Below, in pieces: positions 1-57,393 of a stretch of 57,393 nucleotides of DNA. The stretch comes from a virus, in the IMG/VR virus record IMGVR_UViG_3300045970_000131, positions 1 to 57,393 of that record; one strand, 5' to 3'. Below the pieces are notes generated by a model. That model was not told the origin of the DNA. It saw only the letters and a program-made list of their open reading frames with translations, and did not search any database. Numbering within the stretch: position 1 is the first letter of the stretch; every line of letters starts with the position of its first letter. A program made the position numbers and the translations under genes.

Positions 1-3000
1 CACCAGAATCAATCGGGTAAACTTTCCATTGCTCAATTGCACCCTTATCTGCACTCTCTGTTTCAATCTCAACCAATCCAGCGGCAATATCATCAAAGAC
101 TTGATTCATGTCCTTGCTATCTGATTTTATGAGTTGGAATAAGCGACGATTGCTAGCTAGCTTTTGCCATGCAGTGACTAAAATATTTACGTCATTGTTA
201 CGATTGAACGCTACATCCGATCCGTTATCACTTGATATTTGTTCCCCATTTGAGAAGGCTACTAGCGCCTTTCTTAGTGAATTTCTCAGCGCTTCAACAT
301 CTGAAATGTAGCGGGATGAACCTAAGTTTTGCAGCTTGGTGATAGCTTGATTTAAAAATCTGATGGTTGCATTCAAAAGACCTTTGAATTTATTACCGTC
401 TGCATTGGCCAGTTCTTGCAAGAACTTAGTATCACTCAATGCATCGCCAGTAAAGTCAGCTAATAGCTCACTTAATGCAGTTTCAGTCTTGTATGGCTTC
501 TCGCCATCTTTAAGCTTTTTGTTTAGATTTTCGTGATAAGCGCCGAAGTTTTGAATATATTGCTCGGCTTGCTCTTTGAACCATTCATGTAAGTCAGGGC
601 GTGTACGTTCTAATGAGTGATAAAGCTCATGCCCAGCAATAGTAGTTAGGTTTGTTTCGGCTCTTGCGTTGACGTAGATTGCACTGGGGCTGTTTCGCAG
701 CTGGACACCGGCAAAGATGTCGAAGTCTGGCTTGGTTGGGCTAACATATCGGAGCTCTTTTCCAAAGGCAGCTTTAATTTCTTGTTTGTATTCAAGAAGG
801 GTGTCAGGCACGTCAACCGATTCAAAACTATCACTCCAATTACTATCAAAATATTTAACCAATGCTTTGTTTAATACTTTAGCACCAAATTGGGATTTTG
901 ACTTTGTAAGCTGTAGTTTTGTACCGGTACCAAGCGAAAAGAACGGATCATTACGGCTGAAAAGTGGCAAGCCTTGCATGACTTGATCACGCATTTCAGG
1001 CGTGATAGTAATTGTATTTTGAACCAATCCAATTAAAGATGAATTTCCATCAGCATCTTCAAGTAGTTTTCCACTGTCAACATCTTGCAGCTCAACCTTT
1101 CCGCCACCAAGTTTTTTAAGCACGTCCTTGGCTACTTTAGGCACGATCTGATCATAGAATACGCGCATGCCTTCACCGCCTACCTTTAAATCATCTGCTT
1201 CAATGGTTCCAACTCTTGAATTTGTACTTGATTCAATGATTTTTTTGGCAACGTCTTTTCCTACAATATCCTCAAGTTTGTTTTCTGGAATGTTTGAAAA
1301 TCTTTCATCTTGCGCTTGCATTCCAACGCCATTAGCAATTGGGTTCAAATCATAAACATTTACCCCATTGTTAAGCCTTGCAGGGTTTGTGATAGTCCAT
1401 TTTATTTTATCAACTTGCTTACTCAAATCATATAAGTCAGCTGCTTGCTGGCCATTGATTAAAGCAACCTTATCGAAGCCGTTTTCAGCTGCATAGCGGA
1501 TCATGCGTTTCATGGCCAGCGATACCCAAGCATCAGTTTTGGTAACAAATGGTGCTGTTGGAATATCACCTATTCTTCTTGCCCCTTGCTCACTCAGCTG
1601 ATCAAACTCAACACCTTCTAATTCACTTAACGAGTTATTAAGCCATTTTTTGCGTAATTCATCATAACGGGCTTTAGCTTTAGGGTTTGTATTAAACCCT
1701 GTTTTCTTACCTGCTTGGCCCCAGTCCGATTGAATCTCGTTTATGAATAGCACCTTGTTGCCTTCTGCATCAGTGCGCTCGTCAAAGCGAACATGGGCTA
1801 AGATGTTTTTTTGTGTGAAGTGTCCAGAAGTATAATCATTGTTGCTATCTCGTGATTCTTTTGCTTCATATTGATTAATACTTAAAGGAAATCTATTCTG
1901 ATCGTCAGCAAATCTTTCAAACGCTTTAATTAGAATTTCATCATTAAGCTCAATTGCTCTTTGTTTCATTGTTTCAGTCGCTTGTAAGCTTTCATCAATA
2001 TACTGCTGAGCCTCTTCGCGTGTTTTAAATCCATCCTTTGGCTGATAACCAATAACTTGATAGGTCAATACTGGCTCGTGCCTTTCTGGTAAAGTCAGCA
2101 ACAACTCTTTGTAGTTATTGCCACCAGCCACGGTATAGTCTTTGTATTTTGTTGGCTTATACTTATTTTCACCCTTGGTAATGGTACTAACTGAGCCACC
2201 CATGTCGAGATTTACTTTATAGCCTAAGCTTTCCGCCTCTTCGACAAACTGATCCTCATCAATTTCACCATCATCTACCTGCATGACTAAATCTTGTAGG
2301 TCAGTAGGCATTGAATCAAAGTCTTTCGGGCTGTATGTTTCAGCATTGAATAATGCATCGCCTAAAATGGTTTCATCAACCTGTACGCCGTTATTATTGA
2401 GGTAGTCTAATACTTGCGCCTTAGTCACTTGGCCTTGTTGTAAATCGAGCCAATCACTAACGCCAGACCATTCAATTTCGTCCTGCTTCACGCCTTTTTG
2501 CGTAAGGTTTTTGATCAGGTTTTTCCATGCATCGGCAGGCGCTTTATTCAATTTAACGCCATCCACTGCACGTGTTAATGCACTGTAGAAAATAGGTGCA
2601 CGACTGAATAATGGATTGACATTTTCACTGGCAATGGTTGATAATTCTTTTACAGCTTCCGCGCCCAACTTACTGTCGGTAGAGTCAGCTCTAAGTTGCG
2701 TAGCTTTTTTGGTGTCATTCCCCGCCTTAATTGCATCGGATTGCTTTAATTTCCATCCAGTCAGTAACCACCCATTATTTCCCTTGTTCTTAACTAAAAT
2801 AGCCTCATAATCACCTTTGGCAACTACTATTTGCTGGTTATTGTTTATTTGGCTTTGTCTAATCACCTTACCACTTGCAATCGTATCAATAAGGTCTTTG
2901 GTTAGTAGCTTGTAAATATCATTCACAGACATGCCATCTTTAGCCATACGCTGTTTAATAATATGTTGAATACCTTTAAATTCATCACCCCATACAAAAT

Positions 3001-6000
3001 CAATCCAGCCAAGTTCATTGTGATACATGGCACGTTTTACATCAGCCTTAGTTATCAAGGCTTGATTCATGGATTTCTCACCATGCGTCACGTTAGCATC
3101 CACTGATTTCATAGGACTACGGCTAAATGAAACCTCTTCATCACCAGGGCGCTCAACATTCCGAAGCCTTACAAATATGCCAGCTGCTTTACCTTTTGGA
3201 TAATAGGCGAAGCGATCTGCCTCTCTTGCATTAGCAATTGATATTGATGGATCAGTAATAAATACGCCTTCGAGCTCTTTACCTTTATTGGTAGTCACTT
3301 TCTCAGCTGGCGCATTAGTGATGAGTTTGTCGCCTTTAATTTCAAAGGTAACATTCTGGCCAGATTTAGCAATCGCGCCAGACTCAGCGGCCTTAGCATC
3401 ACGCTCACGCGCCTCGATGTCCTTTTGTCGGGTAGATTCTGATTTTGTTTCTGCAGTAGCTGGCAATTGATCATCAGTTAATGGCTTGGCACGTGGCTTG
3501 AGCTCAAGGTCTTCAATGCGATCAAATAGGTCATTGATGTCGCTAATGCCTGTATAGTCTCGCTTTACTTGCTGAGGTGCATTTTCTGCGCTTGCTTTCT
3601 CGATGACAACAATGCGTGTATTAACTGCGGTACCTGCACGCTCAAATGTCACGCTTGGCAACTTAATGTCAGCGGCCAAATAGAGCCCGTCAGCTGGGCG
3701 GTAGGTTTCTTTACGCTTGCCAGTAGCCTTTACGTTAGTTACTGATGTAGGATTAACACCAACTTCGCCATTCGTGCCTTCAATCTTTACCAATAACATA
3801 TCATTGGATGCTCTAATCAGCTTGCCCGTAGCAGCCCAAGATAGACGTGACTCGATAGTGTCACCCTTATATAGCTTGCCTAATGTTGGATCATCAACTA
3901 ACGGCTTTACATCGCGCTCAGACTCTTCGTAAAACCACTTATCAAACTTCTGATCAGTAGCGCCCACTGGGATCAATGCAACAATGCGGCCACCGTCATT
4001 CAAGTGGCGTGCAGCTTTTGCTACGTGATCCACTGCAGTTCTACCAGCTGAACCAAAAGGCGGATTCATCACAATAGCATCGTACTTATTAATGATGTTT
4101 AGGTCTTCAAAGTCATGGCCAAGAATATTTCCGCCATACACCATGGCCAGTCTAGGGCGTAGCGCCATGCTTGGCTCAATAGCTGTTCTCTCTGAGTTTT
4201 CAGGCAGCCAGCGTGCAATCGCACCATGGCCAGCGCTTGGCTCTAATGATTTTTCACCAGCACGAATGTCAGCAAATTGCACCATCTTCAAGCCTACTGG
4301 TTCTGGTGTGGCGAAGTAGTCATTGCCTTCCTGTGCTTTTGTTTTGGCTGTTTTCTTTTGGGTACCGTAATAGAATGCTTTTGCACGATCAAACTCGGTC
4401 AAGGCTTCATTGGCTGCGCGATCACGCTCTTTACCGCCTTTGCCTTCGCCTTCCATGCCTGCACGATAATCGCCAGACTCTTCAAAGCCTGTAATAAATG
4501 CATCCTTGAGTGCGCGAGCTTGCTCACCCATGGCCAAGTTTTCAGCTGCACTAGCACGCTGCGCAATGGTTGTTGCAAAGGCCCAGCGCTCCCAGTTTGT
4601 ACCGGTATTTAAGTAACGGAAAATTGCATCAGTGACTTGGCCAGTACGATAAATACGGCCTTCTTGCTGGATTGATGTGGTTGGCTGTGTCGGCTGGCCA
4701 AGATTAAACAATACGCGCTGATGCTTGCCCGTAGTGTCGTGCAGGCTGATACCCTCTTTACCTGCAGCTGATTGCACCAAAATGACTTGCGCACCAGTAT
4801 TGTCATTGTTGAATTTAGCAACGTTCTCACGGCGCACCTTGCTTGGTACATCACCATTGAATAGCAGCACGTTAGGGAATTCAGTCTGGAAAGTAGTGAT
4901 CGGTGAAGATGATCTAAATTCTGGTGAATTTACAAGGTCGCTAAAATCAGATTTAAACTCATCAATTACCTGATTGACATCATCTGCATCGCTATCTGTC
5001 TGGCCTTCAGTTACATAGCCCATATTAAATGGGTTAAAGCCACCGCCCTTTTTATAGTCGTGGAATACCACAACCTTACGGCCAAGCGCCATATGCTCTT
5101 TAACGTGCGCAACTACTGCCTTGGCTTTGATTGCCTCTAGCAAATACCTGCGTGAAAGATAGTCAAACTTATCACTGAGTAACTTTTGCACTGCATAGAT
5201 AGCAGCTGTACGCTTCTTGTCTTCGGTGGCTTTTCTTTGCAGCTCGAACCATTGCAATGCCTGATCAATACGGGTACCGATGGCTGAGTCAATCAATACG
5301 AATTTACGGTCATAATCAGCATCGACATCGAGCATACGGCTAGATAAAACACCGTTCTTTTTCAGCCAAGTATTGAATTGGCGCTGCATTAGGCCGCGAT
5401 CTACCTTAGCATCTGGCTCAGTCAATTTGTTATAGCGCATTCTGTAACCAAAATGCTGCATCATGAATCGGTCTAGGTTACTGCCTGAATTGTAGCCACG
5501 GCCAGCGGTACCACTTGAGCCATCATTTGCTTGGCCCTCGTTGTAGTCGAATAGATAGCCGTTCGCCCAGTCAACCGTTTTTTCATAAGCGAATGGTGTT
5601 GCAGATAGAAACAATGTGCGAGTACGTGCTGCCCCTTGTGATTCTTTAACCTGTGCGCGAACCTTCTCATTGGTTTCACGATTTAAGGCAATAGCCTTGT
5701 CTAGCTCATCAGTAAGCTTGTCATTCAAAGCATCGTTATCAGCTGCTTGTTTATCAGTGAGTGATTGGCTTTTACCAAGTTCAATCGTTTCTTCAAGCTG
5801 TTCTTGAATTAATTTTAGCTTAGCAATGTCATCACGATAGAGCATTTCATGACGTGTGGCCATGCCTTGTGGGTGATTAGTAATAGCACGCAATGTCTTT
5901 AATGCATTGGTGTTGGTACCGTTCTTATCCATGGCAAGATAGTGGGCCTCATCATGTACGATTAAATCCCAGTTACGATCTGCCAGTGTTTTATTGCTGC

Positions 6001-9000
6001 CCATGTTGGCATAGGTAGTGATGGTGATGCCACTGCCTGCGTCAGTAGTTGAATCTAGGCGATTGATTTTTAGGCCAAGCAACTTGCCTGTGTTTTGCCA
6101 GTCTTCAATGATCTTATCGTTAGGCGCTACAATCAGGGTATTTTCTTTGCCAGCATTGGCAAAGCGCTTAATAACGCCTAAGCCGGTGAAGGTCTTACCG
6201 GTACCGGTACCGTTAGTAAACAACATGCCGTAGCCTTCTGGCTGGCTAAATCGTTCCTCAGTTTTGAATACATCTTCTTGCTGGCCAGCTTTTAGAATTG
6301 GTAATGTAGCGCGAACATTTTCTAGGGAATGCTCTTGTTTTACCTTGTCGGCCTTGATTTGCTCAATTTTGCTTATTGTTGGGAATAATCCGCCTTGAGC
6401 AAGCTCGTCAATTGCTGTTGCTGCGTTTGGTTCAATGGGCGCTCCTGTGATGCCACTATCACCGCCTCGCTGATCGACACTATTTCCAGCAGTGCCGACT
6501 TCCACTGTGGGTGATCCTGTGTAAACTTCGATATTGCTACGTTCTCTAGCAGTAGGGGTTTCAAATCCAAGTAACTCTCCGCTACTTGGTGATCCACTTT
6601 CTTGATCAGACTCTTGTATGCTTGATTCTCGTACTCGGCCATTTGATCCTGATTCATTTTGAATGCTTGTTTTGCCCAGTCTGTTTGCAGGCGCTGCGTT
6701 TTTGCTATCTGGTTCCAGATTGGTGCTGCTACGCTCGTTAGTGACATTTTTGCTATCCTTTAATTCATCAAGTGACTCAACACTGACTACATCACGTTTT
6801 TTACTGGCCTTATCGCCATACTTGCCAGCCATGCCAATATAGCTGCCTTGCAAGTGATCAATGCTCACGCTATCCGCTACATCATCGCCAATTTTAGCGC
6901 GGATTGTATCAAGCACAAACTTAGCTGCAGCTTTAAACTCATGATACCCAAGTCTGAATGCTGCATCAAACAGGCGTGTTAATACTTGGATTAGCTTTTG
7001 CTCTTGCTCTGGCGTGATGTTGCTGCGAAAGCCTCTGCCAAAAATTTCACCCAAATCACCAAGCGCATCATCAAGGTCAGATTTAGCCTTTTTAGTAGCT
7101 TCATCATTTTTTGGTGGCTCTGTCTCTTCTGGTGCAGGATCAGACAACAAATCACCCTGCCCTGCATATTGAGCATCAATCTGCTTTTCTACTGCTTTCT
7201 GTGTCTCTTCTTGGGTTTTAGCTTGGGGGGAAAGTTCAAAGCCTGCCGCTGCTAATTCTTGGCGCTGTTTACGCTCGGCTTCAATCTTAGCGGCACGCTC
7301 GGCCTTTAGTTGCTCGATTTTTTGCTTGGCTGTTTTTTTAGTAGCTTCAATGCCTGAGTTAATCTCAGCATTTGTTTGGCCAACTAAATCAAGTGTGGGT
7401 GCTACTTCTTGTCTGGGTGATTCGCGGTTTTCTGTTTGCTCAGAATTTTCTGCGCTTCCTGAATCTGCTGCTCGCTCAACGGCTGCTTGTCCAGAAGCAT
7501 TGTTCTCAGCATTCCCGCTACTATTGGGTTGTTGTTGCCCTTGTTCGGATTTCTTTGCATTCTTTATTTCCTCAAAAAGTTGCTTTCTGCTTTTTACTGG
7601 CACTTCACCAAACATAGCGCCTTGAAGTTTGTTAGTATCAGCTAGTTCAGATTGTTTTACAACAAAATCAGTCCAGCTTTTAAACGCTTCGGCAAGTTTG
7701 TTTTTAGCACGCATATTTGCAGCAAAAAACTCAGCAATCGCAACGGCTTCATCGCTAGTTAAAGCATCAACATTGGCCAAGTATTCACCAATAGGCTTAC
7801 CACTGCGCTTTGCATTGATAATGATACCAGCGGCCTCAACTGCTGCGCCGCGTATATCCATATCGTCTTTACCCTCAAGCTTAATCATTAAGGGTGCAGC
7901 CACGCCAAGTGCATTGATCACGTTCTTGGCTTCCTCATCGGTAGCCTCAGAATAAAGCCTTACCAGCTCATCACTGCCATATGCCTTATAAAATATGGCC
8001 GCATGTATGCGATCAATTGCTTGCCTGCTTATCTGGCCATTGCTGGATAACCCTGTTTTCTCGGTATCTGGTAATGATGCGATCCAGCGCTTAATGGATT
8101 CAACTGACAAATCACCTGATTCATCATGCTCAATGCTATCAATGTTTAAGCGCTGCGCATCATTCTTTGCCTGCTCAACTGGGCTTAGCTGTGCTGTTTG
8201 TGAAATATTGCTCAAATCACCAATGTCATTGGTAATGTGCTGCTCATTCATGACTCGAACTAATACTGGGTTTTTGAATGACTCTACTGCAGCTGGATCA
8301 ATCCCGACTTTGTTTGCCTTCTGGATTAGATCGGCTTTGTATTGTTCGGCTGTCTGTTGCTCATACCCGCGTGCAATACCAGCGGCACGTCCATTGCCAG
8401 CGATTACACGCATTTTACCGCCGGCCCCTGATTGATAGCTGTCATTGGGTATTCCACTAACATTGTGTGAAGTGATCAAGTCATTTGCATCAACTACTGC
8501 ATACTGGGTATCGTAGCGATTGCCTTTACCATCTACCGTCACATCTTTGTCGCCTACTGCAATATTACTTGGCAGCGCATTATCATTTCCGAAAACAATC
8601 GGCGCACCTGTTTGCATGTCGTTGCTAATGCCAGCGCGTAAGAAGTCAGGATTAGAAGCAATAGCCTGCATTTGGTTGATGCTAGATGGACTGGATCGGT
8701 CACGGTTTTGGAGTATTAAGCCATCTTGTGAAACCACATCTTGCGCACGTGACATTTCATCAGGCGGCAATAGATCAATCAGTGAATTGTCAGATCGAGT
8801 TGATACAGTAGTATCGCTTGTATCATTGGCTCGTAAATCATCGGCACTGGTTCCCATGGTTGGTTGGTTGCCAGAAAATTCAGCTCCTGTGCTTCCCGCT
8901 GCGGGATTAATAACAGGTCTACCATTTCCTGTAGGTTCTTGGCTAGCGGCTGATTCATTTTGACTGCTGACATTGGGTTGCTCCTGTGTGCTAACGTCTG

Positions 9001-10600
9001 GAAAAGCAAGATCAGGATATTTAGCCTGCATTTCTGCAATAATCTCAGCATCCATATCATTATTTGATGCGGTGTCGCCAATTGGTGACGGATTAGTTTC
9101 GTTAAAGTTAGCAATCTCTTCATGCTTTTGTTCTGCCCTTGCCCGTGCCTCTTCATCATGCGGGGCCATGATCATATCAACTAAGTCTGAACGGCTTAAT
9201 TTAGGCTTTTTGGCTGTGCTTGGTGCTAAGCCTTCAGTATTCCATTTGTTGATCGCATCATCTTTTGCTTTATCTGCTGTCTCGTATGGGTCTGGTAGAT
9301 AGGTTTCATTTTTGAATTTTCTGGCCACATGGCTTGCGCCTGATACGGCACCAGCCATAATCACAGTAGCAATCAAGGTATCAAATGCAGCTTGTGGGCG
9401 CTCGCGTAGGTAGTCACCCCATGTTTTATCTGGATTAGCTATCGCGGTATCGACTGCATCTTGTGAGAGTGTTGCCACCTCTTCGCCTGCTACTTCTTTT
9501 TTGAAGAAGTCTTTTAACAGGTCGAGTGTTTTAACCTTGCCGAATTTTTCAACCACGGCACTCATTGGCATAAACTCGGTAAGCACCTCTAAGCTGCCCT
9601 CGCCTAATGCGCCAATAGCAGCCTCTACGCCTGTTGCACCGCGCTCGCGGTACTTGGCATAAGCTTGTGCCTCAGTTTGCACCCCTGCTGCAGCTAAGGC
9701 GGGAATAGCGCTGCCCGTAGCAACACCAGCGGCCAATGCAGGTGCATTTTGCATAAAGCTTGAAAGGCCGCTATACGCTGAGTTAAATAACGGGCTATCA
9801 AACTGAGGGGTTGAGCGCTCGATGTCGCCCTGAATTTGTTGGTATTTGCGCTTAGCATCTGCCTTCATATCATCGCTGCCGATAATATCAGCGAATTGGC
9901 TTCTAACGCCTTGACGTGCAGCGTCCATGCCTTGGCTAGTAGCCTGACCTAATCCTATTACTGCATTGCCAAATGTACCATCTGCAGCCTGATTGTCATT
10001 GCCTATGCTGTCTGGATTGCTATCCATTGCACTTGGCTCAAAGTTGCGTGCCATCGTAGACAAATCACTAAGGCCCAATGACGGTTTACCACGTACATTT
10101 TTAGGCCGTTTAAGCTGCTCACTGATCAAGGCTTTTGCAGCTGGATCATTGGTGCGTGACATTGCATCATTCAATGTCTGTGTTTCTGCATCTGAAATAG
10201 GCGTACTAATCTCGGTACCTAAAGCACCATGCGCAGCGGTTACATTGCTATAGTCTTTTAAACCGGCTTCATCAATGCGACTTTGCTCATCAGCGGTAGC
10301 TTGATGAACACCAGGCTTATAAGAAACTTGGCTTGCATCAGGTAAGCCAAACACTTTATCCAGATTAGATAGGCTATAAATGCCTAAGCCATCATCCTTG
10401 ATAGGTTCAGCTGCTTGAACAGGTTTATCAGCCTTGGCTTGATTACTGGCTTTGATTTCAGCAACTTTGTCCTGCTTAACTTTCTTTGATAATTCAGCAT
10501 GGCCATCGCTAAAAACACTTGCGCGGCCTGCACTACCTTTTACATTGGCATATGGATCAGCAATATACCCATTCTCATCTAACCCTTTTGCATCATCCAT
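1..10600 (-). CDS. Giant polyvalent protein, N-terminal ~3,534 codons (continues across the window ends)
   Basis: First part of a virion-associated polyvalent protein of the kind thought to be injected with phage DNA to protect and process it. ATG at 10600 overlaps the upstream stop (TAATG). Visible modules: Ala-rich helical segments around residues 200-400; DdrB-type ParB domain about 690-820; SF2 helicase with Walker A GTGTGKT (Lys ~1469), DEAH ~1550-1553 and QEGRIYRTGQ ~1979; N6-adenine methylase with EPSAGHG ~2120 and NPPF ~2179; LPD module with EIQSDW ~2955; zinc-peptidase motif HELYH ~3324-3328. No stop is met before base 1, and the frame continues unbroken from 57393 down to 55970, so the genome is circular or circularly permuted. 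The family (e.g. the very large Bcep22 protein) is known; roles of individual modules are inferred. The long overlapping frames in this stretch are shadows. Confidence 0.93.
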   Translation of the reverse strand, partial: MDDAKGLDENGYIADPYANVKGSAGRASVFSDGHAELSKKVKQDKVAEIKASNQAKADKPVQAAEPIKDDGLGIYSLSNLDKVFGLPDASQVSYKPGVHQATADEQSRIDEAGLKDYSNVTAAHGALGTEISTPISDAETQTLNDAMSRTNDPAAKALISEQLKRPKNVRGKPSLGLSDLSTMARNFEPSAMDSNPDSIGNDNQAADGTFGNAVIGLGQATSQGMDAARQGVRSQFADIIGSDDMKADAKRKYQQIQGDIERSTPQFDSPLFNSAYSGLSSFMQNAPALAAGVATGSAIPALAAAGVQTEAQAYAKYRERGATGVEAAIGALGEGSLEVLTEFMPMSAVVEKFGKVKTLDLLKDFFKKEVAGEEVATLSQDAVDTAIANPDKTWGDYLRERPQAAFDTLIATVIMAGAVSGASHVARKFKNETYLPDPYETADKAKDDAINKWNTEGLAPSTAKKPKLSRSDLVDMIMAPHDEEARARAEQKHEEIANFNETNPSPIGDTASNNDMDAEIIAEMQAKYPDLAFPDVSTQEQPNVSSQNESAASQEPTGNGRPVINPAAGSTGAEFSGNQPTMGTSADDLRANDTSDTTVSTRSDNSLIDLLPPDEMSRAQDVVSQDGLILQNRDRSSPSSINQMQAIASNPDFLRAGISNDMQTGAPIVFGNDNALPSNIAVGDKDVTVDGKGNRYDTQYAVVDANDLITSHNVSGIPNDSYQSGAGGKMRVIAGNGRAAGIARGYEQQTAEQYKADLIQKANKVGIDPAAVESFKNPVLVRVMNEQHITNDIGDLSNISQTAQLSPVEQAKNDAQRLNIDSIEHDESGDLSVESIKRWIASLPDTEKTGLSSNGQISRQAIDRIHAAIFYKAYGSDELVRLYSEATDEEAKNVINALGVAAPLMIKLEGKDDMDIRGAAVEAAGIIINAKRSGKPIGEYLANVDALTSDEAVAIAEFFAANMRAKNKLAEAFKSWTDFVVKQSELADTNKLQGAMFGEVPVKSRKQLFEEIKNAKKSEQGQQQPNSSGNAENNASGQAAVERAADSGSAENSEQTENRESPRQEVAPTLDLVGQTNAEINSGIEATKKTAKQKIEQLKAERAAKIEAERKQRQELAAAGFELSPQAKTQEETQKAVEKQIDAQYAGQGDLLSDPAPEETEPPKNDEATKKAKSDLDDALGDLGEIFGRGFRSNITPEQEQKLIQVLTRLFDAAFRLGYHEFKAAAKFVLDTIRAKIGDDVADSVSIDHLQGSYIGMAGKYGDKASKKRDVVSVESLDELKDSKNVTNERSSTNLEPDSKNAAPANRLGKTSIQNESGSNGRVRESSIQESDQESGSPSSGELLGFETPTARERSNIEVYTGSPTVEVGTAGNSVDQRGGDSGITGAPIEPNAATAIDELAQGGLFPTISKIEQIKADKVKQEHSLENVRATLPILKAGQQEDVFKTEERFSQPEGYGMLFTNGTGTGKTFTGLGVIKRFANAGKENTLIVAPNDKIIEDWQNTGKLLGLKINRLDSTTDAGSGITITTYANMGSNKTLADRNWDLIVHDEAHYLAMDKNGTNTNALKTLRAITNHPQGMATRHEMLYRDDIAKLKLIQEQLEETIELGKSQSLTDKQAADNDALNDKLTDELDKAIALNRETNEKVRAQVKESQGAARTRTLFLSATPFAYEKTVDWANGYLFDYNEGQANDGSSGTAGRGYNSGSNLDRFMMQHFGYRMRYNKLTEPDAKVDRGLMQRQFNTWLKKNGVLSSRMLDVDADYDRKFVLIDSAIGTRIDQALQWFELQRKATEDKKRTAAIYAVQKLLSDKFDYLSRRYLLEAIKAKAVVAHVKEHMALGRKVVVFHDYKKGGGFNPFNMGYVTEGQTDSDADDVNQVIDEFKSDFSDLVNSPEFRSSSPITTFQTEFPNVLLFNGDVPSKVRRENVAKFNNDNTGAQVILVQSAAGKEGISLHDTTGKHQRVLFNLGQPTQPTTSIQQEGRIYRTGQVTDAIFRYLNTGTNWERWAFATTIAQRASAAENLAMGEQARALKDAFITGFEESGDYRAGMEGEGKGGKERDRAANEALTEFDRAKAFYYGTQKKTAKTKAQEGNDYFATPEPVGLKMVQFADIRAGEKSLEPSAGHGAIARWLPENSERTAIEPSMALRPRLAMVYGGNILGHDFEDLNIINKYDAIVMNPPFGSAGRTAVDHVAKAARHLNDGGRIVALIPVGATDQKFDKWFYEESERDVKPLVDDPTLGKLYKGDTIESRLSWAATGKLIRASNDMLLVKIEGTNGEVGVNPTSVTNVKATGKRKETYRPADGLYLAADIKLPSVTFERAGTAVNTRIVVIEKASAENAPQQVKRDYTGISDINDLFDRIEDLELKPRAKPLTDDQLPATAETKSESTRQKDIEARERDAKAAESGAIAKSGQNVTFEIKGDKLITNAPAEKVTTNKGKELEGVFITDPSISIANAREADRFAYYPKGKAAGIFVRLRNVERPGDEEVSFSRSPMKSVDANVTHGEKSMNQALITKADVKRAMYHNELGWIDFVWGDEFKGIQHIIKQRMAKDGMSVNDIYKLLTKDLIDTIASGKVIRQSQINNNQQIVVAKGDYEAILVKNKGNNGWLLTGWKLKQSDAIKAGNDTKKATQLRADSTDSKLGAEAVKELSTIASENVNPLFSRAPIFYSALTRAVDGVKLNKAPADAWKNLIKNLTQKGVKQDEIEWSGVSDWLDLQQGQVTKAQVLDYLNNNGVQVDETILGDALFNAETYSPKDFDSMPTDLQDLVMQVDDGEIDEDQFVEEAESLGYKVNLDMGGSVSTITKGENKYKPTKYKDYTVAGGNNYKELLLTLPERHEPVLTYQVIGYQPKDGFKTREEAQQYIDESLQATETMKQRAIELNDEILIKAFERFADDQNRFPLSINQYEAKESRDSNNDYTSGHFTQKNILAHVRFDERTDAEGNKVLFINEIQSDWGQAGKKTGFNTNPKAKARYDELRKKWLNNSLSELEGVEFDQLSEQGARRIGDIPTAPFVTKTDAWVSLAMKRMIRYAAENGFDKVALINGQQAADLYDLSKQVDKIKWTITNPARLNNGVNVYDLNPIANGVGMQAQDERFSNIPENKLEDIVGKDVAKKIIESSTNSRVGTIEADDLKVGGEGMRVFYDQIVPKVAKDVLKKLGGGKVELQDVDSGKLLEDADGNSSLIGLVQNTITITPEMRDQVMQGLPLFSRNDPFFSLGTGTKLQLTKSKSQFGAKVLNKALVKYFDSNWSDSFESVDVPDTLLEYKQEIKAAFGKELRYVSPTKPDFDIFAGVQLRNSPSAIYVNARAETNLTTIAGHELYHSLERTRPDLHEWFKEQAEQYIQNFGAYHENLNKKLKDGEKPYKTETALSELLADFTGDALSDTKFLQELANADGNKFKGLLNATIRFLNQAITKLQNLGSSRYISDVEALRNSLRKALVAFSNGEQISSDNGSDVAFNRNNDVNILVTAWQKLASNRRLFQLIKSDSKDMNQVFDDIAAGLVEIETESADKGAIEQWKVYPIDSG

Positions 10601-12243
10601 TATTTATCGCCTTTATTTACAGGTTTTAAGCCTTTACCATCCCATTTCACGAATGTACCGTTAGGTAATTCATAAGTTTTATCTACCTGCCTCACTTGTG
10701 GTGGTGGCAATGGTGTCTCTTTGTATTTTGGTAAGCCCTTGGTATAGCGCTCAAGATACGGGTCAGTGCCATAAATGCGCACATGCTGCGGGTCTGGCTG
10801 CATGGATAATTTGTATTGCTCAGCTAGGCGCGGATCAAATTTAGGGTTATCGGTGGCAGCTCCATAGCTGTCATAGATTTTAGGTTTAACTTTTTCACGA
10901 ATTTCATCAGGGGTTCCAGCGCTGGCAATGAATCTACGTGCACTGGCCACAGATACTGACTCTTGCTGCTCATTGGGTGGTAACTCTTTTCCCAAGCCAT
11001 CACCGCCGCCGCCATCGCCTTTGATTTCACTCTTGAATTTTGCAAATCCTTTTGGATCGCGCTGCCATTGCTCATACTCAGTAGGCGCACGCCCTTCACG
11101 GCCTGATGCCTTCCATTTTTTGTAGCCTTCAGGGTCTTTCTGGTAAAACTCAATTTCACTCAAAGATTTTGGCGCAGCTGGGTTGTTGGCCAACTGCTTA
11201 CCATCACCATCAACTAATACTTCGCCTTGATTAAGTGTTCTAGGCTTGGCCTTCTCTTCTTTTATTTTCAAATTAGATTCATTAGTTTGCTCGGCCAGTT
11301 TTTGCAGTGAAGCCATTTCAGCTTTCCAGCGTGCAGCTGGGTCTTGATATGAGTAAACCAATTGCTTGATTTGGTCTGGTGTAAATTGGCGTTGTGTTGA
11401 ATTTCCGGTACCGTCATCTAGTTCAATTGCATAACTACCATCTGGATTTTGCTTGTAGCCTTTAACTGTGCCACCATCGCCTATTGCATCGTTATAAATG
11501 TTAATGAAGCCATCTAGCTTGCCAGATACATCAAATTGACGTTGGGCCGTGGCCAGTCCATCCTTAAACAATTGTCCGCGCACCTCGAAGCCTTGCTTTT
11601 GCATACTTAATGCAGTATTAAAATCACCAAGTTCTAATGCCTTATCGCGTGCAGCATCAATGCCTGCAATAGTTCGCTTGGCAAATAGCGCCTGCTTATT
11701 CACTGGCGGTGCTACTTGTGCACCTTGTTGGCCAGCTTGCTGTGCTGGCTGCTGCACAGACTGATTTACCTGATTCACGGATGAGTTAGGATCAAAGGCT
11801 AATGGCTGGCTTTGTTGTGCTGGCTGCTGTGTAGGCTGCTGCGCTGTTGGGTCTAAGCTTGCAAGGCCACCTTCAGCATATTTACGCACCATGCCGCCAT
11901 CTTTAAACACTTGCGCTTGCAATCTGTCTTTATTTTGAAAGTCAGCATTTTGTTCTGGCTGCGTATTTATATCGCCTGCATTCGCTGTCGGCTGGGTATT
12001 TTCATCTAATGTAGGCAATGAATTAATAGTTTGTAGTCCTGCCATGTCAAATGCATTTTGTGGCTTGGTAATACTTGCATTTTGGCTTGGCATGTTCTGA
12101 TCATCAAATGCCTTGATTGCATTTTTAGAAGCTTCAAGGATTTGATCCTCTTTACTCTTTTTCTCACGCTTGTCCTTAATTGCTGAACCAAATTCATAAC
12201 CTTTGGCTAGACCGCCTGCAAATCCGCCTAAATTAATTCCCAT
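10600..12243 (-). CDS. Internal virion / ejection-type protein, Gln-rich
   Basis: 547 residues. Start ATG at 12243 lies 11 bases inside the preceding gene; the end overlaps the giant gene by one base, so the three are translationally coupled. N-terminus is Gly-rich (GGFAGGLAKGYEFGSAIK); residues ~110-180 are a Gln/Pro-rich low-complexity stretch with repeated QQPAQQ; the centre is helical and charged; the end is Pro-rich. Short KDGGMVRKYAEGG motifs resemble those in many phage particle proteins. No enzyme motif is visible. Position between the tail fibre region and the polyvalent protein, as for internal/ejection proteins of related podophages, suggests a core protein that leaves the capsid with the DNA. 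That role is inferred from context. Confidence 0.8.
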   Translation of the reverse strand: MGINLGGFAGGLAKGYEFGSAIKDKREKKSKEDQILEASKNAIKAFDDQNMPSQNASITKPQNAFDMAGLQTINSLPTLDENTQPTANAGDINTQPEQNADFQNKDRLQAQVFKDGGMVRKYAEGGLASLDPTAQQPTQQPAQQSQPLAFDPNSSVNQVNQSVQQPAQQAGQQGAQVAPPVNKQALFAKRTIAGIDAARDKALELGDFNTALSMQKQGFEVRGQLFKDGLATAQRQFDVSGKLDGFINIYNDAIGDGGTVKGYKQNPDGSYAIELDDGTGNSTQRQFTPDQIKQLVYSYQDPAARWKAEMASLQKLAEQTNESNLKIKEEKAKPRTLNQGEVLVDGDGKQLANNPAAPKSLSEIEFYQKDPEGYKKWKASGREGRAPTEYEQWQRDPKGFAKFKSEIKGDGGGGDGLGKELPPNEQQESVSVASARRFIASAGTPDEIREKVKPKIYDSYGAATDNPKFDPRLAEQYKLSMQPDPQHVRIYGTDPYLERYTKGLPKYKETPLPPPQVRQVDKTYELPNGTFVKWDGKGLKPVNKGDK

Positions 12244-13708
12244 TTTTTCTTACTCCTTCAGTTCTGAATTTAAGGCCGCGCTTATTGATCGCATCTAAAG
12301 CATCTAATCCGATCATCTTTACAGCGCCTTCATTCAATACAAATTCGCCATCACTTAACCTTGCAGGGATTGAATCGCTTGTCGCAGTACCCGCACCCTT
12401 TACACCACCTGATCCACTGAATACTTCGCTAGTTTCATCATCAATGGTGTCTCCTTCTGCGGCCTCTTCATCCATTTCACTCAAGCCATATTTAGATGGA
12501 TCAACTGCACCACCATTCTTTAGCCCATAGAATTTTTGTTGCTGTACATGAAGTGCCTCACCGTATCGATCAGAGTCTTCTGGCGATTTGAATTTTCCCA
12601 AGTGCTTGCCTGTTTTTTTATAAGTAGCGACTGCTTCATCATCACTCATGATTCGGCCATCATCACTTACAGTAGGTAATAGCATTTCAATTCCATCAAT
12701 GTTCACGCCGATACTGCGAACAGTGCTAATTGATCCATCCTTATTTTTAACTAAAGGACGTTTTGCAAGATCAATATTGCCTTTTTCTAATGGCACTACT
12801 TCGCCAATCTTAGAAGCATCAACTTCGCCACCATCTGCATACATGCCGATAGCAACACCAGCTAAGCTACCGATACCGCCCCACATTGCAGAGTTTGCAT
12901 CTTGCTGTGCTTTATAGCCTGCAAGCTGATTTTGGTATTGATTATTGAGAATATTTGCTTGGCTAGTATTACCAGCCATTGCAGCGTTATAACCTGCACC
13001 CATGGTGGCAAGTCCAGCACGTCCATTGGCTAGGTCATTACTGCCAACGCCTACAGCATTTAAACCTGCACTATTCGCAACATTGGCACTTGCAACCTGA
13101 TTAGAAGGTAAGTTACGTCCAAGACTTGCCGCGTCCATTTCCATTGCATGGCCTGTTAGTTCTGCCTTAGTGCGCCCAGCATTAGCTGCACTAGCACTAG
13201 CAACGGCCTCACTCACATCATTTTGTTGATTCATTGCCGCTGCATTTCCGCTATTCGGGTTTACACCCATGCGTTCATTGTTGCGTGCTGTGATCGCCTT
13301 TTGCGTATCGAATGCCTGCCTTACATCTGAAACACCTTTTGCAGCCTCTTGCTCACGTCTTCCAGCGCTATCCCAGTTCTTAGCATCTTCAACAATGTTC
13401 TTTTCAAGTGGTTGGAATGTACCCTTCCAGTAGTCTTGATACTCTTTGGCGTATGCTGCATTCTGCGTAGAGCTATCTAGCAACTGCTGCTGAACCTTCA
13501 TTGCAAGATCATGCTGGGCCGCATTAGCAGGCTTTGCCGCCTCATATTCTGTCTTGTAGAAGTTAAATGCATCCTCGCCAAGCTTGGCATTTTTTAGTGC
13601 AGCTAGACCAATTGCAGGATCAGGCGTAGGTGCATCACCACCGCTATCAAAAAAGAAAGTGAATTGCTTGATCCACCATAGTGGTGAAAGTAAATTTATT
13701 TTATCCAT
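12233..13708 (-). CDS. Internal virion protein with Ala/Asn-rich helical core
   Basis: 491 residues. It begins with a hydrophobic/aromatic segment (LLSPLWWIKQFTFFF) that could act as a membrane-interacting N-terminus. A long Ala/Asn/Gln-rich helical region (~30-270) follows, ending in a Gly-rich helix (SAMWGGIGSLAGVAIGMYADGG). The C-terminal part carries a KYGLSEMDEEAAEGDTIDDE acidic stretch and an SIPARLSDGEFVLNEGAV motif common in phage internal or tail-hub proteins. The start overlaps the GNAT gene by 13 bases and the end overlaps the next gene by 11. The likely role is a DNA-ejection protein of a short-tailed phage; this rests on composition and gene order, not on a diagnostic domain. Confidence 0.8.
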   Translation of the reverse strand: MDKINLLSPLWWIKQFTFFFDSGGDAPTPDPAIGLAALKNAKLGEDAFNFYKTEYEAAKPANAAQHDLAMKVQQQLLDSSTQNAAYAKEYQDYWKGTFQPLEKNIVEDAKNWDSAGRREQEAAKGVSDVRQAFDTQKAITARNNERMGVNPNSGNAAAMNQQNDVSEAVASASAANAGRTKAELTGHAMEMDAASLGRNLPSNQVASANVANSAGLNAVGVGSNDLANGRAGLATMGAGYNAAMAGNTSQANILNNQYQNQLAGYKAQQDANSAMWGGIGSLAGVAIGMYADGGEVDASKIGEVVPLEKGNIDLAKRPLVKNKDGSISTVRSIGVNIDGIEMLLPTVSDDGRIMSDDEAVATYKKTGKHLGKFKSPEDSDRYGEALHVQQQKFYGLKNGGAVDPSKYGLSEMDEEAAEGDTIDDETSEVFSGSGGVKGAGTATSDSIPARLSDGEFVLNEGAVKMIGLDALDAINKRGLKFRTEGVRKNGN

Positions 13709-14109
13709 TTGCAGTTACCTCTAAATAATCCGTACACATATGCATCCCCATCTTTAAACCAGTCTTTCAGCGGCCCATCACACTCACGTACAAAGCCGAA
13801 GCGCTCAACAAACTCTATTGACTTGGTATTACTTACATTGATAAAAGCAGTTACGCGCTTTAAATCTAATTGCACAAACACATAATTTATAAAGGCGCGT
13901 ATTAATGCCCTTGTCACTTGATACTTTGGATCAATGGCAAATGTAACTTCGATGTTGCTGCCAGAGTGCCTAGAAAAAACAATCACGGCCTGTATCTTTC
14001 CGTCTTCACTCAAATCCGTGATTGTCCTGACATTATCAGGATTAAAGTTAGCATTTAGTCTATGATTTACATAGTCTACAAAGCCTTGATGTTGTTGATG
14101 AATCACCAT
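13696..14109 (-). CDS. GNAT-type acetyltransferase-like protein
   Basis: 137 residues matching the compact GNAT fold: beta strands around IQAVIVFSR and NIEVTFAID, a helix after YQVTRALIRAFINYVF, then the late motif VTAFINVSNTKSIEFVERFGF, typical of N-acetyltransferases in which a neighbouring Asn and Phe-Gly close the acyl-CoA site. The classic pyrophosphate loop (RxxGxG/A) is not obvious, replaced by YQVTRAL, so catalysis is uncertain. Comparable small GNAT-like proteins are frequent beside tail and internal-protein genes of podophages, where their substrate is unknown. Overlap with the next gene (13 bases) puts it in the late operon. A terminator lies just upstream. Confidence 0.7.
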   Translation of the reverse strand: MVIHQQHQGFVDYVNHRLNANFNPDNVRTITDLSEDGKIQAVIVFSRHSGSNIEVTFAIDPKYQVTRALIRAFINYVFVQLDLKRVTAFINVSNTKSIEFVERFGFVRECDGPLKDWFKDGDAYVYGLFRGNCKWIK

Positions 14110-14130
14110 AGTTTTAACCTACAGAGTACA

Positions 14131-14164
14131 ATAAAAAAGACCGCATTTCGCGGCCTATTTTTTG
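14131..14164 (-). terminator. Intrinsic terminator, bidirectional
   Basis: Stem AGGCCGC/GCGGTCT (one G-U pair) with a GAAAT loop, followed on the minus strand by a run of T. The plus strand also ends in a T run, so it could work both ways. It separates the small membrane-protein gene from the GNAT/internal-protein genes. Confidence 0.8.
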
Positions 14165-14191
14165 TAATATTCTTACAGAAAAATTGTTGTT

Positions 14192-14527
14192 TCATGGCTT
14201 GACTGTAGCGTTTTCTCGACAATGGTTTTTACCCATAATTAGATCAATTGACCAAGCAACAGGTATTGCCCACTTCTTACCTAGCAACAGTGCATTGCCT
14301 ACCTCTTGCGATACCATCAGGCCAAGCGTTCCGCCCAGCGATGCATTGCCGCAGCTATCGAATGCATAAAATACAGCCATGGCCCGATCCTTTGAGCCAA
14401 GCAGTACCTGAATAAACATGGCCAGCATTAAAACTGGCGCAACAATCAAACATAATATCCAGATTTTAAATAAATAAACTCTCGTAAATATATGATAATT
14501 AAGCCAATTCTTAATGTAAATTACCAT
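14192..14527 (-). CDS. Small membrane protein of the tail region
   Basis: 111 residues, not recognised. A strong hydrophobic helix occupies about residues 18-43 (LFKIWILCLIVAPVLMLAMF), and a second, weaker Gly/Ala/Leu segment with NASLGGTLGLMVSQEVGNALLL follows at ~70-90. The ATG overlaps the end of the DUF4376 protein gene, so the two are coupled. A membrane protein placed behind tail fibre genes could be an accessory or superinfection-exclusion protein, but nothing in the sequence decides this. Confidence 0.65.
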   Translation of the reverse strand: MVIYIKNWLNYHIFTRVYLFKIWILCLIVAPVLMLAMFIQVLLGSKDRAMAVFYAFDSCGNASLGGTLGLMVSQEVGNALLLGKKWAIPVAWSIDLIMGKNHCRENATVKP

Positions 14528-15138
14528 GTTATTGCGTCCAATTCTGCTTGCGTAGTGGCTGCATCTACAGCTGCCTTTAACTCAAACGAGTGGTAATAAG
14601 CCAAGCGGGTTTGCTCGACCATTGTGTTAGCGATGGTTTTAAGATCATCTAGGGTGACTAGCACATCGATGTTATCAAACGTACGCCATACTGGTGGCGC
14701 ACTAGCAATGCCATTAATGGCCATCACTACTGAATTGCTGATCAATTGCTGGCTATTAGTGTCAGCTTGCCATTCATATTCAACACCACTAACAGTGGTA
14801 AATACATTGACATACCGTGCAACAAATCGCCAGCTATCAATCTCATCGGACTTTTTGTTTTTTGCATCGATCAAATTGAATGGAAGTATTGGTTTTTGCA
14901 TAGACTCGGCTAGCTCTTTTGAATAAGGCTCCCAAGTATCACCGATTAAACTGCTAAGTAGATTTTGAGTATCTTCTGCCCAAACAACATCTAGCCTATA
15001 AAGATACTTAACTGAATTTGCTTTGTTAGCAAAATCTAATTCTGTTGTCCAAGTGGATATTTCAACTACACAAAAATGATGATCCAAGTCTACAAACGTA
15101 TCAGTAATTTCACAAAACTTTTCATTAACAATAAACAT
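14521..15138 (-). CDS. DUF4376-type tail fibre-associated protein
   Basis: 205 residues. The C-terminal ~110 residues fit the DUF4376 pattern found beside phage tail fibres: a start with VEYEWQADTNSQQLI, a middle Val-Trp-Arg-Thr-Phe-Asp segment followed by VLVTLDDLKTIAN, and the closing repeat AAVDAATTQAELDAITW. The N-terminal ~90 residues are not recognised. It starts one base after the tail fibre stop (15140), which is the usual place for a fibre assembly or fibre-tip accessory protein. Whether it acts as a chaperone or stays in the virion cannot be read from sequence. Confidence 0.75.
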   Translation of the reverse strand: MFIVNEKFCEITDTFVDLDHHFCVVEISTWTTELDFANKANSVKYLYRLDVVWAEDTQNLLSSLIGDTWEPYSKELAESMQKPILPFNLIDAKNKKSDEIDSWRFVARYVNVFTTVSGVEYEWQADTNSQQLISNSVVMAINGIASAPPVWRTFDNIDVLVTLDDLKTIANTMVEQTRLAYYHSFELKAAVDAATTQAELDAITW

Positions 15139-15139
15139 A

Positions 15140-17584
15140 TTATGGTGCCGCCGTATCAGTTACATTCAAGCCCTGATTGCCCAAGGTTACTTTTAGCGCG
15201 TCATAGTTTGCTTGAAGCACTACTGAATTAGGGTTATAAAATTCAACTATTGCTCTACCTTCACCGCCATTTGTTCCAGGATAGTAATAATCAGGGTTTC
15301 CAGATGTACTTAGTGATTGTGAGCCAGCACCGCCAGCACCATATCCAGTTGGTTGTGTTGGATAAGCAAAATAATTCATAACTCCACCAGCACCATATTT
15401 AGAAAACTCACCACTACCTGCTCGAACAGTTGGGCCATCCGGCGCAGATATATAATAAAAATGGTAGTAATAGATTGGAGTTGTAGTGTTATTAAGTGGG
15501 TTAGTTTGATAGTGGTGTATATAGCTGTAATTAGCATTGTTAGCGCCAGCGTAAGCACCACCAGCAGAAGTTAATAATGCTGATCCAATAGCGCCAGTAG
15601 TAGTATTCCTATTGTAAACTGCAGTATTCCCACCGCTTGTACCTGGTGCTCCATATTGATAGCCACCAGATAAGCCAGCAGCGCCAATATAAAGCATAAA
15701 TGTCGATCCTGGTGTTACAGTGAATGTCTGCTTTTGCTCAGTAGAATTTGCTCCACCATTACCAACTTGTGGGTTATGGTATGAATAAACTGTCGCACCA
15801 CCGCCACCACCTCCGCCTATCAGAGTTAATCTCATACGAGTCATTTGTGCTGGAACAGTAATTACTGTTTGACCAGATGGAACATTAGCTCTTGTATATA
15901 TGTCAGTACGTCCACCAAATGATGAAATATCTATAACACCAGCACGCAAAGAACCAGCAAATTCACCAGTAGAACCCGTTATATCACCATAAAATGTACC
16001 ATTTGCAGCCAGCAAATTCCCTGAAAACGTACCGCCAGCAGCTTGCAAATCACCAGCAAAAGTACCACTTGCAGCAAATAATGCCCCGCTAAATGTAGCA
16101 TTACCATTGATTATCTGGAATTGTGCTGTGTTAATGTTTAGGTTTATGCCGTTATAGGAAACATACTCACCCGATGCGCTGCCTGCATAAAATGTTGCGT
16201 AACCACCATATGAGCCAAAGAATAGGCCATCACCTGTGCCAAATCCTGTGGCACCCATGCGAATGTTACCAACACCATCAACAATAACGCGATTGGGGCC
16301 GCTGCCTACAGTTACTGACTCACTTGCAGAAATAGTGCCAGCAATTAGCTTGCTTACTGATAAGCTTTGAATCTTTGCATCGCTCACTGCTAAATCTACA
16401 ATCTTTGCCGTATCAACTGCTAGGTTTGCGATCTTTGCATTAGTAATTGTTGCATCGGCTATATAGGCCGCCTTCATATATGCGCCTGATGGAATGGTCA
16501 CGCCATTTACTACTGTAGGCGATGTAAGATAATAGAACGGCGATCCATCTGCTGAATTTGGGTTAGATGCTACTGGTGCAATTGAAAACTTATCAGCAAC
16601 AATCACAAATTCACTATATGGCGTTGCATTATTTAAAGTGCTAGCAAGACCAAATCCTGACACATAGCCATTACTATCAATTTTTACGGTATATTGTGCA
16701 AATAAAGCACCTGTTTGGCTAGCGCGAGTAGTTTGCTCGGTAGCTATCGCGGTTGTATTATCACCAATTGTTGATGATAGTGTTGTTACGGTATTTGCAA
16801 TGGCTGTATCTGCATTACTCCTAGCGGTTGTTTCAGTAGCTACCGCAGCACCAATGCGAGCATCAACCGTAGTATTGACTGCACCACTATTATCAATAAG
16901 ATTAATACGGCTATTGAGTGCATTAGTAAGCTGGTTAGTAGTTAATTGATTATTTAATAGGCTTAAAAAATAAGATGAATCACCAGCAGTAGTACCTGGT
17001 GTTCCAGCAAATGAATTATAATCTCCCGCTATTCCTGCACTAGATACCTGCCTGATCCAGTAATACTTGGTGACATTTGATTCATTGATAAAATCAGGAT
17101 AGACAAAGCCTGTAGATTTTCCGATTGATACAGCTATACCTATGTCATTGGTGTTTGCCCTGAAAATTTCCATGTAACCTGTTGCAATTTCATTCCATTC
17201 AAGAAGAATATTGAACATTGCACCAGTAACTATAAATCCTGTTGGGCTTGCTGGTGGTGTTAAGTCGATCACTGGCGTTGTTGGTGTAACAACACTACTG
17301 CCACTACTTCCACTGCTACCAGTACCACTATTCGGTGCAATAGTGCTATTGTTTGGCGATGTATTCTCTATAATATTTCCATTATCCACAAGATTGACAA
17401 TGCCAGCATCAAACAAGTCACGATAGGTGACTGAGCGATCCAAGCCTTGTCCTTTTGGGCGAGTACCTTCACGAACTTCAAGTATTTCTTTGATTGCTTC
17501 CAATATGGTGCGCGTAGCTGGATCATTAATGCCTTCAAGCGATGGAATTGATGGCAGTTTAGTCGGATTGTTAATGTCACTCAT
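15140..17584 (-). CDS. Tail fibre / receptor-binding protein with Gly-rich tip
   Basis: 814 residues. Order: short N-terminal segment (~1-80) probably for virion attachment; Gly/Ser linker; fibronectin-III-like domain (~105-195, with LLEWNEIATGYMEIFRA and KYYWIRQVSSAG); helical region with repeated TTVDARIGAAVATETTARSN-type heptads; lambda-J-like central domain (VKIDSNGYVSGFGL, SEFVIVADKFSI, TITNAKIANLAVDTAKI); five or six repeats of the type GTFAGDLQAAG; and a C-terminal Gly-rich region beginning at a run of six Gly, with Tyr/Asn-Gly repeats, resembling polyglycine-sandwich adhesin tips. ATG overlaps the upstream stop (ATGA). It should decide host range; the Gly-rich tip is the likely receptor-binding part. 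Confidence 0.88.
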   Translation of the reverse strand: MSDINNPTKLPSIPSLEGINDPATRTILEAIKEILEVREGTRPKGQGLDRSVTYRDLFDAGIVNLVDNGNIIENTSPNNSTIAPNSGTGSSGSSGSSVVTPTTPVIDLTPPASPTGFIVTGAMFNILLEWNEIATGYMEIFRANTNDIGIAVSIGKSTGFVYPDFINESNVTKYYWIRQVSSAGIAGDYNSFAGTPGTTAGDSSYFLSLLNNQLTTNQLTNALNSRINLIDNSGAVNTTVDARIGAAVATETTARSNADTAIANTVTTLSSTIGDNTTAIATEQTTRASQTGALFAQYTVKIDSNGYVSGFGLASTLNNATPYSEFVIVADKFSIAPVASNPNSADGSPFYYLTSPTVVNGVTIPSGAYMKAAYIADATITNAKIANLAVDTAKIVDLAVSDAKIQSLSVSKLIAGTISASESVTVGSGPNRVIVDGVGNIRMGATGFGTGDGLFFGSYGGYATFYAGSASGEYVSYNGINLNINTAQFQIINGNATFSGALFAASGTFAGDLQAAGGTFSGNLLAANGTFYGDITGSTGEFAGSLRAGVIDISSFGGRTDIYTRANVPSGQTVITVPAQMTRMRLTLIGGGGGGGATVYSYHNPQVGNGGANSTEQKQTFTVTPGSTFMLYIGAAGLSGGYQYGAPGTSGGNTAVYNRNTTTGAIGSALLTSAGGAYAGANNANYSYIHHYQTNPLNNTTTPIYYYHFYYISAPDGPTVRAGSGEFSKYGAGGVMNYFAYPTQPTGYGAGGAGSQSLSTSGNPDYYYPGTNGGEGRAIVEFYNPNSVVLQANYDALKVTLGNQGLNVTDTAAP

Positions 17585-19428
17585 TCTGCTACGCTTTCAA
17601 TTTCTACAGCGGTTTCAGTAAATGCATAGCCTTTTACTATGTCTGTACCAGTAAATTCAAACTCAAACTGTGTGGCCAAGTAGCCAGATGGCAAACTAAA
17701 GATGTTCTCATCAGTAATGGCAGATGTATCAATCAGCACGCCATCTGCATATAGCTTTAGCGTTAGGTTGTTATAAGTCTCGGCTTTAATCTTTCCATAA
17801 CCGATATTGATAGGCTTAGGCGCTACAAATACGCGGCTGCGCCATGTATAGGTGAGGTTTGATGCAGTGTTGTTATCCATCTTATAAACATCATCACCTA
17901 CCGCTAAATACAAATCACCATTACGCGGATCAGTAAAGCCAGCTGTTGCATAGAAGTCTATTTCGCTGAACTCACCTGTTTGGCTATCGAATATAAACCC
18001 GCCCTGCTTGGTTCCATTGTCATAGAATGCAACATAACGATTTTTCCAGCGATACGCTTGTATGCTAGAAGGCTTGTACTTTTTCCACTCACGTTCAGTA
18101 AACCGTGCTTTTGTTGCGACATCAAAACCGTTAGGTGAAACAAAGGCTAATCCTTCATCACTGGCCCACATGACACCGCCTGCTAGCTCTACAACACTTC
18201 GGCGTGACACACAAGGCTGGCCAAACTTAATATCACTTTGGCTCATGCTGCTAGGATCAGTACCTGTTAATACAGCTGGTATGCCTTCAGTCAATACCAC
18301 AATGGTTGATCCAAAAGTACCAAGGGCCACGGGCTTACGGTTAAAGCTGTACTGGTAAGCAATTGGCCACGCATGCGGCTGGAATGGTTCACAAATACAA
18401 ACAGTGTTAGAAGCAGGCGAAATACCTGTGATCATCCCATTGCTGAATGGCACAATGCCAAGCAAGTCGGATGGTGGTGGTAAGTAATAGAGTGATGGTA
18501 TGTTTTCAGCAAGGTTGCTAGTTGCAATATTATCGGTGTAAGTAGATATAGCAATATCTACCTCAGAAACATATCGCAGTGTTGACTGTGTGCTACCACT
18601 AGCGGTGCGATATAGTCTCTTAGTCACGATGTTATAGCTGCCTGATGGCGTAGGTGGTAAATCTGTCACATAGACTGTCTGTCCAGCATATACGCTGATC
18701 ATGTTTGAAACGGCTGGCGCACCCTCTTCACCTAATGAACTTTTGAATGTCACTGCATATACGCGACTTTCAGCTATACCGCCCCAGTTATAACCCAAGG
18801 TACCGGCTGCATTAGCTGCAGGCGTACCAGTCATGGTATAAGCCCATGAATAGGAATCAAGAACAGTGATTTTAAACTGTCCATTGTAAAGTGCGTCAGA
18901 AGCCCCAGTGATCGTCAAGCTATCGCCCGTTGCTTTCCCATGGGCCGCCGGCACTATCACCGTGGCCGTGGTACCGCTTTTGGTAATTGATGTAATAGGC
19001 TGATCAGAAGCAGTAAGCCCAAGGTTCATTGTTGGCGTTGGAATGCCTAAGTTATATGATGCATTTGGATAAGGTGCGCTAGTAATAGAGAATGGTGAGT
19101 AAGCCATCTTAGGCACGCCATCACCAGTGTAATAGGTGCGCTCACGGGTTTCATTGTTGCTGAACCCGCGAACCACATTAACTAGGCTATCCCAGTGAAA
19201 CCAGTATTGAGTATCATCAGTTGCATCTTGTCCAAAGCGGTACATGCTAAGCTTCACCCCAGCACGTGAGAGCAATTGATTCCCGATTTTAAGAAGGCTA
19301 TACAGTGGACGTAACTCACCAGAAGTTAGATTAACATTAACGGCCAGCTGCGCATGGTTATTATCCAGCAAGCGCGGTGAAACCATCGGGATCATTCCTG
19401 CGAACTGATTATTGGTAAATCCTGACAT
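17581..19428 (-). CDS. Tail hub / DNA-stabilisation-type protein
   Basis: 615 residues. It opens with SGFTNNQFAGMIPMVSPRLLD, followed by NHAQLAVNVNLTSGELRPL, a pattern found in podophage tail proteins that build the beta-propeller-like tail tube or needle base. Residues ~160-215 form a tail-type beta repeat (SITKSGTTATVIVPAAHG...GDSLTITGA...YNGQFKI), the same module type that appears in the DUF1501 and DUF1800 proteins of this phage. The rest is beta-rich with many Tyr/Trp. SD AGGA precedes the ATG. Gene order (portal, scaffold, capsid, two adaptors, then this) supports a tail-tube/needle role such as P22 gp10, but identity to that family is not proven. Confidence 0.72.
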   Translation of the reverse strand: MSGFTNNQFAGMIPMVSPRLLDNNHAQLAVNVNLTSGELRPLYSLLKIGNQLLSRAGVKLSMYRFGQDATDDTQYWFHWDSLVNVVRGFSNNETRERTYYTGDGVPKMAYSPFSITSAPYPNASYNLGIPTPTMNLGLTASDQPITSITKSGTTATVIVPAAHGKATGDSLTITGASDALYNGQFKITVLDSYSWAYTMTGTPAANAAGTLGYNWGGIAESRVYAVTFKSSLGEEGAPAVSNMISVYAGQTVYVTDLPPTPSGSYNIVTKRLYRTASGSTQSTLRYVSEVDIAISTYTDNIATSNLAENIPSLYYLPPPSDLLGIVPFSNGMITGISPASNTVCICEPFQPHAWPIAYQYSFNRKPVALGTFGSTIVVLTEGIPAVLTGTDPSSMSQSDIKFGQPCVSRRSVVELAGGVMWASDEGLAFVSPNGFDVATKARFTEREWKKYKPSSIQAYRWKNRYVAFYDNGTKQGGFIFDSQTGEFSEIDFYATAGFTDPRNGDLYLAVGDDVYKMDNNTASNLTYTWRSRVFVAPKPINIGYGKIKAETYNNLTLKLYADGVLIDTSAITDENIFSLPSGYLATQFEFEFTGTDIVKGYAFTETAVEIESVAE

Positions 19429-19436
19429 GGTTTGTC

Positions 19437-20069
19437 CTAGATTGAATTATGAGTACGGACGCGGCGAGAGCCACGTGCAAAGCCACGTAGCACATCACTT
19501 TTAACGGTGCTGCACATTTCTGCAAATTTTGCTTTGTGATATGCAGCTAGATTTGAATCAGTCCACGGCTTAGAAGGTATTTCAAATAACCTTGCTTTTG
19601 CCCCATGCACGATCTCATCATAGTAATTGTCAGTAATTACATCATCGATTTGTGCAATGCTACGTGTTGGCTTTACTGCTGCTGTAATATCAAGTAAGGA
19701 CGATACATTTGCATTAGGATTAGGAACTAATACTAGGTTATCTGGTGATAGCTGAATGAATGCATTAGTCGTACCTAGCACTTTTCTCCAATCCGTTGGA
19801 TAGCGCTGAGATAGGACTACCTCTTCAGTTGAGTCTAGCTTTTTACCGCTAAGATATACGCGCATTACTTCAACTACAGTGCGATCCTGTGTTGAGATAA
19901 AACCATAAGTAGAATTATTGATATATGTTGCCCCTACTTCTTGGCGTAATAATAATGTTTCCTCGCAAAAATCAATCACTGCCAAACGGATATGATGCAA
20001 TGCAAATTCAGGCTGCATGTTCACAAAGTCTGGTAAGACTTCATCATACCAAATAGTTATGTTCTGCAT
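19437..20069 (-). CDS. Head-tail adaptor / tail accessory protein
   Basis: 210 residues. The N-terminus MQNITIWYDEVLPDFVNMQP, followed by helical HHIRLAVIDFCEETLLLRQE, matches the helical start of podophage head-completion or tubular-tail A type proteins. The middle is beta-rich (VVEVMRVYLSGKKLDS) and the C-terminal third is helical with Arg-rich end. ATG directly follows the stop of the 108-residue gene. Role inferred from position two genes after capsid and from family pattern; P22 gp4 or T7 gp11 analogues are the likely equivalents. Confidence 0.68.
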   Translation of the reverse strand: MQNITIWYDEVLPDFVNMQPEFALHHIRLAVIDFCEETLLLRQEVGATYINNSTYGFISTQDRTVVEVMRVYLSGKKLDSTEEVVLSQRYPTDWRKVLGTTNAFIQLSPDNLVLVPNPNANVSSLLDITAAVKPTRSIAQIDDVITDNYYDEIVHGAKARLFEIPSKPWTDSNLAAYHKAKFAEMCSTVKSDVLRGFARGSRRVRTHNSI

Positions 20070-20396
20070 TTATCGCCCCGATTCTTTACTTGTAAGTGAT
20101 AGATATAGGCCCGCCCGTTCTATTGACGATGCTTCTGTATTGATCATGTGCGCTCGGCCAATGACATAATCTGCACCAGCCCGATCAAAAGTTGCAGGAA
20201 AAGGGTAGTTGTCTGTCAATGCAAGCGTGCCAGGTAATGAAGAAAACTTGCCAATGAATAAATCTGGCCGTTGCTGGATCATGGTTTGAACGTAGTTATT
20301 TAAAAACAGAAGCAAATCATTATCTGCATAACGCTTCTTGGCGTTGTCATTCAGGTCTTTCCTAGATAAATCGATCACTGCTTGCATTGTAGACAT
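20070..20396 (-). CDS. Small neck/adaptor protein
   Basis: 108 residues, with SD AAGGA before ATG. It begins with an all-helical pattern (MQAVIDLSRKDLNDNAKKRY) continuing into DNDLLLFLNNYVQTMIQQRP, followed by a short beta segment with LPGTLALTDNYPFPATF and a C-terminal helix carrying AHMINTEASS. This pattern is seen in small phage proteins that sit between portal and tail adaptor. There is no catalytic motif. The tight junction with the next gene (stop TAA immediately followed by ATG) suggests that the two products act together at the neck. Confidence 0.65.
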   Translation of the reverse strand: MSTMQAVIDLSRKDLNDNAKKRYADNDLLLFLNNYVQTMIQQRPDLFIGKFSSLPGTLALTDNYPFPATFDRAGADYVIGRAHMINTEASSIERAGLYLSLTSKESGR

Positions 20397-20405
20397 GGAA
20401 AATCC

Positions 20406-20783
20406 TTAAAGTACGATTGCACCAGCTTGTAATTTAGATACGTTTTGACGCATAGTATCAATGCTGTCACGTGGGTTTAATTTACGGCCAAAATGTGCAA
20501 TAGAGTATTGATTCAATTGTTCTTTGGTAGCTGTTGACATATTGATAAAAGGTGCATCATCCTCAGTAGTAAGATTTGGATCGATCTCACCATCAATGTC
20601 AGTCGCTGGCAATCCTTTGCTTATGTCTTCGCCTTCTGCTACAGCCCAAACATCAGCGTATTGCAGTAATAATCGTACTTTGTTATCTGGATATTCAAGC
20701 GTTTCACCGTTTTGCCAGATAATGCCTGTACGCCCAACGATGTCAGGTTGCTCAGATTTTTTACCGATATAAGTTATTTTCAT
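20406..20783 (-). CDS. Small structural protein of the head-neck region
   Basis: 125 residues when started at ATG 20783, which follows a GAGGTG Shine-Dalgarno. A longer frame to 20831 exists but would run through the terminator hairpin at 20793-20821, so the shorter form is preferred. N-terminus MKITYIGKKSEQPDIVGRTG with WQNGETLEYPD suggests a small beta-barrel; the C-terminus is helical (ATKEQLNQYSIAHFGRKLNP). This resembles head-tail joining or Rho-N-like end segments in phage neck proteins, but it is not a confident match. Lies between capsid-associated and adaptor genes. Confidence 0.65.
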   Translation of the reverse strand: MKITYIGKKSEQPDIVGRTGIIWQNGETLEYPDNKVRLLLQYADVWAVAEGEDISKGLPATDIDGEIDPNLTTEDDAPFINMSTATKEQLNQYSIAHFGRKLNPRDSIDTMRQNVSKLQAGAIVL

Positions 20784-20792
20784 ATTCACCTC

Positions 20793-20821
20793 AATAAAAA
20801 AGGGCGGTGTTACCCGCCCTA
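20793..20821 (-). terminator. Intrinsic terminator
   Basis: Perfect seven-base stem AGGGCGG/CCGCCCT with a six-base loop followed by T-rich TTTTTTATT on the minus strand. It lies between the 157-residue capsid-associated gene and the 125-residue gene and decides the start of the latter. Confidence 0.88.
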
Positions 20822-20847
20822 TTGGTTGCATTAAAACTAAGTTTTAA

Positions 20848-21321
20848 TTAATTAACGCCTTGCAAAATACCTGATGCATGAGCGCTAACCTTGCCTGCTT
20901 GGAATGCTGCTGCATTTGTAGTAGGTGTTATTGTCACGATTAAGTCTTTTTCCACAAAGTATGGGTGGAAGAAAGGCTGTGTACGCAATTGAGCTTGGAA
21001 TGAAATACCAGCCCCAAATGCATTATCAGCAGTAGCTGCTGCGCCGAATGATTTAGCAAAGTCAGTTGTACCGCCTACTGATACGGCTGAACCATCTGCA
21101 TAAACAAAGCCGATCTTGCCTACAGCTGCAGCGCCTGTATCTAAGTCATCAGCACTGATCACTAAGCCAGTAAGCTTGGTGCCTGCTGGGATTAATAGAG
21201 GTTGAACAGTGTCAGCCGTAGTAAATGCGCCTACTGTTGCCACGTTTTCATAAGTAACTGCATTGCCGTAGCAACCGTTATTTGTTTTCTTGCTGCGTAA
21301 ATCTGATGGTGCGCTATTCAT
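20848..21321 (-). CDS. Capsid-associated (decoration-type) protein
   Basis: 157 residues with SD AGGAG before ATG. Immediately follows the major capsid gene. It is small, beta-rich and Ala/Gly/Thr-rich (TKLTGLVISADDLDTGAAAVGKIG, split here: TKLTGLVISADDL then DTGAAAVGKIG), ending in ITPTTNAAAFQAGKVSAHAS. Such proteins directly behind capsid genes of podophages are commonly head-decoration or head-completion proteins. No family is recognised with certainty. It lies between the capsid-end hairpin (21356-21375) and a strong terminator, so its level is probably set independently of the neck genes. Confidence 0.65.
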   Translation of the reverse strand: MNSAPSDLRSKKTNNGCYGNAVTYENVATVGAFTTADTVQPLLIPAGTKLTGLVISADDLDTGAAAVGKIGFVYADGSAVSVGGTTDFAKSFGAAATADNAFGAGISFQAQLRTQPFFHPYFVEKDLIVTITPTTNAAAFQAGKVSAHASGILQGVN

Positions 21322-21355
21322 AATGAATACTCCTAAAATTAAAGATTAAAACTAG

Positions 21356-21375
21356 CTAGGGGAATTACCCCCTAG
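21356..21375 (-). terminator. GC-rich hairpin after the capsid gene
   Basis: Stem CTAGGGG/CCCCTAG around a short AT loop. The T run on the minus strand begins only about five bases after the stem, so it may be a weak terminator or an RNA-stabilising hairpin at the capsid mRNA end. Confidence 0.5.
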
Positions 21376-21380
21376 TATCG

Positions 21381-22688
21381 TTAGAATGGAAGTTTGATTA
21401 CGCTGTCGATTACTGCAACACCGTAGTCGGTTGGAACTGTTGTGCCATCACTAGCTGTGATGTCAAATGACACTTTTGCTTTACCAGCACTAGCAGATAA
21501 AGCTGCTTCGTATTGGTTGCCGTGGTCAAGTAACTTCTCAGACACATGATAGAAAGAACCAGACTCTTTACGAGCGCCCCAAGCTGCTACCAATGCTTGT
21601 CCACCTAATAACAATGAACGTACAACTTTGTAGCCAGCAGTCAATGAGCCATTTACTACTTGAGCAGACTCAGTACGACTACCCTTATTTGCTGCTGTAA
21701 TGATTTGAGTCGTATCACTTGGGTTAAACATGATTGAACGTGTCATCTTTTTCACAAGAATGTTATTCCAGATGTAGATTTCACCACGCAATAATGGTGG
21801 CAATTTGCCTGCATTCATTGCTTGGCGTAATTGGCCATACTTTTGGAAGTCACGAATGTTTTGTGTTGCAGTATCTTTCAATAATGCACTGAAAGCATAT
21901 GGATCAAGTAACAACAAGCCTAATGGCTCATCATCAGCTGCCGCGTCACCATCCAAACGAATGCGTGTCATTGGACGATCTACAGCACTGTAAAGGTGTG
22001 TTAAATCATCAATCACGCTTAATTTGAATGTATCAGTAGTTGCTACTGAACCCAATTGCTCACCACCCTGGATAATGCCGCCATTGCTTACAACAAAATG
22101 TCGGTTATAGGTTGGTGCTTTTACTGGGTTCACAGTAATTGCTGAAAAGTCAGGATCAGATTGAAGCGGAACTGCAGCCCAGTCATCACCAGTTTGAGCG
22201 CCACGTGCACCAGATAACTGTACTTGCGTGATTTGATCTTCATAGTGATTCATTGAGTTATAAGTAGAGCTCAATGCTAATTTTTTCAAATCGTGCGGTG
22301 TACGTTGTTGTGTTGCGCTACCGCCTGAGTTAAAGGCAAAACGCACTTGGTTGATGTCCACGTCCATGTTAGTCAATGATAATTTCTCACCACGGCCTTC
22401 AAGGTTGTTATCACCCATGGTTGGTTTTGTCACTTTCACGTTGAGTAAATCAACTTTCAAGCGATCCCCTGCTACTTTTTGCAAGTCGGTAGCTTTAACT
22501 ACAGGCATTTCAGCCTTAGTTTGACCACGCAAATTAGCGTTTGCACTAGCATCAGTAGGTAATTCTCCTGATAGTGCGTTCATTAGAGTTTGTCTACGTT
22601 GAGTGGCGATGAATAGTGCCTCTGAATACGCGACATTACCAACGGTTTTATTACCGCTGGCGATTGATGCAATTTGTGATGCTGCCAT
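21381..22688 (-). CDS. Major capsid protein (DUF4043/N4 gp56-type)
   Basis: 435 residues with strong SD (AAGGAGC). The sequence starts ASQIASIASGNKTVGNVAYS and has the pattern of the DUF4043 / N4 gp56-like capsid family: early helix with ALFIATQRRQTLMNALSG, charged segment LKVDLLNVKVTKPTMGD, a NQVRFAFNSGG...RTPHDLKKLAL motif, then the P-domain part with DRPMTRIRLDGDAAADDEPL and RTESAQVVNGSLTAGYKVVR, and the late motif VVRSLLLGGQALVAAWGAR. This HK97-type fold forms the head. It follows the scaffold gene and lies between a strong terminator upstream and a hairpin downstream, so a dedicated expression level is likely. Confidence 0.92.
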   Translation of the reverse strand: MAASQIASIASGNKTVGNVAYSEALFIATQRRQTLMNALSGELPTDASANANLRGQTKAEMPVVKATDLQKVAGDRLKVDLLNVKVTKPTMGDNNLEGRGEKLSLTNMDVDINQVRFAFNSGGSATQQRTPHDLKKLALSSTYNSMNHYEDQITQVQLSGARGAQTGDDWAAVPLQSDPDFSAITVNPVKAPTYNRHFVVSNGGIIQGGEQLGSVATTDTFKLSVIDDLTHLYSAVDRPMTRIRLDGDAAADDEPLGLLLLDPYAFSALLKDTATQNIRDFQKYGQLRQAMNAGKLPPLLRGEIYIWNNILVKKMTRSIMFNPSDTTQIITAANKGSRTESAQVVNGSLTAGYKVVRSLLLGGQALVAAWGARKESGSFYHVSEKLLDHGNQYEAALSASAGKAKVSFDITASDGTTVPTDYGVAVIDSVIKLPF

Positions 22689-22709
22689 GATATTGCTCCT
22701 TTATAGGCG

Positions 22710-22734
22710 AAAAAAAACCACCTCAATGGGTGGC
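22710..22734 (-). terminator. Intrinsic terminator between scaffold and capsid genes
   Basis: Stem CCACC/GGTGG with a short loop and an uninterrupted run of T on the minus strand. It lies just upstream of the capsid ribosome-binding site, so it could attenuate transcription from the scaffold gene or mark an upstream transcript end. Confidence 0.85.
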
Positions 22735-22757
22735 TTCGCTGTATTAAAAAAAGTTAG

Positions 22758-23702
22758 TTAGGACGCATTGATCTGCGCCATGATTTGGTCTGATGTCAAT
22801 CCTTTAGTCATCTGACGGGTTTGTGACGCATCAGCGTTTTCAAAGGTGACTCGTTCCGTTGGGTAGTTACCGCTTGGCATATCTGACAAGCTGTTCGGCC
22901 CAGTTTGTTTCTTAACCACGGCTCTTGGTGTTTGAGCGTTTGTGGTTTCTTGTGAAGATTTAATAACCTCGCCGTGCTTCATTTCAATGAGTCGTGCAAC
23001 ATCGTTAAAGCGCTCAGCTTTAGATATTCCCTGATACTCTGGCAAATTAATCAACGTGTTATCTAAACGCTTAGCCTCTTCCCACAAATCAGGTCTGTTA
23101 TCGCGCATGAAAATTAGCTTTTCATTGCTATTCAGGGCCTTTTCTGCTTCGGCTTGTTCGTTTTTGATAGCGGTAGCTGATTCCTCTTCCAGTCGTGCAT
23201 CACGCTCTTTAAATAACTGATCAAGGGCCGCTTTTAACTGCGGCACGGTGCTTAGCTCTTTCTTTTGCGCAAGCATTTCTTCAACAAGTTCAGGGAATAC
23301 CTCTTTAGCCTCTGCAAATTTCTCATCAAACTCACGAGAATCTACATCGGCCTTAACTGCATTCTGACTTGCTGTTATCGCATCAAGCTGGGACTGAAGT
23401 TCTTGCGCTTTTGCTTCTGCTGCCTCACGTCCTGCACGTTCTGCAACCTTCTCAGCGCGTTCTTTTGCAACGACACTATATGGCAGGGTATGTTGGCCAT
23501 CTTTTGTCAAAATTACTGTATCTGCTTGGGTGTCGGACGCTTCACCCTTGTTATCGACCTGTTGAGCATTACTGTCATCTTGCTCGCTGACCTCTTCTGT
23601 GGGTTCAGTGGCATTCACTTCATCAGCTGCCGCCTCTAAACCTGCTTCTTGATCAACCATTGCAAACATACCCGCTAGCGGGTTATTCAAATCTTCACTC
23701 AT
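22758..23702 (-). CDS. Scaffolding protein
   Basis: 314 residues from ATG 23702, which has AGAGGA five bases upstream; an in-frame ATG at 23717 adds five residues. The protein is acidic at the N-terminus (DEVNATEPTEEVSEQDDSN), then a long coiled coil rich in Glu/Lys/Ala (~75-210: VVAKERAEKVAERAGREAAE and following), and a basic, Ser/Thr-rich C-terminus ending MTKGLTSDQIMAQINAS. This acidic-coiled-coil-basic plan, and the place between portal and capsid, is that of podophage scaffolding proteins. It should assemble inside the procapsid and leave before DNA packaging. Confidence 0.88.
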   Translation of the reverse strand: MSEDLNNPLAGMFAMVDQEAGLEAAADEVNATEPTEEVSEQDDSNAQQVDNKGEASDTQADTVILTKDGQHTLPYSVVAKERAEKVAERAGREAAEAKAQELQSQLDAITASQNAVKADVDSREFDEKFAEAKEVFPELVEEMLAQKKELSTVPQLKAALDQLFKERDARLEEESATAIKNEQAEAEKALNSNEKLIFMRDNRPDLWEEAKRLDNTLINLPEYQGISKAERFNDVARLIEMKHGEVIKSSQETTNAQTPRAVVKKQTGPNSLSDMPSGNYPTERVTFENADASQTRQMTKGLTSDQIMAQINAS

Positions 23703-23792
23703 ATTTTCCTCTGCCATTTATCGTATGGTTACGAAGTTGCGCACGGCCCAGCTATTTATCGAATAGCTCCGAGATTTTGGGACGTACAAATG

Positions 23793-23814
23793 AAAAAACC
23801 CGCCGAAGCGGGTT
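23793..23814 (-). terminator. Intrinsic terminator with TTCG tetraloop
   Basis: Minus-strand stem CCCGC-TTCG-GCGGG, extended by an AA/TT pair, then TTTTTT. It lies between portal and scaffold genes and would end or attenuate transcription after the portal gene. Confidence 0.92.
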
Positions 23815-23834
23815 CCTATCAACGAGTTACCTCG

Positions 23835-25889
23835 CTAATTCTGTGTTGGACTGTTGTTGTCCATTTCTTTAATCAATTCACCAAGCTGCTTCATTGAAGT
23901 CATCAAGGTTTGAATCTGGTTGTCTTTATCAGCCAGCGCCGTATTGTTGCGCTCTTGCTGTAACTCAATAGCCCCTTGGTTTTTTAGCTCAATCTCTTTC
24001 AGCGCCAAATCACGATCAGCCTGCTTGTCATTTAATGCAGCCTGTAGCTGTTGCATTTGTTGTTGAAGCTGCTGGATAACCTGCTGGTATTTCGCGGCTT
24101 GTGGGTCTTCATTGTCAGCAATGCCAAAGGCAGCTTTAAGTGCCTTAACAATCTCTTTTCGGTGTGGCAATTCGCTGGTATCGAAGTAATATGGGTAAAG
24201 AATTGCTTGCGCTTGTGGCGATGCGCCTTGCAAGGCAGCTGCAAAAAATTGCTGTTGTTGTGATCGATAGGCTGCGCTAGTTGATACGTCTTCCAGTGTG
24301 ACTTTTACCAAAGCTGAGCTAACATCATTCACGATAGCCATCTGTCCGTTTTGCATCACGCGCTGATTGATTGCAACATCACGCGGCTTGTCTTCACCTA
24401 CTGTAACAACCATTTCTTTTCCTTTTAAATCCTCGCGGATAAGGTCAAGTAATAATTGTCCAACCATTCTGCGACTAAATCGGTGGTTATCAAATAGCCC
24501 AGCAACGGTAGTCGAGCTCTGTTCAACTAATGAGTTAATGGCCACGCCTGAAGATGTATTGCCTTGGCTTCCTAGTGCCTGATCGTAGATGCTAGTCACT
24601 CTCTGTACTGCTGCACGTGCATCATTCATGACATTAAACTGTTGTGCAGTTAGCTCATCTGCTTCTACTTTGAAAATACCACCAGCACGCATTGCATCTT
24701 TATCTAGCTCAATGTCAGCATCAGGACGTGCAATTTCATCACGCATCATGTCAACGTCTTTTACTGCATCGCTAGTACGGATCACGCGGCGTGATCCTAA
24801 GTTATGCATAAGCTTGGCACGTCTGGCATTCATTTCATCTTGCAGCGGCATGATGTTACGTGGCACGCCGTAGGGAATACCTGTTAAGTCTTCGCGGTAT
24901 GCAAAGAACGGCACATACGGAAAATGATTATGGCGATAAGGTGTCCAGTCATCTGAAAGTTTCAAGGGGCCAACCCAAAATGCACGGCGCATCTTAGCAA
25001 ATGTAGCCTCTACTACTTCAATCTGCCCACTATCAAGCAATGCAATATGATTTTGGTTATCGTCATCTACTTCTATTGCCCTACCATCAGGCAATTTAAA
25101 TACTTTCTTAGTCACATAACGTCTGTACCAAACCTCAGACAAACATACTTTACGTGTTGCTGTATGCAACCACTCATATTCTGGAATAGTTGACCGGCCC
25201 ATGGCTGCATATTCACTTTGCATCAATGAATTATTCAGGAAGTTGTCATTTAGCCATAAGCCATTAGTTGCACAATGCATTAGCTCTGCTTTATCTGGAA
25301 ACCATGACTCAACTAATTTGCTATCAATCCAGCGCTGGCGCTTCATCCATACTGCATCCTCAAGCATTGGATCGCGTGCTGTCCAATCCCATGTTATTTC
25401 ATTGCGATGAACGGCTACGCAGCGATAAGGATATTTAAACGGGTTAGATTCACGTGATACTTCAACAAAGCCAAAGCCTGCTTTAATTGCTGATTCAAAG
25501 CCATCTGAACATGCACGATCTGCTTTTGATTCACGCTCAGCTTCATATAACTTCTGGCTTAATACTTCTGCAACATCAGTCCAGTCTTCTGTATCAGGTG
25601 CCACACGCCAATCTGTACGGCTCTTAGCTTCCATTCCGACAAGTAAATCAATCGGTGGACGGGTGATGTTTTCAAAGATTGCACCCATGCCAAGCTGACG
25701 GTAGCGCTCAAGTGTCGCAGCATCAAACTGGTTGCCATCAACATATTCACAAGCCTTATTTGATTCTTTTCTGAATTGCGGCTGATTTAGTGCTTCAAAG
25801 TACCACTTTTGAAGCTCATGCAATGTCAATTCAAAAGGATCATGCTCTTTTTCATGAACTGGCTCTTGATGTTGTTGAATGTAATCCAT
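23835..25889 (-). CDS. Portal protein (P22-like family)
   Basis: 684 residues. The N-terminal half carries P22-like portal signatures: YVDGNQFDAATLERYRQLG, then ITRPPIDLLVGMEAKSRTD and GFGFVEVSRESNPFKYPYRC, followed by NEITWDWTARDPMLEDAVW. The middle has PYRHNHFPYVPFFAYREDLT and the GIPYGVPRNIMPLQDEMNARR motif. The C-terminal ~100 residues are a Gln-rich coiled coil (QQLQQQMQQLQAALNDKQADR), the barrel-helix region that reaches into the capsid in P22-type portals. It forms the dodecameric DNA gate. Terminators flank the gene on both sides. Confidence 0.94.
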   Translation of the reverse strand: MDYIQQHQEPVHEKEHDPFELTLHELQKWYFEALNQPQFRKESNKACEYVDGNQFDAATLERYRQLGMGAIFENITRPPIDLLVGMEAKSRTDWRVAPDTEDWTDVAEVLSQKLYEAERESKADRACSDGFESAIKAGFGFVEVSRESNPFKYPYRCVAVHRNEITWDWTARDPMLEDAVWMKRQRWIDSKLVESWFPDKAELMHCATNGLWLNDNFLNNSLMQSEYAAMGRSTIPEYEWLHTATRKVCLSEVWYRRYVTKKVFKLPDGRAIEVDDDNQNHIALLDSGQIEVVEATFAKMRRAFWVGPLKLSDDWTPYRHNHFPYVPFFAYREDLTGIPYGVPRNIMPLQDEMNARRAKLMHNLGSRRVIRTSDAVKDVDMMRDEIARPDADIELDKDAMRAGGIFKVEADELTAQQFNVMNDARAAVQRVTSIYDQALGSQGNTSSGVAINSLVEQSSTTVAGLFDNHRFSRRMVGQLLLDLIREDLKGKEMVVTVGEDKPRDVAINQRVMQNGQMAIVNDVSSALVKVTLEDVSTSAAYRSQQQQFFAAALQGASPQAQAILYPYYFDTSELPHRKEIVKALKAAFGIADNEDPQAAKYQQVIQQLQQQMQQLQAALNDKQADRDLALKEIELKNQGAIELQQERNNTALADKDNQIQTLMTSMKQLGELIKEMDNNSPTQN

Positions 25890-25911
25890 GTCATTTCATT
25901 TTCTATAGGCA

Positions 25912-25934
25912 ATAAAAAAGCCCCCGAAGGAGCT
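25912..25934 (-). terminator. Intrinsic terminator with TTCG tetraloop after DUF1501 gene
   Basis: Minus-strand stem AGCTCC-TTCG-GGGGCT (one G-U pair) followed by TTTTTTATT. It closes the DUF1800/DUF1501 cassette on the portal side. Confidence 0.9.
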
Positions 25935-25958
25935 CTTAAAAATTACTGATTTTTTTAG

Positions 25959-28094
25959 TTACACAAGCGCATCTAGGAAGCTTAAATATCGCTCATTTGC
26001 TGGCCAGTATTGCAAATCAGGGAATAGCGTTAGAATCTGTGCATCAGACAATCCCATCCAACGTGCGAATGTCGCTCCATATTGATAAACCGATGTAGAA
26101 GGAACTAAAATATTTCCTGCCAAATCTGGCCCAGTTGCGCTATATGACGGTATATTTCCGTAAATTTTATTACCACGAACAGACTTGCCAAATACAAATT
26201 GGTGCCCACCCCATGCATGGTCAGTACCAGCATTATTTGACGTGAATGTTCGTCCAAACTCAGATATTGTAAATGTTACAACATCAGCATCTTGAATACG
26301 GCTAACGATACTATTGAAATAACTGAGTACGTCATTTAAGCATCCAAGGTTTGAATGGTTCGCAAATGTGTGTGAATCCCATGCAACATTAGGTGAGCCA
26401 GTATATAAAACCTGTCTATCAAGATTGATAAGCTTAAATTTAGTAGCGACATTGCTCAACAATGTAGTTGCAGTAGTATTGATAGTGAATGATGTAGTAT
26501 TTGGCACAGAAACTACTTGATACCCTGTAGTTGGTGATGAAGAATCTAATCCTGTCGCTGTCAAGTACACCTTGTTTAAAACTGTTAAGTTATGTTTTAA
26601 CTGAATGTTTACTGGCACGTTTACTAATGCTGTAGTGTCTGTCCCTGTCAATGTGAATGCATTATCCTCATTGCCCTCTACAAGTGTTATTTTATAGCCA
26701 TTTGCTGGTGGCGCTGCATCAATTGTTGCACCAGTAGTTGTCACCAGTACGCTATCAGATAAGTCAGATGTACTCGTACCTGAAGTAAACAAGCCATGAC
26801 CATTTGATGTGATGGTCATCACTGCTGATCCTGCTGTACGGTTTGCAACCCCTGTCGTGACCTGAGTGGTAATCGTAGCTACATTTGAGGCTGCAGCACG
26901 TGACATTGTTGCGCCGCGATTTGGGTTATTAGCCAAAATCATACGAGCCAATGTTTTCATTCCGCTTGCCCATGTTGATGCATTAAATGCCATCGATCCA
27001 ACAATGTTATATGCAATAGCAGGCGGATCAGTCAGGTTGATCACATTACCCATGATGTTTTGGAAGTCATTACCTTGTTGCGCTGTTGGTGTGAATGACT
27101 CAGTAAAATCACTTGTAAGCGGGTTTGTTGTCGTAGCTTGGATAAATAAGGCTTTTAATGCAGTTTGCACTCCGCCTGATTCAGCAGTAAAGTTTCCAGC
27201 ACCATCAGGCATCTTACGGATCAATCCTGATGATGATACATTAAATACTTTTGCTGTGCTTCCTGCTGAGAATGCAGGGCGACCTGATGCAGATACAGAA
27301 GCAATCTGTGGATTAGGGCCAGATAATCCAGCAAGTATCTGATCAGCGATTCCACCACCCCACCCTTTAGTTGCACCTTCAGGCGCATTACTATGCCAAG
27401 TTGTAGTTTGGTCATTGTGTGATGTAAGCTGTGCTGGATATTGCTGTGAGTTTGCTGCTGTAATAACACCGTTACCGATAGCATCAACATCTAGGTTAAA
27501 GATACCGCCATTTGTGCCAGATTTGTAAGTCTTACGGCGAAGTGGGCCAATATTAGAAATTACCAAGCCTTTAACCTTAGATGCATTACCTGCATTGTCT
27601 GGAACATTAATTACATCACTCAAGAATGGTAATGCAGGGTGGAATGCTGGATCACGACCAGATGCTACTGATTCGTTTATTTTAAATTGCTGCGTGTTTT
27701 TTGCATCAATTTGCAGATTGCCTAAATATGTACCTGAATAAGTAACATCACCAAAGCTTATTGTTTCAGTTGCTGTAGAAAAAGCATTTCCTGTCAGCGT
27801 AACAGTATTGGCCCCTACTGCACTAATCTTTAAGCGTCTTTGTGCAGGTAAATTAGGTGAGTACACTAATTGCCCTACAGCTAAACTGGTAACATCAGCC
27901 AATCCAGTAATTACATTTGAATCTTTGGTTAGCGTACCTGATTTAGTAACGGCATTGGTATAAGTTAATATATTTGATGCTGCTAGTGCACGTGCGGTTT
28001 GAATTTCAGAAACGCTAGCTGAATCTCGCGCAGACATAAAGTTAAATGCATCCATGCCCCCGCCTAAGTCAACACAAACTAATATTTTAGACAT
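25959..28094 (-). CDS. DUF1501 protein with inserted tail-type beta repeats
   Basis: 711 residues, SD AAGGG before ATG. DUF1501 belongs to the alkaline-phosphatase/sulfatase-like superfamily. Visible DUF1501 signatures: N-terminal strand VCVDLGGGMDAFNFM (usual form L..GG.DS.N), FHPALPFLSDVI followed by VKGLVISNIGPL, a TTWHSN segment, VTFTISEFGRTF, GTDHAWGGHQFVFG, and the end STSVYQYGATFARWMGLSD...FPDLQYW. So Asp of GGxD, and Asp-His plus His of TDHAWGGH, candidate metal ligands, are kept. Two beta-rich insertions occur at ~50-120 and ~410-550, the latter with ITSNGHGL and NGYKITLVEGNEDNAFTLTG. There is no Tat or Sec signal, unlike bacterial members, so it is expected to remain in the cytoplasm or join the virion. 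It follows the DUF1800 gene by 11 bases. Function of the family is unknown. Confidence 0.85.
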   Translation of the reverse strand: MSKILVCVDLGGGMDAFNFMSARDSASVSEIQTARALAASNILTYTNAVTKSGTLTKDSNVITGLADVTSLAVGQLVYSPNLPAQRRLKISAVGANTVTLTGNAFSTATETISFGDVTYSGTYLGNLQIDAKNTQQFKINESVASGRDPAFHPALPFLSDVINVPDNAGNASKVKGLVISNIGPLRRKTYKSGTNGGIFNLDVDAIGNGVITAANSQQYPAQLTSHNDQTTTWHSNAPEGATKGWGGGIADQILAGLSGPNPQIASVSASGRPAFSAGSTAKVFNVSSSGLIRKMPDGAGNFTAESGGVQTALKALFIQATTTNPLTSDFTESFTPTAQQGNDFQNIMGNVINLTDPPAIAYNIVGSMAFNASTWASGMKTLARMILANNPNRGATMSRAAASNVATITTQVTTGVANRTAGSAVMTITSNGHGLFTSGTSTSDLSDSVLVTTTGATIDAAPPANGYKITLVEGNEDNAFTLTGTDTTALVNVPVNIQLKHNLTVLNKVYLTATGLDSSSPTTGYQVVSVPNTTSFTINTTATTLLSNVATKFKLINLDRQVLYTGSPNVAWDSHTFANHSNLGCLNDVLSYFNSIVSRIQDADVVTFTISEFGRTFTSNNAGTDHAWGGHQFVFGKSVRGNKIYGNIPSYSATGPDLAGNILVPSTSVYQYGATFARWMGLSDAQILTLFPDLQYWPANERYLSFLDALV

Positions 28095-28105
28095 TTGTTA
28101 ATCCC

Positions 28106-30643
28106 TTATCGTTGAATGCAAAATTCCGGTGATGCAAGCAATATAGCTAACATCACACGTGCGCGTTTTTGTTGTAGCGTGCCTACCCAATTAAGATAGT
28201 GTCCAGCTACTGATGCATCGCCAGTCAATCTTGGTGATTCAGCTGCTGTTACTGTATTTGCTGCACTAATCATTAAAGCTTTAATCTCGGATGATATTGC
28301 GCTACTCATTAGCTTGTCCTGCAAGTAGTTAATGATTGCGTCATACTCTGCATCTGCTGGTGTTGCTGTTGCTGGTGCTGTGTTTGCAAGCTTGTAGAAA
28401 AGAGTAATATGCGGGAACCCACGATGTTGAACACTTCCGCCACCGTCTCTAACTTTTGAGTACGCGAGCCCTGCTGTTGGGAAAATTGCCATTGGTGCTA
28501 CGTCAAGAATATCACCTACTTGCATATCGCTTAGGCTTGCTCCATATCCAATATTGATAACCCTTGCACCAGAACCCATGCCAGCTGTAACTTCTGTAGC
28601 CCATTGGTAGTTAAAAAACTTATTATCACGTCTACGTGTAAAGACTACTCGATTGCCGCCACTCCAATAGTTGTTGTTTCCATCAAGTGAAGCAAAGTTA
28701 GATGCTCGCGTGCAACTACAGACTATTGCTACCCCAACATTAACTGCTGTAACTGTAAGGGCCATTGTAGTTAGATCAAGTCCAGGCATTTTAGACCACC
28801 CACCACGCGGATCTAATATGTCACCTATTCCTGGCAATGAGTAGTTATATTGCGCAGATGTTGTATTACATGACATACAAACAAGGTTGAACCACATGAT
28901 TTGCTGTTCTGCTGATAGCAATTGCAATTCTGGCGCAGTTAAATTCAAGTCACCAAGCTTTGTACTTGGTGGAACATAGCCAGGTCTATAGAAGTTAAAC
29001 ACTGATGATGAAGCCATCGGATATACTGGCGCATAGTGTGATGTGCAGCATGCATAGTCTAAAAGTGTGCGAGGCTTTGTAAAATACGGAAAAGTATTTG
29101 CAGTTAGCATACTTAGTTCATTGTCTGCATAGGTAGAAATAATATCATCACGAAATGCACGTATAACCCGTAATAAACGATCAGTAATAGTAGTGTAACG
29201 GCCAAAATTGTTTGGGTTCACTGCATACGGAACGATTGCTTCACGGTCTAAAAAGATTGCCTTAGCTACTGCAGATAGATCACCACGTACACCATTGCCA
29301 TTGTCTGCAAACTTTAATGCCACACGTTTAACATAATCTGGACTTGGGTTAGAAGTAACCAAAAGTTTGATTAATGCTGTTGCGATGAATGGTGGAACGT
29401 TTGGATGCGCGAACACATAGTCTAATGCAAACTCGATAGACTCTTTAACATTACCGAGTGCATAAATTCTTGTGCCAGTAGTCAGGCCATGCGCTGTCTT
29501 ATTAACAGTTACAAGGTCTGGTGTTGCTGTATTCCACAGCATATCAGCATCGTATCGAGTACCAGTAAAGTTGTTACCTAAACGATATGAGAATGGAACA
29601 TCCTTGTTAGTAAAGTTATGTCCAGAGGTAATAGCAAATGTAAAGCTATTGGCATTCACGACTGTAATGACATATCCAGCTTTGTTTGGTAGCCACTCGG
29701 GGGCACCAGCTGCTGCAAGCTGAGCAGGGAATATTACTTTGCTAGCACCAGGGTATGCAAACAAGGTTTTAGCAGCACTTTCGTGCTCAACCGCCCCTGT
29801 ATAACCGAATCGTGGGCCTGAATCTGGATAGCACCCATAGCGTTCAGATGCAGCAACACCATCATCATTTAAAACAGCCTTTTCATAGCCTGCACGCAGA
29901 CCAGTAAAGAATGGTGCAAACGCTGGAATATCCTCGGCAACATATGTGTCAACTGGTATTCCGTTACTATCAAGGACGTATGTACCGTCCATATTCATAA
30001 CTTTTAGGCCAATTGTGAACAGTTGAAGAATCTCCCTTGCGTAATTTTCATCTGGATGAGCTGATCCATAAGCCTTTGTATTGTTGTTGTACGTCAACCA
30101 TTTTGACATTGCGTGCGTATATGTCACATCAGATAGTAACTGTCTAAATGTCGATGTGTTGTTTGACTGTGTTGCAGTGACTAAGCGCTGGTAGAATCCA
30201 GTTGCTTCGCCTTGACCGACTGCTGCACCATTCATCGCAAATATTTGCGACAACGCCCATGCAAGTTTGAATCTTACCTGAGCCGTGCTGTGAACCGCAG
30301 AACCCCACCACCATGCATTTAAGTTCCCCATAAGCGGCAATGATCCAGATGTCACTTGTCCAAATGCATTAGTCTCTACGTTTACAATGCTTGTATCAGC
30401 AAACTGTGCGTCTAGCCATGCAGAGTAGGTAGATGCCATTAACTCCGTAGCCTCGTCTGTTTCACCAGCTAGCGGAACGATTGCAGTCTTAGTTGATGCA
30501 GCAATGTCAGTTCGTGGTGCACCTGCACCAAACCCAACCAATGCCAGCCAGCGGTTAGCCTGAAATCTATTTTGCGGCTTAGTGAAGGTGGCTTGGGTTA
30601 GATCAAATGTTTTATTGCGTATAAGGCTAGTTGATTTACCCAT
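28106..30643 (-). CDS. DUF1800 protein with inserted tail-type beta repeats
   Basis: 845 residues from ATG 30643, which overlaps the stop of the collagen-like gene (TAATG). Family signatures: an early helix with NRWLALVGFGAG, the DUF1800 core motif HPDENYAREILQLFTIGL (bacterial form NENYARELLELFTLG) around residue 200, FAHPNVPPFIATALIKLLV, then RVALKFADNGNGVRGDLSAV with KAIFLDREA, FNFYRPGYVPPS, and the typical end RVMLAILLASPEFCIQR. Bacterial members are about 450-600 residues; here insertions at ~310-400 (YVITVVNANSFTFAITSGHN, VNKTAHGLTTGTRIYALG) and ~635-745 add the length. DUF1800 and DUF1501 genes are neighbours in many bacteria and their role is unknown. No export signal. Transcribed in the late direction with terminase and portal. 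Confidence 0.87.
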   Translation of the reverse strand: MGKSTSLIRNKTFDLTQATFTKPQNRFQANRWLALVGFGAGAPRTDIAASTKTAIVPLAGETDEATELMASTYSAWLDAQFADTSIVNVETNAFGQVTSGSLPLMGNLNAWWWGSAVHSTAQVRFKLAWALSQIFAMNGAAVGQGEATGFYQRLVTATQSNNTSTFRQLLSDVTYTHAMSKWLTYNNNTKAYGSAHPDENYAREILQLFTIGLKVMNMDGTYVLDSNGIPVDTYVAEDIPAFAPFFTGLRAGYEKAVLNDDGVAASERYGCYPDSGPRFGYTGAVEHESAAKTLFAYPGASKVIFPAQLAAAGAPEWLPNKAGYVITVVNANSFTFAITSGHNFTNKDVPFSYRLGNNFTGTRYDADMLWNTATPDLVTVNKTAHGLTTGTRIYALGNVKESIEFALDYVFAHPNVPPFIATALIKLLVTSNPSPDYVKRVALKFADNGNGVRGDLSAVAKAIFLDREAIVPYAVNPNNFGRYTTITDRLLRVIRAFRDDIISTYADNELSMLTANTFPYFTKPRTLLDYACCTSHYAPVYPMASSSVFNFYRPGYVPPSTKLGDLNLTAPELQLLSAEQQIMWFNLVCMSCNTTSAQYNYSLPGIGDILDPRGGWSKMPGLDLTTMALTVTAVNVGVAIVCSCTRASNFASLDGNNNYWSGGNRVVFTRRRDNKFFNYQWATEVTAGMGSGARVINIGYGASLSDMQVGDILDVAPMAIFPTAGLAYSKVRDGGGSVQHRGFPHITLFYKLANTAPATATPADAEYDAIINYLQDKLMSSAISSEIKALMISAANTVTAAESPRLTGDASVAGHYLNWVGTLQQKRARVMLAILLASPEFCIQR

Positions 30644-31566
30644 TATTGCATGCTCCAAGTATTAGCGCCTACGCGGTGGAAGCGCTGTGTAACGTATTGA
30701 AGTGAAGTTGGTGCACCAGCATAGTTGTTGATCGTCACACCAGCACTTCCGGCGACATCTGCACGGCCTGCGCCTTTTTGGTAGATTGCAATTTCAACGT
30801 TGCTATTTCCAGTTAAACCTAGTATTGCATCAGTTGGGATCGTGAAGCTTCCAACACTTGCTGAGTTATAAACCAATAAGACAGGTGCAGCATTCGAGCT
30901 CAAATCAGCTGTTGCTAGTGGTCTACCTGCTATGATGTCAGCTGAGTAAGCTGGCGCTGTTACGCTTCCGCCACCGCCGCCTGCACCATTGGCACCGTTT
31001 ACTACATTAATTAATGTAGTAGTCGAATCTGTATAGGTAATTGTGTAAGTATCAGTAGTTCCAGCTGCACCAGTACCAGCTGTTCGCACAAAGCTTACGA
31101 TTCCTCGTCCAGCAGCTCCTGCCGCCCCTGCTGCGCCAGCGGCACCTGCTGCACCCGCCGTACCAGCTACACCCTGAATACCTTGTACTCCTGCTGCACC
31201 AGCGGCACCAGTTGTACCCTTGATGTTTGCTACAACACTATAAGCACCAGCAGCCTTCTGATAAACATCACCGCTTGCCGAGTTAAGTGCAAAGTCACCA
31301 TTAATACCCAAGCTTGCAGCTGGAGCTCCATTTGTCACTCGCCATACTGAACCCGCCGTACCCGCACCTACTGCATTGATCGCAGCCTGAAGGTTTGCTG
31401 TTGTAAGTTGAAGGTCTGTAATTTCAGCCTTTGCTGTAGTGATCGCCGCTTTGATTGCCGTAAAAGCTGCAATGAAAGTTGCTTTAAGCACCTTCCCCAC
31501 ATTTACGCCCGTAGCCTCAGCGGGTAGTGATGGATCGATGTTGCCGTCATTAATGTTACTTGCCAT
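30643..31566 (-). CDS. Collagen-like repeat protein, trimeric-fibre type
   Basis: 307 residues, SD AGGAGC. N-terminal ~95 residues contain a helical coiled-coil start (NVGKVLKATFIAAFTAIKAAI) then WRVTNGAPAASLGINGDFAL, a phrase found before collagen-like repeats in phage fibres. A Gly-X-Y block with mostly GAA and GVQ/GTA triplets covers about residues 115-155, followed by GRGIVSFVRT, a segment typical of phage collagen-fibre linkers, a GGGGG hinge and a small C-terminal beta domain (~205-307). It should form a trimeric rod. The stop overlaps the DUF1800 start, so expression is coupled. Likely virion appendage; whether it carries the DUF1800/DUF1501 proteins is inference. Confidence 0.82.
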   Translation of the reverse strand: MASNINDGNIDPSLPAEATGVNVGKVLKATFIAAFTAIKAAITTAKAEITDLQLTTANLQAAINAVGAGTAGSVWRVTNGAPAASLGINGDFALNSASGDVYQKAAGAYSVVANIKGTTGAAGAAGVQGIQGVAGTAGAAGAAGAAGAAGAAGRGIVSFVRTAGTGAAGTTDTYTITYTDSTTTLINVVNGANGAGGGGGSVTAPAYSADIIAGRPLATADLSSNAAPVLLVYNSASVGSFTIPTDAILGLTGNSNVEIAIYQKGAGRADVAGSAGVTINNYAGAPTSLQYVTQRFHRVGANTWSMQ

Positions 31567-31577
31567 GTTATATGCTC

Positions 31578-32045
31578 CTAGATAGTTTCAAAATCGGTTA
31601 AAAATGCAAAGAAAGTGCTGCTTGTGGTTGATTCTGCTGTTTCAAAGTCTGTTAAGAATGATAGAAAGCCTGTAGATACTGTGTTTGTTACATCTGCTGT
31701 ATCAAAATCGGTTAAAAATGATAAAAATCCACCAGTAGAAGTGCTAGTTACTGCTGCATCTGAAGTTGAAAAGTCAGTATCAAATGCCAAGAACCCACCC
31801 AATACTTGTATAACACCGCCAATTCCTGCCAATGCTGCAGCAATCATTGCCTGCACCTGATCGATAGTTGCAATCTCAGTGACTGGATTTAGAATGTCGA
31901 ATGCATCTGGCTTTGTTTCAAAAAAATCCAGATTATCCGTGCGTACGATGTAAATATTGCCTGGTGCCATCGCTACCCAGTTGTTAAGCCAGTCATTTGC
32001 ATGACATTCAATCTTCGCTCTTACTTTGTGGTACTCAGTAGCCAT
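31578..32045 (-). CDS. Protein with four tandem FLxFxTDFxT repeats
   Basis: 155 residues from ATG 32045; a GTG at 32054 is the alternative start. Residues ~5-95 form an unrecognised N-terminal domain (YHKVRAKIECHANDWLNNWV, then IYIVRTDNLDFFETKPD). The C-terminal ~75 residues are four imperfect copies of a 14-21 residue unit: GGFLAFDTDFSTSD, GGFLSFLTDFDTAD, TGFLSFLTDFETAE, TFFAFLTDFETI, joined by Ser/Thr/Val linkers. This could be a short beta-helix or a docking peptide array. It starts the cassette that follows the terminase. Function unknown. Confidence 0.75.
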   Translation of the reverse strand: MATEYHKVRAKIECHANDWLNNWVAMAPGNIYIVRTDNLDFFETKPDAFDILNPVTEIATIDQVQAMIAAALAGIGGVIQVLGGFLAFDTDFSTSDAAVTSTSTGGFLSFLTDFDTADVTNTVSTGFLSFLTDFETAESTTSSTFFAFLTDFETI

Positions 32046-32057
32046 GTTTAACACCCA

Positions 32058-32080
32058 TAAAAAAACCCGCCGAAGCGAGT
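32058..32080 (-). terminator. Intrinsic terminator with TTCG tetraloop after terminase
   Basis: Minus-strand stem ACTCGC-TTCG-GCGGGT (one T-G pair) followed by TTTTTTT. It lies a few bases after the terminase stop and only about 13 bases before the start of the repeat-protein gene, so readthrough is needed for co-transcription. Confidence 0.9.
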
Positions 32081-32087
32081 TGTTTGT

Positions 32088-32870
32088 TTATCCTGCACGC
32101 CAGTTATATGGCCTTCGTGATGATGAATCTGATTTTTTAGGCTCTACAATTGCATACCTAAGCATCATCATTCCGTATCGTGTCGCTGATAGTAAGTCAT
32201 CAGCAAGCTTGACTATCACTCCCTCTTTACGGTGATACAAGCGGTACTCTTCAAACCATTCATTCAAGTGCTTGAACACTTTGAACCTACCTGTTGCCAT
32301 ACGGGTAAGCATTTCCTGAATGCCTGCCTCAACACTCACAATCGATGTAAGCGGATCACCGTCTGTCGTAGGCAAGAATTGCGCATGCTCATGCAGCATG
32401 TTGACCTTTTCATGTCGGTACTGCTCGGCTACCTGATGGCCAGACATTGCATCTTTCACTTGGTAGCCATCATGTGGCCATGCCACAGGAATCCAGTCGC
32501 CACGCGCTCGAATTGAGCTGGCAATCGTAGGGATGAGCGTTTGTCTTACGCGGTAACAGTCATATACATATAGCGTGTCACTGTCTCTATCCCATGCGAT
32601 CCATGCATTCGCGTTTGGGTGATCCCAGCCAAAGTCCATGCCACAAATGCGCGGCCAGTGTGCAGGGATTGCAAACGGCTCACACGTCAAGTCTTCCTCT
32701 TTTACAGGGAATACAGCACCAGAACCCAGCGCAGGCAGCCCCTTAGAACGTGCATCACGTAAATGTGCTGGCGTTGCATCGTAAAGTTCTTTCTTGGTCT
32801 TCTCATCCAAGTGAGGCACATCGTTCCAGCCAGCCATCACAAGGTATTTGGTATCACTTACTCTTGGCAT
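32088..32870 (-). CDS. terL: Large terminase, C-terminal nuclease part (split gene)
   Basis: 260 residues in the same frame as the ATPase part, directly after its TAA stop. Begins with KYLVMAGWNDVPHLDEKTK, the segment that in intact terminases links the ATPase to the RNase H-like nuclease. Nuclease motifs: GMDFGWDHPNANAWIAW (first catalytic Asp region), then WPHDGYQVKDAMSGHQVAEQ and a late KLADDLLSATRYGMMMLRYA carrying the third acidic site. It cuts concatemeric DNA at packaging start and end. ATG is adjacent to the TAA and has AAAGG eight bases upstream, so independent initiation is possible. Either a true two-subunit terminase, readthrough of TAA, or a point mutation. Confidence 0.88.
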   Translation of the reverse strand: MPRVSDTKYLVMAGWNDVPHLDEKTKKELYDATPAHLRDARSKGLPALGSGAVFPVKEEDLTCEPFAIPAHWPRICGMDFGWDHPNANAWIAWDRDSDTLYVYDCYRVRQTLIPTIASSIRARGDWIPVAWPHDGYQVKDAMSGHQVAEQYRHEKVNMLHEHAQFLPTTDGDPLTSIVSVEAGIQEMLTRMATGRFKVFKHLNEWFEEYRLYHRKEGVIVKLADDLLSATRYGMMMLRYAIVEPKKSDSSSRRPYNWRAG

Positions 32871-33614
32871 TTATGAAACCTTTTGAATGCCATTGGGCAG
32901 GAATGTTTGTACCATTTCAGTGACACCCTCTAGCGGGGTGAATGTCGTAAATATGATCCCTTTTGTCGTGGCGGTACGGATCAAGCACTCGCCGTAAATC
33001 TCTAGCGGTGGTTCCTCATCCAACCAGATGACATACTGTTCGGTACCCTCGAATGATCCACGGCCTTGCTGATATGACTTTAGGCCCAGCGTAGACCACT
33101 CACCGCTTACATGCTTTATTTGAGCCGTATCGATGAGGTCTTGCACGCCCTGCTTCCAAGTCAGCTTGCCAATGCAGTCAAACGGAATCAGACCAGTACC
33201 ATCAACACCCTTAGCACCGCTTTCGTAGGTGATCTTGCCAAATAGCTTGGCCTGCACGATGTCACGTGTCGTTTCATTAGTTTTACCGGCTGCCCATGCA
33301 GTGATCGGATCGGTAAACACTTTACCTTCCCACCAATGCGGGTAATTGCCAGTGAGGTGCAATGTTGTTTCATACCCACCAGCGCCTTCAGTCTTACCAA
33401 TGCGGTTTGCTGCCATGAATAGGCGCTCAAGGTAGTCTGCCCCAGCTTTGAAGAATTCCATATGCTTAGGATAGAGCTCACGCCTTAACGGGCCATCATC
33501 AGGGTACATGCCCTCAATCTTCTTGCGTTTAAGCCTGATAACCTTCTGTTCAATCAGTTCCAGCAACTCCAACTTTTCCGAGTAGGTAAGTGAGTCGGTT
33601 ATCAAGCTGCTCAT
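32871..33614 (-). CDS. terL: Large terminase, N-terminal ATPase part (split gene)
   Basis: 247 residues. Translocation ATPase motifs are present: P-loop-like AANRIGKTEGAG with Lys at ~74; LYPKHMEFFKAGADYLERLF ahead of it; GSFEGTEQYVIWLDEEPPLE, the Walker B with catalytic Glu; and the coupling motif TTKGIIFTTFTPLEGVTEMV. The frame ends at TAA (32873-32871) after FLPNGIQKVS, exactly at the expected ATPase-nuclease linker, and the nuclease continues in the same frame. Overlaps the small terminase gene by 65 bases. It powers packaging through the portal. Confidence 0.9.
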   Translation of the reverse strand: MSSLITDSLTYSEKLELLELIEQKVIRLKRKKIEGMYPDDGPLRRELYPKHMEFFKAGADYLERLFMAANRIGKTEGAGGYETTLHLTGNYPHWWEGKVFTDPITAWAAGKTNETTRDIVQAKLFGKITYESGAKGVDGTGLIPFDCIGKLTWKQGVQDLIDTAQIKHVSGEWSTLGLKSYQQGRGSFEGTEQYVIWLDEEPPLEIYGECLIRTATTKGIIFTTFTPLEGVTEMVQTFLPNGIQKVS

Positions 33615-34245
33615 TGGTTAATTCCGCATTTGGTTTCGTGGGTAGAATCTCATTCATGCCATAGGCTTCACGCTCAATAGTGACAAGATTCTTTAATGCA
33701 GTAGACAGATCACGCATCGTGCTGGCCCTGCTTGGCAATGACACTGCCTTTAACATTGCATTGCGGCGCAAGATGTTTTTGTCACCGCTAGTTGCATCAA
33801 TGATTGCATTCTCGATGTCATCTAGGTTTTCAGTAGTGCTTTGCAGCTCAGCGAATAGAATGTTTGCAATGTTACGGCTTGCATTGATGTCTTTACGATG
33901 TGACATTTGCACCGATGCAACCAGCTGTGCATTGGTTTCAACTACTTCATCATCGGTAAGCTTGTGATGCTTGTGCGTACCCTTTTTTGTGCTAACTGCG
34001 TACTGCGTACCACTCTTTTGCGTACTCCTGCTATCACGCACAATGTTCGCTGTCTGTTCAGCAACCTTACGGCTTGCAGCATGTTTCACTGCGCTCTTGA
34101 GGTCTTTAGTCCAGCCATGGGATTTAATCTTCTTGCGTATCGCACCTTCACTCACGCCGTACTTATCCGCGATGGCTCTGTTTGAGAGAATGCCTGCACG
34201 GTAGTCACCCTGCACGTGTTCCCACTGTTCTTCGGTTAGCTGCAT
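33550..34245 (-). CDS. terS: Small terminase subunit
   Basis: 231 residues. The N-terminus is a helix-turn-helix of terminase-small type: EEQWEHVQGDYRAGILSNRA with IADKYGVSEGAIRKKIKSHG, which would bind the packaging start site. A basic stretch follows (KHAASRKVAEQ; KKGTHKHHK), then a helical oligomerisation part (~85-200) and a C-terminal tail with NAELTNEQLDNRLTYLLGKV that should contact the ATPase. It lies immediately upstream of and overlaps the large-subunit gene, as usual. The family assignment rests on the HTH and gene order. Confidence 0.86.
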   Translation of the reverse strand: MQLTEEQWEHVQGDYRAGILSNRAIADKYGVSEGAIRKKIKSHGWTKDLKSAVKHAASRKVAEQTANIVRDSRSTQKSGTQYAVSTKKGTHKHHKLTDDEVVETNAQLVASVQMSHRKDINASRNIANILFAELQSTTENLDDIENAIIDATSGDKNILRRNAMLKAVSLPSRASTMRDLSTALKNLVTIEREAYGMNEILPTKPNAELTNEQLDNRLTYLLGKVGVAGTD

Positions 34246-34249
34246 GTAA

Positions 34250-34501
34250 CTACTCTAAAGTGATCTTATCGCCACAGATGCGGCCATGAAGCGGGTTTAC
34301 TTTGTCCTTGTCGAAAATACTCAACGCATCAAACTTAAAACACATGCCATCACGCTTGGTATGCACCTCAGTGAGCTCTGCATCGTATAACTTTGACTGA
34401 GCCTTAGCTTCTGTCTGTGCAATCTCATAGACTGGCTTGGTAGTTGCCATGGCTTCGATGGTTGGGAAGATCAATGCTAGTGCTAATGTAAGTTTTTTCA
34501 T
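34250..34501 (-). CDS. Small secreted protein next to the spanin genes
   Basis: 83 residues. A short Sec signal peptide is visible (MKKLTLALALIFPTIEAMA, cleavage after AMA). The mature part is about 64 residues with two Cys (DGMCFKFDAL and HGRICGDK), likely a disulfide in the periplasm, and mixed Lys/Asp/Glu. Start overlaps the Rz stop by four bases (ATGA), so it belongs to the lysis operon. It has no recognised family. A periplasmic helper of lysis or a protein acting on the cell envelope is possible, but this is inferred only from position and signal peptide. Confidence 0.72.
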   Translation of the reverse strand: MKKLTLALALIFPTIEAMATTKPVYEIAQTEAKAQSKLYDAELTEVHTKRDGMCFKFDALSIFDKDKVNPLHGRICGDKITLE

Positions 34502-35103
34502 GGCGCGTCATCCGTAAAGTGAATAGGTTGATTGTGCTGATCGTAAATAGCTTTTAGTTGCGTGATGCAGGATCGGTAGTCTTTGACTTCGTAGAGGATT
34601 GCAGCTTCGATTGGACTAACTCTGCTGCTGGCTCCATCATGCTGTTCTGTGGGAAGTTGCAACATGCTGGTAGCGCATCCTTCTCTGGCGCTATCTTTAC
34701 CACTTGAGGCTTGCAGGCGGTTAAGGCCATCAAGCACATTGTTACGAGAAACAAGCATTTCATTACTTGATTTGAGCGCATCATTCAGTTCCTTTTTAGT
34801 CTGTTCACGGGTAATACCAAGCTTGCTTAACTCATCCTCTTGGGCTTTAACCTTGTTGTCCTGTGCGTTGATAACTTCATTGGCAATAGCTAAGCGTGCA
34901 TCTGCCTCAGCTTTGGCTGCATCATGGGCGGCATCTATTTTATCCTTGAAGGCTGTTAAGTCTTTCTCAGCCTTGGCTTGTTTAGATTCAGCGGCAACCT
35001 TTCCAGCGTGTTCATACTTACCGTAAGCGCCAAGGCCAGAAATTAGAACTATAACCGCGATGTATGGAGCTGCTTTCAACCAAATAAATTGATCAAACAT
35101 CAT
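34498..35103 (-). CDS. Rz-like inner-membrane spanin
   Basis: 201 residues. N-terminal signal anchor (PYIAVIVLISGLGAYGKYEH, about residues 12-31) followed by a long periplasmic coiled coil (AAESKQAKAEKDLTAFKDKI onward to ~120), the plan of i-spanins that pull inner and outer membranes together at the end of lysis. The C-terminal part is less helical with two Cys (EGCATS, RSCITQL). ATG overlaps the endolysin stop (ATGA). The Rz1 reading frame is nested entirely within this gene in another frame. Longer than lambda Rz (153 residues). Confidence 0.88.
   Translation of the reverse strand: MMFDQFIWLKAAPYIAVIVLISGLGAYGKYEHAGKVAAESKQAKAEKDLTAFKDKIDAAHDAAKAEADARLAIANEVINAQDNKVKAQEDELSKLGITREQTKKELNDALKSSNEMLVSRNNVLDGLNRLQASSGKDSAREGCATSMLQLPTEQHDGASSRVSPIEAAILYEVKDYRSCITQLKAIYDQHNQPIHFTDDAP
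34554..34784 (-). CDS. Rz1-like outer-membrane lipoprotein spanin, nested in Rz
   Basis: 76 residues lying wholly inside the Rz gene in a different frame. It starts MMRSNQVMKCLFLVTMCLMA and has a lipobox LTAC around residue 24, with Lys at +2 after the Cys, consistent with outer-membrane sorting. The mature part is short with Pro (PQVVKIAPEKDALPACC), as in Rz1 proteins. An internal ATG (MKCLFLV) could be the real start. Nested Rz/Rz1 pairs are well known; this one pairs with the 34498-35103 i-spanin to fuse membranes. Confidence 0.85.
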   Translation of the reverse strand: MMRSNQVMKCLFLVTMCLMALTACKPQVVKIAPEKDALPACCNFPQNSMMEPAAELVQSKLQSSTKSKTTDPASRN

Positions 35104-35510
35104 CCTGCCCTCATCATGTCAGCTAAGCGTTTAGCTCGATCACCAACTTGGCGAGCCCATAGTGATTGAAGCATGCCATCTGCGGCCTTGTCGTATTGAC
35201 CTGTCCTCATGAAAGCCAGCGTGTTTTTGAACTCCAAAACTTTATCCATGCCCATGTTGAACGTCATATTGGCTATAACTCGTTGACGCGCATCTGTCAT
35301 CTGTGTCCACCAAGGCAAGCTAACATTAAGCTGAGAAATTACATCGTCAATGTCGTTAGATAGCAACATATCAATCTCGCTATCAGATAAACCATTGTCG
35401 GTAAGGTTACGACCTACACCTATTGAAATCTTTCCAACAGTGTCTGTGTATGGCTTTTTCTTACGGTTTTCATCTATAGTTAGCTGGTCTTTAAGCTTTT
35501 GAATATTCAT
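35100..35510 (-). CDS. Endolysin, T4 lysozyme type (GH24)
   Basis: 136 residues. The N-terminal active-site region aligns with T4 lysozyme: IDENRKKKPYTDTVGKISIG, where Glu14 matches T4 Glu11, Asp23 matches Asp20, and the T4 Thr26 position is Ser29. Further family pattern: DARQRVIANMTFNMG and a closing SLWARQVGDRAKRLADMMRAG. It cleaves the glycan strand of peptidoglycan. No signal peptide or SAR anchor is visible, so it should rely on a holin for release. Four-base overlaps with both neighbours place it in the holin-lysin-spanin operon. The Thr to Ser change is conservative and probably tolerated. Confidence 0.94.
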   Translation of the reverse strand: MNIQKLKDQLTIDENRKKKPYTDTVGKISIGVGRNLTDNGLSDSEIDMLLSNDIDDVISQLNVSLPWWTQMTDARQRVIANMTFNMGMDKVLEFKNTLAFMRTGQYDKAADGMLQSLWARQVGDRAKRLADMMRAG

Positions 35511-35746
35511 TTATCATCACTCCTTGAGTCTGCATAAACCTTGAACACAAAGCCTTGTAACACTGAGATTGGTGCAGTAACGGCGGCAATGATTAGCGCC
35601 ACCTCAGTACCCGTCTTTGGAGTCGTTGTAGCGAACTCTGCAGCCCATTTAAAAGCTGCCCATGTCATCCATACTGTCACGTACAAAACACCCGAGCGAA
35701 CTGATATGAAGCTGCGTTTATCGCACCAAGCAATAAAACCTTTCAT
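35507..35746 (-). CDS. Probable holin, two-segment type
   Basis: 79 residues with two hydrophobic segments: ~15-40 (SVRSGVLYVTVWMTWAAFKW) and ~46-68 (TEVALIIAAVTAPISVLQGF), charged ends, and a short polar tail (KVYADSRSDDK). This is the plan of phage holins, which accumulate in the inner membrane and open holes that release the endolysin. It overlaps the endolysin start by four bases and the preceding membrane protein by four. The assignment comes from topology and position; no specific holin family is claimed. Confidence 0.82.
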   Translation of the reverse strand: MKGFIAWCDKRSFISVRSGVLYVTVWMTWAAFKWAAEFATTTPKTGTEVALIIAAVTAPISVLQGFVFKVYADSRSDDK

Positions 35747-36012
35747 GGCTTTCTATCCAGTTTGTCATTAAGTCGGTCAATCGACTTTCTTATGTCGCTT
35801 AGAGATTCAGCCAGATGATGATTATTAGATATAACCTTTTCATCTTGCGACTGATCGATAACGCTTTGAGTTTTTTCAGCAGCCTCAAGAACAATAAGTC
35901 TTTTATCTAGAGTCTGCCAACTCACAAATATTGTTGCAATAAAGCCAACAAAGGTGAGTATGTGCCCCAAATTAATAGTTGCATCAAATTTAACACCATC
36001 TTGTAAGCCCAT
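35743..36012 (-). CDS. Membrane protein with coiled coil, holin-like or antiholin
   Basis: 89 residues. One hydrophobic segment at ~15-35 (NLGHILTFVGFIATIFVSWQ) and then a soluble charged helical tail with heptads (LDKRLIVLEAAEKTQSVID; HLAESLSDIRKSIDRLNDKL). The first gene of the lysis operon after the late leader terminator. The topology (single TM then coiled coil) fits a second holin, an antiholin or a pinholin partner. Which one cannot be told from sequence. Overlaps the next gene by four bases. Confidence 0.7.
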   Translation of the reverse strand: MGLQDGVKFDATINLGHILTFVGFIATIFVSWQTLDKRLIVLEAAEKTQSVIDQSQDEKVISNNHHLAESLSDIRKSIDRLNDKLDRKP

Positions 36013-36030
36013 GATTCACTTTCAGTTACT

Positions 36031-36075
36031 TAAAATAAAAAGCGGTTTAACCCTTCGAGGTGTTAAGCAACCGCG
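36031..36075 (-). terminator. Leader terminator upstream of lysis genes
   Basis: Minus-strand stem GCGGTT/AACCGC with an inner TTAA-containing stem, followed by TTTTTATTTT. It lies about 20 bases before the first lysis gene. The place matches lambda tR', so late expression would require antitermination. Confidence 0.85.
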
Positions 36076-36362
36076 CCCCTAATTACGCCCACACATAAGC
36101 GCTCAAAAGCCTTTCAGCTCTTGAGATTCGGGAAAACTGTCTCAGAAATGCAAAAAGCCCACCAAAAGGTGAGCTCTTTTATTGTTTCAGTCAGTGCGTA
36201 AATGCAGCTCGCACCGACTCGGACATCATACGAATATCTTACTAAATTCTAGGAATTTTTTGTATAGTATTTTTTGTGTAAATATTACAGAAAATATATG
36301 CGCGTATGGCTTGCGTACTTTATAAGACTGCTGCACGGATTTTCTTCACGATTAGCTTTTCA
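36076..36362 (-). ncRNA. Candidate late leader RNA (lambda 6S-like) with AT-rich promoter region
   Basis: A ~290-base gene-free stretch between the leftward early genes and the lysis operon. The part at ~36235-36310 is very AT-rich on the minus strand (TACTATACA-type -10 candidates), followed by a short hairpin (GTGCG/CGCAC at ~36190-36222) and two intrinsic terminators. The arrangement promoter, short RNA, terminator, lysis genes matches lambda pR'-tR'. The -35 element is not convincing, so the exact start is open. No protein is supported here on either strand. Confidence 0.5.
36151..36183 (-). terminator. Bidirectional intrinsic terminator in the late leader
   Basis: Stem AGCTCACC/GGTGGGCT with a TTTT loop and T runs on both sides (minus-strand TTTTT; plus-strand CTTTTATT). 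It is the first of two terminators between the putative late promoter and the lysis genes. Confidence 0.88.
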
Positions 36363-36563
36363 TCACTCATCATAGCTAAGCCTTTCGATGTAAACGAAGG
36401 ATTTAATGAAGTTGGTGTCTTCATCCTTGGCGATAGTCCAAACACCAGGCTGTCTTTTCATCATTTTGTCAGCTACATCGTAGCGTACAAGCTTCATTTC
36501 TAGTCTTTTTGGCTTCCTGCGAAGAATTTTCGCCTTAAACCATGTAGTAATTAATTTAATCAT
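36363..36563 (-). CDS. Small basic protein downstream of the candidate late regulator
   Basis: 66 residues, not recognised. N-terminal half is strongly basic (TWFKAKILRRKPKRLEMKLV), and the second half mixed (DKMMKRQPGVWTIAKDEDTN). Start overlaps the end of the 144-codon gene by eight bases. Last gene of the leftward early operon before the late leader. A nucleic acid-binding role is suggested only by charge. It might act with the upstream gene in late regulation. Confidence 0.55.
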   Translation of the reverse strand: MIKLITTWFKAKILRRKPKRLEMKLVRYDVADKMMKRQPGVWTIAKDEDTNFIKSFVYIERLSYDE

Positions 36564-36990
36564 AATAACCTTCTACCTCTCTTTGTATTTTAAAGTGGGC
36601 CTCAAGCAATTCGCATGAGGTGTTGTAATAGCGTGTTGCTGCTTTCCCTGCATGATAGTAAACAACCGTAAGTGTTACGCCTGTATCTGATGCAAGCTCT
36701 TTTGCCTGCTTTGCACCATAGCTTTTAAAGTAACAACTAATAAAGTAGTCAAATTCTTCATCATCACTTTCCAATGCGTTGTTTAACACCAGATTAAATG
36801 CTGCGCATAATGGGCTATTGTGTGCGTTTGGCACTTGGCCAACTTTTACAATGCCAAGCTTGCCTATAATCGACTCTACATCCTTGGGAGCGTAGAAGCG
36901 TCTGGTGAAAAGCCAGTTCACATAGTCATCAATGAGTATGTTCAGCGCTATCTTCATTTGTTTTTCAGTTATTTTTGCTCTGAGCGCCAC
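36556..36990 (-). CDS. Candidate late-gene regulator (antiterminator Q-like position)
   Basis: 144 residues from GTG 36990, which has GAGGGG upstream; no ATG fits. N-terminal ~90 residues are helical with VNWLFTRRFYAPKDVESIIG and NSPLCAAFNLVLNNALES. A C-terminal helix-turn-helix-like segment is visible (KQAKELASDTGVTLTVVYYH, followed by AGKAATRYYNTSCELLEAHF). A small HTH protein as the penultimate early gene just before a promoter-leader-terminator unit and the lysis genes is the place of Q/ArpU-type antiterminators or late activators. No confident family match is claimed. Confidence 0.6.
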   Translation of the reverse strand: MALRAKITEKQMKIALNILIDDYVNWLFTRRFYAPKDVESIIGKLGIVKVGQVPNAHNSPLCAAFNLVLNNALESDDEEFDYFISCYFKSYGAKQAKELASDTGVTLTVVYYHAGKAATRYYNTSCELLEAHFKIQREVEGYYD

Positions 36991-37001
36991 ATCAATCCCC
37001 T

Positions 37002-37415
37002 CTAAACTCGGCCAAATATCAACATTGCAGCATCGCGCTGCTCTTGGTTCGTCTTGCCCTTATACTTGGTAAGCTTATTGAAGCCTTCGGCGCTTAACTT
37101 AGTGCTTTGTGGCTGGATCAACACCACCTTGCAGCCGCACGCAATGATTGATTGCTCTAGCAACTTGCCCGTGGCGTGATTCTCACCTACGTTCTTGCCG
37201 ATCTTTGCGGCCACACTGATGTTTTGCGCACGGTGCCAGCTAGCCTTTTTGTTTAACCATCCAGCTTCAATGTAAATGCACTTAATAGCCTGCTTGTTTT
37301 CATCAATAAATTTCACGGTGTCAACAAAGTTAAGGTTCGTCATTTGAAGCGGCTTATCCTTGGCAATAAAAGCAATTCCGTTTTTCTCTATGTCTGGATC
37401 AATGCCTATGATCAT
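37002..37415 (-). CDS. RuvC-like Holliday junction resolvase
   Basis: 137 residues with an RNase H-fold resolvase pattern: N-terminal MIIGIDPDIEKNGIAFIA, with catalytic Asp6; a second acidic residue in IKCIYIEAGW; a helix with KIGKNVGENHATGKLLEQSI; then CKVVLIQPQSTKLSAEGF and the end KTNQEQRDAAMLIFGRV, whose Asp completes the acidic set. Resolves branched DNA during replication or packaging. Four-base overlap with the gene upstream. Phage RuvC-like proteins of this size are common in Rap/RusA positions. Confidence 0.82.
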   Translation of the reverse strand: MIIGIDPDIEKNGIAFIAKDKPLQMTNLNFVDTVKFIDENKQAIKCIYIEAGWLNKKASWHRAQNISVAAKIGKNVGENHATGKLLEQSIIACGCKVVLIQPQSTKLSAEGFNKLTKYKGKTNQEQRDAAMLIFGRV

Positions 37416-37819
37416 GCCGGCAACCCAAGTAGCTTGTTGATCAATGGTGAGCGTGGCGGATTAAACTTGTTTTCCTCATACACTGCCTTTGGATTTCTGC
37501 TTCTTTTTATTTTCACTGGCTCTTGAATGATAGTTGGCCAAATCAGGTTTAAATCTAAATCCTGCTCACCATCTATCTTGTAAGCTATTGGTCTACCACA
37601 ACCATTTTTTACCCTTTTTGCGCTGAATGTTATGTAATGCTTCATTTGCGTCAAGTAGCCACCTAAGTTTTGTTTTCGTGTTGGTAAGTTGTATTTCTTA
37701 TCGATAATAATAGACAACTCTTCAAGCGTTAAATACTGAAGGCTTAACTCATTGAACATGATCGTGATGCACTGATGAATGCGCTGCTTAGTTTCAGAAC
37801 GTTGCTCACCTTCAACCAT
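37412..37819 (-). CDS. Winged-helix-like protein of unknown function
   Basis: 135 residues from ATG 37819, which overlaps the stop of the DUF1364 gene by eight bases; an upstream in-frame start at 37843 would increase the overlap. The N-terminal ~75 residues look like a winged helix (TMFNELSLQ in part, LTLEELSIIIDKKYNLPTRK, then LGGYLTQMKHYITFSAKRVK), suggesting DNA binding. The rest contains basic and Pro-rich stretches (VKIKRSRNPKAVYEENKF). Between DUF1364 and the resolvase genes; a replication or recombination accessory role is plausible but unproven. Confidence 0.65.
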   Translation of the reverse strand: MVEGEQRSETKQRIHQCITIMFNELSLQYLTLEELSIIIDKKYNLPTRKQNLGGYLTQMKHYITFSAKRVKNGCGRPIAYKIDGEQDLDLNLIWPTIIQEPVKIKRSRNPKAVYEENKFNPPRSPLINKLLGLPA

Positions 37820-38162
37820 TTGCTTTCCTATCTGCATATCCAACTTTGTTTAACCATTTACGTTTGCGATACTGATCAAATGTGCGCTCTCTACCCGCAT
37901 TAAATGCTGGCAATCTCTCTTCCCTTGGCATGGCCCCGCTGTAGTAGTTATGGCAGGCACGACACCCAGCGACATGCTGATCATCGTCAGACTTCTGGCC
38001 CATGCCCTTGCCATGCTCCTGGTGATCTGAGTGGATCGGCTCGCAGCCGTGGGCTGAATAGCCTTGGCATACGCCTGCTATCTGAAATTGGCACTCATTG
38101 ATGCGATGAGCTAGGTTTAATAGCCTTCTATTGCGCAAAGGTTTGTGTTTTTCAATGATCAT
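37812..38162 (-). CDS. DUF1364 (HNH/zinc-binding) phage protein
   Basis: 116 residues. It shows the DUF1364 pattern: NECQFQIAGVCQGYSAHGCE, where Cys pairs and a GVC motif begin the site, then HSDHQEHGKGMGQKSDDDQH, followed by CRACHNYYSGAMPREERL, giving a treble-clef HNH-like metal site. These proteins occur in the nin-like regions of lambdoid and other phages. Function is not established; the fold suggests a nuclease or nucleic acid-binding protein. Four-base overlap with its upstream neighbour and eight with the downstream one. Confidence 0.82.
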   Translation of the reverse strand: MIIEKHKPLRNRRLLNLAHRINECQFQIAGVCQGYSAHGCEPIHSDHQEHGKGMGQKSDDDQHVAGCRACHNYYSGAMPREERLPAFNAGRERTFDQYRKRKWLNKVGYADRKANG

Positions 38163-38416
38163 TGTTTAAATCCAGTCTCTTGGTAAGTGTTTTGATTCTG
38201 GTTTTTTAACTCACGATAAGTTTCAGGACTCACATAGATAACATTGCCAACTCTGATTGCTTGAGTTTTTAAACCGAACCTGTTCGCAAGCCACATATTA
38301 AAATCAAACCTGAATTTATCTGTTACTGGCGCTGACTCACTTAGCTTTAGTTTTGGTGTTTTTGGTAACTCGTAATCAACCCGCATTTCTAATCCGTTAA
38401 AAAATTGTAGATTCAT
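38159..38416 (-). CDS. Small phage protein of unknown function
   Basis: 85 residues, unrecognised. Mixed composition with MRVDYELPKTPKLKLSES, a hydrophobic/aromatic centre (FRFDFNMWLANRFGLKTQAI) and VGNVIYVSPETYRELKNQNQ, with a Gln/Asn-rich end. Four-base overlaps on both sides (ATGA type) support that it is translated in the leftward early operon. No motif points to a function. Confidence 0.68.
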   Translation of the reverse strand: MNLQFFNGLEMRVDYELPKTPKLKLSESAPVTDKFRFDFNMWLANRFGLKTQAIRVGNVIYVSPETYRELKNQNQNTYQETGFKQ

Positions 38417-38727
38417 GCCGACACCTCAATAAACCAAAGTAAATCATTAAGTGTTTTAATCTCTCTCATATCGCCTTTAACGCCTGCCTCGCGCGGGGAT
38501 TTGCCCATGTCGCACTCGTAGCAATACCAATTGAGTGATTCAAGGCCATCGCCAACAAGTTGTGCTATTAGCTTTGTGTACTCTTCAAATAAGGTGAAAA
38601 CTGCCTCATGTAAAGGTGATCCAGCAATGCAGCCAATAGACTTTGTAAGTAAATTGAATTGAGCATCGAGCGCCTCATAGCGCTTTTGCCATTCAGCCAA
38701 TATTTGGATTTTTTCTTCTTTACTCAC
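38413..38727 (-). CDS. Small helical phage protein of unknown function
   Basis: 104 residues, helical: EEKIQILAEWQKRYEALDAQ, then SIGCIAGSPLHEAVFTLFEE with YTKLIAQLVGDGLESLNWYC. A Tyr-Glu-Cys segment (YCYECDMGKSPREAG) forms a possible single Cys pair. Variants of the pattern ETYTxLVAxxVGDxxEWLxWYxxxxDxG are common in phage genomes, without known function. Coupled by four-base overlaps to both neighbours. Confidence 0.7.
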   Translation of the reverse strand: MSKEEKIQILAEWQKRYEALDAQFNLLTKSIGCIAGSPLHEAVFTLFEEYTKLIAQLVGDGLESLNWYCYECDMGKSPREAGVKGDMREIKTLNDLLWFIEVSA

Positions 38728-39194
38728 GCTGCCGCCCCTCTGTAAAAATTACCACTTCTAATAAAATCACTACGCTTGTTCACAAACTGTTTAACTTCGG
38801 CACCGGTTACATTTTCAATAAACTCTGAATGAATGATCCGCAATGTCTTAACTGCGCGTAAAGCCTCGCCATCTAGGCCAAGCTTATTAATTTTATTAAA
38901 GCGTTCACGGCATCTGATCATTCCATCACGTGCGGCGTTTATTTCCTCGATGTAGGCACGCTTGAATGTGTTTTGCGACATCATCATGCAAACATCAACC
39001 GTGGTGGCCAGCGTGTCAAAGTGAACTTTCTCTGCTTTTCCTCGCGTGAATGCATCAATGGCTCCCAAGATGCCTATGTCCAATTTATTACGCTTATCTT
39101 CACTTACAGGGCGCGATAGCGTGATAGTTTCAAAGGCTGAATTTGGATTGACGCGAACCTTATTCGGGTTATATTTTTTTGATCTTTTTTTCAT
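38724..39194 (-). CDS. Conserved phage helical protein
   Basis: 156 residues. N-terminus KKRSKKYNPNKVRVNPNSAF is the basic start shared by a phage family often found among replication and nin-like genes. The body is helical (IGILGAIDAFTRGKAEKVHF followed by DTLATTVDVCMMMSQNTFKR; later LGLDGEALRAVKTLRIIHSE). No catalytic motif. Four-base overlaps with both flanking genes. Function unknown. Confidence 0.7.
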   Translation of the reverse strand: MKKRSKKYNPNKVRVNPNSAFETITLSRPVSEDKRNKLDIGILGAIDAFTRGKAEKVHFDTLATTVDVCMMMSQNTFKRAYIEEINAARDGMIRCRERFNKINKLGLDGEALRAVKTLRIIHSEFIENVTGAEVKQFVNKRSDFIRSGNFYRGAAA

Positions 39195-39670
39195 GACCGT
39201 CTTTCAAATGGTTCAATTACTGTTCTCATCATTTCAGCTGCAGCTTCTGGTGTTAAATGTGGCCATAAGTATTTAGGTGCATGCGCCCCACGCAAAAAAT
39301 CAACCGAACTTCTATGAAACTCACGCATTTCATCTTCGTCACATTCTGCGTAGCTGATTGACTTAGGTATTGGGATAACGCCACCTTTAGGCCCAGCCAT
39401 CCAAACAACAAAGCCTGATCCAACCTTTAACCAGTCACGGAACATTTCAAAGTGTTCAATACGCTCTTGAGATTCAAATACCGTGCTTTCAAACTTCATG
39501 TGAAAGCGGTGAAAAGGCCCCATGCGTTTAGCGTCATACTTGAATCTAAATATTTCACCTATGTCTAGCTCAGTTAATTGATTTTTAACCCGTGCCCAGG
39601 CTCGCTTGTTAGCATCAGATAAGCCAACAATCTTCCCTTCATCATTTCTTGTTAAAATTATTTCAGGCAT
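39191..39670 (-). CDS. DUF1367 phage protein
   Basis: 159 residues from ATG 39670, preceded by AGAGG; the frame extends upstream to a GTG at 39721, but the MPEIIL start matches other DUF1367 proteins. Family features: RVKNQLTELDIGEIFRFKYD, the RMGPFHRFHMKFESTVFES motif (usual RNxxxHRKFxxLL), then EMFRDWLKVGSGFVVWMAGP and a late EFHRSSVDFLRGAHAPKYLW. Common in nin-like regions of temperate phages; role unknown. Start overlaps nothing upstream when the shorter form is used. Confidence 0.8.
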   Translation of the reverse strand: MPEIILTRNDEGKIVGLSDANKRAWARVKNQLTELDIGEIFRFKYDAKRMGPFHRFHMKFESTVFESQERIEHFEMFRDWLKVGSGFVVWMAGPKGGVIPIPKSISYAECDEDEMREFHRSSVDFLRGAHAPKYLWPHLTPEAAAEMMRTVIEPFERRS

Positions 39671-39692
39671 ATCAAGCCTCTGGATTCCACTT

Positions 39693-39887
39693 TTACCAGC
39701 TGTCACGGCATTCGTGATCACACCACCGCGCGCCGTTTACGGTGTTTGCGCCGCACTGCAGGCAAAAATCTGACTTAGGGATCGGCTGCACCTTCGCCTG
39801 TATTCTGGCGATCTCAGTGCTGCGCATGATCTCTTCCTGCTCAGATGCTTTGGCACCCTCATCCGTTAGTGGTACGACTTCATTCAT
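39693..39887 (-). CDS. Small zinc-finger protein, DksA-like end
   Basis: 64 residues. C-terminal zinc site: FCLQCGANTVNGARWCDHEC, two CxxC-type pairs (C-x2-C and C-x3-C, with His). N-terminal half is charged and helical (EGAKASEQEEIMRSTEIARI). Similar tiny zinc-ribbon proteins with DksA/TraR-type ends lie in many phage early operons and some modulate RNA polymerase, but that function cannot be assumed here. Confidence 0.7.
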   Translation of the reverse strand: MNEVVPLTDEGAKASEQEEIMRSTEIARIQAKVQPIPKSDFCLQCGANTVNGARWCDHECRDSW

Positions 39888-39894
39888 GATTTAA

Positions 39895-40167
39895 CTATCC
39901 TTCAAATTCAGGTGGTTCGGGCAACTCAAACTTACCTTCCCCAATACAAACACACAAAAATCTTTCAATTGTTTGTGTTACCGCTTCACACCACTGAGCT
40001 TTTCGCATAGCTTTCAAAGTACCTTCTTGCACTGCATAACTAGCTCTTAATGCAGTCATGCGAGAAGCATCATCATAGGCATCAAGTAAAGGCTTAAAAT
40101 CATCTCTAAACTCCTGATCTTTTTCAAAGAAACTTCTATGTCTTATTGAATACTTACCCATTCTCAT
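39895..40167 (-). CDS. Small phage protein of unknown function
   Basis: 90 residues, unrecognised. Helical throughout the centre (DFKPLLDAYDDASRMTALRA, then SYAVQEGTLKAMRKAQWCEA), with a Pro-rich acidic end (FELPEPPEFEG). GAGG lies upstream of ATG 40167. The ATG overlaps the stop of the preceding zinc-ribbon gene by one base (TAATG), so it is translationally coupled. No functional clue beyond position in the early operon. Confidence 0.65.
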   Translation of the reverse strand: MRMGKYSIRHRSFFEKDQEFRDDFKPLLDAYDDASRMTALRASYAVQEGTLKAMRKAQWCEAVTQTIERFLCVCIGEGKFELPEPPEFEG

Positions 40168-40379
40168 TAGCTTTTCCTCAAGTTAAATAATCGTAAAACT
40201 TCACTTTTCACTGCATCAATATCCAGCTTGTAGAGCTCTGAATACTCGTTAATCAAACTTAGTCGCCCTTCTTTTCCAACACCATCACGCACGACCTTCT
40301 TGGCTGCACACGTCACGCAAAGCATGCGGAAGGTGTTAGGCTTGCTGCAGTGTGGGCAATCACTCAACGATAACCCCAC
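40167..40379 (-). CDS. Small zinc-ribbon protein
   Basis: 70 residues from GTG 40379. Two Cys pairs form a likely zinc ribbon at the N-terminus: SDCPHCSKPNTFRMLCVTCA. The rest is a charged helix with SLINEYSELYKLDIDAVKSE. It overlaps the small lipoprotein gene upstream by 20 bases and the next gene by one base. Comparable proteins are frequent in phage replication regions; binding of nucleic acid or RNA polymerase is possible but not shown. Confidence 0.65.
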   Translation of the reverse strand: MGLSLSDCPHCSKPNTFRMLCVTCAAKKVVRDGVGKEGRLSLINEYSELYKLDIDAVKSEVLRLFNLRKS

Positions 40380-40479
40380 TGAATGCCTCTAAATCCGCCT
40401 GCGCTTGCAACTTTTCACATGCTGCAACGACTGCAAAAACGATCATCCCGATGATGATTAATGGTTTAATAATTTTCAT
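40360..40479 (-). CDS. Very small membrane or lipoprotein ORF
   Basis: 39 residues, starting MKIIKPLIIIGMIVFAVVAA followed by Cys, so it has a hydrophobic N-terminus with a VVAAC lipobox-like end, then a short polar tail EKLQAQADLEAFSGVIVE. Its ATG overlaps the stop of the helicase-loader-like gene by four bases (ATGA), the same coupling seen throughout this operon, which is the main support. Size and lack of a family match leave the function open. Confidence 0.55.
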   Translation of the reverse strand: MKIIKPLIIIGMIVFAVVAACEKLQAQADLEAFSGVIVE

Positions 40480-41150
40480 GATGCACTCCCTGATAACATT
40501 GCTTTAAAATCAGCCAATCGTTGGCGATTTTTTTCCAATTGCTCAGGCGTTAATTCAGTTTTGTTTGATAGCAGTCCAACTACTTCCGTAATTGCTGGAT
40601 TTATTTTCACAGGCAAAATTGAAAGCGCATGATCTTGTGTGATACGGCCTTTTTGAACGGCAAGTTTTAAAGCCTCTTCGCGGCCTTCTTTGCTAGTTCC
40701 GAGTGATGGAAACCATTTGGGCGCGATGCCGTTGAATTTATTTGCTGATGTAATTCGGTTGTAGGCTTCTTTGAATGCCATGCGAGCGCCGATCATGTCA
40801 CCATCATTGAGCAACGGCCTTGCAGATTGCATAGCCTCTGCCATTTCGTTTGTGATAACTGCACTTGTAGCTTCATCGTGCGGGTAAATCGCCCACGCCT
40901 CTTCTGCACCAATACGCCCATCAGGATTAGCACTTTCAAGCATGGCGATAATGTCTGCTGGCCTTGGTGCGAATCTGCCATTTTTTGAATCTTGGATATG
41001 GCGGCTAAATGCCTCTTGAACTTGCTCGATTTCAAATCTAATCAATGCCGCCCACCATAAGCGCAAAACCTCTTTGGTTACTTCTTGCCCATAGATGCTC
41101 ATCGTTGCAATAAACAAATCTTTGAACTGCACTTTGTCTGAATCAATCAT
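40476..41150 (-). CDS. Putative replication protein (helicase-loader position)
   Basis: 224 residues from ATG 41150, overlapping the preceding gene by eight bases; a TTG at 41168 is less likely. N-terminal helices: FKDLFIATMSIYGQEVTKEV with LRLWWAALIRFEIEQVQEAF, then FAPRPADIIAMLES, which is a recurrent pattern in phage proteins encoded after an O-like initiator. Middle: EEAWAIYPHDEATSAVITNE, followed by MAEAMQSARPLLNDGDMIGA. No Walker motif, so not a DnaC-type ATPase; it may be a lambda P-type loader or primosome adaptor. Role inferred from neighbour and pattern. Confidence 0.68.
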   Translation of the reverse strand: MIDSDKVQFKDLFIATMSIYGQEVTKEVLRLWWAALIRFEIEQVQEAFSRHIQDSKNGRFAPRPADIIAMLESANPDGRIGAEEAWAIYPHDEATSAVITNEMAEAMQSARPLLNDGDMIGARMAFKEAYNRITSANKFNGIAPKWFPSLGTSKEGREEALKLAVQKGRITQDHALSILPVKINPAITEVVGLLSNKTELTPEQLEKNRQRLADFKAMLSGSAS

Positions 41151-42045
41151 AAACAACCTCGCCTTCAATCGTCTTTTCGTTTCCGTCGTTTAAAAACTCA
41201 TCCCCAGCTTGTTTATTTTTCTCGGTGATGATTTGTGTTTTAGTTTTAAATCCGCTTTCGCCTTTTGCTGATCTAAACCAATTGCGCCATGCAGCTTCCC
41301 AATCTGATTTTTTACCCGTTCGCTGGTTAGCATTTGCTAGCCAATGGTCTTTAAACTTATCAGCCTCTTTACGAATCATGTCGGGAGTAAATTCAGGTTT
41401 TTCAGATAAAGCCCATTCACCCCATTTTTTTGGAAGCGTCCAATCTTTGGGAAGTTGTGAGCCTTTTTTTGTGGTGGCTGCCGATTCATCGGCGGCGCTA
41501 ACTCCTGCTCCTGCTTCCTGTTCTTGTTCCTGTTCTTGTTCTTGTTCCTGTTCTTGTTCTTGTTCCTGTTCTTGTTCCTGTTCTTGTTCTTGGCTTGCAA
41601 GGGGCTTTGAAGGGGCTTTATTATTTCTAGATAATGACATTAAGAATTTTGTTTTATATTTATCAAAGAATGGCTTTAAATAAGGGCTTTCAGGCTGTGC
41701 GTTGTACTCATTTTGAACACCCTTTACCCTTAAATCTTTCTCGGTAAGTTGCTCACCTATTTGGTAGCTAGCCATTTCATATACCCATACCACCTCTGAA
41801 GCATCATCGTAGGCACAAAATCCAGCTTCAATTGCACTTTGAAGCCCCTTAGAAGCCCCTTCAACTGATAGGCCACACTCATGAGCAATATAGATTTTTG
41901 GTAAGTAATACATGCCAAGCATGTTGGCGTGTGAGCATGTCATCAGGTACAAAGAAACTAACTGGCACTCAATCCCTTTAGCGCGCAGTTTTTTACCTGT
42001 TGCACCTATCCAAAATTGCGGACTAACTTTTGAATAGTCGCGCAT
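41143..42045 (-). CDS. Putative replication initiator (O-like) with Glu-Gln repeat linker
   Basis: 300 residues. N-terminal ~110 residues resemble a phage winged-helix replication domain: SPQFWIGATGKKLRAKGIEC, then LVSLYLMTCSHANMLGMYYL and LSVEGASKGLQSAIEAGFCA with VVWVYEMASYQIGEQL. The centre (~150-178) is an alternating Glu-Gln tract encoded by a hexanucleotide repeat. The C-terminal ~90 residues carry DKFKDHWLANANQRTGKKSD and WEAAWRNWFRSAKG, the W-rich end shared by O-like/DnaT-like proteins. It should bind the origin and recruit the next gene's product. Origin iterons were not recognised inside the gene. Confidence 0.75.
   Translation of the reverse strand: MRDYSKVSPQFWIGATGKKLRAKGIECQLVSLYLMTCSHANMLGMYYLPKIYIAHECGLSVEGASKGLQSAIEAGFCAYDDASEVVWVYEMASYQIGEQLTEKDLRVKGVQNEYNAQPESPYLKPFFDKYKTKFLMSLSRNNKAPSKPLASQEQEQEQEQEQEQEQEQEQEQEQEQEAGAGVSAADESAATTKKGSQLPKDWTLPKKWGEWALSEKPEFTPDMIRKEADKFKDHWLANANQRTGKKSDWEAAWRNWFRSAKGESGFKTKTQIITEKNKQAGDEFLNDGNEKTIEGEVVYD
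41515..41592. repeat. Hexanucleotide microsatellite in the initiator gene
   Basis: About thirteen tandem TTGTTC/CTGTTC-type hexamers (plus-strand sense), read on the minus strand as alternating Glu and Gln codons. Copy changes stay in frame because the unit is six bases. Confidence 0.9.
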
Positions 42046-42444
42046 TTAAACAGCACTCCATAAACTTGCATTAGCTTGATGTGCACGCGGATTCTTGACT
42101 TGGCTATATCCAGTGCTTTTAATTAATCCTTCACGCTTTGCCCTGCAAATTAAACCGCCCCATGCTCGACCACTAGGAGCATCAGGTAAGCCTTTTATAT
42201 GCGCATAAGCACGTATGTCCTCGCACATGAATTGACCACGTGCAATGCTGACAAACTCTTTCAAAAGCGCATAGGCATCATCAGACCATCCCTCATACAC
42301 ATGATCTGCATGCGCGATAGCGTCAGACATACCCTGTAGTTTTAAATCACTAGCAGTTTGTTCGGTATCGCACCGAACAGAACTAAAATTGAAGTTAGTC
42401 TGAGGATTAGGGGTAACTTGAGTGGATATTTTTTGATTAAGCAT
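42046..42444 (-). CDS. Phage protein with winged-helix-like domain, replication region
   Basis: 132 residues. The first ~40 residues are low in structure. The rest follows a recurrent phage pattern: HADHVYEGWSDDAYALLKEF followed by VSIARGQFMCEDIRAYAHIK, then GLPDAPSGRAWGGLICRAKR and EGLIKSTGYSQVKNPRAHQA. This looks like a small winged helix that could bind DNA near the initiator gene. Stop at 42046 is adjacent to the next start (42045). Function not known. Confidence 0.7.
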   Translation of the reverse strand: MLNQKISTQVTPNPQTNFNFSSVRCDTEQTASDLKLQGMSDAIAHADHVYEGWSDDAYALLKEFVSIARGQFMCEDIRAYAHIKGLPDAPSGRAWGGLICRAKREGLIKSTGYSQVKNPRAHQANASLWSAV

Positions 42445-42696
42445 TTAATCCACCACTGTTGGATTATGTTTTACTGCATTTGAAATTAAACTTGCTTCAT
42501 CGATCTTGTGATTAACAAACTCATTGAGGATGCGAGAAACTATGTCAGTTCTAGATACAAACTTACCCGTCATGCGCGATTCAGAAGTGGCAACAGAATC
42601 TATTACCCCAAGAACCACAAGGGGCAGATTACACCTAAGTTCAGCTAAAGCCTCACCTACTCGATTAGAGCGCGCAAATAATAAATCATCATCCAT
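42445..42696 (-). CDS. Small early protein after Cro-like gene (CII-like position)
   Basis: 83 residues, unrecognised. Sequence SNRVGEALAELRCNLPLVVL, then MTGKFVSRTDIVSRILNEFV has a helical/HTH-like look. It is the second gene of the leftward early transcript, where lambdoid phages keep cII or analogous regulators, but no CII pattern can be confirmed. The stop is directly adjacent to the next gene's start (42444). Alternative: small replication accessory protein. Confidence 0.62.
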   Translation of the reverse strand: MDDDLLFARSNRVGEALAELRCNLPLVVLGVIDSVATSESRMTGKFVSRTDIVSRILNEFVNHKIDEASLISNAVKHNPTVVD

Positions 42697-42732
42697 AGTA
42701 ATATTGCCTCGTCAGTTATGTTTGTTTGAGAA

Positions 42733-42927
42733 TTAGGCGGCTTTTGAACAGTGAAGCGCATGTAGAGCATCAATCTTCCTGCCACCCTTTTCTATTCCAA
42801 TGTCTTTTTGCACGCCATTAGCTAAATCTGAAATTGTTGGCTGCGATACTCCAATAGCCTCAGATAAAGCCTTTTGGGTAAATCCTTGCTCAATTAAGTC
42901 GCGTATTTTTTCGTTTACGTTTTTCAT
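42733..42927 (-). CDS. Cro-like helix-turn-helix repressor
   Basis: 64 residues from ATG 42927; in-frame ATGs at 42936 and 42933 overlap the promoter -10 region, so 42927 is preferred. A clear HTH is present: RDLIEQGFTQKALSEAIGVS followed by QPTISDLANGVQ, the XRE/Cro recognition arrangement. The promoter's expected start point lies within a few bases of this ATG, so the mRNA may be leaderless. It is the first gene of the leftward early operon and divergent from the CI-like repressor, with the shared operators between them; it should favour the lytic course. Confidence 0.85.
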   Translation of the reverse strand: MKNVNEKIRDLIEQGFTQKALSEAIGVSQPTISDLANGVQKDIGIEKGGRKIDALHALHCSKAA

Positions 42928-42934
42928 AGTCATC

Positions 42935-42978
42935 ATTATATAGGAGTTCCTATGTCACTTGTCAATAGGCAATCCTAT
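42935..42978 (-). promoter_or_regulatory. Leftward early promoter with two repressor operators
   Basis: On the minus strand, TTGACA at 42965-42960, and TATATA at 42942-42937 with a 17-base spacer (TATAAT two bases further). Two 14-base palindromes ATAGG-N4-CCTAT lie at 42940-42953 and 42965-42978, starts 25 bp apart, covering the -10 and the -35. The plus-strand repressor promoter (GATAAT -10 at 42991-42996, no clear -35) abuts the second operator, as in an activated pRM. Confidence 0.9.
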
Positions 42979-43002
42979 TCGTTAAAAATAGATAATCCGA
43001 TA

Positions 43003-43665
43003 ATGAGCACATTTGGTGAACGATTAAGAGAGGCGAGAAAAGATAAGAAGCTGTCACAAACGGCTTTGGCTAAACTCGTAGGTTTGAAGCAACCAACAAT
43101 TGCAGAGGCTGAAACAGAGGGTAAAGGAAGTAGTAGGGCTGCTCTTTTAGCAAAGGTATTAGGTGTTAATGCACTATGGTTATCTGAGGGAAAGGGTGAT
43201 AAAGGGACAGTAGCGAGCCCTGAGATAGATTTAAGTGATAATGAGGATTACCCACCAGTGCGAAGAGTGACACTTACATTATCAGCTGGCCATACTGGCT
43301 ATGCAATTGAACATGATATTCAAGATAAAACACCAATTGTGTTTGCAAAAGAATGGTTTATAAGTAATGGCTATAAACCAGAAAATTTACTTGCCGTTAA
43401 GGTCAAGGGTGAAAGCATGCAGCCAAGCTTACATGATGGTGATACTGTAACCTTGAATATAGCAGATACAAAGCCTATGGATGGGTTCGTATTTGCTATA
43501 AACTATGAAGGTGAACTGCTCATTAAAAGGCTTATTCGTGATGCAGGTACATGGTGGATTAGTAGCGATAATCCAGATCAAAGAAAATACCCACGTAAAG
43601 AATGTATCAATGAGGGGTGCTTGATACTTGGTCGTATAGTTCATAAGCAAAGTGAATTTATATAG
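43003..43665 (+). CDS. CI/LexA-type prophage repressor (S24 family)
   Basis: 220 residues from ATG 43003. An in-frame ATG at 42952 sits inside the first operator and is unlikely. N-terminal HTH: FGERLREARKDKKLSQTALA then LVGLKQPTIAEAE. Linker ~65-90. C-terminal S24 peptidase fold: candidate Ala-Gly cleavage at LSAGHTG (95-96), catalytic Ser138 in VKGESMQPSLHDGD, and Lys175 in ELLIKRLI, so RecA-stimulated self-cleavage and SOS induction are likely. The absence of a Shine-Dalgarno and a GATAAT -10 seven bases upstream suggest a leaderless message, as for lambda cI. It should bind the four ATAGG-N4-CCTAT sites. Confidence 0.93.
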   Translation: MSTFGERLREARKDKKLSQTALAKLVGLKQPTIAEAETEGKGSSRAALLAKVLGVNALWLSEGKGDKGTVASPEIDLSDNEDYPPVRRVTLTLSAGHTGYAIEHDIQDKTPIVFAKEWFISNGYKPENLLAVKVKGESMQPSLHDGDTVTLNIADTKPMDGFVFAINYEGELLIKRLIRDAGTWWISSDNPDQRKYPRKECINEGCLILGRIVHKQSEFI

Positions 43666-43667
43666 AT

Positions 43668-43943
43668 ATGACAAGAATTTTTATCTTAGCTGTCAGCTGC
43701 TTATTCATTTTTGGGTGTTGCAAAAAAACACCAGAAGATTGTATTTTAGAAAACATTGAAAAAGCACATAGCAATGCATCAGCAAATATGATTAGTCATA
43801 TTTGTACTGAAAAATATGGTGCAAAAACATCCACAAAGATTATAGAGGATTTTGGGCCAGCAGCACCAGCACCGAATACAGAGGATTCAGATAAATCAAA
43901 TTTAGATAAAAATGGATATATACATGACCCATATAGTAAATAG
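43668..43943 (+). CDS. Small lipoprotein co-transcribed with the repressor
   Basis: 91 residues. Lipoprotein signal: MTRIFILAVSCLFIFGC with lipobox FIFGC, then CKKTPEDCILENIEKAHSN. The mature part keeps two further Cys (DCILEN, HICTEKYG) and a Pro-rich acidic tail (PAAPAPNTEDSDKSNLDKN). The motif ENIEKAHSNASANMISHICT resembles a phage lipoprotein family with unknown function. It starts three bases after the repressor stop, so it is expressed in the lysogen: a lysogenic-conversion or superinfection-exclusion candidate. Confidence 0.75.
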   Translation: MTRIFILAVSCLFIFGCCKKTPEDCILENIEKAHSNASANMISHICTEKYGAKTSTKIIEDFGPAAPAPNTEDSDKSNLDKNGYIHDPYSK

Positions 43944-44202
43944 ACCAATATTTTTTATATTGTTAATTATGTCAGCGCATTGCTACGCAGCTACCGACTA
44001 TCAATGTGTTAATAATTGCACAAACAATGGCCATCAATACAACTATTGTACTGATCGATGCAGCTATGACGATCCAAGCCAAACACTGCCAACCCTGCCA
44101 ACTCTAACCGATCCAGTTAAACAAACAGACTATCAATGCATGAATACCTGCACCAGTAAAGGCTATCAGTACAATTACTGCCAGCAAGCATGTTCGTTTT
44201 AA
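43924..44202 (+). CDS. Cys-rich secreted protein with two tandem repeats
   Basis: 92 residues from ATG 43924; an in-frame ATG at 43912 is possible. Signal peptide with IFFILLIMSAHCYA cleavage after CYA. The mature protein has two copies of a ~25-residue unit, TDYQCVNNCTNNGHQYNYCT and TDYQCMNTCTSKGYQYNYCQ, each with four Cys, joined by a Pro/Thr linker (LPTLPTLTDP). The unit probably folds around two disulfides. Overlaps the end of the lipoprotein gene by 20 bases. Last gene of the repressor transcript, followed by a terminator. Likely lysogenic-conversion protein in the periplasm or outside. Confidence 0.78.
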   Translation: MTHIVNRPIFFILLIMSAHCYAATDYQCVNNCTNNGHQYNYCTDRCSYDDPSQTLPTLPTLTDPVKQTDYQCMNTCTSKGYQYNYCQQACSF

Positions 44203-44257
44203 ATAACCTACCTACCCGTTACAAATAACCTACCCACCCCTTATCGCAAATTAAATT

Positions 44258-44280
44258 ACTCGCCTAATGCGGGTTTTTTT
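44258..44280 (+). terminator. Terminator of the repressor operon
   Basis: Stem ACTCGC/GCGGGT with one T-G pair and a CTAAT loop, followed by seven T. It ends the lysogenic transcript immediately before the rightward early promoter. Confidence 0.85.
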
Positions 44281-44298
44281 ATGTTCTTGTAAATAAAT

Positions 44299-44340
44299 AT
44301 AGGTACTCCTATTGACACATATTATAGGATAACCTATTAT
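44299..44340 (+). promoter_or_regulatory. Rightward early promoter with two repressor operators
   Basis: TTGACA at 44312-44317 and TATTAT at 44335-44340 with a 17-base spacer, a strong sigma-70 promoter. Palindromes ATAGG-TACT-CCTAT (44299-44312) and ATAGG-ATAA-CCTAT (44324-44337) overlap the -35 and the spacer/-10; starts are 25 bp apart, the same layout as at the leftward promoter. It drives the recombination-integration operon. Confidence 0.92.
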
Positions 44341-44347
44341 TCTATCC

Positions 44348-44545
44348 ATCGCATCAAACAAAGCGCCGAGTGCGTGAGTTAAGAAAATTCGCTATAGCGG
44401 GTAACCATCAAGTCACAGATGGCCAGAAGCTAAGCCTAGATTCAAAGTTAAACGAGTTTGTGTGCAAAGGTTCACGGCTTGCACCCGAAAGTGCTCATTT
44501 CCTCAACTCGCTAGGTGGCGATTGCATCAAAGCCTAGCAATTTTT
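44348..44545 (+). ncRNA. Structured leader RNA of the rightward early operon
   Basis: About 200 bases between the predicted start (~44347) and the first gene. Pairings seen: an outer stem joining CGCC near 44373 with GGCG near 44517 and GAGTT near 44385 with AACTC near 44503; an inner hairpin CATC/GATG (~44408-44425); and GTGCAA/TTGCAC (~44462-44484). GCATCAAA occurs at both ends. No ORF fits. Could be an antitermination element (put/nut-like), an attenuator or a separate small RNA. No family is recognised. Confidence 0.5.
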
Positions 44546-44559
44546 AAGGTAGTTGCGAT

Positions 44560-44943
44560 ATGAGATTTTCTACTGATATTGGTTGTTTTGAAATAGATAG
44601 TATGCCGAGTCAATGCCAGGTAGCAATTGCTCACGGATTCTTTATACATGAGCATAAACGCGGTCAAGGATTAGCTAGTGTATTGCACGCAAGGCAAATA
44701 AAAGAGCTTCGTAACCTTGGATATGACTATGCAATTTGCACGGTAAGTGGTGACAACCCAGCACAGTCAAAGGCAATTAAAAATGCTGGATGGACGCTAA
44801 CTAACACTTTTTACAATCGCAGAATAAGCAAGCAGACAGAAGTTTGGGAGCTGAATATTGTCGCTCTAAACAGAAGAGAGTCAGACAGTACATTATTTGG
44901 TGTATTCCCATCACCGCTTACTGAATATCTGGAAACAGCGTAA
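44560..44943 (+). CDS. GNAT-like N-acetyltransferase
   Basis: 127 residues. Acetyl-CoA site visible: FFIHEHKRGQGLASVLHARQ, with the RxxGxG/A-type pyrophosphate loop KRGQGLA, then IKELRNLGYDYAICTVSGDN, followed by PAQSKAIKNAGWTLTNTFYN, the terminal GNAT strand-helix pattern. Substrate unknown; phage GNATs of this kind may modify host proteins or toxins. First gene of the rightward early operon, behind the structured leader; TAATG overlap with the next gene. Confidence 0.8.
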   Translation: MRFSTDIGCFEIDSMPSQCQVAIAHGFFIHEHKRGQGLASVLHARQIKELRNLGYDYAICTVSGDNPAQSKAIKNAGWTLTNTFYNRRISKQTEVWELNIVALNRRESDSTLFGVFPSPLTEYLETA

Positions 44944-45176
44944 TGGCTTGGGCAGAACTTTATACCACTAAAGAGCGCATCGCGATGATTCAGGAAGAGA
45001 TACGCGGTGTTAAGTCTCAATACAACATTACATCGTTTGAGTTGAAGGTAATGGAATCAATGAAGAATTTAAGCGTTGGCTCATTTAAGCAAAACAAAAT
45101 TCTTGAACAAATTGAAATTAAAGTTTTTGGCCGCAGTCGGGCGCATGAAGAAAAGTCTCTATCACTTAAATCATGA
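44943..45176 (+). CDS. Small early protein of unknown function
   Basis: 77 residues, unrecognised, helical and Lys/Glu-rich (TTKERIAMIQEEIRGVKSQY; EQIEIKVFGRSRAHEEKSLS). ATG overlaps the GNAT stop (TAATG), supporting co-translation. It may be an early host-takeover protein or a helper of the recombination genes that follow; nothing in sequence decides. Confidence 0.62.
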   Translation: MAWAELYTTKERIAMIQEEIRGVKSQYNITSFELKVMESMKNLSVGSFKQNKILEQIEIKVFGRSRAHEEKSLSLKS

Positions 45177-45187
45177 AAGGAAATTGT

Positions 45188-45376
45188 ATGAACCTTCAAG
45201 AAGTGGCAACACATCAGACAACAGATTACGAAGTGGCAATTTACGATAAATGGATCGCTGGCATAAAGCAAATGGTAGAGCGCGAAACAGCCGAAGAAAT
45301 GAAACAAAGATTGCGCCAAGAAATGCGAAAAGATTTTTACTGTGCAGTAATTACAACGTGGTTTAGAAAGGTTTGA
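45188..45376 (+). CDS. Small charged helical protein
   Basis: 62 residues from ATG 45188, preceded by AAAGGA; an in-frame ATG at 45173 overlaps the previous stop and would add five residues. Composition is helical and charged (WIAGIKQMVERETAEEMKQR, then LRQEMRKDFYCAVITTWFRK). Directly upstream of the annealing-protein gene (one base gap). No recognised family. Confidence 0.6.
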   Translation: MNLQEVATHQTTDYEVAIYDKWIAGIKQMVERETAEEMKQRLRQEMRKDFYCAVITTWFRKV

Positions 45377-45377
45377 T

Positions 45378-46418
45378 ATGAATACAGCATTACAGACATC
45401 ACAGGACTTTAGCGGTAGTAGTCAGACAAATGCGGTCACTGAAACTGCATCAACGGCAATAGCTGCGCAATCAAAAGCAATGGTTGAAAGTCGTTACATC
45501 ATGGCGATGCGCAATCCGCGCAATTGGGATGGTGTGCGTCAAGAGCTATTAAAAGAGTGCCGCCGCCCTACTTTTGCCAACAATCAATCTGCTTACTATG
45601 TTAAGCCAATTGGTAAAGGCGTTGAAGGCTTGGGCATTCGCTTTGTAGAGGTTGCTTTACGTTGCATGAAAAACGTATTAGTTGAAACAACCATGATTTT
45701 TGAAGATACCGAAAAAGAAGTTCACCGCGTATCGGTCACTGATCTTGAAGCCAATATTACTTATCCACTTGATGTACGTGTATCTAAAACAGTAGAGCGC
45801 AGCAAGCCAAATAGTGATGGCTCTTACATAAGCGTGCGTAAAAACAGCTACGGTAAAGAAACATTCACCGTGCTAGGCACAGATGACGATCTACTTAATA
45901 AGCGTGGCGCTCTTATTTCTAAAGCTATTCGTACTATTGGGCTACGAATCATACCAGGTGACTTGTGTGATGAAGCCGAAGAAATCATTAAGCGCATTCG
46001 CTTAGACGATGCAGCAAAAGACCCTGATGCAGAGCGCCGCAAGATTGTTGATGCTTTTTCAGCTATTGGCGTTTCAGCAACAGACTTGGTTTCATATTTA
46101 GGTCATGACCTAGCCAAATGTTCACCAGCACAGATTGTTGAGCTACGTGGAATATATGGCGCTGTTAAAGATGGCGAAGCAACTTGGCAATCTGTAATGG
46201 ATAACAAAGCTGAGCAAGGTTCGTCCACCATAGGAAAGAAAAAAGCTGAACTTCCAAACTGCACCGCAGAGAGCTTCGACAAGCAAAAAGTCGGCTGGAT
46301 GAAGGTGATCGAGTCGAAGAAAAAAACTCCAAATGAGTTAATTGCAACAATCGAAACCATAGAAATTTTATCAACTGAACAGAAGCTTGAAATTGCTTCT
46401 TGGCTACCACAGGAATAA
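45378..46418 (+). CDS. Putative single-strand annealing recombinase
   Basis: 346 residues. Starts with a Ser/Thr/Ala-rich tail, then a conserved-looking core: AAQSKAMVESRYIMAMRNPR with NWDGVRQELLKECRRPTFAN, SAYYVKPIGKGVEGLGIRFV with EVALRCMKNVLVETTMIFED, SYGKETFTVLGTDDDLLNKR and GALISKAIRTIGLRIIPGDL. The basic, mixed alpha-beta core followed by a helical C-terminus (ELIATIETIEILSTEQ) recalls RecT/Sak-type annealing proteins, and it is paired with a YqaJ exonuclease, the standard Red-like arrangement. Family identity not proven without a profile search. Confidence 0.72.
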   Translation: MNTALQTSQDFSGSSQTNAVTETASTAIAAQSKAMVESRYIMAMRNPRNWDGVRQELLKECRRPTFANNQSAYYVKPIGKGVEGLGIRFVEVALRCMKNVLVETTMIFEDTEKEVHRVSVTDLEANITYPLDVRVSKTVERSKPNSDGSYISVRKNSYGKETFTVLGTDDDLLNKRGALISKAIRTIGLRIIPGDLCDEAEEIIKRIRLDDAAKDPDAERRKIVDAFSAIGVSATDLVSYLGHDLAKCSPAQIVELRGIYGAVKDGEATWQSVMDNKAEQGSSTIGKKKAELPNCTAESFDKQKVGWMKVIESKKKTPNELIATIETIEILSTEQKLEIASWLPQE

Positions 46419-46420
46419 TC

Positions 46421-48010
46421 ATGCAAACCTTACACTTGGTTCAAGGAAGTCAGGATTGGTTGGCTCACAGAAGCCAAACCCACATTAAAAATGCATCTGA
46501 TGCGCCTTCTATGATGGGGGTATCACCTTACGAAACACGCGATGAATTGCTTTATCGTAAAGCAACTGGCATCACTAAAACGGTTAGCCCGTCCGTACAA
46601 AAGCGATTTGATGATGGTCATCGTTATGAAGACTTGGCAAGGCCGATTGCTGCCGAAATAGTCGGTTTAGCGCTCTACCCTGTCACTGGTGTGTCTGGCG
46701 ATTATTCTGCCAGTTTTGACGGCCTAACCATGATGGAAGATGAAGGGTTTGAGCATAAAAGCTTAAATGATGAACTTCGATCAATCATGGTTGGCGATTT
46801 CACTGGTGCCGATTTGCCTATCTACCATCGCATTCAAATGGAACAGCAGTTAATGGTTTCAGAAGGCACAAGAATATTATTCATGGCCTCAAAGTGGGAT
46901 GAGAAAGACGAATTGTTAGAAGAGCGTCATTGCTGGTACTACCCTGACTCAAACCTACGCCAAGACATCGTTAACGGCTGGGTGCAGCTTGATTTTGAAC
47001 TTGCCAACTATACGCCACCAGAAGTTAAAGAAATGCCAAAGGCTGAGGTATCAATTGATTTGCCTGCCCTTTTCATTCACGCCCACGGTGAAATCACTAA
47101 TAGCAACATGGAAGCCTACGGCATAGCGCTGGCAAAGCGCCTTGAAGAAGTCCGTGCAATTGTCCTGCAGGATGATCAAGACTTTGTAAATGCAAAAGAA
47201 GCCGCAAAGAAATTACGTGATGGTATCAAATCAGCCCAGCTAGCCAAAGAAGCCATGCTTGCGCAAACCGTGACTGTCGGTGAAGCCTCTCTATTAATTG
47301 ATGCTTGGTGTGAAGATATGCGCTTGACTGCGCTTCAGCTTGAAAAAGACGTTGAGCGCGAAGATGCCAAGAAGAAACAAACCATGATTCTTGCTGGTAA
47401 ATCAAAAATTACTGAGCTTTTAGCTGAGTTAAAAGCAGTCATCGCACCAATTAACCTAATCTATAAAGAACCCAATTTTTCATTAGCAATTAAAAACAAA
47501 CGTAACTATCCAAGCATGGAAAGTGCTGTTAATGACATGGTTGCTGCAACATCAGTAGAGATAAGAAGCATTACCAATGATGTAAAAGGCAAAATGAATT
47601 GGTTTGAGTCTACGATAGGCGATATTAAGCATCCCCTATTCCCTGATTTGCAATCTGTGATTTATAAGCCTACTGATGATTTCCAATTGCTTGTAAATGC
47701 TCGCATAGAAGAGCAGAAAAAGCGCGATGCAGACATTGCATCAGAAGCAGCGAAAAAGGCAATTTCAGCAGCGCAGGAAGTAGCAGCACAAGAGTCGGTT
47801 AAAGAAGTTATACAGGAGCCAGCAGCTGCAAGCGTTACAGAGGTTAAGCCTGTTTCAACTTATATAAAACAAGCAGCCGTTATCGATAACCAAGATGACA
47901 TTGCACGATTCTTAAAGTCACGCGGATTAAGCGATTCAAAATATAACGAGTACCGCGCAGTTTTAGTTGAGTTTGTGAAGTTTACAGCTAAAGAAGAAAT
48001 GGCAGCCTGA
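46421..48010 (+). CDS. YqaJ/lambda-type exonuclease fused to a C-terminal helical domain
   Basis: 529 residues from ATG 46421 with AGGA upstream (a TTG at 46400 would overlap the previous gene). N-terminal ~190 residues show the YqaJ recombinase site: GSQDWLAHRSQTHIKNASDA, GHRYEDLARP with Glu70, SASFDGL with Asp100, FEHKSL with Glu111 and Lys113, and IYHRIQMEQQLMVSEG. It would digest DNA 5' to 3' and load the annealing protein. The remaining ~330 residues are mostly helical, with a DUF1351-like look (AVIAPINLIYKEPNFSLAIK) and a tail AVIDNQDDIARFLKSRGL. Longer than lambda Exo (226 residues). Confidence 0.88.
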   Translation: MQTLHLVQGSQDWLAHRSQTHIKNASDAPSMMGVSPYETRDELLYRKATGITKTVSPSVQKRFDDGHRYEDLARPIAAEIVGLALYPVTGVSGDYSASFDGLTMMEDEGFEHKSLNDELRSIMVGDFTGADLPIYHRIQMEQQLMVSEGTRILFMASKWDEKDELLEERHCWYYPDSNLRQDIVNGWVQLDFELANYTPPEVKEMPKAEVSIDLPALFIHAHGEITNSNMEAYGIALAKRLEEVRAIVLQDDQDFVNAKEAAKKLRDGIKSAQLAKEAMLAQTVTVGEASLLIDAWCEDMRLTALQLEKDVEREDAKKKQTMILAGKSKITELLAELKAVIAPINLIYKEPNFSLAIKNKRNYPSMESAVNDMVAATSVEIRSITNDVKGKMNWFESTIGDIKHPLFPDLQSVIYKPTDDFQLLVNARIEEQKKRDADIASEAAKKAISAAQEVAAQESVKEVIQEPAAASVTEVKPVSTYIKQAAVIDNQDDIARFLKSRGLSDSKYNEYRAVLVEFVKFTAKEEMAA

Positions 48011-48012
48011 TC

Positions 48013-48270
48013 ATGAAAATTACACTTCATCCAATTAAAAGTAGCCAAATCTCACAGGTTGGGTATGACGCAGCAACTAACACCATGGCTGTGAAGTTCA
48101 ATAGCGGCGGAAAGGTCTACCACTATGCAGGAGTGCCAAAAACAGTTTATGACGGTTTTAGCGATAACGGATCAGCAGGCAAGTTTTTCGCGGGAAATGT
48201 TCGCAATAAGTTTAAGCATACCCTGCATGACTATGAGGATAAACACCATGGAAAAGCAGAAACGGCCTAA
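48013..48270 (+). CDS. KTSC domain protein
   Basis: 85 residues matching the KTSC domain, a ~60-residue fold named for conserved Lys, Thr, Ser and Cys: IKSSQISQVGYDAATNTMAV, FNSGGKVYHYAGVPKTVYDG, then GSAGKFFAGNVRNKFKHTL. Phage versions with this same pattern are common. KTSC has been associated with nucleic acid or tRNA-related contexts, but its function is not firmly known. It follows the exonuclease stop by two bases and overlaps the small basic ORF that follows. Confidence 0.85.
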   Translation: MKITLHPIKSSQISQVGYDAATNTMAVKFNSGGKVYHYAGVPKTVYDGFSDNGSAGKFFAGNVRNKFKHTLHDYEDKHHGKAETA

Positions 48271-48346
48271 AGGATCAGGCAGGCGCGCTAGGCAAGAAGG
48301 TGCTAAGCGCAAGCGTGAGCCAGTACGTGAGCCAGCAGACTGGTAG
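48248..48346 (+). CDS. Small basic ORF overlapping the KTSC gene
   Basis: 32 residues, very basic: MEKQKRPKGSGRRARQEGAK followed by RKREPVREPADW. AGGA lies eight bases upstream of ATG. Overlaps the KTSC gene end by 23 bases. Basic Arg-rich peptides of this size could bind RNA (N-like), which would be attractive in an early operon with structured leaders, but there is no direct evidence for this. Could be fortuitous. Confidence 0.42.
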   Translation: MEKQKRPKGSGRRARQEGAKRKREPVREPADW

Positions 48347-48390
48347 CAAATAGCAGTGACAAATTTTAACCAACAAACAGGAGTAGCAAA

Positions 48391-48747
48391 ATGAATAACG
48401 TACCAAGCCATAACGCACGCCCTTTCTTTGATGTCGCCCGTGAAATTCGCCGTGGTGCATTCTTGGATGAGGCTACAGATGCAATGCAAAGCTTAGTTGC
48501 ATCAGTCGAGGAAACTGGTAAAGCTGGAAAGCTTGTCATTGAAATTGCAGTAGCACCAGCTAGTAAAGGTCAAGGCGCTGTGAAAGTAGCAGACAAGATC
48601 ACCATGAAATTACCTGCATTACCCGCAGGCGAAACAATCATGTTTGTGAATAAGGATAATAACTTAGTGGCCAACGATCCGCGCCAAGCAACATTTGACC
48701 TCAAGGCAGTAGCAATTCCAGACACAGAGTTAAAACACGCTATCTAA
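48391..48747 (+). CDS. Conserved early phage protein
   Basis: 118 residues. N-terminus NNVPSHNARPFFDVAREIRR then GAFLDEATDAMQSLVASVEE, followed by beta-rich LVIEIAVAPASKGQGAVKVA and DKITMKLPALPAGETIMFVN. Such proteins sit regularly next to DUF2303 genes in proteobacterial phages, as here. No catalytic motif; function unknown. SD AGGAG upstream. Confidence 0.74.
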   Translation: MNNVPSHNARPFFDVAREIRRGAFLDEATDAMQSLVASVEETGKAGKLVIEIAVAPASKGQGAVKVADKITMKLPALPAGETIMFVNKDNNLVANDPRQATFDLKAVAIPDTELKHAI

Positions 48748-48788
48748 TCGGCCAACTTTAACCATTAACTAATCAGATCGGAAAAAAC

Positions 48789-49631
48789 ATGAGTGAAATT
48801 ACAGAAGCACAAGCGGTGGCTGAATTAGTGCATACACCATTTAGCGATGAAATAAATGGTGTTCCAGTAGTTTATGTGCCAACTGGGCACGGTAATTGGA
48901 CTGCAACATTTAAAGAAGATTTACTTTCTGCACCATTACGCAAAAAAGGCTCAATCAATATTCATGAAGTTGATAGCTTCATTGAGTTTGTCAAAAAACA
49001 AGGCTCATTGACTAATAGCAATATTTACCTTGATGTTAATTATGCCAAACAACGCATATTAGCTACGGCAATTTTTAATGATCATTCAGATGATTCACAA
49101 GCTGGATGGCGCGATCACCGCGCTGTATTTACACCTCGTATTAGTGAAGAGTGGATTCGCTGGAGAGATAAAAATAAAACACCAATGACACAGGAAGAGG
49201 TCGCATTTTTCTTTCAAGACAATATTGGTGACATTAATAATGGTGGTGATAACAAGCTGCCAACAGGTTCCGATGTTCTCACTTTTGTTTCTAAGCTTGA
49301 AGAAACTCGCACAGTAACATTCGGCAGCGGTGTAAATCTTCAAAACGGGGCAGTTCAATTGCAATACACCGAAGAAGGTGACAGCCATACCAAGGGAAAC
49401 CTAGAGCTATTCAAAGAGTTTGGTTTAGGTCTACGTCCATTTTTTGGCGGTGATACATATGCTGTTAAAGCATTTTTACGCTACAGAATTGATCGCAACA
49501 ATAGAAATATTAAATTCTGGTATGAATTACAACGTCCTGACTTAGTGCTTGAAACCGCAAGTAACGCGTTAATCAGCAAGATTAAAAGCGATACAGGCTT
49601 ACCAATTATTTTCGGTGAAGCTGGGCAGTAA
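48789..49631 (+). CDS. DUF2303 phage protein
   Basis: 280 residues with DUF2303 features: an N-terminal VHEVDSFIEFVKK-like segment (here IHEVDSFIEFVKKQG), FNDHSDDSQAGWRDHRAVFT, followed by EEWIRWRDKNKTPMTQEEVA and FFFQDNIGDIN, and a C-terminal LRYRIDRNNRNIKFWYELQR. Common in phage recombination/early operons beside exonuclease genes. Function unknown; a DNA- or nuclease-associated role is plausible. Followed by the TTAGGC-repeat region. Confidence 0.85.
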   Translation: MSEITEAQAVAELVHTPFSDEINGVPVVYVPTGHGNWTATFKEDLLSAPLRKKGSINIHEVDSFIEFVKKQGSLTNSNIYLDVNYAKQRILATAIFNDHSDDSQAGWRDHRAVFTPRISEEWIRWRDKNKTPMTQEEVAFFFQDNIGDINNGGDNKLPTGSDVLTFVSKLEETRTVTFGSGVNLQNGAVQLQYTEEGDSHTKGNLELFKEFGLGLRPFFGGDTYAVKAFLRYRIDRNNRNIKFWYELQRPDLVLETASNALISKIKSDTGLPIIFGEAGQ

Positions 49632-49740
49632 TTTTAGGCAACAAATTAGGCGAAATAGTTACCTGAAATTGCCTGAAATTAAAAACCCATATAAATCATG
49701 TCTTTATTTAGGCAGTTTCAGGCAGTTTTAGGCAACTTTC
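49632..49740 (+). repeat. Cluster of TTAGGC/TCAGGC repeats in both orientations
   Basis: A ~110-base intergenic stretch with at least seven short copies: TTTTAGGCAAC twice (49632-49642 and 49726-49736), TTAGGC (49646), tandem CCTGAAATT (49662-49670 and 49672-49680, opposite sense), TTTAGGCA (~49708) and TTCAGGCA (~49718). The opposite copies can pair as a hairpin. It could be a protein-binding site cluster, an origin or an RNA element before the Tad2-like gene. Confidence 0.7.
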
Positions 49741-49754
49741 AATAGGAGTATCGC

Positions 49755-50270
49755 ATGCAAATGCTTATGTATATCGGCACAAAGGTAGTAAATGCAATGC
49801 CAATGACACGCTTGGAATATAACAATTTCCGTAACTGGATATTACCAGCAGATGAAGACGGAAGTGATCGCGGCTATTTAGTTGAGTACGTTGATGGCGG
49901 CAAGCCGAACACAGAGGCGTATTCGGGTTATGTTTCATGGTCGCCAGTAGAGTCATTTAACAAGGCATATAGACCATTAACGGCCCTTACATTTGGCCAA
50001 GCATTAGAGGCGTTGAAAATGGGCAGCAAGATCGCACGGGCTGGCTGGAATGGTAAAGATATGTGGCTATCACTCTCATGCAATGGTACCCGTGAAGTCT
50101 ATGCAGATCAATTCTGGTCGCCACACAATGAAAAGTTTGCAGAAGGTAACGGCGGCACAGCAACCGTATTGCCATGCATCACGATGAAAACGGCAGACAA
50201 CAAAATACTTATGGGCTGGCTGGCTTCTCAGACTGACTTACTAAGTGATGATTGGTGCATCGTAGTTTAA
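49755..50270 (+). CDS. Tad2-like (DUF2829) anti-Thoeris candidate with N-terminal extension
   Basis: 171 residues, SD AGGAG. The C-terminal ~95 residues are the DUF2829 domain: LTFGQALEALKMGSKIARAG with WNGKDMWLSLSCNG, then LPCITMKTADNKILMGWLAS and QTDLLSDDWCIV. Known DUF2829 proteins (Tad2) bind the Thoeris signal nucleotide and block that defence. The N-terminal ~75 residues are a separate small domain found in phage proteins: MTRLEYNNFRNWILPADEDG and GYLVEYVDGGKPN...GYVSWSPVESFNKAYRP. The two are joined without a linker. The sequestering role here is inferred from the family. It stands behind the TTAGGC repeat region. Confidence 0.85.
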   Translation: MQMLMYIGTKVVNAMPMTRLEYNNFRNWILPADEDGSDRGYLVEYVDGGKPNTEAYSGYVSWSPVESFNKAYRPLTALTFGQALEALKMGSKIARAGWNGKDMWLSLSCNGTREVYADQFWSPHNEKFAEGNGGTATVLPCITMKTADNKILMGWLASQTDLLSDDWCIVV

Positions 50271-50298
50271 CCAGGCTATTTAACAAGGAACTTTAAAA

Positions 50299-50628
50299 AT
50301 GAATGATCAGGAAATTGAGCAAAAAATTCAAGACAAGGGCTTAACTGCGCCGCGTTTAACACCTTCCGATATTGATTCGGTAGTGCATACAGCACGCTAT
50401 TGGCAGCCAGAAGGTACAACACTCACAGTTTGCGCATTGCAGCTGCGCAATGGAATGCAAGTTGTAGGTGAAAGTGCATGTGTAAGCCATGAAAACTTTG
50501 ATGCAGAGCTTGGCCGTGAAATAGCATCAAAAAATGCTTGGGATAAGATTTGGGCGCTTGAAGGTTACTTGCTGCGTGATCGCTTGCAAAATCAAGTTGG
50601 CCAAACATCAGCATCAATAGGGGCATGA
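50299..50628 (+). CDS. Gp49/gp66 (N4 gp49, Sf6 gp66) family protein
   Basis: 109 residues matching the N4 gp49/Sf6 gp66 family: QDKGLTAPRLTPSDIDSVVH, WQPEGTTLTVCALQLRNGMQ, ESACVSHENFDAELGREIAS, and KNAWDKIWALEGYLLRDRL. This small protein is common in early phage operons, often next to Tad2-like genes, as here. Its molecular function is unknown; a role in host interaction is possible. Confidence 0.9.
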   Translation: MNDQEIEQKIQDKGLTAPRLTPSDIDSVVHTARYWQPEGTTLTVCALQLRNGMQVVGESACVSHENFDAELGREIASKNAWDKIWALEGYLLRDRLQNQVGQTSASIGA

Positions 50629-50629
50629 T

Positions 50630-50821
50630 ATGAAGGCAAAAGATGAATATTTAGGCTGGTGGTTTATCGGGTTATTCTGGACATTTCTTATTTTGCTAAT
50701 CGTTGGCTGGGTGCTAAACATCATTGCAATATTTCATGCTCATGAAATGACTGGAACGCTAGTAGCAAGGGTGATCGGCACTGTTATAGCACCACTTGGC
50801 AGCGTGCTTGGGTATTTTTAA
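50630..50821 (+). CDS. Small two-segment membrane protein
   Basis: 63 residues, with two hydrophobic segments: YLGWWFIGLFWTFLILLIVG, continuing WVLNIIAIF, and TLVARVIGTVIAPLGSVLGY. Begins one base after the gp49-like stop. Possible inner-membrane protein for superinfection exclusion or host membrane effects; no family recognised. A hairpin (CCCTT/AGAGGG) follows the stop at ~50828. Confidence 0.7.
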   Translation: MKAKDEYLGWWFIGLFWTFLILLIVGWVLNIIAIFHAHEMTGTLVARVIGTVIAPLGSVLGYF

Positions 50822-50843
50822 CTTTGGCCCTTCGCAAGAGGGG

Positions 50844-50950
50844 TTAAAAGTGTGATGACTGTGAATGGGAGCTAACAATAAAACTAGCAAGTAGCTTGTG
50901 GGGCTAGACCGCACGGAACGCTAGAAAGTAAGCAGTCATCACACTTTTAA
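50844..50950 (+). ncRNA. Long perfect inverted repeat enclosing a structured 71-base core
   Basis: An 18-base arm TTAAAAGTGTGATGACTG at 50844-50861 and its exact complement at 50933-50950 enclose a 71-base loop that itself has pairing (CTAGC/GCTAG, GTAGCTTGTGG, and ACCGCACGG). No ORF. It lies in a ~150-base gap between two early genes. Expressed as RNA this would be a very stable hairpin, a candidate non-coding RNA or RNA-processing signal. It does not look like a transposon end pair, since no transposase or target duplication is present. Confidence 0.6.
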
Positions 50951-50968
50951 GATTTATGGAGAGAAATA

Positions 50969-51226
50969 ATGTCAACTATCAAAATTACACCTGATCACAT
51001 TGGAAAAATAATAGCTGATCGCCTGAAGGTAGAAATTACAAAAGCGATTAGAACAGAAGTAAAAAAGTTATTTGAAGTTGAAATTGAGAGAGTCGTAACT
51101 GAATATGCAAATCAAGTAATAGCACATGCAGAGTCTTATAGTTTTTACGGAGATAACAAAATAATTTTAAAAATTGATGTTGTGCAGCTTCCACTACCTA
51201 TTAAGTTTGAAAGTGAGAGTGTATGA
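50969..51226 (+). CDS. Small early protein of unknown function
   Basis: 85 residues, unrecognised; helical with repeated Ile/Lys/Glu (HIGKIIADRLKVEITKAIRT then EVKKLFEVEIERVVTEYANQ) and a beta-rich end (IILKIDVVQLPLPIKF). SD GGAGAG. Start at 50969 follows the inverted repeat; stop overlaps the next ATG (ATGA). Tight coupling with the next gene suggests a shared job. No function can be inferred. Confidence 0.62.
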   Translation: MSTIKITPDHIGKIIADRLKVEITKAIRTEVKKLFEVEIERVVTEYANQVIAHAESYSFYGDNKIILKIDVVQLPLPIKFESESV

Positions 51227-51570
51227 GCATATTAGACAAATTGAAGGAATTTAAGTGGCATGAGCAAAGACCATTACGCAATAGACTTTATGCCCTAGAA
51301 TTAAATGAAAGCTCTATGGCCACCCCTGGTGATGGAAAGTCTTTTGGTACTAGCAGAAGGTACACATTAAGTTTAACAGTATGGTCTGAGTTTTATGCTA
51401 ACTCTGCCCAATATGCAATTGCTAGAAAGCATTCAGAGCGAGTGTTGCTAGGTACATTATATGGCGAAATACTATCTAAGGTTGATGGGTGTGCTAGCGC
51501 TATTGCAAGTGGTGACGATCAGCCAGCATTTTCACTATTAAACGAGATCAGAACCGAATTAACCCAATAG
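51223..51570 (+). CDS. Small early protein of unknown function
   Basis: 115 residues, unrecognised. Beta-rich middle (RRYTLSLTVWSEFYANSAQY) and helical end (KHSERVLLGTLYGEILSKVD; FSLLNEIRTELTQ). Start overlaps the preceding gene by four bases. Not a known family; part of the early block before excisionase. Confidence 0.62.
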   Translation: MSILDKLKEFKWHEQRPLRNRLYALELNESSMATPGDGKSFGTSRRYTLSLTVWSEFYANSAQYAIARKHSERVLLGTLYGEILSKVDGCASAIASGDDQPAFSLLNEIRTELTQ

Positions 51571-51584
51571 AAAGTGAGCGAGTG

Positions 51585-51797
51585 ATGCGCGTTTTAACTG
51601 TAAGTTGGGATGAAATGGCAGATGATACAAAAATTACTATTGCTGATGAATTTAATAAAAGTGACAGAATAGTTAAATTAGATGTACTTCGAGATATTTC
51701 AAGTATGACACTTTGGATTTATGAGGATTTATTAAAAAGGGGGTTTGATGGCAGCCAAGTATTAGACAAAATACATTGCGGAAACGACAAAATATAA
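51585..51797 (+). CDS. Small early protein of unknown function
   Basis: 70 residues from ATG 51585 (GTG 51582 possible). Acidic/helical with DEMADDTKITIADEFNKSDR and LWIYEDLLKRGFDGSQVLDK. Unrecognised. It lies upstream of excisionase in the same direction with short spacing. A local helper or a host-interaction protein; no evidence for either. Confidence 0.58.
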   Translation: MRVLTVSWDEMADDTKITIADEFNKSDRIVKLDVLRDISSMTLWIYEDLLKRGFDGSQVLDKIHCGNDKI

Positions 51798-51813
51798 ATA
51801 CGGAGTAAATAGA

Positions 51814-52020
51814 ATGAAATGGGTAACAGTAAAAAAACATGCAGCTGATACTGGGTATAGTGAAGATGCGCTGCGCCAAAAAATAAGGCGCGGGATTTTC
51901 ATTGAGGGCGTACACTATCGTCACTCACCAGATGGCAGAATTCAAATTAACGTGGAGGCATACAACGCATGGGTGGAAGGCAAACGACTGGAATTACATC
52001 AAGAAGCGAAGGCAGCATAA
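51814..52020 (+). CDS. Excisionase
   Basis: 68 residues with a MerR-like winged helix: MKWVTVKKHAADTGYSEDAL followed by RQKIRRGIFIEGVHYRHSPD, then GRIQINVEAYNAWVEGKRL. This matches Xis of tyrosine-integrase phages, which binds the attachment-site arm and directs excision. It overlaps the integrase gene by 52 bases in another frame, a usual xis-int arrangement. Candidate binding repeats are at 53203-53217 and 53243-53257 in attP. Confidence 0.88.
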   Translation: MKWVTVKKHAADTGYSEDALRQKIRRGIFIEGVHYRHSPDGRIQINVEAYNAWVEGKRLELHQEAKAA

Positions 52021-53129
52021 CAATTCAGTTTATGTGGAAAGGCATTAATTGCCGTGAAACAATTAAGCTTGAACCGACAAAAGCTAATCTACAGTACGCC
52101 TTTAGGTTACGTGCAGAAATACTCAGAAAAATTGAATTAGGTAATTTTGACTATGCTGAGTATTTCCCAAACTCTAAGCGTGCGGGAATAGAAAAGCGGA
52201 AAGCACCACTCTTTAAAGATTTAGCCGAAGATTGGCTGGCCGTTAAAAAGTCAGAACTTGCTTGGTCTAGTTACATCACTTATAAAAAGCATCTAAATCA
52301 TCACTGGTTGCCTGTATTTGGTGAAAAGCGTATCAATTCAATTGTACTTAGTGATATTACAAGTCACTTGGCTAAGATCGATGCATCAGCTAAAACAAAA
52401 AATAATATTCTTATTCCAATGCGTAGCGTGCTTGAAGTTGCATTTTATGACGGAACAATTAATACCAATCCAGCAGATCGTATAAAAAACATGAAGGCTC
52501 AAAAACCAGAGCCTGATCCGTTTACATTAGATGAAGCTAATCTAATCCTTGACCGCATGCGTAAAAACTACCATGAGCAAGTTGTAAATTATTTTGAATT
52601 TGCTTTCTTTACCGGACTGAGAACGTCTGAATTGATCGAACTGCAATGGGGTGATGTAGAAGAAACCAACATTACTGTGCGCCGCGCTCGCGTTGAGGGC
52701 AGAGTGAAAGCAACTAAGACCTATACTATTCGCCAGGTGTCACTCAATGAACGTGCCAAAGCTGCCATACTTAGGCAAATGAAACACACTAAGATGAAAG
52801 GTAAGTATGTATTCAATAACCCAGTAACAGACTTGCCATGGAATGATCAGCGCGCACAAAGCAAATTGTATTGGCTTCCGACTCTTACTGCATTGAAATT
52901 AAGGGAGCGTGTGCCATATCAATGCCGCCATACATTTGCAACGATGATGTTAATGGCTGGGGCAAATCCTATGTGGGTATCAAAACAGATGGGCCACGTG
53001 AATATGAAAATGTTGCTTGAAGTTTATTCACGTTGGATAGATTTAGCAGATAAGTCAAAAGAGGTTGACAAGGTAAATTCTGCACTATTTAGCACAAACT
53101 CAGCACAAGTTAAAATTGATAATTTGTAA
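51969..53129 (+). CDS. int: Tyrosine integrase
   Basis: 386 residues. The start MGGRQTTGITSRSEGSITIQ fits the N-terminal arm-binding domain of this integrase type (RxxGI, then FMWKGINCRETIKLEPTKAN). Core-binding domain ~75-180. Catalytic domain: Arg218 in TGLRTSELIELQWGD, Arg320 in PYQCRHTFATMML (first His of HxxR is replaced by Tyr317), His343 in KQMGHVN, and nucleophile Tyr353 in LEVYSRW. ATG lies within xis with GGAGG ten bases upstream. It recombines attP with the bacterial attB, here a tRNA 3' end. Located directly before attP. Confidence 0.95.
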   Translation: MGGRQTTGITSRSEGSITIQFMWKGINCRETIKLEPTKANLQYAFRLRAEILRKIELGNFDYAEYFPNSKRAGIEKRKAPLFKDLAEDWLAVKKSELAWSSYITYKKHLNHHWLPVFGEKRINSIVLSDITSHLAKIDASAKTKNNILIPMRSVLEVAFYDGTINTNPADRIKNMKAQKPEPDPFTLDEANLILDRMRKNYHEQVVNYFEFAFFTGLRTSELIELQWGDVEETNITVRRARVEGRVKATKTYTIRQVSLNERAKAAILRQMKHTKMKGKYVFNNPVTDLPWNDQRAQSKLYWLPTLTALKLRERVPYQCRHTFATMMLMAGANPMWVSKQMGHVNMKMLLEVYSRWIDLADKSKEVDKVNSALFSTNSAQVKIDNL

Positions 53130-53293
53130 CTTGTTGAATTTGTTTAAGAAACTTGGCGGAAGAGGTGAGATTCGAACTCACTCAAGCCATAAATCATGAT
53201 ATAACATAGTGTGACATTTCAAAAGCTTACGTTACATCATGCAACATGGTATGACATATAATTAGCGCAAATTTAGCACAAATCTAGCACAAG
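53088..53293. other. attP region: tRNA-Ser-type core and arm sites
   Basis: The core at 53154-53181 is, on the minus strand, the last 28 bases of a tRNA gene, with T-loop GTTCGAATC and acceptor CTCTTCCGCCA; its ending is similar to tRNA-Ser (TGA). Arm-type repeats, TTTAGCACAAA-like, flank it: two left (53088-53099, 53100-53111) and three right (53262-53272, 53272-53282, 53283-53293). Between core and right arm are two AACATxGTxTGACAT repeats (53203-53217 and 53243-53257), candidate Xis sites. No gene-length ORF is supported. Confidence 0.9.
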
Positions 53294-53355
53294 GGTTTTG
53301 TGCTATCCCTATTCTCTCCCCTGCACTCTCATCACATTTCAGATATGATGAAACC

Positions 53356-53505
53356 ATGAGAAAAAGATTTAAGATTGATCTTGAATATATCGGTGGATGG
53401 ATTATAGCGATTTCTGTAGTTGCTGGCGCAACTGGCGCAATTATAGAGCTGATACGGTATGGTGCTATTACCGTATCAGGCTCCATTGGTGCAGCTGGCT
53501 ATTGA
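53356..53505 (+). CDS. Small membrane ORF convergent with the giant gene
   Basis: 49 residues, MRKRFKIDLEYIGGWIIAIS then VVAGATGAIIELIRYGAI, with one hydrophobic segment (~14-32) and a basic N-terminus. Its end overlaps the 3' end of the giant gene on the other strand by a few bases. Lies between attP and the giant gene. Conserved-looking but unrecognised; may be expressed from the lysogen. No Shine-Dalgarno is obvious. Confidence 0.45.
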   Translation: MRKRFKIDLEYIGGWIIAISVVAGATGAIIELIRYGAITVSGSIGAAGY

Positions 53506-55955
53506 GGGGTTAAACGTCTGGCAATCTGATCCTGCTGCTGGCGTAGATTGCTAATCTTTGCCTGCTTCTCACTGGCCGACATATCCGCTAATTCAATTTT
53601 CTTGATATTGTCGTTAATCCGCTTAGTGAGTTTTTTCACAGTTTCAACATTCCGATACACCTTGAGCTCACTATCATGGCTTTGACGGTAAGACTCGGCT
53701 TCGGCACCCTTGCCCTGCTTCTGTAAATGCTTCCATGTGCTGTATGCCTTTTCGAGCTCGGCAGCCTGGTCATACATTTGAGTAACGTAGCGGCTTTGAT
53801 CACTCGGCAGCTTGGCCACCATTCCGCCTGTAGCTGCTTTGTATAGGTCAAGCGCTGGCTTTGTGGGCTCATTCATTGTTGAACGTACCAATATATCAGA
53901 ACCAGACACGACAAACGATCCGATCCAGCCAAAATAGGACTGTACCAAGTGATCAATTTGTATCGGTGATAGGAAAGCATTGCCAGTCACCGCATTGCCT
54001 GCAGTGCTAACGCCGCGTGCAATTAGGCTAGTATCCTGGTTAAAGCGATAATCAGGGTCTAAGCGCTCCATGCCCATGCCCTCAATCGGGCGGCCCGTGA
54101 ATGAATCTTTATTGGCATAAATATCAATAATAGGTTTCACCAGCTGCGGTGTTGGGTTCATAGACAATTGGTTCATGACAAGGTTTGCTATGACCTTTTT
54201 GAAGCGATCACCAGTCATTTCTTTATCAAAGACCAGCTCAGCACCGCGCTCAGCAATGGTTGCAATAGCACCGATTTCAAACGGCTTAGGAATACGGAAA
54301 GCAGTACCACCAATTTTAAACCACCAGTAGTTGTCACGATCCCAGTCTTCGCGCTTTTTCCAGTCATCGTCATCACCATAGGCAGCAAGTAGGGCCAGTG
54401 ATGCCACGGTAACGGCACCAAGTACGATTGCAAAGCGTGCCTTGTCTTCATTGGCTGATTTTCCAAGCTTATACAGACCTTGTAAGCGTGCATTCATGAA
54501 TGGAACCACTTGGGTTAAGAATCGAACAGAAGTCCATGCACCATGCATAGAGAAGTCCATCAGGTCACGGGCCATCAATGATGCAGTCGCGTGATCCATG
54601 CCCTTAGCTTTAAGCTGATGATAGAGCGCCATGCGGTTGATTTCTTCTCCACGGTTGCCAAGCTCATTGTAGGCAGCGATAGAAGGATCAATGTATTTGT
54701 CGTACATTTTACGAACTTTGCTTTCATCATTAAGGATTGATTCATCACTGGCACCCTGCTTGATAAGCTGTCTTACCCGTGATGCGTCATTGCCTTCCAG
54801 CATGGTACCGAACCTGATCAGGCCACCGCCAGCTAGTGCAGATATGTACTCTTGCACTGGGTTCTTTTTATTGGTGAGTGCAATGCCCTCTTTAATGTTT
54901 TTAACTGGGTTGTAACTTAACTCTGCAGTAGCAATAGCCTGGACTGAATCTCGGATCAAGTTGCGCACTTTAAAGAATGGTGATGCAGTAACACCCACAG
55001 TTAAAAGATTCTTACTCATGGATAGTATGCCCATTGCACCATTACGCATACCGGCATATTCAAGGCTTGAAATTGCCGTGAGTATGTACGGATCATCTAC
55101 CTTGTATTCAACCTTGTTGCCGCCTTCCATGGCCCAAACGGTTTTTTTATCACCCATAACGGCCTTGTGTGCCAAGCCTAGTTGCTCGGCTGTCTTGAGC
55201 GTGGCCAATGCTGCGCGATTCTTTGCTGATGCATCAATCAAGTGAGCCCAATTCATTAAGGTATTTGAAAGCAGATCATTAAGCTTTTGATCACCGCCTT
55301 TTAGCTTTTTGAATGCCTCTTGGCGAATTACACCACCCTTGATGTTTAGGCCACGCACGCCGCCTTCTTGGTCTTCGGCCATACGGTAGAATGGCACATA
55401 AAAATCATGCTCCCAGTGTTTACGGCTTGCAGGATCAATCAGGCCAGACTGTTCAGCGATGTCCAGCACGTTACGGCTAAAGCCATTAAATTTAGCAAGT
55501 GAGTCTAGGTAAATGAGTGGCCGTTCGCGTGTGACATTACCATTAGCCAGCGTGTAGTCAAAGTCTGTTTGGCCATCGGTTAGTGACTTGAATGCAGTGA
55601 TGTCATCCTTAGTAAATAGATTCTCTTTACCTTCACGGGCTAGGCGCTCGGCACGGTTGCCAGCGATCCAGCGTAAAAAGTCGGTAGACTCCTTGCCCAG
55701 CGGGTAAAACACTTTATCAAGCACGCCGCCTGTATTGTCTGCATCAGTAACATCATTGCTTATTTTAAGCTTGCCATAATGCATGAAGGCTTCAAACGCG
55801 CCTGTTGCACCTTTTGACAATCGAAGCAATGTGTATGCATGAGAGTCGATGTCTTTCACTGGTGCAAACTGATCAAAAATACCTTGGGCCGCTTTTTTAC
55901 CTGCGTCTTGCCAGATTTCTTGAAGTGTCTCTTTTACAGTGTTTTTAGACAACAC
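53499..55955 (-). CDS. Giant polyvalent protein, C-terminal segment (LPD38-type), after frame break
   Basis: 818 codons; the frame is open to about 56000, beyond the nominal GTG at 55955. It should normally continue the giant protein: upstream in-frame residues read IQPEQKAALERTG, which aligns with the family's PEQxxA stretch, but the frame is shifted by one base relative to the preceding part. Contents: YTLLRLSKGATGAFEAFMHY, NRAERLAREGKENLFTKDDI, PLIYLDSLAKFNGFSRN; then GMDHATASLMARDLMDFSMH, FLTQVVPFMNARLQGLYKLG, a hydrophobic helix (FAIVLGAVTVASLALLAAYG), WWFKIGGTAFRIPKPFEIGA and a C-terminal coiled coil. LPD38-type. No Shine-Dalgarno precedes the GTG, so separate initiation is unlikely. 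Confidence 0.82.
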   Translation of the reverse strand: MLSKNTVKETLQEIWQDAGKKAAQGIFDQFAPVKDIDSHAYTLLRLSKGATGAFEAFMHYGKLKISNDVTDADNTGGVLDKVFYPLGKESTDFLRWIAGNRAERLAREGKENLFTKDDITAFKSLTDGQTDFDYTLANGNVTRERPLIYLDSLAKFNGFSRNVLDIAEQSGLIDPASRKHWEHDFYVPFYRMAEDQEGGVRGLNIKGGVIRQEAFKKLKGGDQKLNDLLSNTLMNWAHLIDASAKNRAALATLKTAEQLGLAHKAVMGDKKTVWAMEGGNKVEYKVDDPYILTAISSLEYAGMRNGAMGILSMSKNLLTVGVTASPFFKVRNLIRDSVQAIATAELSYNPVKNIKEGIALTNKKNPVQEYISALAGGGLIRFGTMLEGNDASRVRQLIKQGASDESILNDESKVRKMYDKYIDPSIAAYNELGNRGEEINRMALYHQLKAKGMDHATASLMARDLMDFSMHGAWTSVRFLTQVVPFMNARLQGLYKLGKSANEDKARFAIVLGAVTVASLALLAAYGDDDDWKKREDWDRDNYWWFKIGGTAFRIPKPFEIGAIATIAERGAELVFDKEMTGDRFKKVIANLVMNQLSMNPTPQLVKPIIDIYANKDSFTGRPIEGMGMERLDPDYRFNQDTSLIARGVSTAGNAVTGNAFLSPIQIDHLVQSYFGWIGSFVVSGSDILVRSTMNEPTKPALDLYKAATGGMVAKLPSDQSRYVTQMYDQAAELEKAYSTWKHLQKQGKGAEAESYRQSHDSELKVYRNVETVKKLTKRINDNIKKIELADMSASEKQAKISNLRQQQDQIARRLTPQ

Positions 55956-55969
55956 TGAGCCAGTGCGCT

Positions 55970-57393
55970 CTAGTGCTGCCTTTTGCTCTGGCTGTATTGT
56001 CTACCTGAATTGCCAACGATGGATTTACGACTAAATAATATACTGTCATTGTTAGAATCGAATGAGCCAGTGTTGCCGATAGCGGATGGTATTTCTTCTT
56101 TTGTTACTTTTCCACCTGTAACCAACACTCGATAATCACCTTCATCAATGCCTAAACTTTTTAAGTTTTCAATCAAAGCCTTTTGATAATCTTCTTTAAA
56201 ATTGTTTATTTCAATCGGTTTTGTAATTGGTTTTACTGTATTCAAGTCAAGTAAAGGCTCTCCGTCTGAACCGTTGCCAACTTTTTCCCCTTCTACAATA
56301 TAGGCATATTCTCCACCATCTACGGGTTGAGGTATTTTTGCAACACTCAATCCACCCTCGCTCATACCTGTAGCCCAATTCTTCGAGCCACGGTGTGTGC
56401 CATTAATTAAATGCTCATAATCATCTTTTGATGTAGATACTCTAACAAATTGGTTTTCTTTTAAAGGGCTAAAGTATTCTTGCAATAACAGTTCGGCTTC
56501 TCTCTGCAAATCAGATATTGATTTAAACTTTAATTGCGTTAAAAGCTGAACATTGCCGTTATCGTCAATATAAATCGACTTATCTCCACTGCTTTCAATG
56601 GCATGGATAGGAACGCTTTTTAGATATTTCCCATTGTCTGTAATGTTTAATCTCATGTTTGAAAGATTAGCATTATTTACCGCATTTTGAATAGGCTTGC
56701 CGTTGCTGTTTAGGGTGGGGCGTTTTTTACTGTCAATGGTGATGGTGTCGGGCAGGGTTCGGCTATAAGCAATAGCCGTGGCTTGGTTTAACCCGTTATC
56801 CCGCCGCGCGAGGCGGATAATGCCGCCCAAAAAGCGTCCCCGCTCTCCCTGTGCTGTTGCTCGTAAGCTGGTAGATGTGATAACCGCTCTTTTAAGCGTT
56901 GCGCTGCCAGCGTCAACATTACGCGCTCCGTAGGTCTTGGCAAGTTTTGCAAATTCTGCATCTGTAAACTCTGTGCCATCGGCTCTATTTTTGAATGTTC
57001 CATCGTTAGTATCGTAGAATAAATCATCAATTTTTGCAACGCCTATTGCATTATTAGATTTATAAGTGACCTCAAAGTCAGTACCTTCGTTTTCAGTGAC
57101 AAAAACACCGTTCTTAATGGCGTTGTATGACGCATTAAGCATCTGGTCAAGGTTGTATTCGGTGTCGCCCTCTTTCCATTTAAACTCAAGCTCGCCCAAC
57201 ATATTAGGATGTGGTTGAATATGGTCAGTTGTTCCAAATTTAAGCGTGGTTGAAATCATATTTTCTAGGCGGCGCATCATTCCATCAGGGCTGATACCTT
57301 GCCGATCACCAGTAAATACCTTGCCGTTGTTATACGCCCAATTAGAAACGGCAGCATAAATAGCAGAACCGCCCTTGTATCTGCCCCAATTAG
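55970..57393 (-). CDS. Giant polyvalent protein, segment after the genome junction
   Basis: Continues the frame that leaves the window at base 1. It reads ANWGRYKGGSAIYAAVSNWA then NNGKVFTGDRQGISPDG and RRLENMISTTLKFGTTDHIQ, an LPD block seen in many phage polyvalent proteins. ATG at 57280 is internal, not the start. Later SNMRLNITDNGKYLKSVPIH, then LLLQEYFSPLKENQFVRVST, and an end with LFSRKSIVGNSGRQYSQSKR before TAG at 55970. The C-terminal LPD38 region lies in the -1 frame beyond this stop. Confidence 0.88.
   Translation of the reverse strand, partial: NWGRYKGGSAIYAAVSNWAYNNGKVFTGDRQGISPDGMMRRLENMISTTLKFGTTDHIQPHPNMLGELEFKWKEGDTEYNLDQMLNASYNAIKNGVFVTENEGTDFEVTYKSNNAIGVAKIDDLFYDTNDGTFKNRADGTEFTDAEFAKLAKTYGARNVDAGSATLKRAVITSTSLRATAQGERGRFLGGIIRLARRDNGLNQATAIAYSRTLPDTITIDSKKRPTLNSNGKPIQNAVNNANLSNMRLNITDNGKYLKSVPIHAIESSGDKSIYIDDNGNVQLLTQLKFKSISDLQREAELLLQEYFSPLKENQFVRVSTSKDDYEHLINGTHRGSKNWATGMSEGGLSVAKIPQPVDGGEYAYIVEGEKVGNGSDGEPLLDLNTVKPITKPIEINNFKEDYQKALIENLKSLGIDEGDYRVLVTGGKVTKEEIPSAIGNTGSFDSNNDSILFSRKSIVGNSGRQYSQSKRQH

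Follow-up and report, generated by a model that had tools for sequence, protein, structure and literature searches.

A predicted lambda-like immunity region with paired 14-bp operators nested in divergent promoters of a temperate phage

The window analysed here, which is the whole 57,393-bp virus record, features a cI-like repressor gene and a divergently oriented cro-like gene with palindromic operators between them (Table 1). The cI-like gene itself lies between this operator pair and a second, similar pair. Its product displays residues of the self-cleavage type, as read from the sequence (A-G at 95/96, Ser138 and Lys175); its start codon was chosen by N-terminal homology to the CI of a related IMG/VR contig, L006, and a search of solved structures by sequence gave no match to it. 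The first two ATG codons of the cro-like gene fall in or against the -10 hexamer of promoter pR, and translation therefore probably starts at 42927, with a leader of 0–3 nt. The cro mRNA is thus predicted to be nearly leaderless. The start of cro is comparably placed in the IMG/VR relatives L018, L020, L027, L035 and L011, and PY54 is a known case of a phage whose cro and cI transcripts lack a leader (PMC4488713).

Judging by gene order, pR drives cro and replication genes, and the opposite promoter pL drives an operon with the GNAT-like and RecE-like genes and a phrog_3657 protein; an integrase gene lies further on. A similar GNAT-like protein is encoded downstream of a matching pL in L007. 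The two small ORFs that follow cI are possible lysogenic conversion genes; the lipoprotein-like one is probably lysogenic cargo, and a phage search with it gave no match. The terminator-like hairpin between the cI operon and pL is weak evidence alone, with one such hairpin found and 1.4 expected in shuffled sequence. Two features of the surrounding genome were noted in passing. A hexamer repeat (41503-41592) encodes a Glu-Gln tract within the DnaD-like helicase loader, and large DUF1501 and DUF1800 genes (25959-30658), which look like unusual phage cargo, separate the terminase genes from a P22-like portal gene.

Table 1. Features of the putative immunity region and of the operons that flank it.
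Feature	Coordinates	Strand	Remarks
DnaD-like helicase loader, pR operon	41143..42045	-	phrog search
cro-like HTH gene, 64 aa from third ATG	42733..42927	-	HTH_3 2.6e-08, phrog_6831 1.7e-16
pR	42935..42965	-	-35 TTGACA 42965-42960
OR1-like operator ATAGGAGTTCCTAT	42940..42953	.	overlaps pR -10
OR2-like operator ATAGGCAATCCTAT	42965..42978	.	cro-side end is first T of pR -35
Candidate degenerate OR3-like operator ATAGATAATCCGAT	42988..43001	.	2/10 mismatches
cI-like repressor, 220 aa, HTH and Peptidase_S24	43003..43665	+	domain and phrog searches
Small ORF for a predicted lipoprotein, immediately downstream of cI	43668..43943	+	no family match
Small Cys-rich secreted-like ORF, after cI	43912..44202	+	without clear family
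Terminator-like hairpin with T run, between cI operon and pL	44258..44281	+	hairpin scan
OL operator ATAGGTACTCCTAT	44299..44312	.	last T is first T of pL -35
pL, TTGACA-17-TATTAT	44312..44340	+	-35 44312-44317, -10 44335-44340; promoter scan
OL operator ATAGGATAACCTAT	44324..44337	.	final TAT begins pL -10
GNAT-like gene, pL operon	44560..44943	+	domain and phrog searches
RecE/YqaJ-like recombination exonuclease, pL operon	46400..48010	+	domain and phrog searches

An earlier note on this DNA had described four ATAGG-N4-CCTAT palindromes arranged as two pairs, each with a start-to-start distance of 25 bp. All four starts (42940, 42965, 44299 and 44324) proved exact, and 25 bp was measured in the OR pair and in the OL pair alike. 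An exact pattern search of the 57,393-bp record returned these four sites and none beyond them, against a mean of 0.08 and a maximum of one per shuffle in shuffled sequence, so that the palindrome is not frequent elsewhere in the genome. The outward-pointing TTGACA/TATAxx promoters with 17-base spacers that the same note had drawn over these sites were also recovered, in opposite directions. The pL promoter matches consensus at 11 of 12 positions in a promoter scan. For pR the -10 hexamer may be TATATA at 17 bp (42942-42937) or TATAAT, which is the better hexamer, at 19 bp (42940-42935); the simple promoter scan did not list this promoter, since TATATA does not end in T. The same nesting is evident at both promoters: the terminal T of the first palindrome doubles as the opening T of the -35 hexamer, and the -10 hexamer begins with the TAT that closes the second palindrome. 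The equal spacing of the two pairs follows from operators being built into promoters with a 17-bp spacer.

Further motifs were observed near the predicted start of pL. A TCCATCG/TCCAACG-like element is present at 44341-44350, and also in L007, L008, L021, L025, L026, L035, L058 and HK639; a boxA-like sequence, CGCTCTTTAACAA, lies downstream of this element in L006, L015, L023 and L026. The idea of a put-like antiterminator RNA downstream of pL was rejected (folding z-score of -1.18, with no relevant Rfam match).

The arrangement recurs in other viral genomes. A scan with the exact promoter pattern gave 6 IMG/VR contigs, and a looser operator-pair pattern gave 31 IMG/VR stretches, a count that overstates their independence because some contigs are near-duplicates. 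In many of the 31 the pair overlaps TTGAC with 25-bp spacing, and in several a second cluster lies roughly 1–2.5 kb away. The operator-pair scan placed the same OL geometry, with 25-bp spacing and -35/-10 nesting, in at least 12 distinct phages, and CI proteins related in their HTH part adjoin the sites in about ten groups of loci. A reverse scan of IMG/VR with Cro gave 9 matches, of which 4 are convincing homologues and 5 are not; the 4 all lie at loci with these sites and belong to the same phages that the operator scan had yielded. Cro found no match among annotated phages, and a DNA search with the 101-bp OR region gave chance matches only. The possibility that the palindromes bind another regulator, for example a host-encoded one, or are chance or repeat structures, may draw on the 19 pattern matches in bacterial genome contigs, most of which are tandem arrays of similar palindromes in 21-22-bp units. 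These arrays lack promoter nesting and were judged unrelated. With only four sites in the window, both pairs at lytic promoters and an arrangement conserved across phages, we regard such an origin as highly improbable.

The closest relatives of the window by Cro, L006, L009, L011, L036 and L018, share its ATAGG-N4-CCTAT sites and a degenerate third site, and differ from it in an OR1-OR2 spacing of 23 bp. L006 also shares the 24-bp gap between OR2 and cI. Its CI, unlike the 220-aa protein of the window, has only 144 aa and no apparent S24 part. Such 144-aa CI proteins are encoded next to the same operators in L006 (4231-4665), L011 (10556-10990) and L036 (1379-1813). The C-terminal halves of CI therefore seem exchangeable, and induction in these phages must work otherwise.

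The layout is also apparent among phages chosen with no reference to operators. Fifteen CI relatives were picked from annotated phages by protein similarity, without operator information, and searched automatically for clustered 14-bp palindromes with no half-site given and with shuffles for comparison. OR triples together with OL pairs, well above shuffles, were found in HK639 (half-site ATAAC), phi297 (ATAAG), phiAH14a (AAAGG) and CBW1004C-Prop1 (ATGGG). D3 features three annotated OR sites and an OL pair, and sites of the ATAGG type occur in Acinetobacter phage A785.1, likewise retrieved through its CI alone. The 25-bp OL pair with the same nesting is present in 7 CI relatives, namely these six and VarioGold, whose pair was missed by the automatic search and read by eye; their half-sites are mostly other than ATAGG. 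No clustered sites were found by the automatic search in 5 of the 15, and phiEt88 showed a simple repeat only, so the layout is common and not universal. A point against the model is that the recognition-helix code is loose: KQP, TQT and NQV helices all occur with ATAGG sites, and TQTS occurs also in a phage with ATGGG sites.

The number of operators at OR requires a closer look. A candidate degenerate site, at 23 bp from OR2, stands a single base ahead of the cI ATG and overlaps a possible pRM -10. A matrix trained on other phages ranks it 9th among 57,376 window positions, with a score of 7.4 bits compared to 18–22 for the four strong sites. In L006 a degenerate site, ATCAGAATACCTAT, occupies the same place, at a distance of 24 bp from OR2 and immediately ahead of the cI ATG, and in L018 a one-mismatch site near the cI start is better than either. 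Local shuffles gave P values of 0.0016 for the window site and about 0.002 for the L006 site, which are a guide only, since the sites had already been seen when this test was designed. The earlier note had proposed two sites per promoter rather than the three of lambda. This stands for OL and for the strong sites of OR; at OR as a whole a degenerate third site is probably present, and the likely operator set comprises two OL sites, two strong OR sites and one weak one on the cI side.

It is conceivable, but rather unlikely, that OR truly has two sites, that CI represses its own promoter instead of activating it, and that the match at 42988 is only the AT-rich -10 region of pRM. The centre of OR2 is 31.5 bp from the cI ATG in the window and in L006, compared to 43.5 bp in D3, so that CI on OR2 would cover the -35 region of pRM. 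In the main reading, too, this distance makes lambda-type activation of cI by CI bound at OR2 doubtful if the cI mRNA starts at the ATG. The occurrence of degenerate sites at the same place in the window and L006, the better one in L018, and shuffle P values of about 0.002 for each of the former two speak against a site count of two. A shortened switch may tentatively be envisaged, with two strong OR sites, CI covering its own promoter and so regulating cI negatively, the vestige of a third site at the cI start codon, and a nearly leaderless cro mRNA.

In the immunity region of lambda, pR and cI diverge, further operators stand at pL on the far side of cI and its cargo genes, and CI is of the S24 type. 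The window resembles it in gene order, in divergent pR and cI, in operators repeated at pL past cI and cargo, and in its S24-type CI. It differs from lambda in its 14-bp sites, in having two strong sites per promoter at 25-bp spacing, in an OR2 nearer to the cI start, and in a nearly leaderless cro.

Other phages are closer in operator number. N15 and phiKO2 have three OR and two OL operators, described with binding data (PMC4997575), and their five-operator immB layout matches that of the window if the weak site is counted. They differ in their 16-bp T-A-(N)10-T-A operators, in an OL located upstream of repA, and in a CB repressor without self-cleavage residues (PMC4997575). Three operators per promoter are not required of all lambdoid phages, since 933W lacks OL3 (PMC3317979). 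D3, HK639, phi297, phiAH14a and CBW1004C-Prop1 share with the window the 25-bp OL pair, identical -35/-10 nesting and a related CI, and differ in their half-sites and in three OR sites at 23-25 bp; the OR-to-cI distance, where measured (D3), is larger as well. An OL of two sites is not unusual, being found by sequence in these five phages as well as in N15/phiKO2 and 933W, and the window is likely close to the five-operator class (3 OR and 2 OL) of N15/phiKO2 and, by sequence, of D3 and HK639. Literature searches on the operator sequence itself found nothing relevant, and those on the HK639 and D3 operators nothing useful.

Very probably we are dealing with the immunity region of a temperate, lambda-like phage, with predicted control by CI and Cro at the pR and pL operators. 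The pL/pR-like control that had been suggested from the DNA is well supported by gene order, by the placement of operators within promoters, by the rarity of the sites, and by their conservation in many phages whose CI proteins are HTH-related. In a lysogen, CI dimers bound to the 14-bp palindromes of OR and OL would silence pR (cro and replication) and pL (recombination), and both promoters would be freed once damage causes the S24-type CI to cleave itself. During lytic growth Cro, with a recognition helix similar to that of CI, would act on the same sites, and through the weak third site next to the cI start Cro or a surplus of CI would probably hold cI expression down. Alternatively, CI would repress at all sites, and the action of Cro would be confined, wholly or for the most part, to the weak site nearest cI, without repression of pL or pR. 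Indeed, phiKO2 CB binds five operators and phiKO2 Cro only OR3 (PMC4997575); PY54 Cro likewise binds only OR3, in a phage whose cro and cI mRNAs are leaderless (PMC4488713), and a near-leaderless arrangement is predicted here too. Nevertheless, the resemblance of the Cro helix SQPTIS to the CI helix KQPTIA favours shared sites, and the third site is the weakest of the set, not the best, so that we consider such a division of labour unlikely.

As a circuit of CI and Cro sharing operators, the region appears to be a classic lambda-type lysis/lysogeny switch, well conserved, and not a new kind of circuit. What seems mildly new is the predicted near-leaderless cro and a distance from OR2 to cI that is unfit for lambda-type activation. 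The layout also provides a signature by which immunity regions may be found and compared, namely an OL in which a 14-bp palindrome is followed by TGAC and, at a spacing of 25 bp, by a second palindrome. This signature persists through changes of half-site between phages, and immunity groups thereby become testable from DNA. Phages with a common ATAGG-N4-CCTAT may be cross-immune even where the C-terminal halves of their CI proteins differ.
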